Source of the DNA: Gemmatimonadaceae bacterium
Lineage (GTDB): Bacteria; Gemmatimonadota; Gemmatimonadetes; Gemmatimonadales; Gemmatimonadaceae
Assembly (NCBI GenBank): GCA_020851455.1
Contig: JADZCT010000029.1
Span: 1-64,000, forward strand
Direction: 5' to 3'
Length of the DNA: 64,000 bases
Shown here piece after piece: positions 1 through 64,000 of the stretch; positions within the stretch are counted from its first letter, which is position 1, and the number at the start of each line of letters is the position of its first letter. A program made the position numbers and the translations under genes. The notes beneath the pieces were generated by a model, which was not told the DNA's origin, ran no database searches, and was given only the letters and a program-made list of their open reading frames with translations.

Positions 1-1
1 C

Positions 2-1132
2 CTGTGGAAGGTCGCGACCACGCGCATCATGCACGAGAGCTTCGAGTTTGCGCGCAACGGCGGCAAGAACCTCCTCTTTCACAACCTCGGCAACGGCCGC
101 TTCGAGGACGTGACCGACAAGATGGGGGCCGGCAGCACGCGCTGGACCCTTGCGGCCGCGAGTGCCGACTTCAACGGCGACGGCTGGCCCGACCTGTTCC
201 TCGCCAATGACTACGGCCCGGAAGAGCTGTACCTGAACGACCAGGGCAAGGGGTTTACGCTCGCGCGCGTCGGGCTCGAGACGACGTCGAAGAGCGGGAT
301 GTCGGCAACGCTGGGCGACGCGCACGACCGCGGGCGGCTGGACGCGTTCGTGACGAACATCTCCGAGAAGGGTTACCTGTTCCAGGGGAACAACCTGCGC
401 CTCAACCTTCTCGACGAGCTCGGCAAGTTCGAGAACATTGCGTCCGGGCCGCTGGTGGACGCCGGCTGGGCGTGGGGAGCGCAGTTCGCCGACCTTAACA
501 ACGACGGGCGCAACGACCTCTTCGTCGCCAACGGCTTCATCTCGGCGGACCCGAAGAAGAACTACTGGTACGACATGGCGAAGATCGCCGGCGCCAACCG
601 CAGCATGTTCGAGGACGCGAACTCATGGCCGCGGATCGGCGACGCGAGCCTGTCGGGGTACGAGCGCGCGCGTGTGCTGCTGAACAGGGGCGAGGCCGGG
701 TGGGAAGAAGTCGCGCAGCGCGTTGGAGTCACGGAGACGTTCGACGGGCGCGCCGTGGCGGTTGCGGATCTGTTCAACGACGGCGTGGTTGACGTGATCG
801 TCGCGAATCAGAACTCGCGGCCCGCCGTCTATCGCAATAAGGTGGAACCCGGGAATCGCTGGGTGGCGGTGAAACTGGTCGCGACCGTGAGCAACCGGAG
901 CGCAATCGGCGCGGAAGTGACGGCTGAGTTCGGCGGGCTGAAGCAGCGGCGCATCGTGGACGGCGGGATGGGATTCGCCGCGCAGAACGACCGGCGGTTG
1001 CACTTCGGGATTGGCGACCGCAGCGGAGTGGATCGGCTCACGATCCGCTGGCCGTCGGGAGCGGTGCAGGTGATGGGTCGGCTCGACGCCGGCATGCTTC
1101 ACGTGATCACCGAGCCGCGAGGTGGAAAGTGA
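2..1132 (+). CDS. CRTAC1-family FG-GAP/VCBS repeat protein with C-terminal ASPIC/UnbV domain (5' partial)
   Basis: Repeated calcium-loop-like motifs (ADFNGDGWPDLFLAND, ADLNNDGRNDLFVANG, ADLFNDGVVDVIVANQ) and an ASPIC/UnbV tail (SAIGAEV...GMGFAAQNDRRLHFGIG...LTIRWPSG). The frame is open to the window edge. Confidence 0.88.
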   Translation: MWKVATTRIMHESFEFARNGGKNLLFHNLGNGRFEDVTDKMGAGSTRWTLAAASADFNGDGWPDLFLANDYGPEELYLNDQGKGFTLARVGLETTSKSGMSATLGDAHDRGRLDAFVTNISEKGYLFQGNNLRLNLLDELGKFENIASGPLVDAGWAWGAQFADLNNDGRNDLFVANGFISADPKKNYWYDMAKIAGANRSMFEDANSWPRIGDASLSGYERARVLLNRGEAGWEEVAQRVGVTETFDGRAVAVADLFNDGVVDVIVANQNSRPAVYRNKVEPGNRWVAVKLVATVSNRSAIGAEVTAEFGGLKQRRIVDGGMGFAAQNDRRLHFGIGDRSGVDRLTIRWPSGAVQVMGRLDAGMLHVITEPRGGK

Positions 1133-1992
1133 GCGATTCGCCCGTCAGGCGTATGCTGCACCCGAAGTACCACGGGATCATCCTGCTGACGCTGCTGCTC
1201 GTGGTGGGCGAGTGGCGGTACGGCATCCTTGGCGGATATTCACGGCTTCTTACCACGCTTGCCGCGTGCACCGGAACCGAGTTCGTCTTCTCGTGGCTCG
1301 TGCGCGGCAAGGGCGCCAACATTCGAAGCGCGTACATGTCGGGGCTTTCGATGGCGCTTCTCACCAAGCCGCTGCCTGGGCTGCTCTGGCCGTTTGCGTT
1401 CGGGGGATTTCTCGCGATCGCGTCCAAGTACGTCATCACGTACAAGAACCGCCACATCTGGAACCCGACCAACCTCGCGATCTGCCTGCTGCTGCTGCTT
1501 GCGCCGGATACCGTGGCCGTGCTGAGTCAGCAGTGGGGGAATGAGTTCGCGACCAACGCGGTGATCTGGGCAGTGGGGCTCCTCATTGCCCTCCGGGCTG
1601 GCGTGCTGCACATCACCATCACGTACGTGATCTGCTTCATCCTCTTCGCGGCGCTGCGCGTCGGGATCTTCGGTGGCACGCTGCTCCCCGAGATTGCGCC
1701 CGTCACCGGGCCGATGTACCAGCTCTTCGTGTTCCTGATGGTTACCGACCCGCGGACCATCGTGCCACGGAAGTGGCCGCAGATCTGGGTGACAGTGATC
1801 ATCGCGGTGGTGGAGGCCCTGATCCGTGTCGCGGGCGACCACTCGGTGCCATACCTCACGCCGCTGTACGCGGGACCTCCGCTCTTCGCGCTAACGATCG
1901 TCGGGCCGATTGCGATGTTCCTGTATCTGCGCAAGTTGAAGCCGCGGGAGCCGGCCGTGCCCGCCGTGGCGGTGGCTGCCGCGACGGCCTGA
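1129..1992 (+). CDS. RnfD/NqrB-like integral membrane protein
   Basis: Polytopic hydrophobic protein with NqrB/RnfD-like segments (SKYVITYKNRHIWNPTNLAI, MVTDPRTIVP). 4-nt overlap with the upstream UnbV gene. Confidence 0.7.
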   Translation: MSDSPVRRMLHPKYHGIILLTLLLVVGEWRYGILGGYSRLLTTLAACTGTEFVFSWLVRGKGANIRSAYMSGLSMALLTKPLPGLLWPFAFGGFLAIASKYVITYKNRHIWNPTNLAICLLLLLAPDTVAVLSQQWGNEFATNAVIWAVGLLIALRAGVLHITITYVICFILFAALRVGIFGGTLLPEIAPVTGPMYQLFVFLMVTDPRTIVPRKWPQIWVTVIIAVVEALIRVAGDHSVPYLTPLYAGPPLFALTIVGPIAMFLYLRKLKPREPAVPAVAVAAATA

Positions 1993-2030
1993 GCAGGGGG
2001 CGGCAGCCGGCCGCTCCTGCACGGCTTCCG

Positions 2031-3587
2031 CTACGGGCGGAATCCGCAGCGCTGGAGCATCGCTGCAACCTCTTCGCGCGCCGAGTCCAGTTTCGCCGCG
2101 CCGGCCAGCATGCTCGCCGCGTTGCAGGGGTACCAGTTGTGCCGCGAGTCGTCGAGGAGGCCGGCGACGTTCACGGGTTCGGTTGCATCGCGCACCGCCG
2201 CGATGACGGCATCGGTGCTCGCTCCGCTGGCCGCGAGCGACAGGCACCGATTGTAGGCCGGTCCGAACGTGGGGTGGCCGGACATCATGAATCCGTCGCC
2301 GGCGAGTCCGGGCTTGCCGAGCCGGCGCGCCGACTCCGTGTAGGTCGCAGCGGTGAAGTAGAGGTGCGAGAGCGCGGTGAAGCGCGGCCAGTCGCTGAAC
2401 GCGCCATAGAGCGCCCCAACGAGGCGGGCCGTAACGTCCAGCTCGGCGCCGGTGCGAACGGCGTGTGACGACAGGGCAGCAGAGAGCGCCGTCGGCGAAC
2501 CCCAGTGGTCGCTGACCGCGGCGGCCACCCGCTGCACGCCCAGCAGGGTAAGGGGAAACCCGGTCGAGAGCAGCGGGTCCACGATCCCGGCCGCCGATGG
2601 CAGCATCGCCCAGCCGGCGCCGGCGGCCTGTTCGCTCGCAAACGCCAGCTGCGGAGCCCAGGTGAACTCACGTGTTGGCGCGGCGCCCGCGAACTGGTCG
2701 TGCAGCGACGGATAGAGAGCCAGGAGCCGGCCCCATGCCGCTGCGCCATCGGAGAGCCGCAGTTCGGCAGCGAGCGGAGCCGTGGCGGCAAGCCCGACGC
2801 TCGTAATGCCGTTGTCGAACGGCAGTACCCAGATCCAGCCGCCGTCGAGGATGTGCTGTGTCGCCGCGACATCAGGGGCGTACGGCGGGCCGCCGCGAAA
2901 CGCCCCGGGCGCGACGTCGGCGAACCGCCGAACCCCGGTAAAGTGCGAGTAGAGCCCTTCTGTCGCGGGAACGCCGGGAAGCTGGCGCGTACCGATGGAA
3001 AGTGAGCGGTGCAGGAAGCCACGCGGTCCCGTGGCGTCAATCACCAGGCGGGCGCGCACTTGGAAGGCGCCCTCTTCGTCGCGCCCGTCCGCCACGCTGT
3101 TGCCTTCGGCGAGCGCGATGTTCGTGATCTCGGCGTGGTCGCGGTATTCAGCGCCCGATCGCACTGCCTCGGCCACGAGGAAGTGGTCGAAGTCCGCCCG
3201 GTACCAGTGCACGTCCCCGACTTCGTCGTTGGGGCTGGCCGCGACGAGCAATTGGTTCCCGCGCATCGGGTCGGCTGCGAACGGCTGGCCGCGCTGGTGG
3301 CTGAAGAAGCTGAACCCGCGCTTGAGCCCGCAGCCGACCTCCGGGCGCTCGCGCGTCCAGACGCCATGCTTCGTGAACGGCATCAGCACGGGGAGGTGGT
3401 ACTGTCGCGATATCTCCTCGACCAGCAGGCTCGCCAGCGGAGTGGACGACTCGCCAATCGCAAAGCGTGGATGCCTGCCGCGCTCGATGAGCGCCACCGT
3501 GCGCCCGAGCTTCCTGAGAATCATTGCGAGGAGCGAGCCGGAGAAGCCCGAGCCAATGATGAGCACGTCAACGTCATGGCGGTTCAT
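2031..3587 (-). CDS. FAD-dependent tryptophan-halogenase-like oxidoreductase
   Basis: Starts MNRHDVDVLIIGSGFSGSLLAMILRKLGRTVALIERG (GxGxxG Rossmann), IGESSTP, GGWIWVLPF (variant of GWxWxIP), VDPLLSTGFPLTLLG. ATGA overlap with the upstream gene. Confidence 0.8.
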   Translation of the reverse strand: MNRHDVDVLIIGSGFSGSLLAMILRKLGRTVALIERGRHPRFAIGESSTPLASLLVEEISRQYHLPVLMPFTKHGVWTRERPEVGCGLKRGFSFFSHQRGQPFAADPMRGNQLLVAASPNDEVGDVHWYRADFDHFLVAEAVRSGAEYRDHAEITNIALAEGNSVADGRDEEGAFQVRARLVIDATGPRGFLHRSLSIGTRQLPGVPATEGLYSHFTGVRRFADVAPGAFRGGPPYAPDVAATQHILDGGWIWVLPFDNGITSVGLAATAPLAAELRLSDGAAAWGRLLALYPSLHDQFAGAAPTREFTWAPQLAFASEQAAGAGWAMLPSAAGIVDPLLSTGFPLTLLGVQRVAAAVSDHWGSPTALSAALSSHAVRTGAELDVTARLVGALYGAFSDWPRFTALSHLYFTAATYTESARRLGKPGLAGDGFMMSGHPTFGPAYNRCLSLAASGASTDAVIAAVRDATEPVNVAGLLDDSRHNWYPCNAASMLAGAAKLDSAREEVAAMLQRCGFRP

Positions 3588-4558
3588 GGATTGTTCCCGC
3601 ACGCCGCGCATGCAACGCGCGGCAGCGCTCGCTGTGTGAGGTTCATTTCGTGCATCCGGCCGGCGCGGCGCGTGAAACACGAGGCGCAGGCGGAGAACTG
3701 CCCGAGGTCCCACGTGTCGGCGAAGACGCGTCCCCCGGTGAGCGCAAGGGCGGCTTCGTGCGTACGCTCGAGCGTTGCCAGATCTGGTCTCGAGAAATCG
3801 CCCGATGACATGAGTTCTTCGAGCGCGCCATTGCCTGGCCTGACCGGAATGAGGCTGACGGCGCTTGCGCCATGCTCGAACGCAAACGAGGCCGTGCGAA
3901 CCGCGAGCTCGGCCGCGGCCTCCGGCCGCACGAATGGCGGCTGCACCAGCACGAATGCCCGATGCGCGATGCCGGCGGCTCCGAGGAACGCGGCGGCGCG
4001 CGCGTACATGGCAAGCGTGAGCCGCTTGTTCAACGCGCCCAGCAATGCATCGTCCGCCACTTCGAGCCCCATCGCGACCTCGAGCGAACCGCGCATCATG
4101 GCCGCCAGGCGCGGGGCCTGCGGGCCGACCAGCGTGGGGTGACACTCCACGATCGCGTTGTCGAACGGGGCGAGCAAGGCCGCGATGGCTCCGTAGTCGT
4201 CTGGCGGAACCGCTCCGGAGTCGAAGAAGCTCCCGGAGTTGTACAGCTTGATCGTCGTCGCGCCGGCTGCGGCAAGAGGCGGAGTGCCGAGCGCCGCGGA
4301 GATCTGGCGCACGACCGCGCCACTCGCGACGCTGGCACCCGTTGTGTTCTTCCACAGGTCGCACATGAGGCAGCGGTACGGACACTCACGGCTCGAAAGG
4401 AGGACGGTCGCCACGGTGCGTACAACTCCGGCCGCGTCGGGCTCGAGTTCGATGAAGGCCCCGTACGCGGCATCATGGGAGACGGCGTTGCGCTCCGGCC
4501 GTCGCGCGAGAATCCACGCGTCGCGCGCGGCTGACGTGGCCGGGTACGGCGAGTTCAC
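3584..4558 (-). CDS. radical SAM protein (possibly RaSEA/TIGR01210-like)
   Basis: CPYRCLMC (CX3CX2C) cluster motif and a TIM-barrel-like body. GTG start overlaps the upstream stop (GTGA). Confidence 0.75.
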   Translation of the reverse strand: MNSPYPATSAARDAWILARRPERNAVSHDAAYGAFIELEPDAAGVVRTVATVLLSSRECPYRCLMCDLWKNTTGASVASGAVVRQISAALGTPPLAAAGATTIKLYNSGSFFDSGAVPPDDYGAIAALLAPFDNAIVECHPTLVGPQAPRLAAMMRGSLEVAMGLEVADDALLGALNKRLTLAMYARAAAFLGAAGIAHRAFVLVQPPFVRPEAAAELAVRTASFAFEHGASAVSLIPVRPGNGALEELMSSGDFSRPDLATLERTHEAALALTGGRVFADTWDLGQFSACASCFTRRAGRMHEMNLTQRALPRVACAACGNNP

Positions 4559-5874
4559 GCGTACATCGCGAGGAACCGTCGTCTGTAGTCAGATTCCGTC
4601 CATGGCAGCGCGGCGCGCATTGCCGCGGCCGACATTGCGCCGTGCTGGAACCGTCGTTTTTCGTACACGGGCATTTCCACCCCGGTCAACGCGCGCACGC
4701 CGGCAGCTACGATTTCACCCTTGAGCGCGTAGAGGCGGTCCGTATCGTATCCAGTGAGCGTATCCCAGGGTATCGAGCCCGCGATCTCCACGAGCGCAGG
4801 CCGCGTGAACGGGCTGAATCGCTCGAAGCCGAGGTGGGATGCGGTCGCGGAAGTGCGCACGTACGAGCGGCTGAGCCCGCCGGAGTATGTGAGGGAGTGC
4901 TTCATCGTGCCCACGCCCCACCCTTCCTGGTAGAGCAGGGGGTTGTTGACGACGCTGCGGATCGTGAGTTCGGCGTTCTCCTCGATCGGGTAGTCCTTCA
5001 TGTTCTCGTCGCCGCCGTCCCCATCGGCAATGAATCGCCAGTCGGGGTAGCGCTCGTGGACGCCCCGCATCAGCGCGAGCGACACGGCCGCGCATTCCAC
5101 GTCGAGCGCCTTGTAGTCCTCGGTGATGCGGATGACTTCGTCCACGTCGAGGGCGCCAGTGGGCGCCTCGATCGGCTCGAGAAAGAGTTCCATGTCAACG
5201 CTGCGCATGAACTCGCGCGCCTGCTCCAGATCGGGGCCGTCCCCGGCATCGAGCACGAATGCCTTGAGGGCGCCGAGCGGCATTGCCATGCTGCGCATCG
5301 CGTGCGCGATCGTGAGGAAAACGGCGCCGCTGTCAATTCCTCCGGAAAATGCCACGCCTACGGGCGAACCGGCGGGAAGGCGGCGGAGCCAACTCGCTGC
5401 CTCGTTGTAGAGGGCGCCAATGTACGCGCGGCCGATTGCGCCCACGTCGGCGGGCAGCGATCCTGGCCGCGGCACTACGAAGCGTTCGTACGACGGGCTC
5501 GGGTCGGGGCAGCCAACGAGGCGGATGGTCGTGATGTAGTGCGCCGGGACCATCCGCGTGTAGCTGGGATGGAACTGGCCGGCGAAGCCATTGGCGGCGA
5601 GCCAGCCTCGGATGGCGTCTATTCTGTCGGCGACGACGAGCGCGGGGCCGGCGACCTTCTTCGCGAGGAAGAAGCGAATCGGCCGGTCGAGCGAGCGCGC
5701 GATGCGCACTGCGTTGCCGTCCTGCGCGACGATCGCGAACGAGCCGTCAATCTCGCGCACTGCCTCGGGATTGCCGGAGTTGACTCGCGCGCGGGCGTCC
5801 TCGGGCGACAGTGAGTTGAGGCGGTTGAGGGACGGATCGGTGAGGTCTATGACTTCGCCTACGTACGCGTGCAT
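4555..5874 (-). CDS. asparagine synthetase-like ATP-dependent amide ligase lacking the N-terminal glutaminase Cys
   Basis: PP-loop VGVAFSGGIDSGAVFLTIA and DGDGGDENMKDYP; N-terminal Ntn-like domain begins MHAY rather than MC. Confidence 0.75.
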   Translation of the reverse strand: MHAYVGEVIDLTDPSLNRLNSLSPEDARARVNSGNPEAVREIDGSFAIVAQDGNAVRIARSLDRPIRFFLAKKVAGPALVVADRIDAIRGWLAANGFAGQFHPSYTRMVPAHYITTIRLVGCPDPSPSYERFVVPRPGSLPADVGAIGRAYIGALYNEAASWLRRLPAGSPVGVAFSGGIDSGAVFLTIAHAMRSMAMPLGALKAFVLDAGDGPDLEQAREFMRSVDMELFLEPIEAPTGALDVDEVIRITEDYKALDVECAAVSLALMRGVHERYPDWRFIADGDGGDENMKDYPIEENAELTIRSVVNNPLLYQEGWGVGTMKHSLTYSGGLSRSYVRTSATASHLGFERFSPFTRPALVEIAGSIPWDTLTGYDTDRLYALKGEIVAAGVRALTGVEMPVYEKRRFQHGAMSAAAMRAALPWTESDYRRRFLAMYA

Positions 5875-5953
5875 CGGCGGCTCCGGTGGGATCGTTGCTG
5901 CTCCGGTAGTGTAATCGGCTTGCGCGCATCGGGTGGCGGCCGGCGCCGCGCGA

Positions 5954-7396
5954 TCAATCCCACCAGCCGTGCAGGAACCACTGGCCGCCGGCGGCTGGCG
6001 CCGTGCCGGTCGGACGTCCAGTGGCGTTGCGAAAGATCCAGACGAGCGTGCCCTCGCTGTTGATGCAGCGAAAATACTCGCGCGCGTACGACCGGACGCC
6101 GTCCCACGCGCGCCCTGACACGCGCTCCGGGCCTGCCGCGCTTACTATCTCGTGCCAGCCGGCGTCGTCCCGGTAGCGCAGGGGCACGATGTGGTCGCGG
6201 CGGGTGCCCGCCTCTACCGTAATGGGAGCAGGCACTGAGGCGAGTTGCAGGTGAAGCTGGGGCCGTGGAGGCGCGGAGTACCGCGAGAGCTCCGGCTCGC
6301 GGGCCGTTCGCACCGCTTCGGCCGGACTTTGCGGCATCCACGTGGTGCGCTCGTCCAGGAGCGGATGCGCCGAGTTGCCCGGTGCGACCACGATGCTGCC
6401 CTGGTCTTCCGTCAGCCGCGCGACCGCATCTTCCGTTGCCTGACTGCTCGCCAGCCCGCGGTCGAACAGGTCGCCCTGGGGCGCCTCTCGCTCGGCGATG
6501 ACCGAGGCGCGCAGCGAGATGCCCGTCACCGCGGCGCGAAGCTTCGCCTGCTCCAGTCGCGTACGGATGAGCCGCAGCCATGTGCGCCGGTTCACCGTTG
6601 CCCGCGACGCGCGAATCACTTCCGTGTGCGCCGACCTGTCAGTGAGCGCGAATTCCGCCGTCAGCTCGCGCGCGCCTTCACCCGTAGATGCAAGCGTTGC
6701 GCATACGCGATCAATGAGGCCGTTGAGGACGAAGAGCAGCCGCATCGGGTCCTTGAGCGCATACTCAACCCAGTCGAGCGACGCGGACGGCGCTTCCGGC
6801 GGCGTCGGCCGGAAGATCAGCCGCGGGTCATCGGCGCGTGCGAACTTCCAGAGCGGCACCGCGAGCGAACCGAGCCGGACTTCGATGGACTCGCGGTCGA
6901 GCGCCGCGAACTCCGCGCAGGTGCTCACGCCTATGCTCGCCAGCAGAGGGCGGAGGCGCGGGTCGGGATCGAGTACGCTGAGCGGGAAGAGCCCAACGTA
7001 CGCGCGATCCGTTCCATGCGGCACGATCGCCAGCGCACTGGCGGGATCGCGCGCGCTTCCGTGCATTGCGGCAACCTGCGCGGCCACCGGCGTGGCGGCC
7101 ACGCCCGCCCGTACTCCGTCAACCCCGCGCCGCCCGAGCAACTCTACGAGTTCGGCCGCGAGCGCGGCCTCGCCATGGCCGGAAAAGCCGTGTGCGTCGG
7201 CCCACACCAGGCCGCATTCGTCGGCCGCCACGCGCGGGGCGCGCGCAAGCAGCATAGCCGCGATTTCAGGGCGGGCTGGCTGGTGGCGGAGATGTGCTGA
7301 TGGTGCGGCGCCGGACCCGCTGGTTTGCCGACCTGACCGGGCCGTTGCGTCCGCGGCGGTCCGCCAGGCCGGACTCCAGAGACAGACGAAGCTCAT
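5954..7396 (-). CDS. imuB: Y-family polymerase-like protein ImuB
   Basis: N-terminal FVCLWSPAW strand, RPTPPEAPSASLDWVEYALKDPMRLLFVLNGLIDRVCATL, and a C-terminal YFRCINSEGTLVWIFRNATGRPTG...WFLHGWWD typical of ImuB; adjacent to imuA. Confidence 0.8.
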   Translation of the reverse strand: MSFVCLWSPAWRTAADATARSGRQTSGSGAAPSAHLRHQPARPEIAAMLLARAPRVAADECGLVWADAHGFSGHGEAALAAELVELLGRRGVDGVRAGVAATPVAAQVAAMHGSARDPASALAIVPHGTDRAYVGLFPLSVLDPDPRLRPLLASIGVSTCAEFAALDRESIEVRLGSLAVPLWKFARADDPRLIFRPTPPEAPSASLDWVEYALKDPMRLLFVLNGLIDRVCATLASTGEGARELTAEFALTDRSAHTEVIRASRATVNRRTWLRLIRTRLEQAKLRAAVTGISLRASVIAEREAPQGDLFDRGLASSQATEDAVARLTEDQGSIVVAPGNSAHPLLDERTTWMPQSPAEAVRTAREPELSRYSAPPRPQLHLQLASVPAPITVEAGTRRDHIVPLRYRDDAGWHEIVSAAGPERVSGRAWDGVRSYAREYFRCINSEGTLVWIFRNATGRPTGTAPAAGGQWFLHGWWD

Positions 7397-8040
7397 GAGA
7401 CTCGACTGGAAGGGTGAACGTGACCCGCTTGTGCCAGCCAGGCGCGCGCACTTCCGCGGTCACGCGGACGTCGCGCGCCTCGGCAGGGTCGCCGAAAGGG
7501 CTTGCCTGCCAGTGGTAGGAATCGGGTGCGACGCGCGCGCACAGGCGGAGCGCCGCCGTGGTTGCGCTGGCTGCGAGGATGGCAAGGGCGCCACCGCCCT
7601 CGTGCGCGGCCCGCGCCAGCCGCACGGTGTCGGCATCGGCAAGCGCATCGGAAGCATGGAACGCCAGCACGACGAGTCGGAACCCGCCGCAGCGGAGCAG
7701 CAGGTCGCCTGCGGCAACGGCTTGCTTCGCTCCCCGCGGGCGCACGAGCAGCGGTCCTTCATTCCATGCCGCGCCGGCCACTGCGCCTGCGGCATCCACC
7801 CAGGCGGCGCGGCCGCCGGCGGCAACTGTAGCGTCGCAGGCGGCGCGCAGCACGGATGTGGCGCCGCCACCGGGCTCGCAGAGCGACAGCTTGCCGAGCG
7901 GGAAGCCGCCGCGGGGCAGTGCACGGTCCATCTCGGGGATCCCCGTGTTCACCGGCCGCACCGTGCGCTGGGCGGCCGGGATCGCGTCGGGAAACTTCTG
8001 CTCGATGAGTGCGCGGAGGGCGGCGATCTGGGCTGACATC
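7266..8040 (-). CDS. imuA: ImuA-like RecA-fold protein
   Basis: MSAQIAALRALIEQKFPDAIPAAQ...VNTGIPEMDRALPRGGFPLGKLSLCEPGGGATSVL; partner of imuB. The ORF-track start at 8912 is an antisense extension. Confidence 0.75.
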
Positions 8041-8139
8041 CTAAGGGAAGGCGAAGGCCGGGGAGGAAGGTAAGCCGAATAAACACCGAAAGCAAAGGCG
8101 TAATGATGTTGACGCGGCATTTCCGGGCGCGGCGCGGGT

Positions 8140-9723
8140 GTGGCGCCGGGAACACCATGCGTCGTGCTTGCCGCCGTTCGTTCCGCCGCCGTGTTCGGGA
8201 TAGACGCGCTCGACGTCACCGTTGAGGTGGATGTCGTGCCGGGCCTGCCATCGTGGACCATAGTTGGCCTGGCGTCGAGCGCGGTGCGCGAGGCGCGCGA
8301 GCGGGTGGCGTCGGCGCTCGCCAACGCCGGATTCGAGGTGCCGTCGCGCCGCGTCACGGTGAACCTCTCGCCGGCTGACATCCGGAAGGACGGAACGTCG
8401 TTCGACCTTCCAATCGCGCTGGCGCTGCTCGCTGCAACAGGCGTGCTGGATGCAGCGCACCTCGATGGCGTGGTCGCCGCCGGAGAGCTGGGGCTGGATG
8501 GCGCTGTGCGCCCAATCCGCGGCGCGCTTTCGCTTGCGCGCGCAGCGGCAAGATCAGGCGCGTGCCTCGTGATACCGGAGGCCAACATCCCGGAGGCCTC
8601 GCTTGCCGGCGCGAGGCGGCTTGCGGGTGCCGTCACGCTCGCACAGGTCGTGGTGGGCCTGCGCACGCACGGAGTGAATCTGCCGCTGCACGTCGCGCCG
8701 GATGGCGCGCGGGGAGAATCGGATGGCGCGCGCGATGTCGCCGACATGGCTTGCCCTGCGGTGGACTTTGCCGACGTTGCCGGACAGGCGGCCGCAAAGC
8801 GCGCCCTCGAAGTTGCCGCCGCCGGCGGGCACAACGTGTTCATGCTTGGCCCGCCGGGCACGGGCAAGACGATGCTCGCGCGGCGGCTTCCCGGAATCCT
8901 GCCCCCGCTCACCGCGGACGAACTTCTCGAGGTCGTCGCGGTTCACAGCGTGGGGGGATTGATCGCGCCGGGCGCTATTCCGTCGCGCACGCCTCCGTTT
9001 CGCGCGCCGCACCATACGACCTCGCTCGCCGGGCTCATTGGCGGCGGCCCGGGGCCGCGCCCGGGAGAAGTGAGTCTCGCCCACCGGGGCGTGCTCTTTC
9101 TCGACGAACGGTTCGAGCTGCCGCGCCACGTGCTCGACGCAATGCGGCAGCCGCTGGAGGATGGCCGTGTGGTCATAGCCCGCGCGACGCATGCGGTCGC
9201 GTATCCGGCGCGGTTCCAACTGGTCGCGGCGGCCAACCCGTGCAAGTGCGGGCACGCGATGAGCGGCGATGGCAGGTGCCAGTGCTCCGCGGCCGATATC
9301 GAGCGCTACCGCGCGCGGCTCTCCGGGCCGCTGGCCGACCGTATTGACCTGCACATCCACGTTGGCGCGGTCGAGGCGGCCACGCTTGGCGCGGCCCGGG
9401 CAGCGGAGGCATCGAGCGTGATTCGCGATCGTGTGGTTGCGGCGCGCGCGCGCCAGCGTGACCGCTACGAGGTGCTTGGCGGCGTGCGGTCGAACGCGGA
9501 CGCGCCGGGGCGGTGGCTCATGGCTCACGGTGGATTCACGGTCGAGGCGCGTGAGATGCTCCAAGCCGCGTGTGCACGGCTGGGCGTATCGGCGCGCGGC
9601 TTCCACCGTGCCGCGCGCGTGGCCCGCACCATTGCCGACCTCGCGTGCGAGCGCGAGGTGTCGGGCGCGGCGGTCGGCGAGGCGCTTGCCTACCGCGCCA
9701 TGACTACATCGGCGGGCAGGTGA
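8140..9723 (+). CDS. comM: YifB/ComM-family Mg-chelatase-like AAA+ ATPase
   Basis: GPPGTGKTMLARRLPGILPPLT, FRAPHHTTSLAGLIGGG, LFLDE, MRQPLEDGRVVIARA, AANPCKCGH. Confidence 0.93.
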   Translation: MAPGTPCVVLAAVRSAAVFGIDALDVTVEVDVVPGLPSWTIVGLASSAVREARERVASALANAGFEVPSRRVTVNLSPADIRKDGTSFDLPIALALLAATGVLDAAHLDGVVAAGELGLDGAVRPIRGALSLARAAARSGACLVIPEANIPEASLAGARRLAGAVTLAQVVVGLRTHGVNLPLHVAPDGARGESDGARDVADMACPAVDFADVAGQAAAKRALEVAAAGGHNVFMLGPPGTGKTMLARRLPGILPPLTADELLEVVAVHSVGGLIAPGAIPSRTPPFRAPHHTTSLAGLIGGGPGPRPGEVSLAHRGVLFLDERFELPRHVLDAMRQPLEDGRVVIARATHAVAYPARFQLVAAANPCKCGHAMSGDGRCQCSAADIERYRARLSGPLADRIDLHIHVGAVEAATLGAARAAEASSVIRDRVVAARARQRDRYEVLGGVRSNADAPGRWLMAHGGFTVEAREMLQAACARLGVSARGFHRAARVARTIADLACEREVSGAAVGEALAYRAMTTSAGR

Positions 9724-10609
9724 CGCGCGACGCGGGCCGGGCACCGCCCTGGGCAGGCACGAAGAGCGTTTCGCCGCGCACGCTCGCGGCCACGCCCGGC
9801 GCAATCGCTCCCCTTGTCACCGCATCACCTCCTGCGCCGCCCGCCGCCCGCGCTGCGAACGCCGGTGGTTCTGCGATCAGCATTGCGGTGGAGTCGGTCA
9901 GCCGCCGGGCACGGACAATCTGCGACTTCGCTTCATCATCTGGAGACACCATGCGGTAGCACTCGATTGCTCCAGCAGCGATATCCGTCTTGCCCGCCCT
10001 GGCGGAGCCCTCTGCGCGCGGCGGACCTTCGGCCTCGCGATCGGCATCGGCAGCCCCGCGGACAGCGGGCGCTGGCATGGCCGCGGTCGGCATCGAGACT
10101 GCGGGGGCGGGCGGCGTTGCGGCGGCAGCGGCCTGAGGCGGCGCGGACCGCGCGGCAACCGGTGCCCCCGGCGGAACGTTGCCCGACGCTCCCGGGAGGT
10201 TGACGTCGAGCAGGGCGTTGGGACCGTCCGTCAGCAGCGCTGCGGCGCCGACCACCACCACCACCGCTGCCGCCGCGCGCCATCCCAGCCATGGCGGCGG
10301 GCCCTTCGCCGCGCCATGTCCTTTGCCACCTGGAGCAGATTGCCCGCCGCTGCCACCACGCGGGGGCCCTTGTCTGCCGGCGGCCACGAGCGGCGCGGGC
10401 CCCTCTGGCGCGCCAGGAACCACTCCGGCAGGAACGTGATCGAGTGCGCTGACGATCCGTTCGCTTGCTGCGATGAGGCCTCGCGCCTCCGCGGCTGCGG
10501 CTGCCCAGGCCGGGTCGTCGTTCACCAGTCGTTCCACGCGAGCGGCTTCCGCGGCGTCGAGCTCCCCGTCCAGCCACGCGTGAATGAGCGCTTCGTCAGG
10601 ATGCGGCAT
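9704..10609 (-). CDS. putative anti-sigma factor with one transmembrane segment
   Basis: N-terminal MPHPDEALIHAWLDGELDAAEAARVERLVNDDPAW (anti-sigma-like), central TM segment, immediately downstream of and overlapping an ECF sigma gene. Confidence 0.6.
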   Translation of the reverse strand: MPHPDEALIHAWLDGELDAAEAARVERLVNDDPAWAAAAAEARGLIAASERIVSALDHVPAGVVPGAPEGPAPLVAAGRQGPPRGGSGGQSAPGGKGHGAAKGPPPWLGWRAAAAVVVVVGAAALLTDGPNALLDVNLPGASGNVPPGAPVAARSAPPQAAAAATPPAPAVSMPTAAMPAPAVRGAADADREAEGPPRAEGSARAGKTDIAAGAIECYRMVSPDDEAKSQIVRARRLTDSTAMLIAEPPAFAARAAGGAGGDAVTRGAIAPGVAASVRGETLFVPAQGGARPASRVTCPPM

Positions 10610-11120
10610 GACCTTCGCTCCCCGGTTGCGCTGGAGAGCGCAACGCGTCGTATGTCTCCGCGAGCCGCCGGCGCGCGCGTGAAAGCGTAGTGCCGACGGA
10701 CGCCTTCTCGATCTCCAGTACCGTGGCGATCTCGCCGTAGTCGAGCCCCTCGGCCTTGAGGAGCAACGCCTTCCTGTCGCGTTCGCCCAGCGAGTCGAGC
10801 GCTCTTCGCGCGCAGGCTGCGTCGCGCGCTCGCTCGGGCGTCATCCCTCCGGCGTCATCGGGTGCGGAGGCCTCGCGCTCTTCCGCGGCCAGCAACTGGA
10901 GGTGCTGCCGTCGGCGCGCCACCCGGCGCGCCTCGTCCCGCACGAGGTTCGACGCCACCGCGAACAGCCACGACCGCTCGCTCGCGATGGCGTCCTGGCG
11001 CAGGGCGCGGACGAACGTTTCCTGCGCCACTTCCTCTGCCCAGTCGCGGTCGCCGAGCCGCCTCGTCAGGTAACGCACGAGCGTGCCGTGGTACTCGCGG
11101 AACAGGCGGTCGGCGTCCAC
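10596..11120 (-). CDS. ECF RNA polymerase sigma factor
   Basis: Region 2 (LFREYHGTLVRYLTRRLGDRDWAEEVAQETFVRAL...WLFAVASNLVRDEARR) and region 4 (ALLLKAEGLDYGEIATVLEIEKASVGTTLSRARRRL). Confidence 0.93.
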   Translation of the reverse strand: MDADRLFREYHGTLVRYLTRRLGDRDWAEEVAQETFVRALRQDAIASERSWLFAVASNLVRDEARRVARRRQHLQLLAAEEREASAPDDAGGMTPERARDAACARRALDSLGERDRKALLLKAEGLDYGEIATVLEIEKASVGTTLSRARRRLAETYDALRSPAQPGSEGHAAS

Positions 11121-11123
11121 GGG

Positions 11124-13496
11124 CTATCGCCAGTCCCGCACGAGGCCGGCCAACTGCGCCGCGTCGAGCGTGGTGAGACCCGATTCGAGGGTCGTGACTT
11201 CGATTGCCACCGCACGGCCCTCGATCCGCACGTTGTCGCCCACAGTGAGCCACGCGCTCAGTTCGGGCAGTACGCGCACCATGGCAAAGTATGCATCCGA
11301 GTACGCCTGCACGCGCAACGTGCGCGCGGCGGTGGCCGGCCTGGTGTCGCTCCACCTGCCGCTGCGATCGAGCCGGAACGAGCGCGACCCTGCGAGCTTG
11401 AACTCCGCCTCGGCCTCGCCGGGCGCATGCTTGCGCTCACCGCCAAGCGTCGTGACGGCTCGCTGCTCGGAGCTGAGGCGCGCCGCTTCGAAGCGCTGGA
11501 CGTCAACCGTCGCGGGGGCATTGCCTCCAGCGCCTCCCGGCGCCAGCCCGGCGCGGCTCCCATTCGCCGGCGCAGCAGCAGCGCCGCGGGCTGGGGCGAA
11601 CGGACCTCTCGCGGGATTCTGGTCGGTGAGTATCGTCTGCATGCCGGGCTCCACCACAAGATACGACGTCAACTCGGTTGGAATGCCATGACGTTCGCCG
11701 AGCGAGCGCAGCTCGTCGTCGATCTCCTGGCTGGGTCCGCCGCGCCGGCGCTCCGCGCTCAGCCAGCCCACGCGCTGGACCGCCCAGAGCCTGGCGATGA
11801 AGTCGTTCTCGGCGCCGCGCCTGGCGAGCTGCACGCGCTGCGTCCAGCGCACCGGATCATCGCTCCCACGTCCCTCGACTGTGAGAGTGGCCGCGCCCGG
11901 GCTGCCGGCGTACCTGGCGAGGACGACAAGATCCTGCCCGCCAAAGACGTCAATCGGCCCCTGGGGCTGCACAGCGTACAGCCGCGCACCGTCGAGCCGG
12001 ATGGTGACGTCCGACGCCACTGGCCGCGTGAGGCGCTGTGCCACGATGCCTACGGCGCGTTCGACCGATTCGTCGGGGCGGAGAAAGGTGGCCGTGCCTC
12101 GCCCTTCGAGCGCGAGTCGCTCGATCAGCCTCGCGTTCACGTCGGAGCCAAGCCCGAAGGTGAAGACACGGGCCCGACCCCGGTGGTCGGCAGCGGCGCG
12201 CGCGATCCGGTCCGGCTGCGTCTCGCCGATGGTGGGCGCTCCGTCCGTGATCAGGAGCACGAGCGGAACGCGGTCGGCCGGCGACGCCGTTCCCAGTGCC
12301 GCGTCGAGGGCGCCGGAGATGTTCGTGCCACCGCCCGGGCGGAGTCCGTCGAGGAACTCGCCGGCTTCGCGTATGGATGGCGCATCGCCCGCGCTCCACC
12401 CTTCGCGGAACTCCCGCACGTCGCCGGCGAACGCAATTATGCGGAAGCGGTCGCCGCGGTCGAGCGAGGCGAGGAACTGGCGACCGGCCGCCCGCGCCTG
12501 CGTCATCTTCTGGCCGCTCATCGAGCCGGATACGTCGAGTACGAACGTAAGGTCGCGCGCCGTGTTTCGTGCGCCGCGTACGGGCGGCGAGAGCGTGATC
12601 AGCGCGTAGCCGTCTTCATCGCCGGGTGCGTAAGTGAGCATGGACAGCGCCGCGGCGGCGTCGCGCCTTAGCGGAACGAGGATCGTCATCGCCCTCCCGG
12701 CGTTCTCCGCGCGCACGACGGCCTCGCCCGGTACGTCGTTCCCGGCCGCGGGAGTTACTGATCTGTCGCCGCAGGGAACGCTCGGCGCGGGCCTCGTGCC
12801 GATGCTCGTGCCTGACTGGCGGGCTTCGGACACGCCCAGCGGCGTGAGACTGTGCGTTGGTGAGTATGCATCGCCCAGATGCCCACCGGCGATGTTGCAG
12901 GGGTACCGCAGCTCGAACCAGTCGTCATCGTACCGCGCGTCCGGCATCGCGCGCGCCGCCCAGTCGACGCGAATCGCGTCGCCTTCGCGCTCCGCGACGG
13001 CGCTGAAGCGGACGACCATTCTCTTCTCTTCACCGGGCTGGATCGGGAAGATCCGCGCGCGGAGCATGTCGTGGCCCATCCACTCTACCAGCGCAGGATC
13101 GCGCAGTTTTCGGACGATTTCTTCGTAGATACCGCGTGCCCGGTCGGCGCGCATCGCCTCGCCCGCCACCATCTCTCCGTTGATCGAGAGCTCGATGTTC
13201 TCGAACGCGGCGCCCTTTGGCAGCGGCAGGATGTAGTCAACCTCGGCGGGGCCGCCGCCGCGGTTGGCGTACCGCTCCTCGATTTCATACCTGATGATGC
13301 GCCCATCGAGGCGCGCCCTGACATGGCTCGACACGCGCTCGGCGCCGACGGCCCGGACGGGGCAGGACCGGCGGATGCATTGCGCGCCTGGCGGGCACGG
13401 CGCGCATTCGATTGCGGGGCCCCGCTGCGCCACGGCTGTTCCGACCGGTGTCGCGCCCGCGACGAGGAAAAGGGAAAGTCGAAGGGTAAAGTGCAT
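11124..13496 (-). CDS. VIT domain / von Willebrand factor A domain secreted protein
   Basis: Signal peptide MHFTLRLSLFLVAGATPVGTAVAQ; VIT-like EVDYILPLPKGAAFENIELSINGEMV; MIDAS DVSGSMSGQKM. Confidence 0.88.
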   Translation of the reverse strand: MHFTLRLSLFLVAGATPVGTAVAQRGPAIECAPCPPGAQCIRRSCPVRAVGAERVSSHVRARLDGRIIRYEIEERYANRGGGPAEVDYILPLPKGAAFENIELSINGEMVAGEAMRADRARGIYEEIVRKLRDPALVEWMGHDMLRARIFPIQPGEEKRMVVRFSAVAEREGDAIRVDWAARAMPDARYDDDWFELRYPCNIAGGHLGDAYSPTHSLTPLGVSEARQSGTSIGTRPAPSVPCGDRSVTPAAGNDVPGEAVVRAENAGRAMTILVPLRRDAAAALSMLTYAPGDEDGYALITLSPPVRGARNTARDLTFVLDVSGSMSGQKMTQARAAGRQFLASLDRGDRFRIIAFAGDVREFREGWSAGDAPSIREAGEFLDGLRPGGGTNISGALDAALGTASPADRVPLVLLITDGAPTIGETQPDRIARAAADHRGRARVFTFGLGSDVNARLIERLALEGRGTATFLRPDESVERAVGIVAQRLTRPVASDVTIRLDGARLYAVQPQGPIDVFGGQDLVVLARYAGSPGAATLTVEGRGSDDPVRWTQRVQLARRGAENDFIARLWAVQRVGWLSAERRRGGPSQEIDDELRSLGERHGIPTELTSYLVVEPGMQTILTDQNPARGPFAPARGAAAAPANGSRAGLAPGGAGGNAPATVDVQRFEAARLSSEQRAVTTLGGERKHAPGEAEAEFKLAGSRSFRLDRSGRWSDTRPATAARTLRVQAYSDAYFAMVRVLPELSAWLTVGDNVRIEGRAVAIEVTTLESGLTTLDAAQLAGLVRDWR

Positions 13497-13567
13497 TGCG
13501 TCTCCCTGTGGGGTTGCATAGGAGACGTCGCCACCCGAAAAAGCTGCACACGGCACCGGCGCGCAGG

Positions 13568-13603
13568 GCGGGCGGCGGTTCCGTGTAGATCGCCGCCGCC
13601 CGC
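13568..13603 (-). terminator. GC-only hairpin downstream of the btuB-like gene
   Basis: 11-bp perfect inverted repeat GCGGGCGGCGG / CCGCCGCCCGC (13568-13578 / 13593-13603), 17 nt past the stop at 13620; no U-tract. Confidence 0.45.
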
Positions 13604-13619
13604 GTTCATCGTACGCTGG

Positions 13620-15593
13620 TCAGCGCCGGTAGCTCAGCCCGCCCAGGAATGTCGCTCCCGGCGCGCGATACCCGGCGACGTCATCGTACCTGGCGTCAAA
13701 CAGATTGTCGGCGCGGAACGTGAGAGAGAGTCCGCGCACCGCGGTCGGAATGGTTCCGGAGACGTCCACTTTCACGTAGGCGGGCAGCGTGACCGCCGCT
13801 GCCGGGTACCGGGCGTAGTCCAGATCCGCGCGCTCGCCGATCCGAAGTGCCTGGACGCGGACGCCCCCTCCGTTCCCGAACGACCTCGCGAGCGAAGCGC
13901 TCAGCGTGTGCCGTGGCCGGCGGAGGAGTGGCTCTCCGTTCGCGTACGATGCGCCCGACGTGGAGGAGGCGCCGCCGGCGGCCACCTTCTTCGTGTCGGT
14001 CAGCGAGTAGGCCAGTGTCGCCGCGAGTGCGCCGGATGGCTGCCATCGGGCTTCCAGTTCTACGCCGTTCGCGTCGGCTGCCGCAACGTTGTAATAGTTG
14101 GGCGCGCCCGGCTTCGGTACGGTCCCCACGTACTCGATGATGTCATGGAAGCGCTGGGCGTACGCCGTGCCGGCGATCTGCAGCGTACCGCCAGCGAACG
14201 TCACGTCGCTGCCAAGCTCGACGCTGCGCGACTCCTCGGGGTGCAGCGCCGGATTCCCCGTGACGTACCCCGTGGAGAAGTTCTCGTAGAACGACGGTGC
14301 GCGGAACGCATTGCCCGCAGACACCCGGACGCGCGCGGCGGGCCCTGCCAGCCACGCCAGCGCCGCCCGTGCCGTGGTGAACACGCCGAACGCGCTATTC
14401 TCGTCACGGCGCACTCCCGCCACGTACGAAACCCGGTTCGTGATGTCACCGATTGCCTGCGCGTACACACCGGCAATGCTGCGCGCTGCGCCGAACGCGT
14501 CCGTCGAGTTGCCGAACTGGCTCAGCGAGCGCACGGTGCTCTCTTCTTTGTCGCGCGATACCTCACCTCCAACCGTGATGATACTCCCGGAGCCGACACC
14601 CACGTTGACGCGCGCGTCGAGCGAGCGATGCAACTGCTCTCCCCGCGAGAAGTAGCCGTAGTAACCGAGCGTGTCGGCGGGGCCGTCTGGGGCGTCGTTG
14701 GTACGCGGCAGGTACTGGTTCGACGTAATCGTCGCGCGCAGCTCGACGCGCTCCGTGATCTGCCTGCCCGCATCCAGGCTGGCCGTCAGGCGATGGTCGA
14801 GCTGTTCGGAGTTGTGGTCCGTGATGGCGCCGAAGGCATCGTAGGGATAGTGGTAGTTGCCCGACGACCACCGCACGGCGGCGCGGATGTCCGTCGCTGA
14901 GTCGGGCGCAAGGCGCACGCCGCCGCTCAGCACGTCATTCCTGTATTCGTTGTTGAATGGGAGGATCCCGGCGGTCTGGTCGCGCGCGCCCCCGATGCTG
15001 TACCGTACCGCGCTTGATCCGCCGGCCAGGGAGCCGCTGGCGCGCAGTGTCCCGTAGGATCCCCCTGAGGCCGCAACGCGCAATCCCTGTCCGCCGGTTC
15101 CGTCGGCCGTGAAGATCTGCACTACGCCCGTGACGGCGCCTGAACCATACAACACGCTCGCCGGCCCGCGCGCCACTTCGATCCGGTCAACGTTCTCCAG
15201 CGACAGATTCGACAGGTCGAGCGAGCCTCCGGCGTCGTTCACCGGCACGCCGTCCACCAGCACACGCACGTAGTTGCTGTTGCCGCCGCGGATGAAGAGC
15301 GACGTCACGGAGCCGACCGGGCCGCCGCCAACCACGGTGGCGCCTGGCACGAGCTTCAGTGCATCGGTGACGCGTGTGAGCCCTTGCGCGCGGAGGGCCG
15401 TACCAAGGAGGACCGTGGTGGAGGCGGTTGGCGCCGCCGTGGAGACTTCGACGCGCGTCGCCGTGATCACGGCCGTCGCGAGCGTGTCGCGCGCGCGCAG
15501 GGTGTCCGCTGCCGCGGAGGAGTGCGGTGCTGCCTGCGCGGCCGCCTTTCCCACGACGACGGCCGCTAATGCGATGGAACGCCTGAAAAACAC
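13620..15593 (-). CDS. btuB: TonB-dependent vitamin B12 receptor, BtuB-like
   Basis: Plug TAVITATRVEVSTAAPTASTTVLLGTALRAQGLTRVTDALKLVPGATVV...RIEVARGPASVLYGSGAVTGVVQIFT and a C-terminal barrel. GTG start at 15593 preceded by AGGAG; cobalamin riboswitch upstream. Confidence 0.88.
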   Translation of the reverse strand: MFFRRSIALAAVVVGKAAAQAAPHSSAAADTLRARDTLATAVITATRVEVSTAAPTASTTVLLGTALRAQGLTRVTDALKLVPGATVVGGGPVGSVTSLFIRGGNSNYVRVLVDGVPVNDAGGSLDLSNLSLENVDRIEVARGPASVLYGSGAVTGVVQIFTADGTGGQGLRVAASGGSYGTLRASGSLAGGSSAVRYSIGGARDQTAGILPFNNEYRNDVLSGGVRLAPDSATDIRAAVRWSSGNYHYPYDAFGAITDHNSEQLDHRLTASLDAGRQITERVELRATITSNQYLPRTNDAPDGPADTLGYYGYFSRGEQLHRSLDARVNVGVGSGSIITVGGEVSRDKEESTVRSLSQFGNSTDAFGAARSIAGVYAQAIGDITNRVSYVAGVRRDENSAFGVFTTARAALAWLAGPAARVRVSAGNAFRAPSFYENFSTGYVTGNPALHPEESRSVELGSDVTFAGGTLQIAGTAYAQRFHDIIEYVGTVPKPGAPNYYNVAAADANGVELEARWQPSGALAATLAYSLTDTKKVAAGGASSTSGASYANGEPLLRRPRHTLSASLARSFGNGGGVRVQALRIGERADLDYARYPAAAVTLPAYVKVDVSGTIPTAVRGLSLTFRADNLFDARYDDVAGYRAPGATFLGGLSYRR

Positions 15594-15699
15594 GAAAGGC
15601 TCCTGTTCCCGAAGCAAGGAGCCCGCGGTGTTCGCTCGGCTCGATGCATCGTGCTGCCCGTGGCCGCCGGACGCCACCAGTCCTCCCCCGAGGAACGGT

Positions 15700-15895
15700 A
15701 AGGTGTGGCGCACACGCGGGTCGTCTCCTGGCTCCGGGCCGCTTCGCCTGCCTTCCCAACGGCTCGGCCGTCAGTGGCGTGCTGGGTGAAGCGCTTGCTG
15801 CTGCCCGATACAGTGGCGGGGCCGCGCCGGTCTCGAACCGGCTTCCGTGTCCCGCGCATGCGTACGATCGGTTGTGGCCGAACGATACGCGGCGG
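15700..15895 (-). promoter_or_regulatory. cobalamin riboswitch (boundaries approximate)
   Basis: Minus strand reads GGAAGCCGGTTCGAGACCGGCGCGGCCCCGCCACTGTATCGGG ... CCACTGACGGCCGAGCCGTTGGGAAGGC ... GGAGCCAGGAGACG (B12 box), 5' of a btuB-like gene. Confidence 0.9.
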
Positions 15896-16064
15896 ATCGC
15901 GGCGCGGCAACACTCCCGGCGCGCCACTCCGCGGAGCCGCGACGACGGTGGCACTCCGCGCCCATACCGTCAGTGCTCCCGTCCGGGTAGGTTCCTAGCA
16001 CGGCGCGCGCGTGTCGCACACAGTCCGCGCAGCCCACTGACGACATTATCCGGGACTGCCCGCC

Positions 16065-16937
16065 ATGACCGTCATAGCACACGTTCCCGCTTCGGCTGGT
16101 TCCGCGCACGCGCACGAAGCAGAACTCGTCGGATGGCTCGAGGCGCAGGGTTCGGTGCTCGTCGGCTACAGCGGAGGCGTGGATTCCACGTATCTCGCAA
16201 CCGTCGCATACGAGACCCTCGGCCCTTCGCATACCCTTGCGGTGATCGGACGCAGCGCGTCGTACCCTGACGAGCAGTGGGCCATTGCCCGCAGGGTCGC
16301 CGAGCAGGTCGGCTTCCCGCTGCTCGAGATTTCCACCGGCGAGATGGACGACCCGCGGTACGCGGCAAATCCTGATAACCGCTGCTACTTCTGCAAGAGC
16401 GAGCTCTGGTCGAAGCTTGTGCCGCTCGCGCGCGAGCGGGGGCTTGCGGTGGTGGCCGACGGCACCAACGCAGACGACGTGCGCGGCCACCGGCCGGGCA
16501 TGCGCGCGGGGGGCGAGTGGCGCGTCGCGTCGCCGCTCGCCGAAGCAGGGCTCACCAAGGGCGAGATTCGCGAGAACTCCGAGCGCCGCGGCCTGCCCAC
16601 GTGGAACCAGCCGGCATCGCCGTGCCTGAGTTCGCGCCTGCCGACTGGCGTTCTCATCACGATCGCGCGTCTCCGGAAGGTCGAGGCCGCCGAGCGCGCC
16701 TTGCGGCGGCTCGGCGTCACGGGGAACCTGCGCGTCCGTTTCCACGAGGAGACGGCGCGCGTCGAGATGGATCCGGAGGAGTTGACTCATTGGCGCGCGC
16801 CCGGCCGGCGGGAGTTGCTGCGTGAGGCCGCGCTCGGCGCGGGATTCACGCGAGCCGAGCTGGATCTGCGCGGGTTCCGCAGCGGGAAGGCGAACGAAGC
16901 TCCGCGCCCGACCGACCTCGACGCACTCGATGCCTGA
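16065..16937 (+). CDS. larE: ATP-dependent sacrificial sulfur transferase LarE
   Basis: PP-loop VLVGYSGGVDSTYLATVA; NPDNRCYFCKSELW; SPCLSSRLPTG. Confidence 0.88.
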   Translation: MTVIAHVPASAGSAHAHEAELVGWLEAQGSVLVGYSGGVDSTYLATVAYETLGPSHTLAVIGRSASYPDEQWAIARRVAEQVGFPLLEISTGEMDDPRYAANPDNRCYFCKSELWSKLVPLARERGLAVVADGTNADDVRGHRPGMRAGGEWRVASPLAEAGLTKGEIRENSERRGLPTWNQPASPCLSSRLPTGVLITIARLRKVEAAERALRRLGVTGNLRVRFHEETARVEMDPEELTHWRAPGRRELLREAALGAGFTRAELDLRGFRSGKANEAPRPTDLDALDA

Positions 16938-17602
16938 TGTTCCGCTGCCTCGGTCGCCTGATCGCCTTCGCGCTGCTGCTCGTCCTTGGCGCATCTGCGT
17001 ACCTCACGCGCGACCGCTGGATGCCCGCCCTGGCGTCTCGCATTGGCTGGCATCGCACCGCGACCGCCGTGGCGTGGGATCCAATAACGCCAGACGGGGC
17101 GCGTCGGGCGCGCGCTGCTCTCGATACGCTCGGGCGACCAACCGGCCCGGGGTTCGTGAACGTCGCGCCTGCCGACCTCGTGGCGTTCGCGCTGGAGCCG
17201 GTGCTTTCGAAGATGACGCCCGCCTCCGGCAACCCGGACGACCGGCTGGCGGCGCGCGCCGACAGCGGGACGATCGCAGTCCGCGGCGGCATTCGCATGG
17301 CCGACCTGGGGGGCGGCGCGTGGCTTGGTTCGCTTGGCGGCGCGGCCGACGGCGTCCAGCGCATCGAGGTCCGCGGAAGGATTGACGTGCCGGCGGCCGG
17401 CAAGCCGCGGTTCACGGTCACGCGCATCATCGTCGGCGATCTAACCCTGCCGTCGGCCGCCATTGGCCGCGCGACGGACCTCCTCGCGCCGTCGCGCGGG
17501 AAGGACGCTCCGCCGGGCGAAGTTGCCATCCCGTTGCCGCGGCAGGTTGGCGACGTGCGCCTGCTCCCGGGCCGCGTGACGCTGTACAAGGGCCCGCAAT
17601 GA
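16937..17602 (+). CDS. hypothetical membrane-anchored protein
   Basis: Single N-terminal hydrophobic segment (LIAFALLLVLGASAYLT); coupled to larE and the downstream regulator by overlapping ends. Confidence 0.55.
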   Translation: MFRCLGRLIAFALLLVLGASAYLTRDRWMPALASRIGWHRTATAVAWDPITPDGARRARAALDTLGRPTGPGFVNVAPADLVAFALEPVLSKMTPASGNPDDRLAARADSGTIAVRGGIRMADLGGGAWLGSLGGAADGVQRIEVRGRIDVPAAGKPRFTVTRIIVGDLTLPSAAIGRATDLLAPSRGKDAPPGEVAIPLPRQVGDVRLLPGRVTLYKGPQ

Positions 17603-18963
17603 GCCGCCGCATCCTGGTCGTTGACGACGAGCAGGGAATCCGCGCGGCCCTCACGCAGTTGCTCGAGTACGAGGGGTACGACACGCGGACCGCTTCGTCC
17701 GGAGCGGAGGGCGTCGCCGCCGCCGCGGAGTGGCATCCGCACCTCATCTTCCTTGACGTGAAGATGGCTGGCATGGACGGGGTCGAAACCCTCAAGCGCC
17801 TGCGCGAGCGCGAGCCGGGGGCCGTTGTGGTGATGATAAGCGGCCACGCGACGATCCAGACCGCCGTCGAGGCAACCCAGCTCGGCGCCTATGACATTCT
17901 GGAGAAGCCGCTCGATACCGACCGGATCCTCGTCACGCTGCGCAATGCGCTGGGGCGCGTGGACCTCGCCGAAGAGAACGCCCGCCTCCGCGAGCGGATC
18001 GAGTCGCGCTATGAGATCGTCGGGAACTCGCCGGCCATTCGCGACTTGCTCATCCAGGTCACGCGCGTGGCGGCAACTCCTGCGCGCGTGCTGATCACCG
18101 GCGAGAACGGCACGGGGAAGGAACTCGTCGCCCGCGCGTTGCACCGCGGGTCGCCGAGGGCGAAGAAGCCGTTCGTCGAGGTGAACTGCGCTGCGATCCC
18201 GGCGGAGTTGATCGAGAGCGAGTTGTTCGGCCACATGAAGGGATCGTTCACTGGCGCGGTGCAGGATCGCGCCGGCAAGTTCGAGCAGGCCGACGGTGGC
18301 ACGCTGTTCCTCGACGAGATCGGCGACATGGCGCCAGCCGCGCAGGCAAAGGTGCTGCGGGTGCTCCAGGAGGGTGATGTCACCCGCATCGGCGGCGCAA
18401 AGCCGAGGCGCGTTGACGTGCGCGTCATCTCGGCGACGAACAAGACGCTCGGCGAAGAGATCGCCGCCGGACGGTTTCGCGAGGACCTGCTTTACCGGCT
18501 CAACGTGGTGATGATTCACGTGCCGCCGCTGCGTGAGCGCCGTGACGACATCCCCCTCCTCGTCCAGCACTTCCTCAGCCAGTTCGCGCGCGAAGGCGGG
18601 GGAGCGCGGGCTACCGTATCGGCCGCGGCGATGGACCGGCTCCGGAACCTGGCATGGCCCGGCAACGTAAGGGAGCTGCGAAACGCAATCGAGCGACTCG
18701 CTATACTTGGGGGGCCGGAGATCAGCGTCGAGGACGTGGATCGCCTCGTGAGCGCGCGCGCCGCCGAGGCGGCGTCGCCGGGGGCTTTCATGTCGGCTCG
18801 CACGTACGAGGAGTTCAAAGACGCAGCCGAGCGCTCGTTCCTCCTTGCGAAACTCCGCGAGAACGAGTGGAACGTCGCCGAGACCGCACGGCTGCTCGAC
18901 ATGCCGAGGTCCAACCTTTACAAGAAGATCGAGCGCCACCAGATGGCGCGGGATGCGCAATGA
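17599..18963 (+). CDS. sigma-54-dependent NtrC-family response regulator
   Basis: Receiver (ILVVDDEQGIRAAL...LIFLDVKMAGMDG), AAA+ (ITGENGTGKELVARALHRGS, GSFTGA, GGTLFLDEIGDM) and Fis-type HTH C-terminus. Confidence 0.95.
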   Translation: MSRRILVVDDEQGIRAALTQLLEYEGYDTRTASSGAEGVAAAAEWHPHLIFLDVKMAGMDGVETLKRLREREPGAVVVMISGHATIQTAVEATQLGAYDILEKPLDTDRILVTLRNALGRVDLAEENARLRERIESRYEIVGNSPAIRDLLIQVTRVAATPARVLITGENGTGKELVARALHRGSPRAKKPFVEVNCAAIPAELIESELFGHMKGSFTGAVQDRAGKFEQADGGTLFLDEIGDMAPAAQAKVLRVLQEGDVTRIGGAKPRRVDVRVISATNKTLGEEIAAGRFREDLLYRLNVVMIHVPPLRERRDDIPLLVQHFLSQFAREGGGARATVSAAAMDRLRNLAWPGNVRELRNAIERLAILGGPEISVEDVDRLVSARAAEAASPGAFMSARTYEEFKDAAERSFLLAKLRENEWNVAETARLLDMPRSNLYKKIERHQMARDAQ

Positions 18964-19400
18964 GTGACCGGGACTGGGATGCAGACCTGAAGAAGATTGA
19001 CCGGGCGATAGAGCGTGCGCCCGATACAGCAGCGCCGCCGGGCAGGCCCGGCGCGACCGGGAAGCCGTCGTCTTCCGGCGGAGCGCCGGTTCAGACGAGC
19101 AACTTCGGCGTGTTCCTGCGTCTTGGCCTCACCGTTGCGCTGGGCATCGGTGTGATCTTCTGGCCTTACAGCGCTCGCTGCGGCGTGGGACTCGCTGGCT
19201 TTCTCGGCGTGGTCGCCGTGCTCACCATCGCCGGCGCGTGGAGCTCCGTCTGGACGTGGCGGCATCGCGCCGCCCGCGGCCACGTCCTGTCGTTACTCAT
19301 CATCCTCTGGGGGCTGCTGCTTGCGTCCATCGAGGTGCTGCCGCGAATTGGCTACGCTGTGGCCACTTCCGCGCATCCGGCAACGTGGATATGCCCATGA
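18960..19400 (+). CDS. hypothetical integral membrane protein
   Basis: MSDRDWDADLKKIDRAIERAP... followed by several TM segments; ATG overlaps the upstream stop. Confidence 0.6.
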   Translation: MSDRDWDADLKKIDRAIERAPDTAAPPGRPGATGKPSSSGGAPVQTSNFGVFLRLGLTVALGIGVIFWPYSARCGVGLAGFLGVVAVLTIAGAWSSVWTWRHRAARGHVLSLLIILWGLLLASIEVLPRIGYAVATSAHPATWICP

Positions 19401-19506
19401 TGGGTGACTGATGCGCGTCGTCCGCTCCGGAGAGGGGGCGGTGGTGAGTCAGATCTCGACGGCGCCGTCGCGCCGGACAACAACTTCCCGTTCACGAGCA
19501 CATGCA

Positions 19507-20982
19507 ATGCAGTTCCTGAATTTCATTTCCGGCGCCTGGGTCGCTCCCGACACTGGCAAGTTTCAGCCCAACGTCAACCCAGCAGACACGCGCGATGTGA
19601 TCGGCGAGTTTCCGCTCTCGGGCGCTGCCGATGTGGCGGCCGCGGTTGGCTCCGCGAAACGCGGATTCGACGCGTGGCGAAGGACACCCGCGCCTGCGCG
19701 CGGCGACGTGCTCCGCCGCGTTGGCGACCTGCTCTCGGCGCGGAAGGAAGCAATAGCCGATCTGATGACCCGCGAGATGGGCAAGCCGCTCGCCGAGACC
19801 CGCGGCGACGTCCAGGAAGGGATAGACACCGCATACTACGCCGCGAGCGAGGGGCGCCGCCTCTTCGGCCATACGGTGCCAAGCGAGCTCGCCAACAAGT
19901 GGGCGATGAGCTTCCGCCGTCCGATCGGCGTGGCCGGACTCGTGACGCCATTCAACTTCCCGCTCGCGATTCCCACGTGGAAGGCCTTCCCGGCGCTGCT
20001 TTGCGGCAACGCGGTAGTGCTCAAGCCTGCCGAAGACGTGCCGCACACGGCAACCGTGCTGGTCGAGATCCTGCTCGAGGCTGGGCTCCCGCCCGAAGCC
20101 ATCCAGCTCGTGCATGGCGACGGCGAAGCCGGCGCCGCGCTCGTCTCGCACCCGGATGTCGCTCTCGTGTCGTTCACCGGCTCGACGGACACCGGCGCGC
20201 TGGTGGGGGAGACATGCGGACGGCTCCACAAACGGCTGTCGCTCGAGATGGGCGGCAAGAACGCCATGATCGTGATGGATGACGCCAACCTGGACCTGGC
20301 GCTCGATGGCGTGCTCTGGGGCGCCTTCGGCACCACCGGGCAGCGATGCACCGCGACCAGCCGGCTCATCGTGCAGGCGGGGGTTCACGACGAATTCGTT
20401 TCGATGGTCGCAAAGCGCGCGGACGCCATGAAGCTCGGCGACGGCCGTACCCGTGGCACCGACGTTGGCCCGCTCGTAAACGCGGCGGCGGTGGAGAAGG
20501 TAGAGCGGTACGTCGCCATCGGGACTGTGGAGTGCGAGCTCAGGGCCGGAGGTGGCCGCGCGACGGGCGGCCTCCTGGATCGCGGCTTCTTCTATCAGCC
20601 GACGATCTACACCGGTGTGAAGCCGGGATCCCGCCTCGAGCAGGAGGAGATCTTCGGCCCCGTGCTGTCCGTGGTTCGCGTCAACGATGCCGAAGAGGCC
20701 TTCGCCGTGAACAACGGCGTGAAGTACGGCCTTTCGTCTTCCATCTACACGAGCGACGTGAACCTGGCCTTCCGCGCCCTCAACGAACTCGACAACGGCA
20801 TCACGTACGTGAACGCTCCCACCATTGGCGCCGAGGCGCACCTGCCGTTCGGCGGCGTGAAGCAGACCGGGAACGGCCATCGCGAGGGCGGCTGGGAAGT
20901 CTACGAGTTCTACTCCGAGACGAAGGTCGGCTACGCGGACTTCAGCGGGCGGCTCCAGCGGGCGCAGATAGACAACTACTGA
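19507..20982 (+). CDS. aldehyde dehydrogenase
   Basis: FNFPLAIPTWKAFPALLCGNAVVLKPAE, FTGSTDTG, LEMGGKNAMIV, GTTGQRCTATSRL (catalytic Cys), EEIFGPVLSVVRV. Confidence 0.95.
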   Translation: MQFLNFISGAWVAPDTGKFQPNVNPADTRDVIGEFPLSGAADVAAAVGSAKRGFDAWRRTPAPARGDVLRRVGDLLSARKEAIADLMTREMGKPLAETRGDVQEGIDTAYYAASEGRRLFGHTVPSELANKWAMSFRRPIGVAGLVTPFNFPLAIPTWKAFPALLCGNAVVLKPAEDVPHTATVLVEILLEAGLPPEAIQLVHGDGEAGAALVSHPDVALVSFTGSTDTGALVGETCGRLHKRLSLEMGGKNAMIVMDDANLDLALDGVLWGAFGTTGQRCTATSRLIVQAGVHDEFVSMVAKRADAMKLGDGRTRGTDVGPLVNAAAVEKVERYVAIGTVECELRAGGGRATGGLLDRGFFYQPTIYTGVKPGSRLEQEEIFGPVLSVVRVNDAEEAFAVNNGVKYGLSSSIYTSDVNLAFRALNELDNGITYVNAPTIGAEAHLPFGGVKQTGNGHREGGWEVYEFYSETKVGYADFSGRLQRAQIDNY

Positions 20983-21062
20983 GCCGTGGGCATGGAACCG
21001 TAGCTCCATGCGGCGCCTGCCGGCACCCCGGCTTGCCGCGCTGGAATAACGCGGTTAAATGA

Positions 21063-21884
21063 TTGACTGTGGAGACGAACTTCGAATCCGCGCCCAAGGC
21101 CGGCCCGGACACCGGCACCACCGGTGCCACGCCCGGTCCAGGAGTTGGATCCAGCGGGCAATCAGGCGTCGCGTTGCCGCGCCGCCGCGTCGCGCGCCGC
21201 GTTGTCCGGGGGCTCTTCGAGTGGGTGAAGTCCGTTTCCCTCGCGCTCTGCCTCTTCGTGCTCCTGCGCGCCTTCCTCCTCGAGGCATTCAAGATCCCCA
21301 GCGGCTCCATGGAAGGAACGCTCCTCGCGGGCGACTTCCTCCTGGTGAACAAGCTCGTCTACGGGGCTGAGGTTCCGTTCATCGGCAAGCACCTCCCTGC
21401 GGTACGCCAGCCTGCGGACGGCGACGTCATCGTCTTCCTCTGGCCGCTCGACCCGACCAAGAACTTCGTGAAACGGCTCGTCGGCGTCCCCGGCGACACG
21501 CTCGCCATGGAGGGTGGCGTGCTGATCCGGAACGGCGTGCGGCAGGTCGAGGAGTACACCCGCCACGTCGAGCCGAACTACGATCCCGTTGGCGACGATT
21601 TCGATTGGCAGCGTGACTTTCTGGTGCCGATCGCAAGGGCATCGCGCGCGTATCATCCGTCGAGGAATAACTGGGGGCCCATCATCGTGCCGCCACACAA
21701 TTACTTCGTCCTCGGCGACAACCGCGACAACTCGCTCGACAGCCGCTACTGGGGCTTCGTGCCCGACACGCTCGTTCGCGGCAGTCCGCTGTTCGTCTAT
21801 TACAGCTACGCGCCCGATACGTCGTCGTCGGTGTCGTGGCTGACACACGTCAGGTGGAAGCGCATCTTCACCAGAGTACGCTAA
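21063..21884 (+). CDS. lepB: signal peptidase I
   Basis: FKIPSGSMEGTLLAGDFLLVNK (Ser), FVKRLVGVPGDTL (Lys), YFVLGDNRDNSLDSRYWGFVP. Confidence 0.95.
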   Translation: MTVETNFESAPKAGPDTGTTGATPGPGVGSSGQSGVALPRRRVARRVVRGLFEWVKSVSLALCLFVLLRAFLLEAFKIPSGSMEGTLLAGDFLLVNKLVYGAEVPFIGKHLPAVRQPADGDVIVFLWPLDPTKNFVKRLVGVPGDTLAMEGGVLIRNGVRQVEEYTRHVEPNYDPVGDDFDWQRDFLVPIARASRAYHPSRNNWGPIIVPPHNYFVLGDNRDNSLDSRYWGFVPDTLVRGSPLFVYYSYAPDTSSSVSWLTHVRWKRIFTRVR

Positions 21885-21896
21885 CCAGCGCGTCCC

Positions 21897-21917
21897 GGCC
21901 GCGCCGCGCCCGCGGCC
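21897..21917 (+). terminator. GC-only hairpin downstream of lepB
   Basis: GGCCGCG-CCGCGCC-CGCGGCC, 7-bp perfect stem 12 nt after the lepB stop, followed by a pyrimidine-rich run. Confidence 0.35.
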
Positions 21918-21953
21918 AGCCCACTCCCCTCTGCCTCCCGACGTTTCCCTCCG

Positions 21954-22811
21954 ATGGCCGGCGCCCAGAACCGACGGTATTCCTTCGAGGATGGCTCACT
22001 CGACCAGTACCTCCGCGACATCAGCCACTACCCGCTGATCACGCGTGAGCAGGAGGTCGAGCTGGCCAAGCGAATCCGCGAGAGCGACCAGGAGGCGCTA
22101 GACACTCTCGTGCGGTCGAACCTCAGGTTCGTCGTGTCCGTGGCCAAGCGATACCAGAACCACGGCGTGTCGCTGAGCGACCTGATCAACGAGGGCAACC
22201 TCGGCCTCATTCGCGCCGCGCACAAGTTCGACGAGACCAAGGGCATCAAGTTCATTTCGTACGCGGTGTGGTGGATCCGGCAGGCAATCCTCCAGGCTTT
22301 GGCGGAACAGAGTCGCATCGTGCGCGTGCCACTCAACCGCGCGGGCACGCTGCACCGCATCGGCAAGCGCGCGAGCGCGCTGCTCCAGGAGCTTGGCCGC
22401 GAAGCAACGCATGCCGAGATTGCCGAAGGCATGGAGATCAGCGAGGAGGAGGTTGCGCGGACGATCTCCATCTCACAGAGCCATGTTTCCCTCGATGCGC
22501 CGGTGGCGCCGGGCGAGGACAACCGCCTGCTCGACTATATCCCGGACGCCGTGAGCCCCGGGCCCGACGAGGAGATGTTCGGCAAGGCGCTGAACCAGTC
22601 CATCAAGGACGCTCTGGGGAAGCTCAAGGAAAGGGAGGCACGCATCCTCCGCCTCTATTTCGGGCTCGACGGAGAGGAGCCGCTGACGCTCGAGGAGATT
22701 GGCGCTACGCTCAACATCACGCGCGAGCGTGTGAGGCAGATCAAGGAGAAGGCGCTTTCCCGGCTGAGGCACGTGTCGCGGGCCCGCGCCCTGGAGAGCT
22801 ACCTCGGCTGA
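21954..22811 (+). CDS. RpoD-family (group 1/2) sigma factor
   Basis: DQYLRDISHYPLITREQEVELAKRI, RFVVSVAKRYQNHGVSLSDLINEGNLGLIRAAHKFDETKGIKFISYAVWWIRQAI, region 4.2 LTLEEIGATLNITRERVRQIKEKALSRLRH. Confidence 0.95.
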   Translation: MAGAQNRRYSFEDGSLDQYLRDISHYPLITREQEVELAKRIRESDQEALDTLVRSNLRFVVSVAKRYQNHGVSLSDLINEGNLGLIRAAHKFDETKGIKFISYAVWWIRQAILQALAEQSRIVRVPLNRAGTLHRIGKRASALLQELGREATHAEIAEGMEISEEEVARTISISQSHVSLDAPVAPGEDNRLLDYIPDAVSPGPDEEMFGKALNQSIKDALGKLKEREARILRLYFGLDGEEPLTLEEIGATLNITRERVRQIKEKALSRLRHVSRARALESYLG

Positions 22812-22877
22812 AGTCCGCCGTGCCGCGCGCGGCTATCTTCCCCTGATGGCAACACCTGAGAGCGGAGGACTGGCCCG

Positions 22878-24239
22878 GTGAAGGTCGCATTCATCACGCT
22901 GGGCTGCGACAAGAACACGGTTGACTCCGAACGGTACCTGGGGATGCTGGTGGAGCAGGGCGCCGTGGCCGTGGATGAGCCGGCCGGCGCCGACGTCGTG
23001 GTCATCAACACCTGCGGGTTCATTGACGCCGCGAAGCGTGAGTCCATTGACGCCATCGTCGCCGCGGCGCGCCTGAAGGAGGCGTCGCAGGTGTCGGCCG
23101 TGGTGGCGGTCGGCTGCATGGTGCAGCGGCACGAGGACGAGCTGCGCGAAGCGCTCCCGGAAGTTGATCTGTTCGTGAAGAACTCCGAATGGGAGCAGCT
23201 TGTCCCGCGGCTCCGCGAACGCGGCCTCCTCGACGGGCCGGAAACACTCCATCCCGGGGTGCGCGCCTACGCGGGCGGCACTCCGCACGTCCGGTACCTG
23301 AAGCTCAGCGAGGGCTGCGACCACGGGTGCGCGTTCTGCGCGATTCCGCTCATGCGCGGGCGGCACCGCTCGTTCGCGCTGGCAGACGTCATTCGCGAGG
23401 CGCAACTGCTCGAACTGCAGGGCGCCCGCGAGCTGAACCTCGTCGCGCAGGATCTGGCGCACTACGGACGCGACAGACGAGACGGCGCGGGGCTCGCCGA
23501 GGCGCTGGAGGCGCTCGCCCGCGAGACCAGCATCCCGTGGATCAGGATGATGTACCTCTACCCGGCCGGCATCACGCCCCGGTTGCTGGAGGTCGTGGCG
23601 CGGGAGCCGCGGATCGTCCCATACCTCGACATGCCGATCCAGCATGCGTCCGACCCGGTGCTCGAGCGGATGCGGAGGCCAGAGCGACGCCGCACCATAC
23701 GCGAGAAGGTGGCGCTCTTCCGCGACGCCGTTCCCGGCGTCGCCCTCCGCACGACGTGCATCGTCGGGTTCCCCGGCGAGACCGACGCCGACTTCCGCAC
23801 CCTTGCCGACTTTCTCGAGGAAGTGCAGTTCGAGCGGGTGGGCATCTTCGCGTACTCAGCGCAAGAGGGAACCCGCGCCGCAGAAATGCCTGACGACGTA
23901 CCTGATTCCATCAAGCGTGAGCGCGTCGAGTCGCTCGAGGAGATCCAGCGCGGGGTTACCGAACTCCGGTACGCCAGCCGGATTGGCTCGCGTGTTGACG
24001 CGCTCGCGTTGAGCGGCGCGACGGCGCGCCTACCGTGGCAGGCCGACGACATTGATGGCACGACGCAACTCGACTGCGTAGCCGCGCCCGGCGCGATCGT
24101 AGAGGTCGAGGTGACTGGCGTGGACGAGTACGACTTTGCCGCGCGCGTCATCGGCGTGCGGAACCAGCCACCGCCCGTCGCGGCCCGTCCCGGCACTCGA
24201 TCGCTGCCTGTCGTATCAATGGGAGCGTTCGGCCGGTGA
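22878..24239 (+). CDS. rimO: ribosomal protein S12 methylthiotransferase RimO
   Basis: MKVAFITLGCDKNTVDSERYLG, INTCGFIDAAKRESID, KLSEGCDHGCAFCAIPLMRGRHRS (CX3CX2C), C-terminal TRAM-like region. Confidence 0.95.
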   Translation: MKVAFITLGCDKNTVDSERYLGMLVEQGAVAVDEPAGADVVVINTCGFIDAAKRESIDAIVAAARLKEASQVSAVVAVGCMVQRHEDELREALPEVDLFVKNSEWEQLVPRLRERGLLDGPETLHPGVRAYAGGTPHVRYLKLSEGCDHGCAFCAIPLMRGRHRSFALADVIREAQLLELQGARELNLVAQDLAHYGRDRRDGAGLAEALEALARETSIPWIRMMYLYPAGITPRLLEVVAREPRIVPYLDMPIQHASDPVLERMRRPERRRTIREKVALFRDAVPGVALRTTCIVGFPGETDADFRTLADFLEEVQFERVGIFAYSAQEGTRAAEMPDDVPDSIKRERVESLEEIQRGVTELRYASRIGSRVDALALSGATARLPWQADDIDGTTQLDCVAAPGAIVEVEVTGVDEYDFAARVIGVRNQPPPVAARPGTRSLPVVSMGAFGR

Positions 24240-25600
24240 CTCGCCGCCATGGCGCCCTGGTCGCAGCCCTCGCCCTCTTCGTTGCGGTGGGATGCGTCAC
24301 GCGCCGGGTGCGCGAGGGTGCCTCGCAGACGCCGATCGTGCTCGCCTCGCCCGCCGCGGCCGACTCCGCCGTGCGAGTGTCCCCCGACTTCCCTCGCGAT
24401 AGCGCTCCTGCGCAGCGGACAGGCCGCGCGATGGACGTGCGCGTTGGCCTCGCCACTGCGGCGCAGCAGGTGCCGCTGACGGCGACGGGTGGCTGGCGCC
24501 TCTACGACGCCGCCGGCGCCGTGCTCATCCGGGGCCGGGCAAAGGAAGTCTGGACCGTGGAACATGACGGACAGCGGCTCCGTGCCCGGTCGGGTGCGGG
24601 GCAGGGCACGCAGTGGGTCTCCGGCCCAGTGACGCTCCGCACGGATGCGGCCGATGCCTTCTGTGTCTTCGCCGAGCGCAGGTACCGCGGCGCGATCCGC
24701 GTGGTGGCCACCGACACCGGGGTCATCGTCGTCAACGTCGTGGATGTGGAGCAGTACCTGCGCGGCGTGGTTCCGCTTGAGATAGGAGTCTCCCGCGATG
24801 GCGCAGACCAGGCGGCCGTAGAGGCGCAGGCCATCGCGGCGCGTAGCTATACCTGGGTCCGGCTTGCCGCCAATGGCGGCGCCGGCGAACTCTACGATGT
24901 GGTCGCAACGGTGAATGGGCAGGTGTACGGGGGCGTGGATGCCGAACGCGACAATACGGACCGGGCAGTGCGCGCGACGGCCGGGCTCGTACTCAGGTAC
25001 GCAGGGCGCGTGGTTGACGCGCCCTATTCGTCCGCATGCGGCGGCGAGACGGCATCGCCGGACGAAGTCTGGCGGAGCGGGTCCACGCCGCCGTACCTCC
25101 GCCGCGTAAGCGATCGTATTCCGGGAACTACCCGCTACTACTGCGACATCGCGCCGCGCTTCTCGTGGACCAGGGAGTTCTCTTCCGGCCAGCTCGACGC
25201 CGCAGTGCGCGCCTACCTTGCGTCGTACGCGCAGGGCGTGCCAACGGGCGGGCCTGGCCGCGTGCTGGCCGTACGGATCGTGTCCCGGACTCCCGGCGGA
25301 CGGGTGGCCAACACGACGTTCGCGACCGAACGCGGATCGTACTCCGTTCGCGGCAACGACATCCGCTACGTCCTACGCGCCGCGGGCGGGGAGATCCTCA
25401 ACAGCACGTACTTCTCCCTCGCCAGCGAATCAGCGCAGGGCGGCGCGTTGAGCCGCATCGTGATCACCGGAAACGGCTACGGGCACGGGGTGGGCATGTG
25501 CCAGTGGGGCGCGATCGGGCGTGCACGGGCAGGGCAGGCTGCCCGCGCGATTCTTGCCGCCTACTACCCCGGCACTTCCGTCGGGCCGGCGACTCTGTGA
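24236..25600 (+). CDS. SpoIID/LytB domain-containing protein
   Basis: VEQYLRGVVPLEIG, EAQAIAARSYTW, YSSACGGETASPDEVW, GNGYGHGVGMCQWGAIGRA. Confidence 0.93.
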   Translation: MTRRHGALVAALALFVAVGCVTRRVREGASQTPIVLASPAAADSAVRVSPDFPRDSAPAQRTGRAMDVRVGLATAAQQVPLTATGGWRLYDAAGAVLIRGRAKEVWTVEHDGQRLRARSGAGQGTQWVSGPVTLRTDAADAFCVFAERRYRGAIRVVATDTGVIVVNVVDVEQYLRGVVPLEIGVSRDGADQAAVEAQAIAARSYTWVRLAANGGAGELYDVVATVNGQVYGGVDAERDNTDRAVRATAGLVLRYAGRVVDAPYSSACGGETASPDEVWRSGSTPPYLRRVSDRIPGTTRYYCDIAPRFSWTREFSSGQLDAAVRAYLASYAQGVPTGGPGRVLAVRIVSRTPGGRVANTTFATERGSYSVRGNDIRYVLRAAGGEILNSTYFSLASESAQGGALSRIVITGNGYGHGVGMCQWGAIGRARAGQAARAILAAYYPGTSVGPATL

Positions 25601-26967
25601 CATCGCCCTCCCGCCGGCGCATCGCCGGCCCGGCCTCGCGCGCGCTGCTCGGTCTCGTCGTCGCCGTCCTCTACATCCCTGCCGGCGGCGATCGCGTAGC
25701 CGGCGCGCAGGCGGCAGGCCGGCGAGCGGAGGTCGCAGCGACTGCCGGGCTCACGGCCGCCGGGCCGGATTCCATCGTCGTTTCGCTGCTCACGATTGGC
25801 CAGGGCGCGGAGCTGTTCGATCGTTTCGGCCACACCTCGATCCGAGTCCGCAACGATGCCGTCGGGCTCGACTCGGCGTGGAACTGGGGGATGTACGACT
25901 TCGAGTCGCCTGGCTTCATCCAGCGCTTCCTCACTGGCGAGACACGCTACTGGATGGCCGGCTTTCCGTCCGGCTTGCTCGTGGCCTACTATCGCCGCGC
26001 CAATCGCGAGGTGCAGGAGCAGGAACTCGCGCTCACCAGCGCGGAGGCCGATTCGCTCCTCCGGTTCCTGCGCTGGAACGCAGAGCCAGCCAACAAGTTC
26101 TACCGGTACGACTACTACCTCGATAACTGCTCGACGCGCGCCCGCGACGCGCTCGACGCCGTCACGGGAGGGGCGTTGCGCGGCGCCATGGCCGGCGCAG
26201 CGAGTGGCGTCACATGGCGGAGCGAAACGCTGCGTCTCGCCGACGCCTTCCCGGCAATCGCGTTCGGCATGACGTTCGCCCTCGGCCCACGCGCCGACGC
26301 CACGCTCACGACATGGGAAGAGGCGTTCGTCCCCATGCGGCTCCGCGATGCGCTCCGGGGCGTTCGCGTTGCGCGTCCGGGTGGCCCGGAGCCCCTCGTC
26401 AGGGTGGAGCACCTGCTGGCGCCGCAGGGGCCGTTCATCGAGGCCGCGGCCCCACCGTCCTACGCGCCGTTCGCCGCGGTCATCGGCCTCGCGATCGGCA
26501 TCGTGCTGCTGGTGCTCCGGCGCACCGGGATCGCGGCGGCCGACATCGCGATAGCCGGATTCGGGTCCGTATGGCACCTGGTGCTTGGAGTGGCGGGGAC
26601 GCTCGTATTGCTCGCCGGGCTGTTTACGCGACACTACTTCATGGGAGCCAACGCAAGCGTGTTGCTTGGCACTCCGGCATCGCTTGCGCTTGCCTGGCTG
26701 TACGCGGCGGCGTGGCGCAAGGGCGCCTCTGCGCGTACCGCCCGAGCGGCAATCGCCCTGGCCGCGCTGGCGGCGGCATGTGCCGTGGCCGCGCTGTTTG
26801 CGCACGCCGTGCCGGGCGCGTCGCCGGGCGACTGGGCGCCAGTTGCGCTCGTGCTGCCGGTGCACCTCGCCCTTGCGGTGGCGCTCGTCTCGGCGAACCG
26901 TGCCCTCATCCCCGCGGTGGCGGCAGGCCGCGCTGCACGGTCAGGCCCCGCTGCTGGGGAGGAATGA
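25597..26967 (+). CDS. DUF4105 (Lnb N-terminal periplasmic-like) membrane protein
   Basis: GQGAELFDRFGHTSIRVRN, WNWGMYDFESPGFIQRFLTG, YDYYLDNCSTRARDALD; C-terminal TM helices. GTG start overlaps the spoIID stop. Confidence 0.82.
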   Translation: MTSPSRRRIAGPASRALLGLVVAVLYIPAGGDRVAGAQAAGRRAEVAATAGLTAAGPDSIVVSLLTIGQGAELFDRFGHTSIRVRNDAVGLDSAWNWGMYDFESPGFIQRFLTGETRYWMAGFPSGLLVAYYRRANREVQEQELALTSAEADSLLRFLRWNAEPANKFYRYDYYLDNCSTRARDALDAVTGGALRGAMAGAASGVTWRSETLRLADAFPAIAFGMTFALGPRADATLTTWEEAFVPMRLRDALRGVRVARPGGPEPLVRVEHLLAPQGPFIEAAAPPSYAPFAAVIGLAIGIVLLVLRRTGIAAADIAIAGFGSVWHLVLGVAGTLVLLAGLFTRHYFMGANASVLLGTPASLALAWLYAAAWRKGASARTARAAIALAALAAACAVAALFAHAVPGASPGDWAPVALVLPVHLALAVALVSANRALIPAVAAGRAARSGPAAGEE

Positions 26968-28907
26968 TGGGCATCTCCATCGGTGTGGATGTCGGCGGGA
27001 CGTTCACGGATCTCGCGGCAGTGGACGCGCGTGGGCGCGTCGTCACCAGGAAAGTCCTGAGCACCCCGCTGGACCAGAGCGACGGCGTTGCCGCGGCGAT
27101 AGACGCGCTGTCACCGGCGCGCGGCACCGTTGGCCGCATCGCGCATGGCACCACCGTGGTCACGAACCTCCTGCTCGAACGGACGGGCGCGTCGGTGGTC
27201 CTCTGCTCGACCCGTGGGGTCACCGACCTGCCCGAGCTGCGCAGACAGGAGCGCGCGGCGCTCTACAACCTCTCGCTCGACCACCCACCGCCCCTCGTTG
27301 GCAACTCGCGGGTCGTGGCCGTTCACGAACGCGTGGCGCCCTCGGGCGTGACGATCGCGCTCACCGACGCCGAGGAGGATCGGGTCGCGCGCGCGGTTGC
27401 GGCGTACGCGCCGGAGGTGGTGGTGATCTCGCTCCTCCACGCTTACTCGAACGATGCGCACGAGCGCCGACTCGCGGCGGCGATATCGCGCCGACTCCCG
27501 GGCGCCGACGTGGTCACGGCAGCGTCGGTCCTGCCGGAGATTCGCGAGTACGAGCGCACCGCTACGGCGCTGGCCGAGGGCTACGCCCGCCCGCGCGTCC
27601 GACGCTACCTCGGCCGCCTCTCGCAGCGCCTGCGCGCGCGCGGCCTGCCCTCGCCCGTCGTGATGACCAGCGGCGGCGGGATGCTGACGCTGGACGACGC
27701 GGGCGAATGCGCTGCGTCGCTTGCGCTCTCGGGGCCCGCGGGCGGCGTCGTGGGGGCGGCAGCGGTGATGCGTGCCGCCGGGTTCCGCGACGCGCTGACT
27801 GTTGACATCGGCGGCACGAGTGCCGATGCGGGCCTCATTGTCGGCGGGGAGCCGCTGGTCGAGGCGGGCGGGAGCGTCGCGGGGGTGCCAATCGCCCTCC
27901 CGCGGGTGCTCGTCGAGACGGTGAGCGCCGGAGGCGGAAGCGTCGCGTGGGTTGACGGCGGCGGCGCGCTTCGCGTCGGGCCTCACAGCGCTGGCGCGCG
28001 GCCCGGCCCGGTTGCGTTCGGCTTCGGTGGCACGGAGCCAACCGTGACCGACGCGCAGATCGCGCTTGGCCACCTCGATGCCGCGGCCCTCTCGGGTGGT
28101 GTACGCCTCGATGCGGCCGCGGCGCGCGAAGCCATCGCAAACCTCGCACGGAGGCTTGGTGCCACGCCCGCCCGCACCGCGGCGGCGATCGTTGCGATAG
28201 CCGACGCATCCGTCGCGCGCGCGCTGCGGCGCGTAAGCGTGCAGCGTGGCGTTGACCCGCGGAGGTGCGTGCTCGTCGCGTTCGGCGGCGGTGGGCCGCT
28301 GCACGCCTGCGCGCTTGCCGAGTCGCTCGGCATGCGCCGCATCCTCGTGCCGCCGCACGCCGGCGTGCTCAGCGCGCTCGGCCTCGCCATTGCTCCAGAG
28401 CGCCGTGAGGCGGCATCGAGCGTCATGCGCGACGCGCGGGGAATCTCGCGTCGAGAGCTGGCGGCGATCTTGCGGGATCTCGCTGGCCGCGCAGCGGCGA
28501 TGCCGCGTCCGCGCATCGAGGCGCGCCTCCGTGTGCGCTACCAGGGGCAGGGCTACGAGCTCGACGTCCCGTTCCGCGCTTCTGACGACGGCGCCGCCGT
28601 GGCGCGCCGTTTTGCCGCGCTGCACGATGCGCGGTACGGATTCACCCTCGACCGAACCGTCGAGGTCGTCGCGGCGCGCGTCGCGGCCATGGGGCCTCGC
28701 CTGCCGCTCCGCCTTGGCCGGCGCCAGCGGGCGTCGGACGGACGCTCATCGTCTTCCGCGCCCGGAGCGGAGTCGGGCGGGTTCCGGCAGCGCATGACGC
28801 GCGGGCCGCGCGTCGTCACACTCGGCGACGCAACGATGGTAGTCGCGCGTGGCTGGACCGCGCGGCCCCTCCCGATTGGCGGGTGGCTGGTGGAGCGCGC
28901 CCGGTGA
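26964..28907 (+). CDS. hydantoinase/oxoprolinase subunit A (HyuA-like)
   Basis: IGVDVGGTFTDLAAVD, HGTTVVTNLLLER, DIGGTSADAGLI, VAFGGGGPLHACALAESLGMRRILVPPHAGVLSALG. Confidence 0.93.
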   Translation: MMGISIGVDVGGTFTDLAAVDARGRVVTRKVLSTPLDQSDGVAAAIDALSPARGTVGRIAHGTTVVTNLLLERTGASVVLCSTRGVTDLPELRRQERAALYNLSLDHPPPLVGNSRVVAVHERVAPSGVTIALTDAEEDRVARAVAAYAPEVVVISLLHAYSNDAHERRLAAAISRRLPGADVVTAASVLPEIREYERTATALAEGYARPRVRRYLGRLSQRLRARGLPSPVVMTSGGGMLTLDDAGECAASLALSGPAGGVVGAAAVMRAAGFRDALTVDIGGTSADAGLIVGGEPLVEAGGSVAGVPIALPRVLVETVSAGGGSVAWVDGGGALRVGPHSAGARPGPVAFGFGGTEPTVTDAQIALGHLDAAALSGGVRLDAAAAREAIANLARRLGATPARTAAAIVAIADASVARALRRVSVQRGVDPRRCVLVAFGGGGPLHACALAESLGMRRILVPPHAGVLSALGLAIAPERREAASSVMRDARGISRRELAAILRDLAGRAAAMPRPRIEARLRVRYQGQGYELDVPFRASDDGAAVARRFAALHDARYGFTLDRTVEVVAARVAAMGPRLPLRLGRRQRASDGRSSSSAPGAESGGFRQRMTRGPRVVTLGDATMVVARGWTARPLPIGGWLVERAR

Positions 28908-30445
28908 CGCGCGCCGCGTTCGACCCCCTCGCCCTGTCGGTCATGTCCAACGCGGTGGCCATGATTGCCGAGGAGATGGGCACCGTCCTCGAGCGCGGCG
29001 CCCTCTCGCCGAACATACGCGAGCGCCGCGACGCGTCCGCGGCGATCTTCGACGCAGCCGGCCGGATGATCGCGCAGGCAGCGCACATCCCCGTTCACCT
29101 CGGAGCGATGCCCGAGTCGGTGCGCGCCGTCATTGCCCGCCAACCCGGGGCGGGCGACGTCTTCCTCCTCAATAGCCCGTTCGATGGCGGATCGCACTTG
29201 CCCGACCTCACGATGGTTGAGGCGGTGTCGGCGGGTGGCACCCGCATAATCGGGTACGCCGCCGTGCGCGCACACCATGCCGACGTCGGCGGAATGAGCC
29301 CCGGCTCGATGCCGCAGGGCGCCGTGGAGCTCGTGCAGGAAGGCCTGCACCTGCCGCCGATCCGGCTCGTGCGCGCCGGCCGGCTCGACGACTCTCTGCT
29401 CGAGCTGGTGCTCGCGAACGTGCGCACCCCCGACGAGCGTCGCGGCGATCTGGAGGCGCAGCGCGCCGCGTGCGGCGCCGGCGCCGACGGATGGCGGGCG
29501 CTGGTCTCGCGCGAAGGCGCGGCGCGCATGCGCGCCGCCTGCGATGCGCTCCTCGACTACACCGAGCGCAGGGTGCGCGCGCGCCTGCGCGAGATAGGCG
29601 ACGCCGAAGGCAGCGCGAGCGACATTCTCGAAGGCGATGGCGTGAGCGAGGCCCCTGTCCCGCTTGCGGTCCGCCTTCGCATCCGGCGGGGCGCCTTCTC
29701 GCTCGACTTCTCCGGCAGCTCGCCACGCGTGCGCGGGAACGTCAATGCGCCCAAGGCGGTCGTTCGCGCTGCGGCGGTCTTCGTCCTGCGATCCCTGCTG
29801 GACGACGACGTCCCCGTGAACGAGGGCATCGCGCGGCCAATCGCGATCGTGACGCCGGATGACTGCGTTCTCGACGCACGCTGGCCATCAGCCGTCGCCG
29901 CGGGGAACGTCGAGACGTCGCAGCGCGTCGCGGATCTCCTCTTTGCCGCGCTTGCCGACGCCGGCGTTCCCGTGCCCGCCCAGGGTCAGGGCACGATGAA
30001 CAACATCACCTTCGGCGGCGACGGCTGGACGTTCTACGAGACACTCGGCGGCGGGCAGGGCGCGTCCGTGCGCGGGCCCGGCCCGAGCGCCGTGCACGTC
30101 GGGATGAGCAACACGCGCAACACCCCTGTCGAGGCGCTCGAACGCGCGTACCCCATCGAAGTCGAGACGTATGCCGTGCGTCGCGGGTCGGGCGGGAGTG
30201 GCGCGCATCGTGGCGGCGATGGAGTCGTGCGCGTGTACCGGGTGCGCGAACGTTGCACCGTTACCATCCTGTCTGAACGGCGCTTACGGGCGCCGCGCGG
30301 CGCGATGGGCGGCGGCGACGGCGCGACTGGCATCAACCGGCTGAACGGCAAGGCGCTGCCGTCCAAGTGCCGCGCCGAGCTTTCGCCAGGCGACGTGGTG
30401 GAGATCCAGACTCCCGGCGGCGGCGGCTGGGGCGCGCCCCGCTGA
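28904..30445 (+). CDS. hydantoinase/oxoprolinase subunit B (HyuB-like)
   Basis: SNAVAMIAEEMGTVLERGALSPNIRERRDASAAIFD, NSPFDGGSHLPDLTMV, AHHADVGGMSPGSMP. GTG start overlaps the hyuA stop. Confidence 0.93.
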   Translation: MTRAAFDPLALSVMSNAVAMIAEEMGTVLERGALSPNIRERRDASAAIFDAAGRMIAQAAHIPVHLGAMPESVRAVIARQPGAGDVFLLNSPFDGGSHLPDLTMVEAVSAGGTRIIGYAAVRAHHADVGGMSPGSMPQGAVELVQEGLHLPPIRLVRAGRLDDSLLELVLANVRTPDERRGDLEAQRAACGAGADGWRALVSREGAARMRAACDALLDYTERRVRARLREIGDAEGSASDILEGDGVSEAPVPLAVRLRIRRGAFSLDFSGSSPRVRGNVNAPKAVVRAAAVFVLRSLLDDDVPVNEGIARPIAIVTPDDCVLDARWPSAVAAGNVETSQRVADLLFAALADAGVPVPAQGQGTMNNITFGGDGWTFYETLGGGQGASVRGPGPSAVHVGMSNTRNTPVEALERAYPIEVETYAVRRGSGGSGAHRGGDGVVRVYRVRERCTVTILSERRLRAPRGAMGGGDGATGINRLNGKALPSKCRAELSPGDVVEIQTPGGGGWGAPR

Positions 30446-30503
30446 GCCAGCGTACGGCGTCAGGAGCGTTGGCCGCAAGCCGGCGCCAGCCCGGCAGGGC
30501 CGG

Positions 30504-32561
30504 CTAGAGGCGCTGGCGCGAATCCTGCCGACCAGTCGTCGGTGAGACTGTTGCGAACACCCGCGCCTCGATGAATGTGCCGAGCAGTTCGCCGTCGAGC
30601 GCGCCTTCATCCGCCTCGTCCTTCAGGATGTCCAGCGCCCGCTCCGGCGGCACTGCGCGCTTGTATGGCCGGTCGGTCGCGGTGAGCGCGTCGTAGATGT
30701 CGCTTATCGTCATCATGCGCGTCTGCACGGGAATGCTCTCGCCGCCGACGTGCCGCGGGTATCCAGTGGCGTTCAGTTTCTCGTGATGGCCGTATGCGAT
30801 CTCGGGGATCCGGCGCAACTCGCCAGTCCACGGGATGTGCTCGAGAAAGCGGAAGGTATGCGTGACGTGCGACTCGATTTCGCGGCGCTCGCGCTGGTCC
30901 AGGTTCCCCTTGTTGATCATCAGGTAGCGGAGCTCGTCCTCCGAGAGGAGGGGGCGCTCCACCCCGTCGAAGTCCAGGAACGTGCGCGCGTTGATCGCCT
31001 CCAGCTCGTCGAACCTGCCTTCCGGCAGGATCGTCGGCTCGTTGGCCTGGACGATGGCGTCGAGGTAGCGCTGCAGTTCGAGGCGCTTCGCCTGGCGGCG
31101 TGCGTCGAGGTCGGCGAGGACGCGCTGGTACTGGTCGGCGCTGAAGTTGACGAGGTACTCGGCGCGCTCGCGCTCGTACTCGAGGTCGGCGCGCTGAAGC
31201 AGGTAGTGAAACCGGTGCTTGATGATCGCCAGGTCGCTGGGATAGAGCTTCTTCTGCTTCACGAGCACCTGCTCGCGCACGCCGACCTTGCCGAAGTCGT
31301 GCAGCAGGCCCGCGTAGCGAAGCTCGCGGAGCTGCTCGCGGGTGAACCGCAGCCCGCGATACGCGCCGGTGCCGCCGCTGCGGTCAACCGCTTCGGCGAG
31401 CCCGCACGTGAGGGTCGCGACGCGCAGCGAATGGCCGCTCGTCGTCGGATCCCGTGCCTCGATGGCCGTCACTGACGCCATCACGAAGCCCTCGAACAGC
31501 CGCTCGATGTCCTCGTAGAGGCGCGCGTTTTCGATCGCCACCGCCGCCTGCGACGCGAGCGCCGACACCAGATTCACCGAGTGCGCGTCGAAGTCGAGCA
31601 CCTCGGATTCCACTGCCCCCGGCGACCCGAGGAGCGCATCGGCGCTGCGCTTGCGGTTGATCAGCTGCACCACGCCGATCACTTCATCCTTGTGCGACCG
31701 CATCGGCAGCACGAGCATGGACTTGGTGCGGTAGCCCACCTGCTCGTCGAACCTGCGGTTGAAGCTGAACGGAACGGAGGTGTCGAGCAGGTACACATCG
31801 GGTATGATCAAGGGCTCGCCGGTGGACGCGACGTACCCCGCGATGCTGTGGCGGTCAATCGCGATCACCGATTCCCTGAACGGAAGGTTCGGGAGCGTAT
31901 CGTTGTGCGCGAGCTTGAAGCGAAGCTGGCCCTCCGCGCCCTCTTCGCCCCGGGCAACACGGTCAACGAGGTACAGCGATCCCGCGTCCGCCGACGAGAG
32001 GCGCCGTGCCTGCGTGAGGATGGCCTCGAGCAGCGTCATGAGGTCGCGCTCGGTTGACAATGCAACTCCGATCTTCGCGAGTTCCCTGATGTCGCCGGCG
32101 CTGCGTTCCTCGCGCGCTGCGGCAAGGCGTGCCGCAGCGAGGGATGCCGCGTGCCGAAGCCCGCCGCGTATGACGGTGCGGACGGCGCCGGCCGAGGCGC
32201 CGGCCGGCACGAACGACGTCAGGACGCCGGGTACGAGAGCTTCCGGCGGCTCCTCCAGCCCAGTGTCGCCCATCCCGACGATCGCCGCCACGGCCGCCAG
32301 CCCTTCGACCGCTGCCCGGCCGCCCCCGGATGCAGATGCCAGCGCTGCGTCGAGCAGCACCAGCGTCGGCCGGGCGGCGTCGAGCGAAGCCGCCAACGGC
32401 AACTGCGCGACGCGCACAACCTCGACGTCCAGCGCATCGAGCACCGGGATCGCGCGACCTGCCGGGACGATTACGAGTGGCTTCAAGCCATGCTCCGCGG
32501 GCCACGGTACGGTAACAGCCGGATCGGTCAGGGCCCCGCGCGGAAGGTACTGCGAAAGCAA
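30504..32561 (-). CDS. GAF + HD-GYP domain protein (putative cyclic-di-GMP phosphodiesterase)
   Basis: GAF-like region (TKSMLVLPMRSHKDEVIGVVQLINRK), HD motif LLHDFGKVGV, AYGHHEKLNATGYPRHVGGE, ISDIYDALTATDRPYKRA. Start uncertain: the TTG at 32561 abuts a strong hairpin. Confidence 0.85.
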   Translation of the reverse strand: MLSQYLPRGALTDPAVTVPWPAEHGLKPLVIVPAGRAIPVLDALDVEVVRVAQLPLAASLDAARPTLVLLDAALASASGGGRAAVEGLAAVAAIVGMGDTGLEEPPEALVPGVLTSFVPAGASAGAVRTVIRGGLRHAASLAAARLAAAREERSAGDIRELAKIGVALSTERDLMTLLEAILTQARRLSSADAGSLYLVDRVARGEEGAEGQLRFKLAHNDTLPNLPFRESVIAIDRHSIAGYVASTGEPLIIPDVYLLDTSVPFSFNRRFDEQVGYRTKSMLVLPMRSHKDEVIGVVQLINRKRSADALLGSPGAVESEVLDFDAHSVNLVSALASQAAVAIENARLYEDIERLFEGFVMASVTAIEARDPTTSGHSLRVATLTCGLAEAVDRSGGTGAYRGLRFTREQLRELRYAGLLHDFGKVGVREQVLVKQKKLYPSDLAIIKHRFHYLLQRADLEYERERAEYLVNFSADQYQRVLADLDARRQAKRLELQRYLDAIVQANEPTILPEGRFDELEAINARTFLDFDGVERPLLSEDELRYLMINKGNLDQRERREIESHVTHTFRFLEHIPWTGELRRIPEIAYGHHEKLNATGYPRHVGGESIPVQTRMMTISDIYDALTATDRPYKRAVPPERALDILKDEADEGALDGELLGTFIEARVFATVSPTTGRQDSRQRL

Positions 32562-32586
32562 GGCGCGCCGCCAACGGCGGCGCGCC
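32562..32586 (-). terminator. GC-only hairpin downstream of the CsgG-like gene
   Basis: Perfect 11-bp inverted repeat GGCGCGCCGCC-AAC-GGCGGCGCGCC, 25 nt past the stop at 32611; minus-strand 3' flank TTGCTTTC. Confidence 0.55.
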
Positions 32587-32610
32587 CCTCGTCCTGGCCC
32601 CGCAGCCGAC

Positions 32611-33318
32611 TCACCCCTGCAGCTTCTTCAACTCGTTCTGCGGCGCTTCGTAGGCCGGGAACGCCTGGATTGCCTGCCGGAAGAGCGTGATCGCCTTGTC
32701 CTTGTTCCCGTGGTCCTTCTCGTCCAGCGCGCGCGAATAGAGCATCACGGCCTGGAACGGCACCTTCTCCTGCTTCTTTGCCGACGTCTGCTGCTCGTCT
32801 CGGGCGGGTCCCGGGATCGCGGGCAGCTTGACGTCACCGCTGATCTTCGCCGCGAAGCGCTCGATCAGCGGCATGATCGCGTCCATGCGGCCGCGCTCCT
32901 CGATCCCGCCCTTCTCGATCTCGCTCGTCTCCGTGTTGAACACTCTGGCCGAGAGGCGGAGACTGTCGCCCTTCAGTTCGGTGAAGAAGACGCCCGTGAT
33001 CATGTGGTGGGCGCCGACCAGCTTGCCGACCTTGATGGCCGTCGCCTGGTCGAGCTTGCCGTCGGTCGCGAGCTTCTGCTCGTCGAGGATCGCCTGGATC
33101 CGATCGCGCTCGACGACCCGGATACCGGGGTTCGCCGCCAGACTGTTGATCAGCAGGTCGGCGATGCCCTTCGACAGCGGCTGGAGCTCGGCGTTCCGCG
33201 CGCCCAGCGCGGAGTTCGTGAAGTAAAGGACCGCTACCGTCGGCTTCGACTGCGCCACGGCGGCGCCCGCCGCAAGCGCCAGGCCGGCGAAGGCAGGGGC
33301 CAGCATCCTGAGTCGCAT
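32611..33318 (-). CDS. CsgG/FlgO-like secreted protein with C-terminal TPR-like segment
   Basis: Signal peptide MRLRMLAPAFAGLALAAGAAVAQ; KPTVAVLYFTNSALG...LSKGIADLLINSLAANPGIRVVERDRIQAILDEQK...KVGKLVGAHHMITGVF. Confidence 0.75.
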   Translation of the reverse strand: MRLRMLAPAFAGLALAAGAAVAQSKPTVAVLYFTNSALGARNAELQPLSKGIADLLINSLAANPGIRVVERDRIQAILDEQKLATDGKLDQATAIKVGKLVGAHHMITGVFFTELKGDSLRLSARVFNTETSEIEKGGIEERGRMDAIMPLIERFAAKISGDVKLPAIPGPARDEQQTSAKKQEKVPFQAVMLYSRALDEKDHGNKDKAITLFRQAIQAFPAYEAPQNELKKLQG

Positions 33319-33341
33319 GTGCAACCTCCCAATGGAAGAAT

Positions 33342-34217
33342 TCAGATAGTCAGCGTCAGGCCTTCTGCGGCGACGATCACCTGCACCCCGCCACCGCTTT
33401 CCCGCACCAGCGCCTGGCACTCAGCCAACCGCCGGTCCAGCTCGTCGTCCGTGCGCCGCGGTTCGTGATGGAAGAGCACCAGCGTCTCCACCCCTGCCTG
33501 CACCGCCAGCTCCGTGGCATCGCGGAAGGTCGAGTGCCCCCATCCGCGGTGAAAGTCATACTCGTCAGTCGTATACGTCGTATCGTGCACCAGCACCTTC
33601 GCGCCGCGCACGAACTCCGTGAACCGCTCCCTCCATCCCGACGGTGTCTGGTACTTCTCGGACGCCCCCAGCTCATTGTCCGATACGTACACCAGCCCGC
33701 CACCACGCGTTCGGGGCTCGGCGAACCGGAAGGCCAGCGCGCCCCCAGGATGCCGCACCTCCATTGCCGTCACTTCGTACCCGGCCCCCGCGTGCCGTTC
33801 TCCGTCGCTGATCTCGCGGAAGTCCACGTCTGCGTCGAGTTGCTCGAACAATACCGGGAACACGACTGGCGACATCTGATTCCTGATGACATGCTCGATG
33901 CTCGCGCCTTCAGATCGCTGGCTCCAGATCGTGAAACGGTTTCCCTTCTGGAAGACCGGTGCGAAGAACGGAATACCCTGAATGTGGTCCCAATGTGCGT
34001 GCGTCAGAAAAATATCGCCGGCCACGGGCGCCCCGCTCGATTGCTCGATCAGCGATCGCCCGAGCTCCCGTATGCCCGTGCCCGCATCGAGGATGACCAG
34101 CCAGCCGCCGGACGTTCGCAACTCGATGCATGGCGTGTTGCCACCATAGCGAACGGTATACGGTCCCGGACTCGGCACCGAGCCTCGCGTTCCCCAGAAC
34201 TGTAGGCGCAGACTCAT
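33342..34217 (-). CDS. metallo-beta-lactamase fold hydrolase
   Basis: FWGTRGSVPSPGPYTVRYGGNTPCIEL, LDAGTGIRELG, THAHWDHIQGIPFF, VLVHDTTYT, GWGHSTFRDATELA. Confidence 0.9.
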   Translation of the reverse strand: MSLRLQFWGTRGSVPSPGPYTVRYGGNTPCIELRTSGGWLVILDAGTGIRELGRSLIEQSSGAPVAGDIFLTHAHWDHIQGIPFFAPVFQKGNRFTIWSQRSEGASIEHVIRNQMSPVVFPVLFEQLDADVDFREISDGERHAGAGYEVTAMEVRHPGGALAFRFAEPRTRGGGLVYVSDNELGASEKYQTPSGWRERFTEFVRGAKVLVHDTTYTTDEYDFHRGWGHSTFRDATELAVQAGVETLVLFHHEPRRTDDELDRRLAECQALVRESGGGVQVIVAAEGLTLTI

Positions 34218-34289
34218 CTATCGGTCCTCGATCCCGTTACGATACCACTTTCGCGCCTGCAGGAGAAAGGCGGACAGTCACGACGCTCG

Positions 34290-34305
34290 TGTGACACAGG
34301 TCACG
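34290..34305. promoter_or_regulatory. CRP-like palindromic operator
   Basis: TGTGA-CACAGG-TCACG, 9/10 to TGTGA-N6-TCACA, in the spacer between the Crp-family gene and the MBL gene. Confidence 0.5.
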
Positions 34306-34312
34306 CGAGCGA

Positions 34313-34990
34313 TCAGCTTCGCTGCTGCGCGCGGCGTTCGAGCGCCGCGCGGTCAACGATGCGAATGCGCCGGCGCTCGGTTGCGACCCAGCCGAGATCC
34401 TGAAACTCCCTCATGGCGCGCGACACCGTCTCGCGGCTCGCGCCAATCAGGTGCGCAATCGTCTGGTGCGTGAGTTGCTTTTCGATGACGCCGCCGTTGT
34501 CGTCGGCCGACGAGTCCAGCAGGAGCCGCGCCATCCGCCCTGGCACGTCGAGGAGCACCAGCGACCCGATCTGCGCATCGGCCTGGCGCAGACGCCGCGA
34601 GAGGTCGGCCAGGAGCGACCACGCGACCGACGGGTTCGCCTCGACGCGCCTGCGGAAGTCGTCACGGCGCAGCACCAGAAGCGTGCTCTCTTCCATCGCG
34701 ATCACGTGCGCCGACCGCGGCTGGTCGTCTATCAACGCAAGCTCCCCGAAATGCTGGCCTATTCCGAGGAGGCCGAGGATCACCTCGCGTCCGTCCTCCG
34801 CCAGGAGCACCACCTTCACCCGGCCGTCCCGCACGATGAAGAGAGCGTCGCCCGGGTCGTCCTCGAAGAGGATCACGCTTCCCTTGGGGTAGACCTTTTC
34901 GCGAAGCAGCTCGGCGAACTTCGACAACTCCACCGAGTCCAGCCCCGTGAAGAGAGGAATCGTGGACAGGAACTCGGTCGTTGCCGGCAT
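34313..34990 (-). CDS. Crp/Fnr-family transcriptional regulator
   Basis: Cyclic-nucleotide-binding-like domain (VYPKGSVILFEDDPGDALFIVRDGRVKVVL...GLLGIGQHFGELALIDDQPRSAHV) and HTH (HQTIAHLIGASRETVSRAMREFQDLGWV). Confidence 0.95.
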   Translation of the reverse strand: MPATTEFLSTIPLFTGLDSVELSKFAELLREKVYPKGSVILFEDDPGDALFIVRDGRVKVVLLAEDGREVILGLLGIGQHFGELALIDDQPRSAHVIAMEESTLLVLRRDDFRRRVEANPSVAWSLLADLSRRLRQADAQIGSLVLLDVPGRMARLLLDSSADDNGGVIEKQLTHQTIAHLIGASRETVSRAMREFQDLGWVATERRRIRIVDRAALERRAQQRS

Positions 34991-35195
34991 GTTGCAGCAG
35001 GGGCGTGGTGGAGGGCATGACGGCGGCGTGCAGCGTAGGTCGCCAATACGTCCGCCCGATCGTGTACAGTGGCCAAAGTAGGGACGGCATCAACGGGTGT
35101 CAAACGCCGCGCGGTGCTCGGCCGCAGCCCCGACGTGCTCGCACTCCTTCCGGCTCGGGCAACCGTAAGCCATTGAACAGCAAGCTGTTGGCGAC

Positions 35196-35224
35196 TTGAA
35201 CGAAGGTCAGGAAACTGCTATATT
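35196..35224 (+). promoter_or_regulatory. sigma-70-type promoter for rpmE-prfA
   Basis: TTGAAC (35196-35201), 17-bp spacer, TATATT (35219-35224), ~45 bp upstream of the rpmE start. Confidence 0.6.
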
Positions 35225-35268
35225 ACGTAGCTCTGCACGAAACACCGTAATCGTCGAGGCATCACGCA

Positions 35269-35487
35269 ATGAAAGCCGAGATTCATCCCGTGTACGCGAC
35301 GGCGACCGTCGTTTGCGCGTGTGGCAACACGTTCCAGACGAGGTCCACGCAGGCGGAGATTCACGTGGACATCTGCGCTGCCTGCCATCCGTTCTTCACG
35401 GGCAAGCAGAAGCTCATTGACACGGCCGGCCGCGTCGAGAGGTTCCGCCAGAAGTACGGAAAGCCGCGGCAGCCGGTCGCGCCGTAA
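35269..35487 (+). CDS. rpmE: 50S ribosomal protein L31 (zinc-binding type)
   Basis: [22 protein letters not shown]...[32 protein letters not shown]. Confidence 0.97.
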
Positions 35488-35490
35488 CGC

Positions 35491-36564
35491 TTGGCGCTCC
35501 GCGACCTTCTCGCCGACGCTGTGAGGCGCGCGGCGGCCGTTGAACGCGAGGTTCTCGATCCCAAGACGGTCCGCAACGCGAAGCTCATGGCATCACTGGG
35601 CCGCGAGCACCAGCGGCTCACCGAGGTCGTGGAGCGTGCCGAAGCGCTCGGGCGCATGGATGCGGACCTCGCGTCTGCCCGTGCGCTCGTTGCCTCCGGC
35701 GGGAGTGACGAAGAAACCGAGTACTATGGCGCCGAGGCCGAGCGGCTGGCGGGCGAAATCGCCCGTGCGGAAGAGGACCTCAAGCCGCTGCTCCTGCCGC
35801 GCGACCCGCTCGATGAGCGCAACTGCATCGTCGAAATCCGCGCCGGCACCGGTGGCGACGAAGCCGCCCTGTTCGCGGCCGACCTGCACCGGATGTACTC
35901 GCGCTATATCGAGCGTAAGGGCTGGAAGGTCGAGACGATCTCGATCTCCGACGGCACGCTCGGGGGCGTGAAGGAGGCGGTCTTCAAGATCGTGGGCACC
36001 GGCGCGTTCGGCGAAATGCGCTGGGAGAGCGGCGTGCACCGTGTGCAGCGCGTGCCCGAGACGGAGGCGCAGGGCCGCATCCACACCTCAGCGGCGACGG
36101 TGGCCGTGCTTCCGGAGGCGGACGAGATTGACCTCAAGATCGAGGACAAGGACCTCCGGATTGACGTGTTCCGCTCGAGCGGCCCGGGCGGCCAGAGCGT
36201 GAACACGACCGACAGCGCCGTCCGCATCACTCACATCCCGAGCGGAATCGTCGTGTCGCAGCAGGATCAGAAGAGCCAGCTCCAGAACAAGATCAAGGCG
36301 ATGGAGGTGCTGCGCGCGCGCCTCCTCGACGCGAAGCTCGCCGAGCAGGAAGCCGAGCGCTCGCGTATGCGCCGTTCCCAGGTGAGCACCGGCGACCGCT
36401 CTGCGAAGATCCGCACGTACAACTTCCCGCAGAGCCGCGTCACCGACCACCGCATCAACTTCACGACGCACAACCTCGCGGGCGTGATGAACGGCGACAT
36501 CGCTCCGCTCATCGAGGCGCTTAAGCTGGCCGACGTCGAGGAGAAGCTCCGTGCCGGCAACTGA
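35491..36564 (+). CDS. prfA: peptide chain release factor 1
   Basis: [29 protein letters not shown] (GGQ motif), [17 protein letters not shown]. Confidence 0.97.
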
Positions 36565-37426
36565 CGACGCAACCGTCGTTGGCGCCCTGCTCGACGAGCT
36601 TGCCGCCGCGATAGCCGGCCCGGGGGTCCCGCCGGATCGCGCCATCGCGCGCGACCTGGTTGCGTCGGTGCTCGACCGCCCGCGGTTCTGGCCGACGGCG
36701 AACAGCGCTATGCCGGTTCCTCCTGGCGCCGCCGGCGCGATGCGCGCCGCTGCCGCGATGCTTGCAGCCGGAGCGCCATTCGCGTACGCAGTGGGGCAGG
36801 CGGCGTTCCGTCACCTTACGCTGCGGGTGGATCGGCGCGTGCTCATCCCACGCCCGGAGACCGAGGTGCTCGTGGACCTTGCGCTCGGGACGACCGGCGG
36901 CCGCGGAACCATCGCCGATGTGGGCACTGGCTCCGGGGCGATCGCACTGGCGCTTGCCGCCGAGGGAGCGTTCGACGGCATCGTCGCGACGGACGTGTCC
37001 GAAGACGCGCTGGCGGTGGCGCGCGCCAACCTCGAAGCGATCGCCGGGGATCGCCGCGGGCTTGTGACGTTCCGCTGCGGCGACCTGCTGGCGCCGCTTG
37101 CTGCCGGACGCTACCGGGCCCTCGTGTCCAATCCACCCTACATCGCCGAGCGCGAGCGCGACGACCTTCCTGCCAGCGTGAGGGACTGGGAGCCGGCGAT
37201 GGCGCTCTTCAGCGGCGCTGACGGCATGGACGCAACGCGCCGCCTCATCCTTGAAGCTGCCGGCGTGCTCGAACCCGGCGGAGTGCTGATCCTGGAACTG
37301 GACAGCAGGCGCGCGGCCGCGGCCCGCGCGCTTGCCGAAAACCACGGCGGCTGGACGGATGTCGAAGTCAGGGCGGACCTGACCGGCCGCGACCGATTCC
37401 TAATCGCCCGCCGCACAACCACGTGA
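36551..37426 (+). CDS. prmC: peptide chain release factor N5-glutamine methyltransferase
   Basis: [43 protein letters not shown]. Confidence 0.95.
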
Positions 37427-37436
37427 CCACAGGTGT

Positions 37437-37796
37437 ATGACCATGCTGAATGAGCGAGCGGCGGAACTCGGCCGGCTGATCGGGCAGACGGGGGAGTACC
37501 AGGCGGTCAAGCGCGCAAGCGATGCGCTGAACCAGGACAAGGAGGCCGTGGCGCTCCTCGAGAAGATGGAGAACCTGCGGCGCGAAGCGCAGCAGGTGAT
37601 CGCGAGCGGCGGGCAGCCGTCGGCGGAGATGGAAGAGGAGCTCGACGCGCTGCTTTCGACGGTGCAGATGAATCCGGCATACCAGCGCGTGATCGTGGCA
37701 AACGAGAACTTCGACAAGGTGATGATGAGCGTGAACGAGTCCATCATGGACGGCATCAAGAAAGGCGCGACTAGCTCGATAATCACTCTGGGCTGA
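37437..37796 (+). CDS. YlbF/YmcA family regulator
   Basis: Small helical protein MLNERAAELGRLIGQTGEYQAVKRASDALNQDKEAVALLEKMENLRREAQ. Confidence 0.75.
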   Translation: MTMLNERAAELGRLIGQTGEYQAVKRASDALNQDKEAVALLEKMENLRREAQQVIASGGQPSAEMEEELDALLSTVQMNPAYQRVIVANENFDKVMMSVNESIMDGIKKGATSSIITLG

Positions 37797-37809
37797 GGAT
37801 CCATCGCGC

Positions 37810-38478
37810 GTGACCGGCCGGCTGCTTGTGTTCGAGGGAGTGGAAGGGGCTGGGAAGTCCACTCAGGTTGCTGCCCTGGCTGCGCGCATTGCCGGGGCAG
37901 GCCTGGCGTGCCGCACGTGGCGCGAGCCCGGTGGCACGCCCGCTGGCGACGCCATCCGCGCCATGCTCCTCGACCCCGCGGTGGCGATGGACGCGCGCAC
38001 GGAGGCGCTCCTCTTCATGGCTTCGCGCGCGGAGCTGCTGGCGCGCGAAGTGCGACCGGCGCTCGCGGTCGGGGATGTGGTGATCCTCGACCGTTTCTTC
38101 CTCTCCACCTACGCGTACCAGGCGGCGGGGAGAGGCTTGCCGCAGGACGAGGTCGCGGCTGCCAACCGCGTGGCGACGGGCGGGCTCGTGCCGGATCTGA
38201 CGCTGTTGGTCGCGGTGCCATCGCCCGTCGGGCTTGCCAGGGTGCGCGCGCGCGGAGCATCCGACAGGATCGAGCGCTCCGGCGACGACTTCCATGAGAG
38301 GGTAGAGGCGGCATTCGCGACGTTCGCGTCGGCCACATGGCAGCGCGCGCATCCCGAGGCAGGTCCCATCGAGGTCGTTGACGGCGGCGGAGCGGCGCAT
38401 GACGTCGAGTCGCGCGTCAACGCGGCCGTCGCGCGGCGGCTCCCCGACCTTGCGGCGTGGCTCGGGGAGGTCGCATGA
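37810..38478 (+). CDS. tmk: thymidylate kinase
   Basis: RLLVFEGVEGAGKSTQVAALAARI, TWREPGGTPAGDAIR, ILDRFFLSTYAYQ. Confidence 0.95.
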   Translation: MTGRLLVFEGVEGAGKSTQVAALAARIAGAGLACRTWREPGGTPAGDAIRAMLLDPAVAMDARTEALLFMASRAELLAREVRPALAVGDVVILDRFFLSTYAYQAAGRGLPQDEVAAANRVATGGLVPDLTLLVAVPSPVGLARVRARGASDRIERSGDDFHERVEAAFATFASATWQRAHPEAGPIEVVDGGGAAHDVESRVNAAVARRLPDLAAWLGEVA

Positions 38479-40064
38479 GGGCGTGGCGGCCGCTGGTTGC
38501 CGGGATCGCCATTGGCGCCGGGCTCGGCACCGGGGCGCTCTTCATCTGGCGTGGCGCGCGGCCTGGCAACGCCCGCCAGGCGCCGGGGAGCGCGCAGGGC
38601 GAGCGGCTGCTCGACGGAGTGATGGACCGCATCAGACGGTCGTGGGTGGACACGATAGACGGGGACGAACTCTACCGGCGCGCGGCGCTTGGCCTCGTGG
38701 ACGCATTGGGCGACCCGAACTCGCAGTATCTGTCGCCCGAAGCCCTGGCGCGGCTGCGCGAGGCTGCGTCGGGGATGTACTCGGGTGTGGGAATCTCGCT
38801 CGACCTGCGCGGGGGCTGGCCTGTCGTCACGCACGTTCGCGTGGGCACTCCGGCTGAGCGCGCGGGAGTGTCCATCGGAGACCGCCTGGTGGAGCTGAAC
38901 GGCCAGTCAACGCGCAACTGGACGCCGGGCGAGACGAGGAAGGCAATCCAGGGAGCGCCCAGCAAGCGGTTTTCCGTGGTCGTCGAGCACGGCAACCCTC
39001 CCGTGCGCGTCCCGCTTACGATCGAGCGTGAGGGCATACACGTCAGCGCGGTGACACGGGCCGGGCTCCTGCGCCGTGGCGTCGGCTATTTCATGATTTC
39101 CGCGTTCAGCGACTCGACGAGCCGCGACGTCGCGCGCACCGTTGATTCGCTCGTCACCGCCGGCGCAAGGAGCCTCGTGATAGACCTGCGCGGCAATCCG
39201 GGCGGGTTGCTTTCGCAGGGCGCTGACGTCGCCGACATCTTCCTCGACAAAGGCACGCGAATCGCCTCTACGCGCGGTCGCACGCCCGCGAGCGATGTCA
39301 CGTACACCGACGGATCGTCGCAGCGCTGGCCGGACCTCCCCATCGTCGTGCTCGTCAACGGCAACACGGCGAGCGCGGCGGAGGTCGTGGCTGGCGCGCT
39401 CCAGGACGAGGATCGCGCGGTCGTCATGGGGCGCCAGACGTACGGGAAGGGAAGCGCCCAGATCGTGCTCCAGCTCAATGACGGCGGCGGGCTGAAGCTG
39501 ACGTCCGCGCGGTGGTACACTCCGCTGGGGCGAAGCATCGAGCGTTTTCGCACGGATACCGTTGCGGATTCGTCGCGACTGGTGTTCAGGACTCCGCGCG
39601 GGCGCAGCGTGACTGGCGGCGGCGGCATCCGTCCGGACATCCCGGCCGGCGACAGCGTGCTCTCACCCGCTGAACGCGCATGGGTGCGCGCCGTTGGCAC
39701 GCGGGTCGGTGACTTCAGGCAGGCGCTGACAGCATACGCGGGGCAGGTCGTCGCCGGCCAGCGGATCCGTGATCCGTTCTTCGTGGTGGACCAGCAGATG
39801 CGTGACGGGTTGTACTCGCTGATGCGTACGCGCGGCATTGCGGTGCCGCGGGCGACCTACGACGATGCGCGCGAGTCAGTTGACCGGATTCTGGGGCAGG
39901 AGGTTGCGCGGGTTGGCTTCGGGATCCCCGGCGCGCAACAGCGCGCGGTGCACACCGATCCGGTGGTCGCCCAGGCCGCGGCATTGCTCGACGGCGTGGA
40001 CACGGCGGAGGCGCTTTTCAGGCGGTTGGCCGCGAGGCGCTCCGTCGCAAACTCCGAATACTGA
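38475..40064 (+). CDS. S41-family C-terminal processing peptidase
   Basis: PDZ (VGISLDLRGGWPVVTHVRVGTPAERAGVSIGDRLVELNG) and catalytic region VLVNGNTASAAEVVAGALQDEDRAVVMGRQTYGKGSAQ. Confidence 0.95.
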   Translation: MRAWRPLVAGIAIGAGLGTGALFIWRGARPGNARQAPGSAQGERLLDGVMDRIRRSWVDTIDGDELYRRAALGLVDALGDPNSQYLSPEALARLREAASGMYSGVGISLDLRGGWPVVTHVRVGTPAERAGVSIGDRLVELNGQSTRNWTPGETRKAIQGAPSKRFSVVVEHGNPPVRVPLTIEREGIHVSAVTRAGLLRRGVGYFMISAFSDSTSRDVARTVDSLVTAGARSLVIDLRGNPGGLLSQGADVADIFLDKGTRIASTRGRTPASDVTYTDGSSQRWPDLPIVVLVNGNTASAAEVVAGALQDEDRAVVMGRQTYGKGSAQIVLQLNDGGGLKLTSARWYTPLGRSIERFRTDTVADSSRLVFRTPRGRSVTGGGGIRPDIPAGDSVLSPAERAWVRAVGTRVGDFRQALTAYAGQVVAGQRIRDPFFVVDQQMRDGLYSLMRTRGIAVPRATYDDARESVDRILGQEVARVGFGIPGAQQRAVHTDPVVAQAAALLDGVDTAEALFRRLAARRSVANSEY

Positions 40065-40077
40065 AGCCCGGTGTGGG

Positions 40078-40773
40078 CTAGGGGCGGCGGCCGCCCAGCA
40101 GCGGTGAGGCGTCCACAACTCGCACGTTGGGCGGAAGCGTGAACTTGAGCGCACCGGGCGGGAGCACCGCGTCCGGACGGACGTCGCCGAAGCGGATGCG
40201 CCGTATGGCCCCGCTTGGCTCCACGGCCTCGAGCTGACGCACCAGCGCGGTTGTCGTGTCGAGCCAGATGGTGGCGCGGGTGAACGGGGCGTCGGCGAGC
40301 TTGGGTATGAGGCGGTAGACTCCGACCCCTCGGCCGCCCATCTGCTCGATGCCGCCGGCGGCGATCGAGTAACTCGCGCGCGGGGCCGTGAGGAGTTGGG
40401 TGATGAGGTCGAGCCGCGTGCCTTCGGCAATCGGCAGCTTGAGTACCTGGCCGGGCGCGCTGCTCGGCAGGTAGATCCAGAGCGCCGTCCCGTCGGCCAC
40501 GATCGCGTCGCCGGCCGGCTCGACGAAGCGGAATGCAAACCGCCCGGCGCCCTGCTGGGCGAACTCGCCCCGCGACGTCTTCACGGATCCGCCGCCGGCA
40601 GGCGTCAGGGTCTGCTCGAATGCTGCTGCAATCGGGCGGCCTGCGGCCACCTCCCTCGCCGCACGGTCAACCAGCGAATCCGGCGCCGCTGCCGCCTGCG
40701 CCGCGGCGCGTGATGCCAGCGCCGCCGTGGCGAGCAGGGCGGCCCCGGCCAGCCCGCGCATGCTGCCGCGCAT
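40078..40773 (-). CDS. lolA: outer-membrane lipoprotein carrier LolA-like
   Basis: Signal peptide; AAFEQTLTPAGGGSVKTSRGEFAQQGAGRFAFRFVEPAGDAIVADGTALWIYLPSSAPGQV; IRFGDVRPDAVLPPGALKFTLPPNVRVV. Confidence 0.83.
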   Translation of the reverse strand: MRGSMRGLAGAALLATAALASRAAAQAAAAPDSLVDRAAREVAAGRPIAAAFEQTLTPAGGGSVKTSRGEFAQQGAGRFAFRFVEPAGDAIVADGTALWIYLPSSAPGQVLKLPIAEGTRLDLITQLLTAPRASYSIAAGGIEQMGGRGVGVYRLIPKLADAPFTRATIWLDTTTALVRQLEAVEPSGAIRRIRFGDVRPDAVLPPGALKFTLPPNVRVVDASPLLGGRRP

Positions 40774-40775
40774 CG

Positions 40776-41819
40776 TCAGGCCACCGCGGCCACGTTCACG
40801 CCGGTGATCTGGCGGTCCACAGCCTCCGCCACGCGACGGAGCTGCCTCATCAGTTCGGCAAACTGATCGAGCGTGAGCGACTGCGCGCCATCGCTCAGGG
40901 CCTTCTCGGGATGAGGGTGCACCTCGACGATCAGCCCATCGGCGCCTGCCGCCACTGCCGCTCGCGCCATCGGGGTCACCTTGTCGCGGCGTCCCGTGCC
41001 GTGGCTGGGGTCGGCGACGATCGGGAGGTGCGAGAGTGAGTGCGCGACCGGGATGGCCGTAAGATCGAAGAGGTTGCGGGAGGTGTTGTCGAAGGTACGA
41101 AGCCCACGCTCGCAGAGGATCACGTCCTGGTTGCCTTCACTCAGGATGTACTCCGCCGAGAGCAGAAGATCCTCGATGGTGGCAGCCATCCCGCGCTTGA
41201 GCAGAACCGGCTTGCCAATGCGGCCGACGGTCTTCAGGAGCGAGTAGTTCTGCATGTTCCGCGCGCCGACCTGGATGCAGTCGGCCACCTCGGCGACCAG
41301 GTGCGCCCCCTCATCGTCCATCGCTTCTGTAACCACCGCCAGGCCCGTCTCGCGCTTCGCGGCCGCGAGGAAGTCGAGCCCCTTCTTGCCGAGTCCCTGA
41401 AAGGAGTACGGTGAGCTGCGCGGCTTGAATGCGCCGCCCCGGAGCGCCACGGCGCCTGCCCCCTTCACGGCGCGCGCGGCCTCGATGATCTGTTCCTCCG
41501 ATTCCACCGAGCAGGGTCCGGCGATGACCGGCACTTCTTCGCCGCCGAAGCTCACGCCGGGCGCGATGGTGACGATCGTTGCGTCGGGCTTCCATTCGCG
41601 CGAAACCTGCTTGTACGGATGCGAGACGTGGATGACCTCAGCAACGCCGGGAAGCTCGACGACGAGCGAATCGTCCACCCGCCTGTCGTTCCCCACCAGG
41701 CCGACCGTGGTGCGCTGCGCGCCTGGCATCGGCAGCGGCGAATACCCCATCCTGCGGATCGCCTCGCATACGAGGTCAACCTGCTCCTGTGTGGCGCCAT
41801 TCGACATTACGACCAGCAT
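40776..41819 (-). CDS. aroF: 3-deoxy-7-phosphoheptulonate synthase (DAHP synthase)
   Basis: [61 protein letters not shown]-terminal ferredoxin-like [21 protein letters not shown]. Confidence 0.95.
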
Positions 41820-41878
41820 CCGGACCAACCCCCCGAGTTGAACATTGAAATATACTTGAGTCACGGAGGATCCCCCTG

Positions 41879-44959
<3,081 letters not shown>

Positions 44960-44966
44960 CGGCCGC

Positions 44967-46058
44967 CTACCGGCCGCGGAAGAGAACCTTCCGCATCTCG
45001 GTGACGCCGTCTCCGGAGAACCGGATCAGGTAGACCCCGGGTGGCACGTACCGTCCGCGGTCGTCCGTGCCGTCCCACGCCAAGCGCGTGTCGCAGCCGG
45101 AGTCACTGCCGAATGCGGCGCGTCCGTACCGTCCGGGCGGTAATGTGCCGCCAAGGCCGGAGCCGGGGAGCAGTCGCTTGACGTGGTTGCCACGGATGTC
45201 GAGCACGTCGAGCGACACTGCCGATTGCCGCCGGAGGTCGAACCAGACACAGGTCGCCTGCAGGTTGTCCGTCGGAAACGGGGTCGGGAAGCTCTGGTAC
45301 AGGATGGTCGCGACCGGCGCGTTGGGCGAGGTGATCACGAAACTGGACGCGTTGACGGCCCGAACGCTGTCTCCGGTTCCGGCCACGGCCGACACTGCCC
45401 ACCGATAGGGCGTGTTGCTTTCGAGATCCGCGGCGGGAACGAACGTGGTGTCAGAGAGCGTGGCCGCGACGACCGGGAAGCCGTCCGCGGACCGCGAGAT
45501 CACGATCGTGTATCGCCATGGCGCAACTGGCGGGTGCACAGCGACCGATGACCACAGGAAGGCGGGCCGGGTCGTGGCGACGGTGGTGCCGTTCAGGTTA
45601 TTGGGGTAGGTCAGCGAAAGCCACGACATCGTACGGCGTGGCCCCTCGGCATTCGACACGAACAGCGCGCCCTTGGCCGAGCGAGCCTGCACTCGCCACC
45701 AGATGGAGACGCCTTGCGGGAGGAGCCGCGGAATCACGATCGTTGCCGAGGTGCCGGTCACGACCGTGTCCGCGAACAGTGGCGGGGAGAAGTCGGCTGA
45801 AAGCGCAACCTGGAGCCTGAGCTGCATGGGCAGTTCGTCAGGCGCGAACCCGCTCGCGGCCACGGTGAACAGCGGCGTACCGTCGTGGACAGGGTCGCCA
45901 GCCGGGCCGGTCACCGACACCGTCTGCTGGGCAGCTGCAACGGCCGCGGCGCCGAACACGAGGACGGCCGCCGGGAGGACGGGCTTCATCCAGCTCCGCC
46001 GGTTCCGGACGCCCGCCCACGACCGCGGATGCCCGGCTGCCGCGCCGCCCTTGCTCAT
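44967..46058 (-). CDS. secreted protein with fibronectin-like repeats and FlgD-Ig/sorting-type C-terminal domain
   Basis: TPLFTVAASGFAPDELP; YQSFPTPFPTDNLQATCVWFDLRRQSAVSLDVLDIRGNHVKRLLPG...LAWDGTDDRGRYVPPGVYLIRF. Start 46058 (TGATG with smc) or 45989. Confidence 0.72.
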   Translation of the reverse strand: MSKGGAAAGHPRSWAGVRNRRSWMKPVLPAAVLVFGAAAVAAAQQTVSVTGPAGDPVHDGTPLFTVAASGFAPDELPMQLRLQVALSADFSPPLFADTVVTGTSATIVIPRLLPQGVSIWWRVQARSAKGALFVSNAEGPRRTMSWLSLTYPNNLNGTTVATTRPAFLWSSVAVHPPVAPWRYTIVISRSADGFPVVAATLSDTTFVPAADLESNTPYRWAVSAVAGTGDSVRAVNASSFVITSPNAPVATILYQSFPTPFPTDNLQATCVWFDLRRQSAVSLDVLDIRGNHVKRLLPGSGLGGTLPPGRYGRAAFGSDSGCDTRLAWDGTDDRGRYVPPGVYLIRFSGDGVTEMRKVLFRGR

Positions 46059-49000
46059 CAGGCCGCTTCTACCGGCTCCGTGGGATCCACGGCGGGGCCG
46101 CGCATCCGCACGCTCACGAGCGACGAGACGCCGGGCTCCTGCATGGTGACGCCGTACACGGCGTCCGATGCCTCGGTTGTCGTCCGCGGGTTGTGCGTGA
46201 TGACGATGAACTGGGTGTTCTTCTTGAACTCATTGAGCATCCGCACGAATCGGCCGACGTTCTGGTCGTCGAGGGGGGCGTCCACTTCGTCGAGCAGGCA
46301 GAAGGGGCTGGGCTTCGTGAGGAAGATGCCAAAGAGGAGCGAAAGGGCCACCAGGGCGCGCTCCCCGCTCGAGAGCAGATGGATGCGCTGCGTCTTCTTG
46401 CCACGCGGCGACGCGTGCACTTCGATGTCGCAGTCGAGCGGCGCATCCGGGTTTTCCAGGCGCAGATCGCACTCTCCGCCGCCGAAAAGCGTGAGGAAGA
46501 TATGCCGGAAGTGCGAGCGGGCCTCCTCGAATGTCTTCAGGAACATCTCGCGCGCGGTGACGTCAATCTCCCGGATCGCCTGGTGCAGCGAGTCACGGGC
46601 GTCGGTTATGTCGCCACGCTGCGTCTCCAGCAGATCGAGGCGCTTCTGCTCCTCGCCGTGCTCCTCGATTGCCAGCGGGTTCACGGGGCCGAGCTGTTCC
46701 ACCTGCGCGCGGAGGGCTTCGGCTTCGACGCGCAGGGCGTCGTCGTCGGCCTCGACCGGCGTATAGGAGGCAAAGAGGTCGCCGAGCGGGCGCCGCCACT
46801 CGGCTTCGAGCCGCTCACGGATGGCGGCGCGCCTACCCGCCAGTTCCGTATGGCGCAGTTCGGCGTGATGGAGGGCATCGGCGCCTTCGGACATAGCCCG
46901 CCGCGCCGTGTCCAGCGAATGCTCGGCATCGGTGAGCGCGGCGTTGGCGTCGCGCACCGCGCCCTCTGCGGCGGCCAAGGCGGCGTCGGCGTCCCGCACC
47001 GCGCCCTCGTGCCCGGCGAGTTCCGTGCGCCAGCCGGCCATGTCGGCGACGAGCGCCTGGTCGTCTGCGGCAAGCGCGGTGAGCTCGGCGTGCAGCGCTT
47101 CCATGTGCGACGCCGCGTTGTCGCGTTCGAGCGCGAGCCGGTCGCGCCGCTCGCAGGCTACTGTGCGCCGGGCCTCGGCCTGGGCGTGGGAAACCTGCGC
47201 GGCCGATCTTGCCTCGCGCGCCGCTTCCAGGAGCGCGTCTGCGGCGGCCGCTGCTTCGCGTGCCGCGAGGCGCGCGGCGGCGGCGGCAGCGATGTCGTCG
47301 CGGGCCTGCGCCATGGCGGCGGCCTCGCTGCTCACGCGGCTTGTCAGGTCGTCCCGCCGCCCCTGCAGATGGGCCGTGCGGGCGACGGCGTCGGAGAGCG
47401 CGCGTGCTGCCTGCTGCTCGGCGCGCTCCGCGTCCGCCCGTCTGCGGGCAGCTGCCTCGCGGGCCGCCGTGGCGGCGCGCACGCCTTCCCGCGCCGCGGC
47501 GATCCTGATTCCCGTCGCGGCCACCGCCTCGTGCGCGCCGGCGACAGAGCGTGCCGCCTCAGTTCGCCTGACCCCAATGGATGTCAGTTCGTCGCGCAGC
47601 ACGGCCAGTTCCGCCCGCCGCTGGAGCGAACCGGTTGACGACCCCGTCCCCGGCAGCCATACCGCTCCGCGCGCGTCTACGAATGCTGCGCCGTCCTCGA
47701 TGAGCCGCACGCGGCCAAGCACGGCGCGCACCCAGCCCGCTCCCGCTCCTTCGGGACGCACGGCCGCAGCGAGCGCCTCCGCGTCGCCGTCCTGCGCGGC
47801 AAGCGCCGGCGCATCCAGCGGCAGCAGCAGCAGCGGGCCGGGGTTCGTGTTCGCGTGCCAGCGCCTCACACGCTCAGCGGTGTCGCCGTCGCGAACCACC
47901 ACCGCGTGTGCCGTGGCCCCAAGAAACCGCTCGACGTTGCTGGCCGTGGCTGGATCGGCGGACACGAAGTCCGTGAGGGGGCCCACGATGGCGTCCGGGC
48001 CGAACTGATCACGGTCGCGCATCAGGCGCGCCGCTGCGGGCGCCAGGCCAACGCGTTCGCGCTCGAGCCCTTCGATGCCGGCGACGCGGCCGGCCAGAGC
48101 GGCGTGCTCGTCGTCAATCGCGCGTACTTGCGCGCGCGCGGCCGCCTCGGCTTCCTGCGCCGCCTGTTCAGCCCTGAGCGCCTCGGCGAGCGCGCCGTCG
48201 GCAACCGCCGACTCCCGGTCGGCTGCATCGAGCGCCGCGTCCGCCGCGGCCAGCGCAGCGGCGGACTGCAGGTGAACTTCCGCGAGCGCCCCGTGTTCCT
48301 CGGAGAGCGTCAGCGACCGTTCGGCGATCTCGGAGAGTTCGCGGTCGGCCGCTTCGAGGTTGAGCTCTATGCGCCGCAGGGTGTCCTGGCATTCCCGTTC
48401 CCGCATCTCGGCGCGTACAGCCGCTTCGCGCGCGAGGCCTGCCTCGCCGCGGCCATCCTCCTCCGCACCCACGGAGCGCTGCAGCGCGTGGCTCGCATCG
48501 AGCAGTGCCGCGTCGAGCGACGCCAGTTCCTGTTCGGCCTGCGCGAAATCCGCGTGGATGCGCTCTCCGTGTGCGCGGCCCCGGGTGCGCTCCACCTCCG
48601 CGCGCTGGAGCTGTTCCGTCGCGTTCCGGTGGCGCTCCTCGGCAACGGCAATCCGGCCCTGCAGCGCGTGAAGCGTTTCGCGGAGCTCCGCCGTCCGCCT
48701 CGCCTGCGCCTCGCGCATCGCTTCCGCCGCGGCCCGCGACGCCGACGCGGCGTCACGCCGCGACTCCGACGTTGCCTCCGCCTCGCGCAGGGCAGGGACC
48801 CGCTCGCGCAGCCCCGATACGCTCCCCTCGAGCGCCGAAAGCTCCTCGTGCCACGACGCCATCTCGCGGGAGGCCAGCGTGAGCTCCACGGCGAACCGCC
48901 GCGTGGTGATCTCCGCGTGGCGCTCTGCGCGCTTGCGCTGGCGGGCCAGCGACCGGACCTGCGTCGTCACTTCGGCGATGAGATCGTCGAGGCGCGCGAG

Positions 49001-49561
49001 GTCGGCCGTGGTCTGCTCGAGGCTTCGCTCCGTACTCCTGCGGCGGTCGCGGTAGAGACCCACTCCGGCCGCTTCTTCGAACAGTTCGCGCCGGTCGTCA
49101 GGACGGTCCGAGAGCAACGCGTCAATCATCCGGCTCTCGATCACGACGCCGCTCTCGGCGCCAAGCCCGGTGCCCTGCAGGAGGTCGTGAATGTCGCGCA
49201 GCCGGCAGGCGGCGTTGTTGAGCAGGTATTCACTCTCGCCGCTGCGCGAGAGTCGCCGCGTGATCACGACTTCGCGGAATGGCACGGGCAGTTGGCCGTC
49301 GTCGTTCTCGAAGTGAAGCGAGACTTCCGCGATATTCACAGCGCGGCGCGCCGACGAACCCTGAAAGATGACCTCCTCCATCTTCGCGCCCCGCAGCAGC
49401 CGGGCGCGCTGCTCGCCAAGCACCCAGCGGACGGCGTCGGATACGTTCGACTTGCCGCAGCCGTTCGGGCCGACGATCGCTGTAACGCCCTTGTCGAATT
49501 GCAATACCGTTTGGTCAGCAAACGACTTGAATCCCTGCAACTCGAGCTTGGTCAGCCGCAC
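46058..49561 (-). CDS. smc: chromosome segregation protein SMC
   Basis: LQGFKSFADQTVLQFDKGVTAIVGPNGCGKSNVSDAVRWVLGEQ; C-terminal LLSSGERALVALSLLFGIFLTKPSPFCLLDEVDAPLDD. Confidence 0.96.
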   Translation of the reverse strand: MRLTKLELQGFKSFADQTVLQFDKGVTAIVGPNGCGKSNVSDAVRWVLGEQRARLLRGAKMEEVIFQGSSARRAVNIAEVSLHFENDDGQLPVPFREVVITRRLSRSGESEYLLNNAACRLRDIHDLLQGTGLGAESGVVIESRMIDALLSDRPDDRRELFEEAAGVGLYRDRRRSTERSLEQTTADLARLDDLIAEVTTQVRSLARQRKRAERHAEITTRRFAVELTLASREMASWHEELSALEGSVSGLRERVPALREAEATSESRRDAASASRAAAEAMREAQARRTAELRETLHALQGRIAVAEERHRNATEQLQRAEVERTRGRAHGERIHADFAQAEQELASLDAALLDASHALQRSVGAEEDGRGEAGLAREAAVRAEMRERECQDTLRRIELNLEAADRELSEIAERSLTLSEEHGALAEVHLQSAAALAAADAALDAADRESAVADGALAEALRAEQAAQEAEAAARAQVRAIDDEHAALAGRVAGIEGLERERVGLAPAAARLMRDRDQFGPDAIVGPLTDFVSADPATASNVERFLGATAHAVVVRDGDTAERVRRWHANTNPGPLLLLPLDAPALAAQDGDAEALAAAVRPEGAGAGWVRAVLGRVRLIEDGAAFVDARGAVWLPGTGSSTGSLQRRAELAVLRDELTSIGVRRTEAARSVAGAHEAVAATGIRIAAAREGVRAATAAREAAARRRADAERAEQQAARALSDAVARTAHLQGRRDDLTSRVSSEAAAMAQARDDIAAAAAARLAAREAAAAADALLEAAREARSAAQVSHAQAEARRTVACERRDRLALERDNAASHMEALHAELTALAADDQALVADMAGWRTELAGHEGAVRDADAALAAAEGAVRDANAALTDAEHSLDTARRAMSEGADALHHAELRHTELAGRRAAIRERLEAEWRRPLGDLFASYTPVEADDDALRVEAEALRAQVEQLGPVNPLAIEEHGEEQKRLDLLETQRGDITDARDSLHQAIREIDVTAREMFLKTFEEARSHFRHIFLTLFGGGECDLRLENPDAPLDCDIEVHASPRGKKTQRIHLLSSGERALVALSLLFGIFLTKPSPFCLLDEVDAPLDDQNVGRFVRMLNEFKKNTQFIVITHNPRTTTEASDAVYGVTMQEPGVSSLVSVRMRGPAVDPTEPVEAA

Positions 49562-50866
49562 CTAGTCAGGTCTCCCGGTTCGATACGCCACTATCGCGGC
49601 GCCACCCGCCGCGTGGATCATCGTCGCCATTGTCACGGCCTGCGCCACGGTCTCGAAGGCGCCCGCGTACACCCGCAACGTTCCGTCTTCCTGGCGCAAC
49701 GCGTAAGGCGCCACGCCCTTTGCCAGCCACACTTGCAGCGCAGCCCTTGCCCGCTCGGGCGTCGCGTTGTCCAGCAGCAGCACCGCGTACAGCGCGTGCA
49801 CAACGGCTCCGCCGTCCGCCCGCACCAGCTTCCGCCTGCGCGCGCCAGCGAGCGCCGATTCTGCCTCGGCGCGCTCCGGCCACGCTCCGAAGATCACTTC
49901 GTGCCATAGCATCGCACGGCCCCGACTGGCTGGCGCTGCAACCACGGCGATGGTCGCTGCGGGGAGGTCCGCGCCATGCACCGATCCGGACAGCGTTGAA
50001 TTTGCATCGGCGGAGGTGTTTGTCGCCACAACGCGGATCGCGTACCCGGCGAGATGCGCCCTGTCTGCCGCCGGAGTGCGCTGTTCGATCGAGAGCGTGT
50101 CGGGTGGCGGCGTTGGCTCGCCGCGGGGCGATGGCGGTGCCTCGAACCGCGACCGGGGTGCGAGAACCACCAGTCCGTCGGGGCCATTGGCGGCGCGAAC
50201 CCGGCGCACGCCCAGCCACCCGCCGAGGAACGCCAGCGCCATCGCTGCCACCGCCGCCGCGGGCCACGGCACCCTGCGCGACAGGCGGCGCCGGCCATTG
50301 CGGGCTGGCCGTGCCGCCCCGACCGTCGCCACCACGCGCAGGCCTCCGATGCCGAGCCCGTGCACCGCGCCGCTCGTGCTGCCAGCGAGTATGGCCGCTG
50401 CACCGGCGCTTGCCAACGCCGCGAACGCGGCCGAGCCCTCCACGGCTGCCACCACCAGGAGCCCGCCCGCCTCAGCGAATCCGCGGATGAGCCGGTCCCA
50501 TCGCGTGACGTCAGCGAGCGCACCGGGAGCCGCGTGGACGTTTCCGGCGGGCAGCACGAAAAGGTTCGGATTCTCGGGCACGGGGCGTGCGATCTCGCTC
50601 AGGCTAGTGCCGTCGCGGAAGCATTCCGTCAACCCGGGTGCGTCTTCGCCGCCCGCCAGGGCATAGATGGGCGCGAGGCCGCCGCACCCGTCAGCGAGCG
50701 CAACCCGGCGGCCCGCCGCGACGGCTGCCCGGGCGATGGCCACGGCGTACGTGGCGGCCTGGGCGCCGTCCGCCGCCGTCACGATGACGGCGGACTCGGC
50801 GGCGATGTGCCCGGCGGCGTCGGCAGGCCGGTCAAAGTGAGGCGCGCCGGGGCGCGCCCCGCTCAC
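49562..50866 (-). CDS. degenerate ParA/MinD/BY-kinase-like domain + TM + C-terminal SPOR-like domain
   Basis: [34 protein letters not shown] aligns with P-loop ATPases but lacks GKS/T; TM PWPAAAVAAMALAFLGGWLGV; C-terminal LRVYAGAFETVAQAVTMATMIHAAGGAAIVAY. Confidence 0.6.
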   Translation of the reverse strand: MSGARPGAPHFDRPADAAGHIAAESAVIVTAADGAQAATYAVAIARAAVAAGRRVALADGCGGLAPIYALAGGEDAPGLTECFRDGTSLSEIARPVPENPNLFVLPAGNVHAAPGALADVTRWDRLIRGFAEAGGLLVVAAVEGSAAFAALASAGAAAILAGSTSGAVHGLGIGGLRVVATVGAARPARNGRRRLSRRVPWPAAAVAAMALAFLGGWLGVRRVRAANGPDGLVVLAPRSRFEAPPSPRGEPTPPPDTLSIEQRTPAADRAHLAGYAIRVVATNTSADANSTLSGSVHGADLPAATIAVVAAPASRGRAMLWHEVIFGAWPERAEAESALAGARRRKLVRADGGAVVHALYAVLLLDNATPERARAALQVWLAKGVAPYALRQEDGTLRVYAGAFETVAQAVTMATMIHAAGGAAIVAYRTGRPD

Positions 50867-52386
50867 GGCACGTCCTCGTACACCCAGTAAGGCAGCCCCG
50901 TGCGGCGCCCGGCGCGCTCTGCTTCTTCGCGCGTAGCGAACGGTCCATACACGATACGCCAGATGGGAGTGCCGTCGCGTTCACTCGATACGACGCGAAC
51001 CGGCTTGCCTTCCACGCGGATGGAAGCTGCGAGGGCGCGTGCGCGCTGCTCATCGAGGAGCGCTGCGAACGAGAGCGTCCATCCGGTTGCGTGGCCACGG
51101 GGCTCCGTCACGGCGCCCTGCGCCGGCTCGCCCCTGGCTTCGCGCGACGATTCCCGCGAAGCCGGCTCGCGCGGCGCGGCCGCCTGCGGCGAGGGCTGCT
51201 GGGTGCGGGCGGGCGTAGGCGGGGCACTCGCCACGACGGCGAGGGTGTCGGTCGAATCGGAGTCGAAGCTCACCGGCGTGTCGAGTCCCTTCGCGCGCGG
51301 CCGGAACCCGTTCCACCGGATCAACGCCCAGAGGTCGGAGGCGCCGCCGCGGTACACGTGGCGCGTCGCGCCCGTCGCGGGATCCGTCTCGGTCGCATCC
51401 GTGGAGTCAACGGTGAGGATGACGCCATCGGGGCCCACGAGGGGCAGGTCGCCTCGCCACGCCGACGGAAGCCGTGCGGTCACCCGCGACTGCGCCACCG
51501 ACACGACCGAGATCGAGTCGTCATCGGCGTGGCGCGTGAGGAGATAGCGTCCGTCCGGGTCCATGCGCAGATCAATCGCTGGCGAACGGAGCCGGATCCT
51601 CCCCGAGACACGCTCGTCGTACCGGTCAATGACCGAGAGGAACGACTCGCCCGCGAGCGCAACGAACACGCGGTCTCCGCTTGGCGTCGGCGCCGCGGCG
51701 ACAGGCGTGCCTGGGACGTTGATGGTGCGCGTCCGTGACAGGTCGCGCACGCGCATGCCCACGAGCCCGGAATCGGTCCCGAAGTAAATGCGTTCGCCGA
51801 TCGTGGTGCCCACCGCGAACGACGCGATCGGGACCGATGCCGTGTCCACGACCCGCTGCTCCGGCGGAACGATGCGGCGCAGCGTGGATCGCGGCCCGAT
51901 GTCATTGAGCAGTACGAGAGAGCCGTCGGGCTGAGGGAGCAGCGTCCGCGGCGTCAACGCCGATCGGTAGGTCCAGTTGCCGGCCGGCGTGAGCCGCTCG
52001 ACCTCACGCTTCGGATTCACCCCGTACACGGCCCACCCGTCCGCGCTTGACAAACGCTCCATCGGCGTGGCCGCGGCTTGTGTCACGGTGCCGAGCCGCA
52101 ACTCGACGCGGACCGGGATCCCGCGCAGGTCCGTTACCGTCACTGTGCCTTCGTCGGCGTCGAACGCGATGACGTCCCGGGCGGGTGGCACCGGCTGCGA
52201 CGACGTCCAGAGCAGGGAATCCTCACCCCATCGGTAGGCGCGCGCGGCACCCCCCGCCATCGGGATCCTGACGAGCACGGCGTCCGGCCCCGACCATGCC
52301 GCACCGGGCGGCTTCTGGTCCATGGCAGGGCCGCCGCCTCGGCACGCGGCGGCAGCCACGATGATCAGCGCGGTGGTGCGTCGCAC
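50863..52386 (-). CDS. lipoprotein with beta-propeller and C-terminal SPOR domain
   Basis: Lipobox-like VAAAACRGGG; YVTN-like repeats; C-terminal WTLSFAALLDEQRARALAASIRVEGKPVRVVSSERDGTPIWRIVYGPFATREEAERAGRRTGLPYWVY. Confidence 0.75.
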   Translation of the reverse strand: MRRTTALIIVAAAACRGGGPAMDQKPPGAAWSGPDAVLVRIPMAGGAARAYRWGEDSLLWTSSQPVPPARDVIAFDADEGTVTVTDLRGIPVRVELRLGTVTQAAATPMERLSSADGWAVYGVNPKREVERLTPAGNWTYRSALTPRTLLPQPDGSLVLLNDIGPRSTLRRIVPPEQRVVDTASVPIASFAVGTTIGERIYFGTDSGLVGMRVRDLSRTRTINVPGTPVAAAPTPSGDRVFVALAGESFLSVIDRYDERVSGRIRLRSPAIDLRMDPDGRYLLTRHADDDSISVVSVAQSRVTARLPSAWRGDLPLVGPDGVILTVDSTDATETDPATGATRHVYRGGASDLWALIRWNGFRPRAKGLDTPVSFDSDSTDTLAVVASAPPTPARTQQPSPQAAAPREPASRESSREARGEPAQGAVTEPRGHATGWTLSFAALLDEQRARALAASIRVEGKPVRVVSSERDGTPIWRIVYGPFATREEAERAGRRTGLPYWVYEDVP

Positions 52387-52425
52387 GGGCGAAAGTTAGA
52401 CGCTTGGCGGCCGCTGACACAGCGA

Positions 52426-52451
52426 CGGGCGGGGCCGAGAAGCCCCGCCCG
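52426..52451 (-). terminator. GC-only hairpin downstream of the peptidase/TolB/barrel gene
   Basis: 10-bp perfect inverted repeat CGGGCGGGGC-CGAGAA-GCCCCGCCCG, 24 nt past the stop at 52475; no U-tract. Confidence 0.5.
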
Positions 52452-52474
52452 CCGACGGTCGCGCGATCATGCCG

Positions 52475-55400
52475 TCAATAACTCGGGCCGATCGAGAACT
52501 GCCAATGGCCCTGCCGGTAGAACCCGTCACGGGGCACCGCGTAGTCCCACCGGAGCACGGCGATGTTGAAGAGGTTCATGCGGATGCCGTAGCCGTAGCT
52601 GCGCAGCATGAACCGCTGTCTGGTGAAGTCGTAGTTGTCGGGCTGGGTAAGGCTGGGCTGCTGCCCGCTGCTCCACGCCATCCCGGCGTCGTAGAAGAAC
52701 GCGCCGTCTATGGGCGGCAGCGAAATCGGGAGGATCCCGAGGTCGAATCTGCGGATGAGCGGGAACCGCAGTTCCGCGTTCGCGATCACGACCCGGCTCC
52801 CGAGGAGTTGGACGAGCGAGCAGGTCGAGGCGCTGCTGCTCTTCCCGTCCGACCCATTGGTGCCGCAGTCGGCGGAGTTGTAGTTCTCGCGGTCGTAGCC
52901 GCGGATGTAGTACGGGTAGCCGATGTACTTGGGGTAGCGGAGCTCGCCACGCCCAACCGCGAGGTCCGCGTTGAATCGCGTCGCGAGCGTCAGGAAGTTG
53001 AACAGGATAGCGTCGTAGCGCCGCGCGTCCACGAGGTAGTTGACCCAGCTGCTGTCGCCGGCAAGGTTCGGGCGGAGCTCGAGCCGATAGCGGTGGCCGT
53101 AGATCGGCCCGGTGAGCCCCTGAAGGGCGTTGTCCGACACATAGGCGGTGTACGGCGAGAGGTAGTTCAGCGTTCCGCTTCCACGGATGCTGTCCACGTA
53201 CACGCCCGATCCGTAGCCGTACACGCTGAACTGCTGCGAGAGGAACATCGAAGCGCGGTCAATGCTCGTGAACTGCGACCCGAGTTCGATCCGGTTGAAA
53301 CGGTTGAGCGGATAGGCGCCCTGGAGGAACCCCTGCCGGATCACGAAGCGTTCGAGCGTCTGGTACTGGCTTGCCACGCCGTTCTGGTCGAAGCCGGTCT
53401 GGGCGTAGTTGCTCAGGAAGAAGTACGGCGTCTGGAGCGCGCCTACGGCCCACGTTACGCGGCGCGCGGAATTCTGGAACGCGAAGAACCCCTGGGCTTC
53501 CTCGAGGCGGCCGTTCAGGGACGCAGACACGGCCAGTTGCCGATTGCCGAGGAGATCGCCGAAGATGAGGGTCGTCCCGCCGTACACGCCGCGCCCGTAG
53601 TTCTCCTGCGCGTACCCGATGGACGGCCGGGAGATGTACTCAGGGCGCAGCGTCGGCTTGTATGGCTCTTCCTTGAGCGAAGACTCGGATGGGAGCGCAA
53701 GCGCGGCGCTGTCGAGCAGCGCTGCGACCGAGGTCGCCGGCTGCGAACCTGGTGCTCCCGGCGGCGGCAGCAGCGCGGAGGGGCGCAGGCTGTCGCCGGT
53801 CCGATACAGCGAAAGCCGCCGTCCGGACGTCGAGTCGCGCGCCGCGTCCACGGCCTTCTGCGCGAGCGCTCTGACCGCCTGCGCCGCCTCGGCCTGTGCG
53901 CTGGCCGCTGAGTCGCCGGGCGCTGCTGCCGGCCGTGCAGCCGCGGTCCCGCTCGCCGCGGGCGCGGCGCCCAATGCGACCACTGGCGCCGGCTCCCGGT
54001 ACGGGTCGCCCCTGTACTGCCGCGGGTTGCTGAGCGACCAGATCGTGTATTCGCCGTTGTCCATGTAGACGAACGCCAGCTTGTCGGCCTGGCGCGCCCA
54101 CGTCATGGCGGGGCTGTTCTCCGTGACCGATGAGATGCCCCCGATGAACTTCGTGAGCTGGTAGTGCTCGTGCGCGTCGAAGTCGTAGAGGAACAGCTGG
54201 GCGATCCCGGTGCGGTCGCTGATGTATGCAAGCGACTTTCCGTCCGGAGCCCACTGCGGGTTGAGATTCTTGCCGCCCTGCGCGGGAATCGTCTCGACCT
54301 TGTTGGTTTCGAGGTCGAAGATGTTGATTTCCCACCTCGAGAACCTGAGGAGCGAGATGTCGGTTTTTTGCCCGCGGTCGCTGACGAACGCGATGCGCCT
54401 TCCGTCGGGAGACCACGACGGCATCACGGCGCCGAAGAAGTCGTTCGTAAGGGCGCGCAGGTTCCGACCGTCGGCGTCTATCATGTACAGGTTGCTGAAC
54501 CCGCTCTTGCTTCCCGAGAACACGATGCGCCGCCCGTCGGGCGACCACGACGGACCGATCATCTGGTCGAGGCCGGTGTCGAGGCGTCGCACGATGCGCC
54601 GCGACCTGACGTCGAGGAGGTAGAGAACGTCCTTGCCTTCGCGCTGGGCCGTGTAGGCGAGCGTGCGCCCATCCGGCGTGAACGCGCTCTGGGAGTACGC
54701 GTACCGCAGCTCTTCGGTCTCCGGATTCAGCGTGCTGTTGGTGAGCCGCTTGATGCGCTTGCCGGTCGTGGCATCGGCGAGGTACAGGTCGAGAAACACC
54801 TCGGCCCGCAGCAGGCTCCCTGTTGAGATGTACGCGATCTGGCGGCCGTCGCTCGAGAGAGCGGGCGCAACGTACACCGGAATTATCCCGCCGGTGCGCC
54901 GTTCGTTCAGCAGCGGCTGCGCCACCTTACGGGGCCGCTCCAGCGCAGCGATTCCCGGCAGGTAGTCCGTCTGCATCGTCTCTTTCCACTCGTCGCCAAG
55001 GTCGTCGAGCTCGTACCCCGTGAAGCGCTTGAACGACCTCGATACCCCCGACGTCGCGGTGCTCTGCAGAATCTCGCCGATGATCTCGTCGCCCCAGCGC
55101 TTGCCGATGAATCGCCAGAACGCCTCGCCGTAGCGGTACGGGAACCAGCGGTCAGGGCTCTGGGTCATCTGCTGGATCGTCGGGAGGTTCCCGTTCAGCG
55201 CCGCATCGCGCATGACCGCGTCAGTGGCCGGGTGGTGAGGGCCGATGGACAGGTACTCGGCCATCCCCTCGGCGTACCACAGCGGCAGGGGTTCGCTGCT
55301 CATGTCCGACGCCATCATCGCTGCGCCCGTGCGTCCTCGGAACTGGATGTCGTACTGGAACTGGTGGACCATTTCGTGCGTCAGCACGTGCTCGGTCTCG

Positions 55401-55801
55401 CCCATGTCCTGGCCCGCGAAGAACATGTTGCGCTGGCGGAGCGCGTCGGTGACGCCGCCGGTTCCCTCGCCGAGGTCGCCCGTGACATTGTTCTGCGCGA
55501 AGTCGCCGCGCGAAGCAAAGAAGACGATCGGCTTGCGCTCGCGGAACTCGTAGCCGAGGAGTCGCGACAGCCGCGCGTACGAGCGCTCAGCCATCCGCGC
55601 CACGGTCTTCGCCGCTTCTTCCTCTTCCTGGTAGTAATGGACGTCGAAGTGATCCGTGCGGATCACCCGCCATGTGATCTGCTTGAACTGGACTTGGTTC
55701 TGCCCGAAGTAGGCCTGCGCCGCTCCCCTTGCCGGGGAAAGACAGGCGACCAAGGCAGCAATGGCGACGGCTGCCGTCAGGCGGGGAATACGGCGACGCA
55801 T
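52475..55801 (-). CDS. metallopeptidase (peptidase MA-like) - TolB/PD40 propeller - Omp85/BamA-like barrel fusion
   Basis: Signal peptide; HEMVHQFQYD with downstream WYAEGMAEYLS; multiple PD40 motifs (PSWSPDGRRIVFSGSKSG, PSWSPDGRRIAFVSDRG, PQWAPDGKSLAYISDRTG); C-terminal barrel with YIRGYDRENYN and FPLIRRFDLGILPISLPPIDGAFFYDAGMAW. Confidence 0.88.
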   Translation of the reverse strand: MRRRIPRLTAAVAIAALVACLSPARGAAQAYFGQNQVQFKQITWRVIRTDHFDVHYYQEEEEAAKTVARMAERSYARLSRLLGYEFRERKPIVFFASRGDFAQNNVTGDLGEGTGGVTDALRQRNMFFAGQDMGETEHVLTHEMVHQFQYDIQFRGRTGAAMMASDMSSEPLPLWYAEGMAEYLSIGPHHPATDAVMRDAALNGNLPTIQQMTQSPDRWFPYRYGEAFWRFIGKRWGDEIIGEILQSTATSGVSRSFKRFTGYELDDLGDEWKETMQTDYLPGIAALERPRKVAQPLLNERRTGGIIPVYVAPALSSDGRQIAYISTGSLLRAEVFLDLYLADATTGKRIKRLTNSTLNPETEELRYAYSQSAFTPDGRTLAYTAQREGKDVLYLLDVRSRRIVRRLDTGLDQMIGPSWSPDGRRIVFSGSKSGFSNLYMIDADGRNLRALTNDFFGAVMPSWSPDGRRIAFVSDRGQKTDISLLRFSRWEINIFDLETNKVETIPAQGGKNLNPQWAPDGKSLAYISDRTGIAQLFLYDFDAHEHYQLTKFIGGISSVTENSPAMTWARQADKLAFVYMDNGEYTIWSLSNPRQYRGDPYREPAPVVALGAAPAASGTAAARPAAAPGDSAASAQAEAAQAVRALAQKAVDAARDSTSGRRLSLYRTGDSLRPSALLPPPGAPGSQPATSVAALLDSAALALPSESSLKEEPYKPTLRPEYISRPSIGYAQENYGRGVYGGTTLIFGDLLGNRQLAVSASLNGRLEEAQGFFAFQNSARRVTWAVGALQTPYFFLSNYAQTGFDQNGVASQYQTLERFVIRQGFLQGAYPLNRFNRIELGSQFTSIDRASMFLSQQFSVYGYGSGVYVDSIRGSGTLNYLSPYTAYVSDNALQGLTGPIYGHRYRLELRPNLAGDSSWVNYLVDARRYDAILFNFLTLATRFNADLAVGRGELRYPKYIGYPYYIRGYDRENYNSADCGTNGSDGKSSSASTCSLVQLLGSRVVIANAELRFPLIRRFDLGILPISLPPIDGAFFYDAGMAWSSGQQPSLTQPDNYDFTRQRFMLRSYGYGIRMNLFNIAVLRWDYAVPRDGFYRQGHWQFSIGPSY

Positions 55802-56178
55802 CAGGGTGCCTCCTGGCGGTGCAACGCAAGCTCCGGGGCGTCGCCCCAGAGCCGTTCAAGCTGATAATACGACCGGAGCACGGGATGGAACACGTGCACG
55901 ACGAAGTCCACGAAATCGAGAACCACCCACCGGCCATTCGTGAGCCCGTCCGCGGCCTGCACCCGGACTCCCTTCTGTCGAAGCCGCTCGATCACGTGCT
56001 CGGCTACGCTGCGTACGTGCGTGTCTGACGTGCCGGATGCGATCACGAAGTAGTCCGTCATGTCCGTCACGCCGCGCAGGTCCAGTAGCACGACGTCGTT
56101 GGCCTTGCTGTCGAGGCACACTTCCGCGGCGAGGCGTGCCTGCGCTTCACCCGCCGACACCCGCGGGCGGCCCGTCAC
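55801..56178 (-). CDS. rsfS: ribosome silencing factor RsfS
   Basis: DVVLLDLRGVTDMTDYFVIASGTSDTHVRSVAEHV...WVVLDFVDFVVHVFHPVLRSYYQLERLWGDAP. Confidence 0.95.
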   Translation of the reverse strand: MTGRPRVSAGEAQARLAAEVCLDSKANDVVLLDLRGVTDMTDYFVIASGTSDTHVRSVAEHVIERLRQKGVRVQAADGLTNGRWVVLDFVDFVVHVFHPVLRSYYQLERLWGDAPELALHRQEAP

Positions 56179-56214
56179 GGAGCCCGCGCCGGGCCGGCCC
56201 GGCGGATCATCACC

Positions 56215-56220
56215 ATTATA
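56215..56220 (-). promoter_or_regulatory. candidate -10 element for rsfS
   Basis: Minus-strand TATAAT ~37 bp upstream of the rsfS GTG start; -35 weak (GGAACA, 17-bp spacing). Confidence 0.35.
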
Positions 56221-56250
56221 GGACGTTCCCGGCCCGGTGTTCCACGGGCG

Positions 56251-56694
56251 TCACGCCTTGATGACCCAGACCTTGATCTCCGCCTTCACGTCCGCGTGTA
56301 GCTTGATCGGCACGCGGTATACGCCGAGGGCCCGGATTGGCTCCGGGAGATCTATCATCCGCTTCTCGATCTTGATGCCCTGCGCCTCGACCTGGTGCGC
56401 AATGTCGCTCGACGTCACCGAACCGAACAGCTTGCCTTCCTCGCCGACGCGCGCCGAGAAGGTGAGCGAGATCGGCTCGAGCTTCGACGCGAGTTCCTGG
56501 GCCGCGGCCCGGCGGGTGTTCTCGGCTGCCTCGAGCCGGTCCCTTTCCTGCGCGATTCGCTTGAGGTTGCCGGGCGTGGCTTCGTACGCGACGCCGCGCG
56601 GCAGCAGGTAGTTGCGGGCGAAGCCCGGCGACACCTTCACCACGTCGCCCGGGTTGCCGAGCTTCTCTATTGCTTCGCGAAGAATGACTTCCAT
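56251..56694 (-). CDS. rplI: 50S ribosomal protein L9
   Basis: MEVILREAIEKLGNPGDVVKVSPGFARNYLLPRGVAYEAT. Confidence 0.97.
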   Translation of the reverse strand: MEVILREAIEKLGNPGDVVKVSPGFARNYLLPRGVAYEATPGNLKRIAQERDRLEAAENTRRAAAQELASKLEPISLTFSARVGEEGKLFGSVTSSDIAHQVEAQGIKIEKRMIDLPEPIRALGVYRVPIKLHADVKAEIKVWVIKA

Positions 56695-56711
56695 GTGATT
56701 GACTCCAGGTG

Positions 56712-57752
56712 TCAGGTTTTCCTGGCGCGGGCGCGCGCGCGCCAGTCGAGCCAGGTGTCACCGACCCCCAGCCCAAGCGCCATCACGCCAAGCACGTTCC
56801 AGAACAGGACGGCAACGATCACGAGGAAGGCGCTCGCCAGCCGTCCCGGCGACACCATCCAGAGGAACACGCCCGCGCCACGAATCGTGTAGAGGGCGCC
56901 AAAGAACAGCAGGAGGTTCGCCCCGACCGCGCGGGCAGCGGCGAACCCGGGAATGAGCACGAGGGCAAGCCCGCCGACTACTCCCCAAACCATGTGGTCG
57001 TTGAAGCGAAACTCCCGGAGCCGGCCCAGCGGAGGGCCGATCCGTGAGCGACCGATCCGGTGGTACAGCGCCCACGCCACCGCCAGGGCGCCAAGCGCCT
57101 CCAGCGCCGCCAGGGCGGGGAAGAGCGTGCGCGCAGTGACAGGCAGCGACGCCAGTTGCGCGTCAACCGCCTTGGCCATCTCGCCTGCCTGGGGGTTCTG
57201 CGCGACGAAATCCTTCCATTCCGCGCGCGAGGTCATCTCCCGCCATGCGGTGCGCGATTCATCCGCGCGACTGCCTGCTTCCGCAGCGACTGCATTGGCC
57301 ACCCTGCCCGGCCCGCCTGGCACGGCCGCCGTGACAACCAGCGAAACCGCCGTTGCGATGCCGATCGCGCGCAGGGCCTGCGTGAGCATAGGTTCGGGGT
57401 GTGCGCGGCGAAACGCCACGCCGGCCCCGAAGATACCGGCCACGAGCAACGCCCACCCCGCCTGCAGCAGCGAGAACAGGCCGGCGCCTGACAGCTGGCT
57501 TACCGACCACGCCGCGACAGCGGTCCACGCGACTGCCAGTGCGCCGCGACCGCCGGCCATCCAGCCCGCAACCGAGACCGCAGCCAGCGCAGGCGCCAGG
57601 AGCAGCGCCGTCCGGTCTACCGGAAGCAGCACGCGGAGCAGCGGGGTGAGCGGCACGAGCAGCAGCGCCAGCGTAGCGAGCGCGACCTTGCCCCATCCCT
57701 GCTCGCGCGGGGATGGGACTGCGGCTGGCTCTGCCACTGCTGGCTGGGTCAT
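56712..57752 (-). CDS. DUF2232/YybS-like membrane protein
   Basis: Eight or more TM segments; location between rpsR and rplI; C-terminal SRIGPPLGRLREFRFNDHMVWGVVGGLALVLIPG. Confidence 0.7.
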   Translation of the reverse strand: MTQPAVAEPAAVPSPREQGWGKVALATLALLLVPLTPLLRVLLPVDRTALLLAPALAAVSVAGWMAGGRGALAVAWTAVAAWSVSQLSGAGLFSLLQAGWALLVAGIFGAGVAFRRAHPEPMLTQALRAIGIATAVSLVVTAAVPGGPGRVANAVAAEAGSRADESRTAWREMTSRAEWKDFVAQNPQAGEMAKAVDAQLASLPVTARTLFPALAALEALGALAVAWALYHRIGRSRIGPPLGRLREFRFNDHMVWGVVGGLALVLIPGFAAARAVGANLLLFFGALYTIRGAGVFLWMVSPGRLASAFLVIVAVLFWNVLGVMALGLGVGDTWLDWRARARARKT

Positions 57753-57758
57753 GCGATC

Positions 57759-57980
57759 CTACGGCTGGTGGCCGCGGGTGTAAGGAAGGAGCGCGAGGTA
57801 GCGCGCCTTCTTGATCGCCGACGCAAGCTGTCGCTGGTGGCGGGCATCCACGCCAGACAGGCGGCTCGGCAGGATCTTGCCGTTGTCGGTGATGAAGCGG
57901 GCAAGGAACCGCTCGTCCTTGTAGTCCACGTAGCGGATTCCGGCTTCGGTGATGGGGCACGTCTTCTTCTGTCGGCGCAT
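57759..57980 (-). CDS. rpsR: 30S ribosomal protein S18
   Basis: [67 protein letters not shown]. Confidence 0.97.
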
Positions 57981-57984
57981 CGGT

Positions 57985-58350
57985 CTATTCCTCGTCCTCG
58001 TCGTCGTCCTCTGCCGCTGCGCGGCGCGCGGCGAGCTGTTCCTCGGTCATCGGCGGCGCGCCGAGTTCGTGTTCGTGCGCCGAGATCAGGTAGCGGATCA
58101 CGCTCTCGTCGAGCTTGAGCGAGCGCTCGAACTCTGGGAGCGCGCGCGGCTCGGCGTGGAACCGCGCCACGACGTAGTATCCGGTCTCCTTCGACCCGAT
58201 CTTGTAGGCGAGCTGGCGGCGGCCCCACGTGTCGAGCTTGATCTCCTGCGTGGAGCCAAGCAGGGCGTGGTGCTTCGCAAGGTGGTCGGTGACGGCGGCG
58301 TCTTCGAGCGCGGCATCGAAGATGTACACCGCCTCGTATTCACGAGACAA
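57985..58350 (-). CDS. rpsF: 30S ribosomal protein S6
   Basis: [29 protein letters not shown]...[32 protein letters not shown] start at 58350 preceded by AAGGAGG. Confidence 0.93.
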
Positions 58351-58352
58351 TG

Positions 58353-58452
58353 GGGCAATCCTCCTTTGGTCTGGTCGCCTCCCGCGGGTTGCCGACGCGG
58401 GGGGAGGTTCGGGCCAGTCGGCACATTGCCCACTGGCGTTTATGGGTTGCAA
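58353..58452 (-). promoter_or_regulatory. structured rpsF 5' leader (possible S6:S18 autoregulatory element)
   Basis: Minus strand GCCAGTG-GGCA-ATG-TGCC-GACTGGC hairpin followed by CCTCCCCCCGCG...CGCGGGAGG hairpin, upstream of the rpsF Shine-Dalgarno. Confidence 0.4.
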
Positions 58453-58458
58453 CCTTCA

Positions 58459-58487
58459 AGTCTACCGGAATCCGGCCCTGCGGGCAA
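58459..58487 (-). promoter_or_regulatory. candidate sigma-70 promoter for the rpsF operon
   Basis: Minus strand TTGCCC (58487-58482), 17-bp spacer, TAGACT (58464-58459). Confidence 0.45.
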
Positions 58488-58549
58488 CCCGCGCCGTGCG
58501 CGCACCTGCCCTCGGCAGGCCCGCCGCTGTAGACTCCCGTTCGACCTCC

Positions 58550-58837
58550 ATGGGATCAATAACTCTCGCCTCGCGACTGATGGCGTCGCGCGACCAGGCG
58601 TCCGCGAACGTCTCGGGCGAGTCCGTCATCCTCGGGATGAAGGACTCGACCTACTATGGGCTCGGCACCGTTGGCACCCGCATCTGGGAAATGCTCCAGG
58701 CGCCGGTCGTCCTCGGCGACGTCGTCACTGTGATGACGTCGGAGTTCGACGTGTCGCAAGAAGCCGCGGCGGCCGATCTGCTGGCGTTCGTCGCCGAGCT
58801 CGATGAGCGCGGACTGGTGGAGGTTGTTGATCCCTAG
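58550..58837 (+). CDS. PqqD-family lasso peptide leader-binding protein (B1/RRE)
   Basis: ESVILGMKDSTYYGLGTVGTRIWEMLQAPVVLGDVVTVMTSEFDVSQEAAAADLLAFVAELDERGLVE is a canonical PqqD-like fold; adjacent to B2 and C genes. Confidence 0.92.
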   Translation: MGSITLASRLMASRDQASANVSGESVILGMKDSTYYGLGTVGTRIWEMLQAPVVLGDVVTVMTSEFDVSQEAAAADLLAFVAELDERGLVEVVDP

Positions 58838-59306
58838 GGTTCCGTGGCACCGCCTCGCGACGGCCGCGGCGCTGCCGGGCGCCGAACGGTGGCTTGCCCT
58901 TCGGGCGATCGCGTGGCTTGCGCTGGTGCGACTCGCGCTGCGCTCCGGCGGCTTTGTGCGCGCGCGGCGGCTGATCGCGGGCGCCCCTCCGCTTCGCGCG
59001 CCGGGGGCGGTGGACGCCGGTATGGTGAGCCGTGCGGTGGAGCGCGCGGCCCGCGCGCTCCCGGGCAGCACCTGTCTGCACCAGGCGATCGTTGCGGCGC
59101 GGCTCTTGCGAACTGCGGGGCTGCCTGCCGAGATGACGATCGGGGTTGCCCGCCCAGCCATGGCGGGCCTGCGAACCGGCGCGGGTGACGAACCAATCGT
59201 GCCCCTCGACGCGCACGCATGGACGCGGTCGGCGGGATACGTCGTTGTCGGCAACGGCGACTTGTCGCGCTTCACGGAACTCGCAACGTTCGTCGTCGCG
59301 CCGTGA
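58803..59306 (+). CDS. lasso peptide biosynthesis B2 protein (transglutaminase-like leader protease)
   Basis: RAARALPGSTCLHQAIVAARLLRTAGLPAEMTIGV...LDAHAWTRSAGYVV (Cys/His/Asp of the B2 family). Confidence 0.92.
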   Translation: MSADWWRLLIPRVPWHRLATAAALPGAERWLALRAIAWLALVRLALRSGGFVRARRLIAGAPPLRAPGAVDAGMVSRAVERAARALPGSTCLHQAIVAARLLRTAGLPAEMTIGVARPAMAGLRTGAGDEPIVPLDAHAWTRSAGYVVVGNGDLSRFTELATFVVAP

Positions 59307-61057
59307 GCGCATTCGTTGCAGTGGTCGCGACAACGGCGGGCGAGGCGTCCCTGCCCGAGTCGTGCGTGCGCCAACTCGCACTCCCCGGGGCCGGCGCCAT
59401 CAGGTGGTACTCCGTGCCCGGCTTCTCCTGCGCCGTCGCGCCTCTTCGCACGGGCGATCCGGGGATTTTCGCCGACGGCAGCTGTGTCGTCGCTGGTGAT
59501 GTTCGGCTGGACGACCGCCGTTCGCTCATCTCCGCGCTCGGAGGATCGGTCGCGGGCGCTGGCACCGTCAGCGAGCACCTGGTACTGGTGGTCGCGGCAT
59601 ACTCCGCGTGGGGAGAAGCCGCGTTCGGGCGCCTGCGGGGTGACTTCTCCGTCGTGCTGTGGGACGCGCGAACCCGCACCGCGCATGCAGTGCGCGACGG
59701 ACTGGGGGTGCGCCCCCTCTACTATTCCGGGCTGGCCGGCGGGATGGTCGCGAGCAACGTGATCAACGCGGTGCGCGCGCACCCGGCGGTGCCGGATACG
59801 CTGCATGCGCCGGCGGTTGCGTCGTTTCTCGCGTGTGGATTCAACCTCGATTCCACGACCTCCATGTTTGCTTCGATTGCCCGCCTCGCGCCGGGCACGC
59901 ACCTCACGGTTGACGCCGACGTCGGCGCGACCCGCATCGCCCGGCACTGGTCAATCCCGGACCCGGCGCCGATCCGGTTTCGTAGGGCAGACGATTACGT
60001 CGAGCGTTACCGTGATCTCCTCGGCCAGGCCGTGGCCGACCGCGTGGATCCTGCCGGGACCATGATCCTTCTGAGCGGCGGGCTGGATTCGACTTCGATT
60101 GCGGCGACGGCGCGCCGTATTGCTCCGGATGCGCGCCTGCATGCCTTGACGATGCGCGAACCCCGTGCAGAAACCGCCGCAGATATGGCCCTCGCAACCG
60201 AAGTCGCGCAGTGGCTCGGCCTGCCGCACATTCGCGTCGAGGAGTTGAGTGACACCCGTCTGGATGCTGCCGCCTCGCTTCCCGAACCGCTGGTCGGCAT
60301 GGGCATGGCGGGCTTCCAGGGGATGCTCGCGAAGGTTGCACCAGTTGCCAGCGTGGTGCTTGGCGGGGAAGACGGTGACGCTCTCTTCCACCCTGCTGGA
60401 CTGGCCGCGATGCTCCGCACGGATTCCGTGGGGCGAACGGCGTTGCGCATCCTTGCCTACATGATCCGGCACGGGCGGCGGCCGTACATGGGTTTCTGGC
60501 TCGCGCGTCGCCTCAGAGGGAGCCAAGGGGGCCGGCTGCCGCAGTCCCCTCCATGGATTCGCCCCGCGGTTCGTGCGCTGGTTCCCGCCGATACAGCCAC
60601 GGTCACGAGCCACCGTGCCCGCCCGGAAGCCGCCCGATCCCTCACGAGCCCTCTCTGGCAGGCCGTCCATGCAGGCGCCGACCGTTCGTATCACGGTGCG
60701 ACGGTCGAGTTCCGCTGGCCGCTGCTCGACCAGCGGCTGATCGAGTTCGTGTTTGCGATACCGAGCATACCGTGGTGCCAGCAGAAGTATCTGGTGCGCC
60801 GCGCGTTCGCGGCCGATCTTCCCCCCGCCGTGGTCGCGCGGCCCAAGACTCCAGCGCGCGGCTACCTGGCAACCGTGGTGCGGGGGTGGCAGGAGCTGAC
60901 GGGCGCATCGCTCCCGCAGCTCGACTCCCGCACACTCGAGTACGTTGACCCGGTGGGCCTCGGGGCGGCGCTGCGCTCGCCAGACCTCGACGCCGTCATT
61001 GCGGGGTGGCGCGCGCTAGCGCTCGACCAGTGGGTCCGGCGTGCCGAGTGTCCGTAA
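59303..61057 (+). CDS. lasso cyclase (asparagine synthetase-like, C protein)
   Basis: ILLSGGLDSTSIAATARRI, VLGGEDGDALF, EFRWPLLDQRLIEFVFAIP; no N-terminal glutaminase Cys; GTG start overlaps the B2 stop. Confidence 0.92.
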   Translation: MSAFVAVVATTAGEASLPESCVRQLALPGAGAIRWYSVPGFSCAVAPLRTGDPGIFADGSCVVAGDVRLDDRRSLISALGGSVAGAGTVSEHLVLVVAAYSAWGEAAFGRLRGDFSVVLWDARTRTAHAVRDGLGVRPLYYSGLAGGMVASNVINAVRAHPAVPDTLHAPAVASFLACGFNLDSTTSMFASIARLAPGTHLTVDADVGATRIARHWSIPDPAPIRFRRADDYVERYRDLLGQAVADRVDPAGTMILLSGGLDSTSIAATARRIAPDARLHALTMREPRAETAADMALATEVAQWLGLPHIRVEELSDTRLDAAASLPEPLVGMGMAGFQGMLAKVAPVASVVLGGEDGDALFHPAGLAAMLRTDSVGRTALRILAYMIRHGRRPYMGFWLARRLRGSQGGRLPQSPPWIRPAVRALVPADTATVTSHRARPEAARSLTSPLWQAVHAGADRSYHGATVEFRWPLLDQRLIEFVFAIPSIPWCQQKYLVRRAFAADLPPAVVARPKTPARGYLATVVRGWQELTGASLPQLDSRTLEYVDPVGLGAALRSPDLDAVIAGWRALALDQWVRRAECP

Positions 61058-61123
61058 GAGGTGAACCACGCCTGCGCCGTGGGCTCTGTGGCGCAGGCCT
61101 CCGTGGTCGTTACTATTGTGGCT

Positions 61124-61351
61124 ATGGAACAGCAGCGGCCTCCGGCTACCGCCCCAGGCGCGTCCGTGCGGGCGGCACCGCTCCATGCCACGACTCCCGC
61201 GGACGGCCCGGGGCGCGCTGGCGCCACGCGCATGCCATACACGCGTCCCGTGCTGGTGACGCTCGGGTCGGTTGCGAACCTGACGAGAAGGGTGGACTTT
61301 AGCGGCCATCTCGATGGCGGTTGGTTTATTTTCCCGCTGCGCACGGGCTGA
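61124..61351 (+). CDS. lasso peptide precursor (A); start uncertain (61061, 61124 or 61232)
   Basis: MPYTRPVLVTLGSVANLTR|RVDFSGHLDGGWFIFPLRTG has the YxxPxL...G...LT leader motif, 17 residues from Tyr to the predicted cleavage site, and an Asp at core position 9. Confidence 0.85.
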   Translation: MEQQRPPATAPGASVRAAPLHATTPADGPGRAGATRMPYTRPVLVTLGSVANLTRRVDFSGHLDGGWFIFPLRTG

Positions 61352-61430
61352 CGGGCCGTCGCCGGGGCTTTGCCTGGCCTGCTTGACCTGACGAATCACT
61401 CCCCCCAAGGACGGCAGGATCGCACACTAT

Positions 61431-62372
61431 TTGGTTCACGGCGTGCGGGTGCGCGTCAACGGGCTCCTGCCGCTCGACGCCGCGGCGGTGCCCGAGGGGC
61501 CAGCGGAGGTCTTGGCTCACGCCGGGGCCGCACCGGACTGGGACCTGGAGTCGGCTGATCCTGGTCGCTTCCTCGTTTCTGCCGCCGACAACGACGCAGA
61601 CCTCGCGGAGGTCGCGTGGATGCGGGATGGCGCGGGCATCCGGTTGCGATCAACCGAAGGAGCGACATTCTGGATTTCCCGCGCGCTCGACGAGGTCTGG
61701 CTGCGCTGGAGGCCGCCGCTCACCGAGGTTGATGCCGCGCACTTCCTGCTCCAGCCCGTGCTTACGCTGCTGCTACGGCTCCGAGGGGACCTGGTGCTTC
61801 ACGCCAGCGGTGTCGTGTTTGGGAACTTCGCTGCGATAGTCTGCGGGCACCCGGGGGCGGGGAAGTCAACGGCCGCGGGTGCGTGCCTGCGTGCAGGAGC
61901 GTCGCTTCTTTCAGACGACGCCGTTCGCGTCGAGCCGGGTGATAGGGGCTGGATCGCGCACCCGGGCAACGCCAGTTGCCGCGTATGGGACAAGACTGCC
62001 GGAGTCCTGCTTGGCGACCATACGCTTGCCCCGGAGTTCTCGGCAACGTGGCGCAAGCGGGTGATCAGGCCGGCGCAGCTTGGCGCCCGGGCGGCTGCGT
62101 CGCCCGCGCGGGTGGGAGTCGTATGCGTGCTGGGAGATCGTACCGGGGAGCCCGAGCCGGCCCTCGTTCAGCTGCGCGGCTTCGAGGCGGTGCAGGCGCT
62201 CATCCCGCACACGATGCCGGCGTGGCTTCAGGACGGCGCGCTGCGGGCCAGGGAGATGCGGGCACTCGCGGCGCTTGCGGCATCGGTGCCCGTTGTGCGG
62301 CTCGTGGTGCCGCGGGACCCGGCCGCGCTCCCGCTGGTTGCGGATCTGGTTCGCGATGCCGCCGGCGTCTGA
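61431..62372 (+). CDS. HprK-related serine kinase associated with lasso peptide cluster
   Basis: LVLHASGVVFGNFAAIVCGHPGAGKSTAAGACLRAGASLLSDDAVRVEPGDRGW; TTG start. Confidence 0.85.
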   Translation: MVHGVRVRVNGLLPLDAAAVPEGPAEVLAHAGAAPDWDLESADPGRFLVSAADNDADLAEVAWMRDGAGIRLRSTEGATFWISRALDEVWLRWRPPLTEVDAAHFLLQPVLTLLLRLRGDLVLHASGVVFGNFAAIVCGHPGAGKSTAAGACLRAGASLLSDDAVRVEPGDRGWIAHPGNASCRVWDKTAGVLLGDHTLAPEFSATWRKRVIRPAQLGARAAASPARVGVVCVLGDRTGEPEPALVQLRGFEAVQALIPHTMPAWLQDGALRAREMRALAALAASVPVVRLVVPRDPAALPLVADLVRDAAGV

Positions 62373-63528
62373 CCACTTCGACCTCATTCGCGCGTGCTGC
62401 ATTCACTTTGTGCACGGCGGCGTGGGGGCGGGCGGTGGTGGCGGAACGGGCAGGGAAGAAATCGCGGCGCGCGTCGCTGAGGTCGCCGACTGGGAGGGCT
62501 TGGTGCGCGCTGCTGCGTTGCACGGCGTTGCGCCGCTGGTTGCGCGCGAAGCCGTGAGTGTGGCGGGCGATGCGATCCGCGCCGACGGCAGGGACATTCT
62601 GCGGCACGCTGAGCGGCGCGCAGCGCTCAACGGGCTGGCCGCCGTGCAGCAGATGGCGGGGCTGGCGCGTGGGTTCGAGGAAGCGGGGGTTGCCGCGCTT
62701 CCGTACAAGGGTCCCCTCCTTGCGCTCGACGCCTACGGCGACGTCGCGATGCGGGAATACTTGGACCTCGACTTCGTCGTGCCGCCCGCGGATGTCGAGC
62801 GCGCCGTGGCGGTGCTCGCCCAGGCCGGATACTCGCCGGCTGGCCGCCAGGACTGGCGTGCCGCGCGTTTCGGGAACGAGTGGACGGCGCAGGTGAGCTT
62901 CACCTGCCCTGGCGGAGCGCTGCCGGTCGAGCTCCACTGGAGGTTCTGCGACCTGAAGTTGCCGTGGAATCCCGATGTCACGGCGGTCTTCGCGAGGGCC
63001 AGGGAGCGCGGACTCGCGGGCGCGCGCGTGCGCATTCCCTCCCGCGAAGACCAGTTGCTGCTCGTCCTGTTGCACGCCGCCCGGCACGCGTGGGACCGGC
63101 TGGATGCATTCGCCTGCGCGGGCGCGCTCCTCGCTGGCGGCGTGGATGCCCCGGAGCTGATCGAGCGCGCGGCATCGGTGGGCGGAACGCGCGCATTGCT
63201 CGTTGGCATGGCTGCGGCGTCGCGCCTCATCGGCGTGGCGCTGCCGGCGGAAATCCGCGCGGGCATTGCAGCCGACCGAGCCGTCGCGCCGCTAGCCGCG
63301 GACGCCGAGGCGCGCGCGCGGCGCGGAGGCGGCGATGCGCGCCGCCAAGCCCGGCTTCACCTTGCGCTCCTCAGCTCCGCGGGCGCCCGGGCAAGGTATC
63401 TCTCGCTCGCCGCCATCACGCCGACCGCGGCGGACGTAGAGGCGGTGCCACTTCCCGGCGCGCTGCGGTTCTTCTACCCCGTGGTTCGCGTGGCGCGAAT
63501 CGCGCTTCGCGGCGTCGCTAGACGTTGA
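62356..63528 (+). CDS. nucleotidyltransferase family protein (NTP_transf_5-like)
   Basis: [45 protein letters not shown]...VELHWRFCD; overlaps the kinase gene by 17 nt. Confidence 0.85.
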
Positions 63529-64000
63529 AGCGGAAGAGCATCACGTCGCCGTCCTGCACGACGTAGTCCTTGCCCTCGCTTCTGACGACTCCCCTCTCGC
63601 GGGCGCCCTTCCACCCGTCGCACGCCACGAAGTCGTCGTAGCTCGCGGTCTCGGCGCGTATGAATCCCCGTTCGAAGTCGGTGTGGATGACGCCCGCCGC
63701 CCTGGGCGCCGTGTCGCCGCTGTGGATGGTCCACGCGCGGACTTCCTTCTCGCCCGCCGTGAAGTAAGTCTGCAGTCCCAGGAGGTGGTAGCCGGCGCGG
63801 ATGATGCGATCGAGTCCCGCCGACTCGATCCCGAGCGAGGCAAGGAACTCGGCACGGTCACCCGGGGCGAGCTGGGCCAGTTCGGCCTCGATCTTCGCAG
63901 AGAAGGTCACGACTTCCGCAGGTTCACGGTCGCGCGCGATTGCCGCGCGCAATGCCTGCACGTGAGGGCCTTCGCTGCCTTCGAGTTCCGCATCCGTGAC
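63518..64000 (-). CDS. ychF: YchF redox-regulated ATPase, C-terminal part (runs off the window)
   Basis: [92 protein letters not shown]. Confidence 0.96.

Follow-up and report, generated by a model that had tools for sequence, protein, structure and literature searches.

Fusilassin and lariatin are lasso peptides with Trp1 and Gly1 cores, respectively, whose leaders share the Tyr-to-Thr spacing of the precursor described here, and both lack kinase and N genes. Lasso rings in the literature comprise 7-9 residues, and that of paeninodin comprises nine. The paeninodin and pseudomycoidin clusters of Bacillota encode B1, B2, C and a kinase K, accompanied in pseudomycoidin by N, and they also contain a transporter gene and mostly WxxP leaders. 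Paeninodin-type kinases phosphorylate the C-terminal Ser, and PsmN adds hexoses onto the phosphate of pseudomycoidin (reviews PMC9266682, PMC8498205). The Bsf cluster of Bradymonas sediminis has split B1/B2, an HprK-like kinase, an N gene, a YxxPxL leader and ribosomal-protein genes at one border, and its precursor BsfA (Ile at -2, Gly1-Asp8, phospho-Ser3) was cut in vitro by its own B1/B2 17 residues after Tyr, as measured by mass spectrometry; the Tyr(-17)/Thr(-2) ruler was described as general (PMC10368454). In addition, metanodin from a soil metagenome combines a non-canonical first residue (Asn1) with Thr at -2 and an MS-supported 9-residue ring in a proteobacterial ABC-type cluster (PMC12670498). 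The LPP family shares the RRE, HprK-like kinase, NTP transferase and YxxP leader, but has no cyclase and uses a signal-peptidase-like protease instead of B2 (PMC13381572).

The window, which is the whole stretch of 64,000 nucleotides analysed here, comes from an uncultured bacterium of the Gemmatimonadaceae (Gemmatimonadota) and contains at 58550-63528 a real and complete lasso-peptide locus of the kinase and nucleotidyltransferase (paeninodin/pseudomycoidin/Bsf-like) kind, a variant within the already known class of phosphorylated lasso peptides. The order is B1-B2-C-A-K-N, compact and on one strand, with the key motifs intact (Table 1), and the genes, these motifs, the precursor family and its conserved residues are directly established. 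The split B1/B2, HprK-like kinase, N gene, YxxPxL leader and ribosomal-protein border of the Bsf cluster recur in the window; unlike BsfA, its precursor has Thr at -2, a predicted Arg1-Asp9 ring and a C-terminal Thr. In contrast to the clusters of Bacillota, no ABC transporter gene was found within the B1-B2-C-A-K-N cluster. The genome itself holds one lasso-type B2, one strong cyclase match and one such precursor, and no second one was found elsewhere in it.

Table 1. Features of the lasso-peptide locus and its borders, numbered by position in the window
Feature	Position	Strand	Evidence and remarks
rpsR (S18) and rpsF (S6)	57759..58452	-	left border, divergent; neighbours shared with about 25 relatives
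B1, RRE/PqqD-like leader-binding chaperone	58550..58837	+	Pfam PqqD 1.3e-14
B2, cysteine leader peptidase (transglutaminase-like)	58803..59306	+	Cys91 and His138; Pfam Transglut_core3; NCBIfam lasso_biosyn_B2
C, asparagine-synthetase-like macrolactam cyclase	59303..61057	+	Pfam Asn_synthase 3e-31 and GATase_7
A, lasso precursor	61124..61351	+	start codon uncertain: 61124, 61166 or 61232
Leader recognition stretch YTRPVLVTLGSVANLTR	61238..61288	+	Tyr(-17), Pro(-14), Leu(-12), Thr(-2)
Predicted core RVDFSGHLDGGWFIFPLRTG	61289..61348	+	Asp9 as ring acceptor, 61313-61315; Thr19 as predicted kinase site, 61343-61345
K, HPr-kinase-like precursor kinase	61431..62372	+	residues H124 G139 G142 G144 K145 S146 D162 D163
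N, nucleotidyltransferase-family protein, PsmN type	62356..63528	+	Pfam NTP_transf_5 (PF14907) 8.4e-42
ychF 3' end	63518..64000	-	right border, convergent; neighbour shared with relatives; adjoins rpsF where the cluster is missing

The features by which lasso enzymes are recognised are present in all three proteins, namely a PqqD-like B1, a transglutaminase-like B2 with conserved Cys and His, and an Asn-synthetase-like C. B1 has sequence matches in the PDB (TbiB1 and one other lasso B1) and scores 3.3e-19 with the NCBIfam model lasso_PqqD_Bac, under that model's curated cut-off. Its strand Tyr35 (Y35) is invariant in 28 of 28 relatives and appears by alignment to correspond to the Tyr proposed as the Thr(-2) contact in FusE and BsfB1 (PMC10368454). 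B2 reaches 63.8 bits with lasso_biosyn_B2 (cut-off 33), and its invariant positions across 23 sequences are C91, L92, G114 and A137-W140, His138 included. A fold search with its structure model (pLDDT 88) returned no significant PDB match, only weak ones to transglutaminases and cysteine proteases, and a PDB sequence search with B2 and K gave no match for either. The top NCBIfam model for C is a lasso cyclase (3.1e-50, yet under the curated cut-off), and its SGGxDS loop is invariant among relatives. Judged by these conserved motif residues, the enzymes of the cluster look functional.

K carries the H-G-G-G-K-S-D-D motif of HprK-like kinases, in which the spacing of the eight residues is identical to that of BsfK H148-G163-G166-G168-K169-S170-D186-D187 (PMC10368454), and it matches the NCBIfam model HprK_rel_A at 3e-07, under the cut-off. 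Beside it lies the PF14907 nucleotidyltransferase gene N, as in pseudomycoidin, although its likeness to PsmN is drawn from the reviews; K118, G119 and D137 x D139 are its invariant residues.

The initial annotation had placed a lasso precursor in a short ORF (61061-61351) after the cyclase gene, with 39 C-terminal residues and a leader of the form YxxPxL...G...LT, and each of these statements agrees with our reading. The ORF does encode the precursor, but 61061 is simply the most upstream GTG, and translation could also start at ATG 61124 (75 aa), GTG 61166 (61 aa) or ATG 61232 (39 aa); in relatives, Met usually lies about 20-25 residues ahead of the Tyr/Trp, to which 61166 is the nearest equivalent. 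A leave-one-out profile of 46 relatives, which did not include the window sequence itself, retrieved A at E=2.4e-11 against 0.12 for the runner-up among 1195 window frames, which rules out a chance ORF. The identity as a lasso precursor is further supported by the complete B1-B2-C-A cluster, the family of relatives and the invariant ring Asp, and A has both the YxxPxL leader and the penultimate leader Thr typical of the class. NCBIfam lasso_leader_L3 (NF033521) also points to A, at 14.9-16.6 bits with a cut-off of 19. A promoter scan around the gene found no site, and the one terminator-like hairpin within the core-coding DNA is probably due to chance. A plasmid search with two precursors returned no match.

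A belongs to a large undescribed precursor family: about 70 related precursors were collected, known here from uncultured genomes only, and no description of it was found in the open-access literature. A 34-row alignment shows no variation at the leader Pro, Gly and Thr or at the ring Asp. The cyclase is present in at least 33 of 180 Gemmatimonadaceae genomes, and its close relatives in named GTDB genomes are from uncultured Gemmatimonadota, several of them named Gemmatimonadaceae. Most loci on sufficiently long contigs retain B1, C, A, K and N, and usually B2, and in about 25 loci the cluster adjoins rpsF-rpsR-rplI and/or ychF, as it does in the window. In four cluster-less congeners (L164, L165, L167, L168) rpsF adjoins ychF with gaps of about 0.1 to 1.1 kb, while in a fifth (G024, L166:7514-8002) B1 and part of N are all that is left, a deletion scar showing that the cluster was formerly present in that lineage. 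From this pattern we infer a fixed locus with repeated loss of the cluster.

In the account of the core start that follows, T denotes the leader Thr, which by construction of the precursor search pattern lies at Tyr/Trp+15, and T+n lies n residues after it; the 73 collected precursors all have a C-terminal Thr/Ser, and a few come from other cluster types later set aside. The initial annotation had proposed cleavage 17 residues past Tyr with Thr at -2 and a nine-residue R1-D9 ring. This register is still the best single prediction, favoured because BsfA, a kinase-type precursor of Bradymonas, was cut at the same ruler position; however, it is a prediction and not a result, and the spacing of the Asp shifts in relatives. 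Arg1 had also been called very unusual, which holds for known lasso peptides: residue 1 is Gly in 62%, Ala in 16% and Leu in 7% (PMC7549694), no precedent for Arg was found in the literature, and Asn1 was reported only in 2025 (PMC12670498). In this family, however, the only residues seen at T+2 are T, K, A, R, S, N, V and G; 27 of 73 precursors carry Lys/Arg there, and a basic first residue would therefore be a family trait and not an oddity of the window.

Ring size is less easily accommodated. A different aligned core start together with no conserved Asp, which the initial annotation had named as evidence against it, is not what the homologues display: the Asp is conserved, though its spacing from Thr varies, being T+10 in 42 relatives, T+11 in 22 (L054, TKSVGSSGSVADGG) and T+12 in four (L006, TRRVGTNVNALRD). 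A start at T+2 gives rings of 9/10/11 residues, T+3 gives 8/9/10 and T+4 gives 7/8/9, which places the window Asp at core position 9, 8 or 7 and, with the standard start, that of relatives as far as 10-11. Therefore, no single fixed start except T+4 keeps every ring at 7-9, which leaves three options: rings larger than nine, a cut that departs from Thr(-2) across this family, or a cut whose position differs from one member to the next. Over positions T+2 to T+4 the T-anchored profile scores better in 20 of 22 T+11 and in all four T+12 precursors, which places the extra ring residues beyond T+4 and away from the leader/core junction. Choosing the start by conservation was not decisive, as the entropies are similar (2.64, 2.48 and 2.75 bits at T+2, T+3 and T+4). 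A second Gemmatimonadota precursor group has Asp at T+9, so that a cut with Thr at -2 gives its members rings of the usual 8 residues, a point in favour of this cut. We regard it as possible, though on balance doubtful, that the ordinary cut applies family-wide, with basic or non-canonical first residues, rings of nine to eleven residues, and phospho-hexosylation of a Thr near the C-terminus. For the window, where each of the three starts gives a ring of permitted size, the registers rank as R1-D9, V1-D8 and D1-D7.

Cleavage one residue later in the same pathway, after the RR pair, would put Thr at -3 and yield the core VDFSGHLDGGWFIFPLRTG, in which the ring joins V1 to D8. Val is the most frequent residue at T+3 (38/73), a basic residue precedes this cut in many relatives, and rings would have 8 or 9 residues in all but four. 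We nevertheless consider it unlikely, since it violates the Tyr(-17)/Thr(-2) spacing found for BsfA and called general (PMC10368454), Val1 is untypical, and the T+9 precursors of the phylum would be left with 7-residue rings. The hand-calculated masses for both forms were right, with recomputed [M+H]+ of 2259.146 (20-mer minus water) and 2103.045 (19-mer). It is improbable that maturation stops part-way, at a phosphopeptide that is linear or branched-cyclic but not threaded, like those of the LPP family, or that no product is made. Hosts carrying Bsf or one of several metagenomic clusters did not make a mature lasso (PMC10368454, PMC9064862, PMC12670498), and LPPs with their RRE, kinase and NTP transferase are thought to remain linear (PMC13381572). 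Against this, the family retains the cyclase gene and the invariant acidic residue, and the window cluster has B2 where LPP clusters employ a signal-peptidase-like protease. Lastly, a cut after T+3 (Thr at -4) would give DFSGHLDGGWFIFPLRTG with a D1-D7 ring, requiring Asp1 in the window and 13 others, a first residue not known to us from any lasso peptide. Although no other fixed start keeps the rings of the whole class within 7-9, and most relatives carry Gly, Ser, Ala or Thr at T+4 (their cores would begin with Gly/Ser/Asp/Ala), with Gly and Ala being usual first residues (PMC7549694), it conflicts with the ruler and would leave the T+9 group with 6-residue rings, making it the least probable of all.

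Returning to the R1-D9 register, we infer the site of cleavage, ring closure, threading, phosphorylation, glycosylation and the sequence of these events as follows. B1 would bind the YxxPxL leader and present the precursor, and K, aided by B1, would phosphorylate Thr19 in the RTG end. B2 would then cleave between both arginines to release the core given in Table 1, C would activate Asp9 to close the Arg1-Asp9 ring around the tail, the bulky W12, F13 and F15 (candidate plug residues) would hold the threaded tail, and N would attach one or two hexoses to the phosphate. Paeninodin/pseudomycoidin chemistry and the C-terminal Thr/Ser of the precursors, which lies 0-3 residues from the end and is mostly preceded by Arg/Lys, together suggest a phosphorylated and then hexosylated Thr19. 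Several points speak against the scheme: Arg as residue 1 lacks a precedent, as noted above, the window precursor ends in LRTG with a penultimate Thr, whereas known C-terminal lasso kinases target a last-residue Ser (BsfK: Ser3), and relatives with Asp at T+11/T+12 would need 10- or 11-residue rings, beyond the reported 7-9. On balance, we rate the scheme as a whole, from the cut before R1 to the phospho-hexosylated Thr19, slightly above an even chance.

If the standard cut holds, the family would contain lasso rings initiated by Arg/Lys, and close relatives would have rings of more than nine residues, neither of which we found reported. If it fails, the Thr(-2)/Tyr(-17) rule for core prediction breaks down throughout the family, and the cores currently predicted for its members are wrong.

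Several further features of the relatives were observed. Most of them have a gene for a class I methyltransferase (e.g. L037:6626-7615; carriers include L033, L035, L036, L037, L041, L044-L054 and L060) whose C-terminal domain is PRMT-like (PF22528) and which, judged by eye, ends in a PqqD-like domain; the enzyme might methylate the conserved C-terminal Arg/Lys. The window cluster has no full-length match to it, its own genome gave short partial matches on another contig, and no lasso literature on such an enzyme was found. The leaders of one genus (L041-L044, L046-L049) have WxxP in place of YxxP, a form described for Bacillota paeninodin-like precursors (PMC13381572). In-frame stops occur in the B2 of the closest relative (G032:C15:32160-32504) and in one cyclase (G036:C11:14728-16245), which are either pseudogenes or assembly errors. 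In two other genera no B2 was found in the locus (G143, G147, G141, G140, G134, G104, G101; L045, L052, L053, L056-L058, L062), and most genomes of this kind have B2 elsewhere, at times inside a second, different lasso cluster (L145, L153). A second lasso cluster type in Gemmatimonadota (L136, L137, L140-L143, L147, L148, L150, L151, L153) has longer, often Cys-containing cores (e.g. TQVGFNGTTDGF), whose first residues under the Thr(-2) rule include Val, Ala, Tyr and Trp. Finally, orphan precursors (L126, L128-L133; e.g. YTPPRLTIYGSLADLTATVGTKGRRDGRRSRRRTGY), several per genome in genus g20, lie in stretches where no biosynthetic gene was recognised, and may be substrates of enzymes acting in trans.
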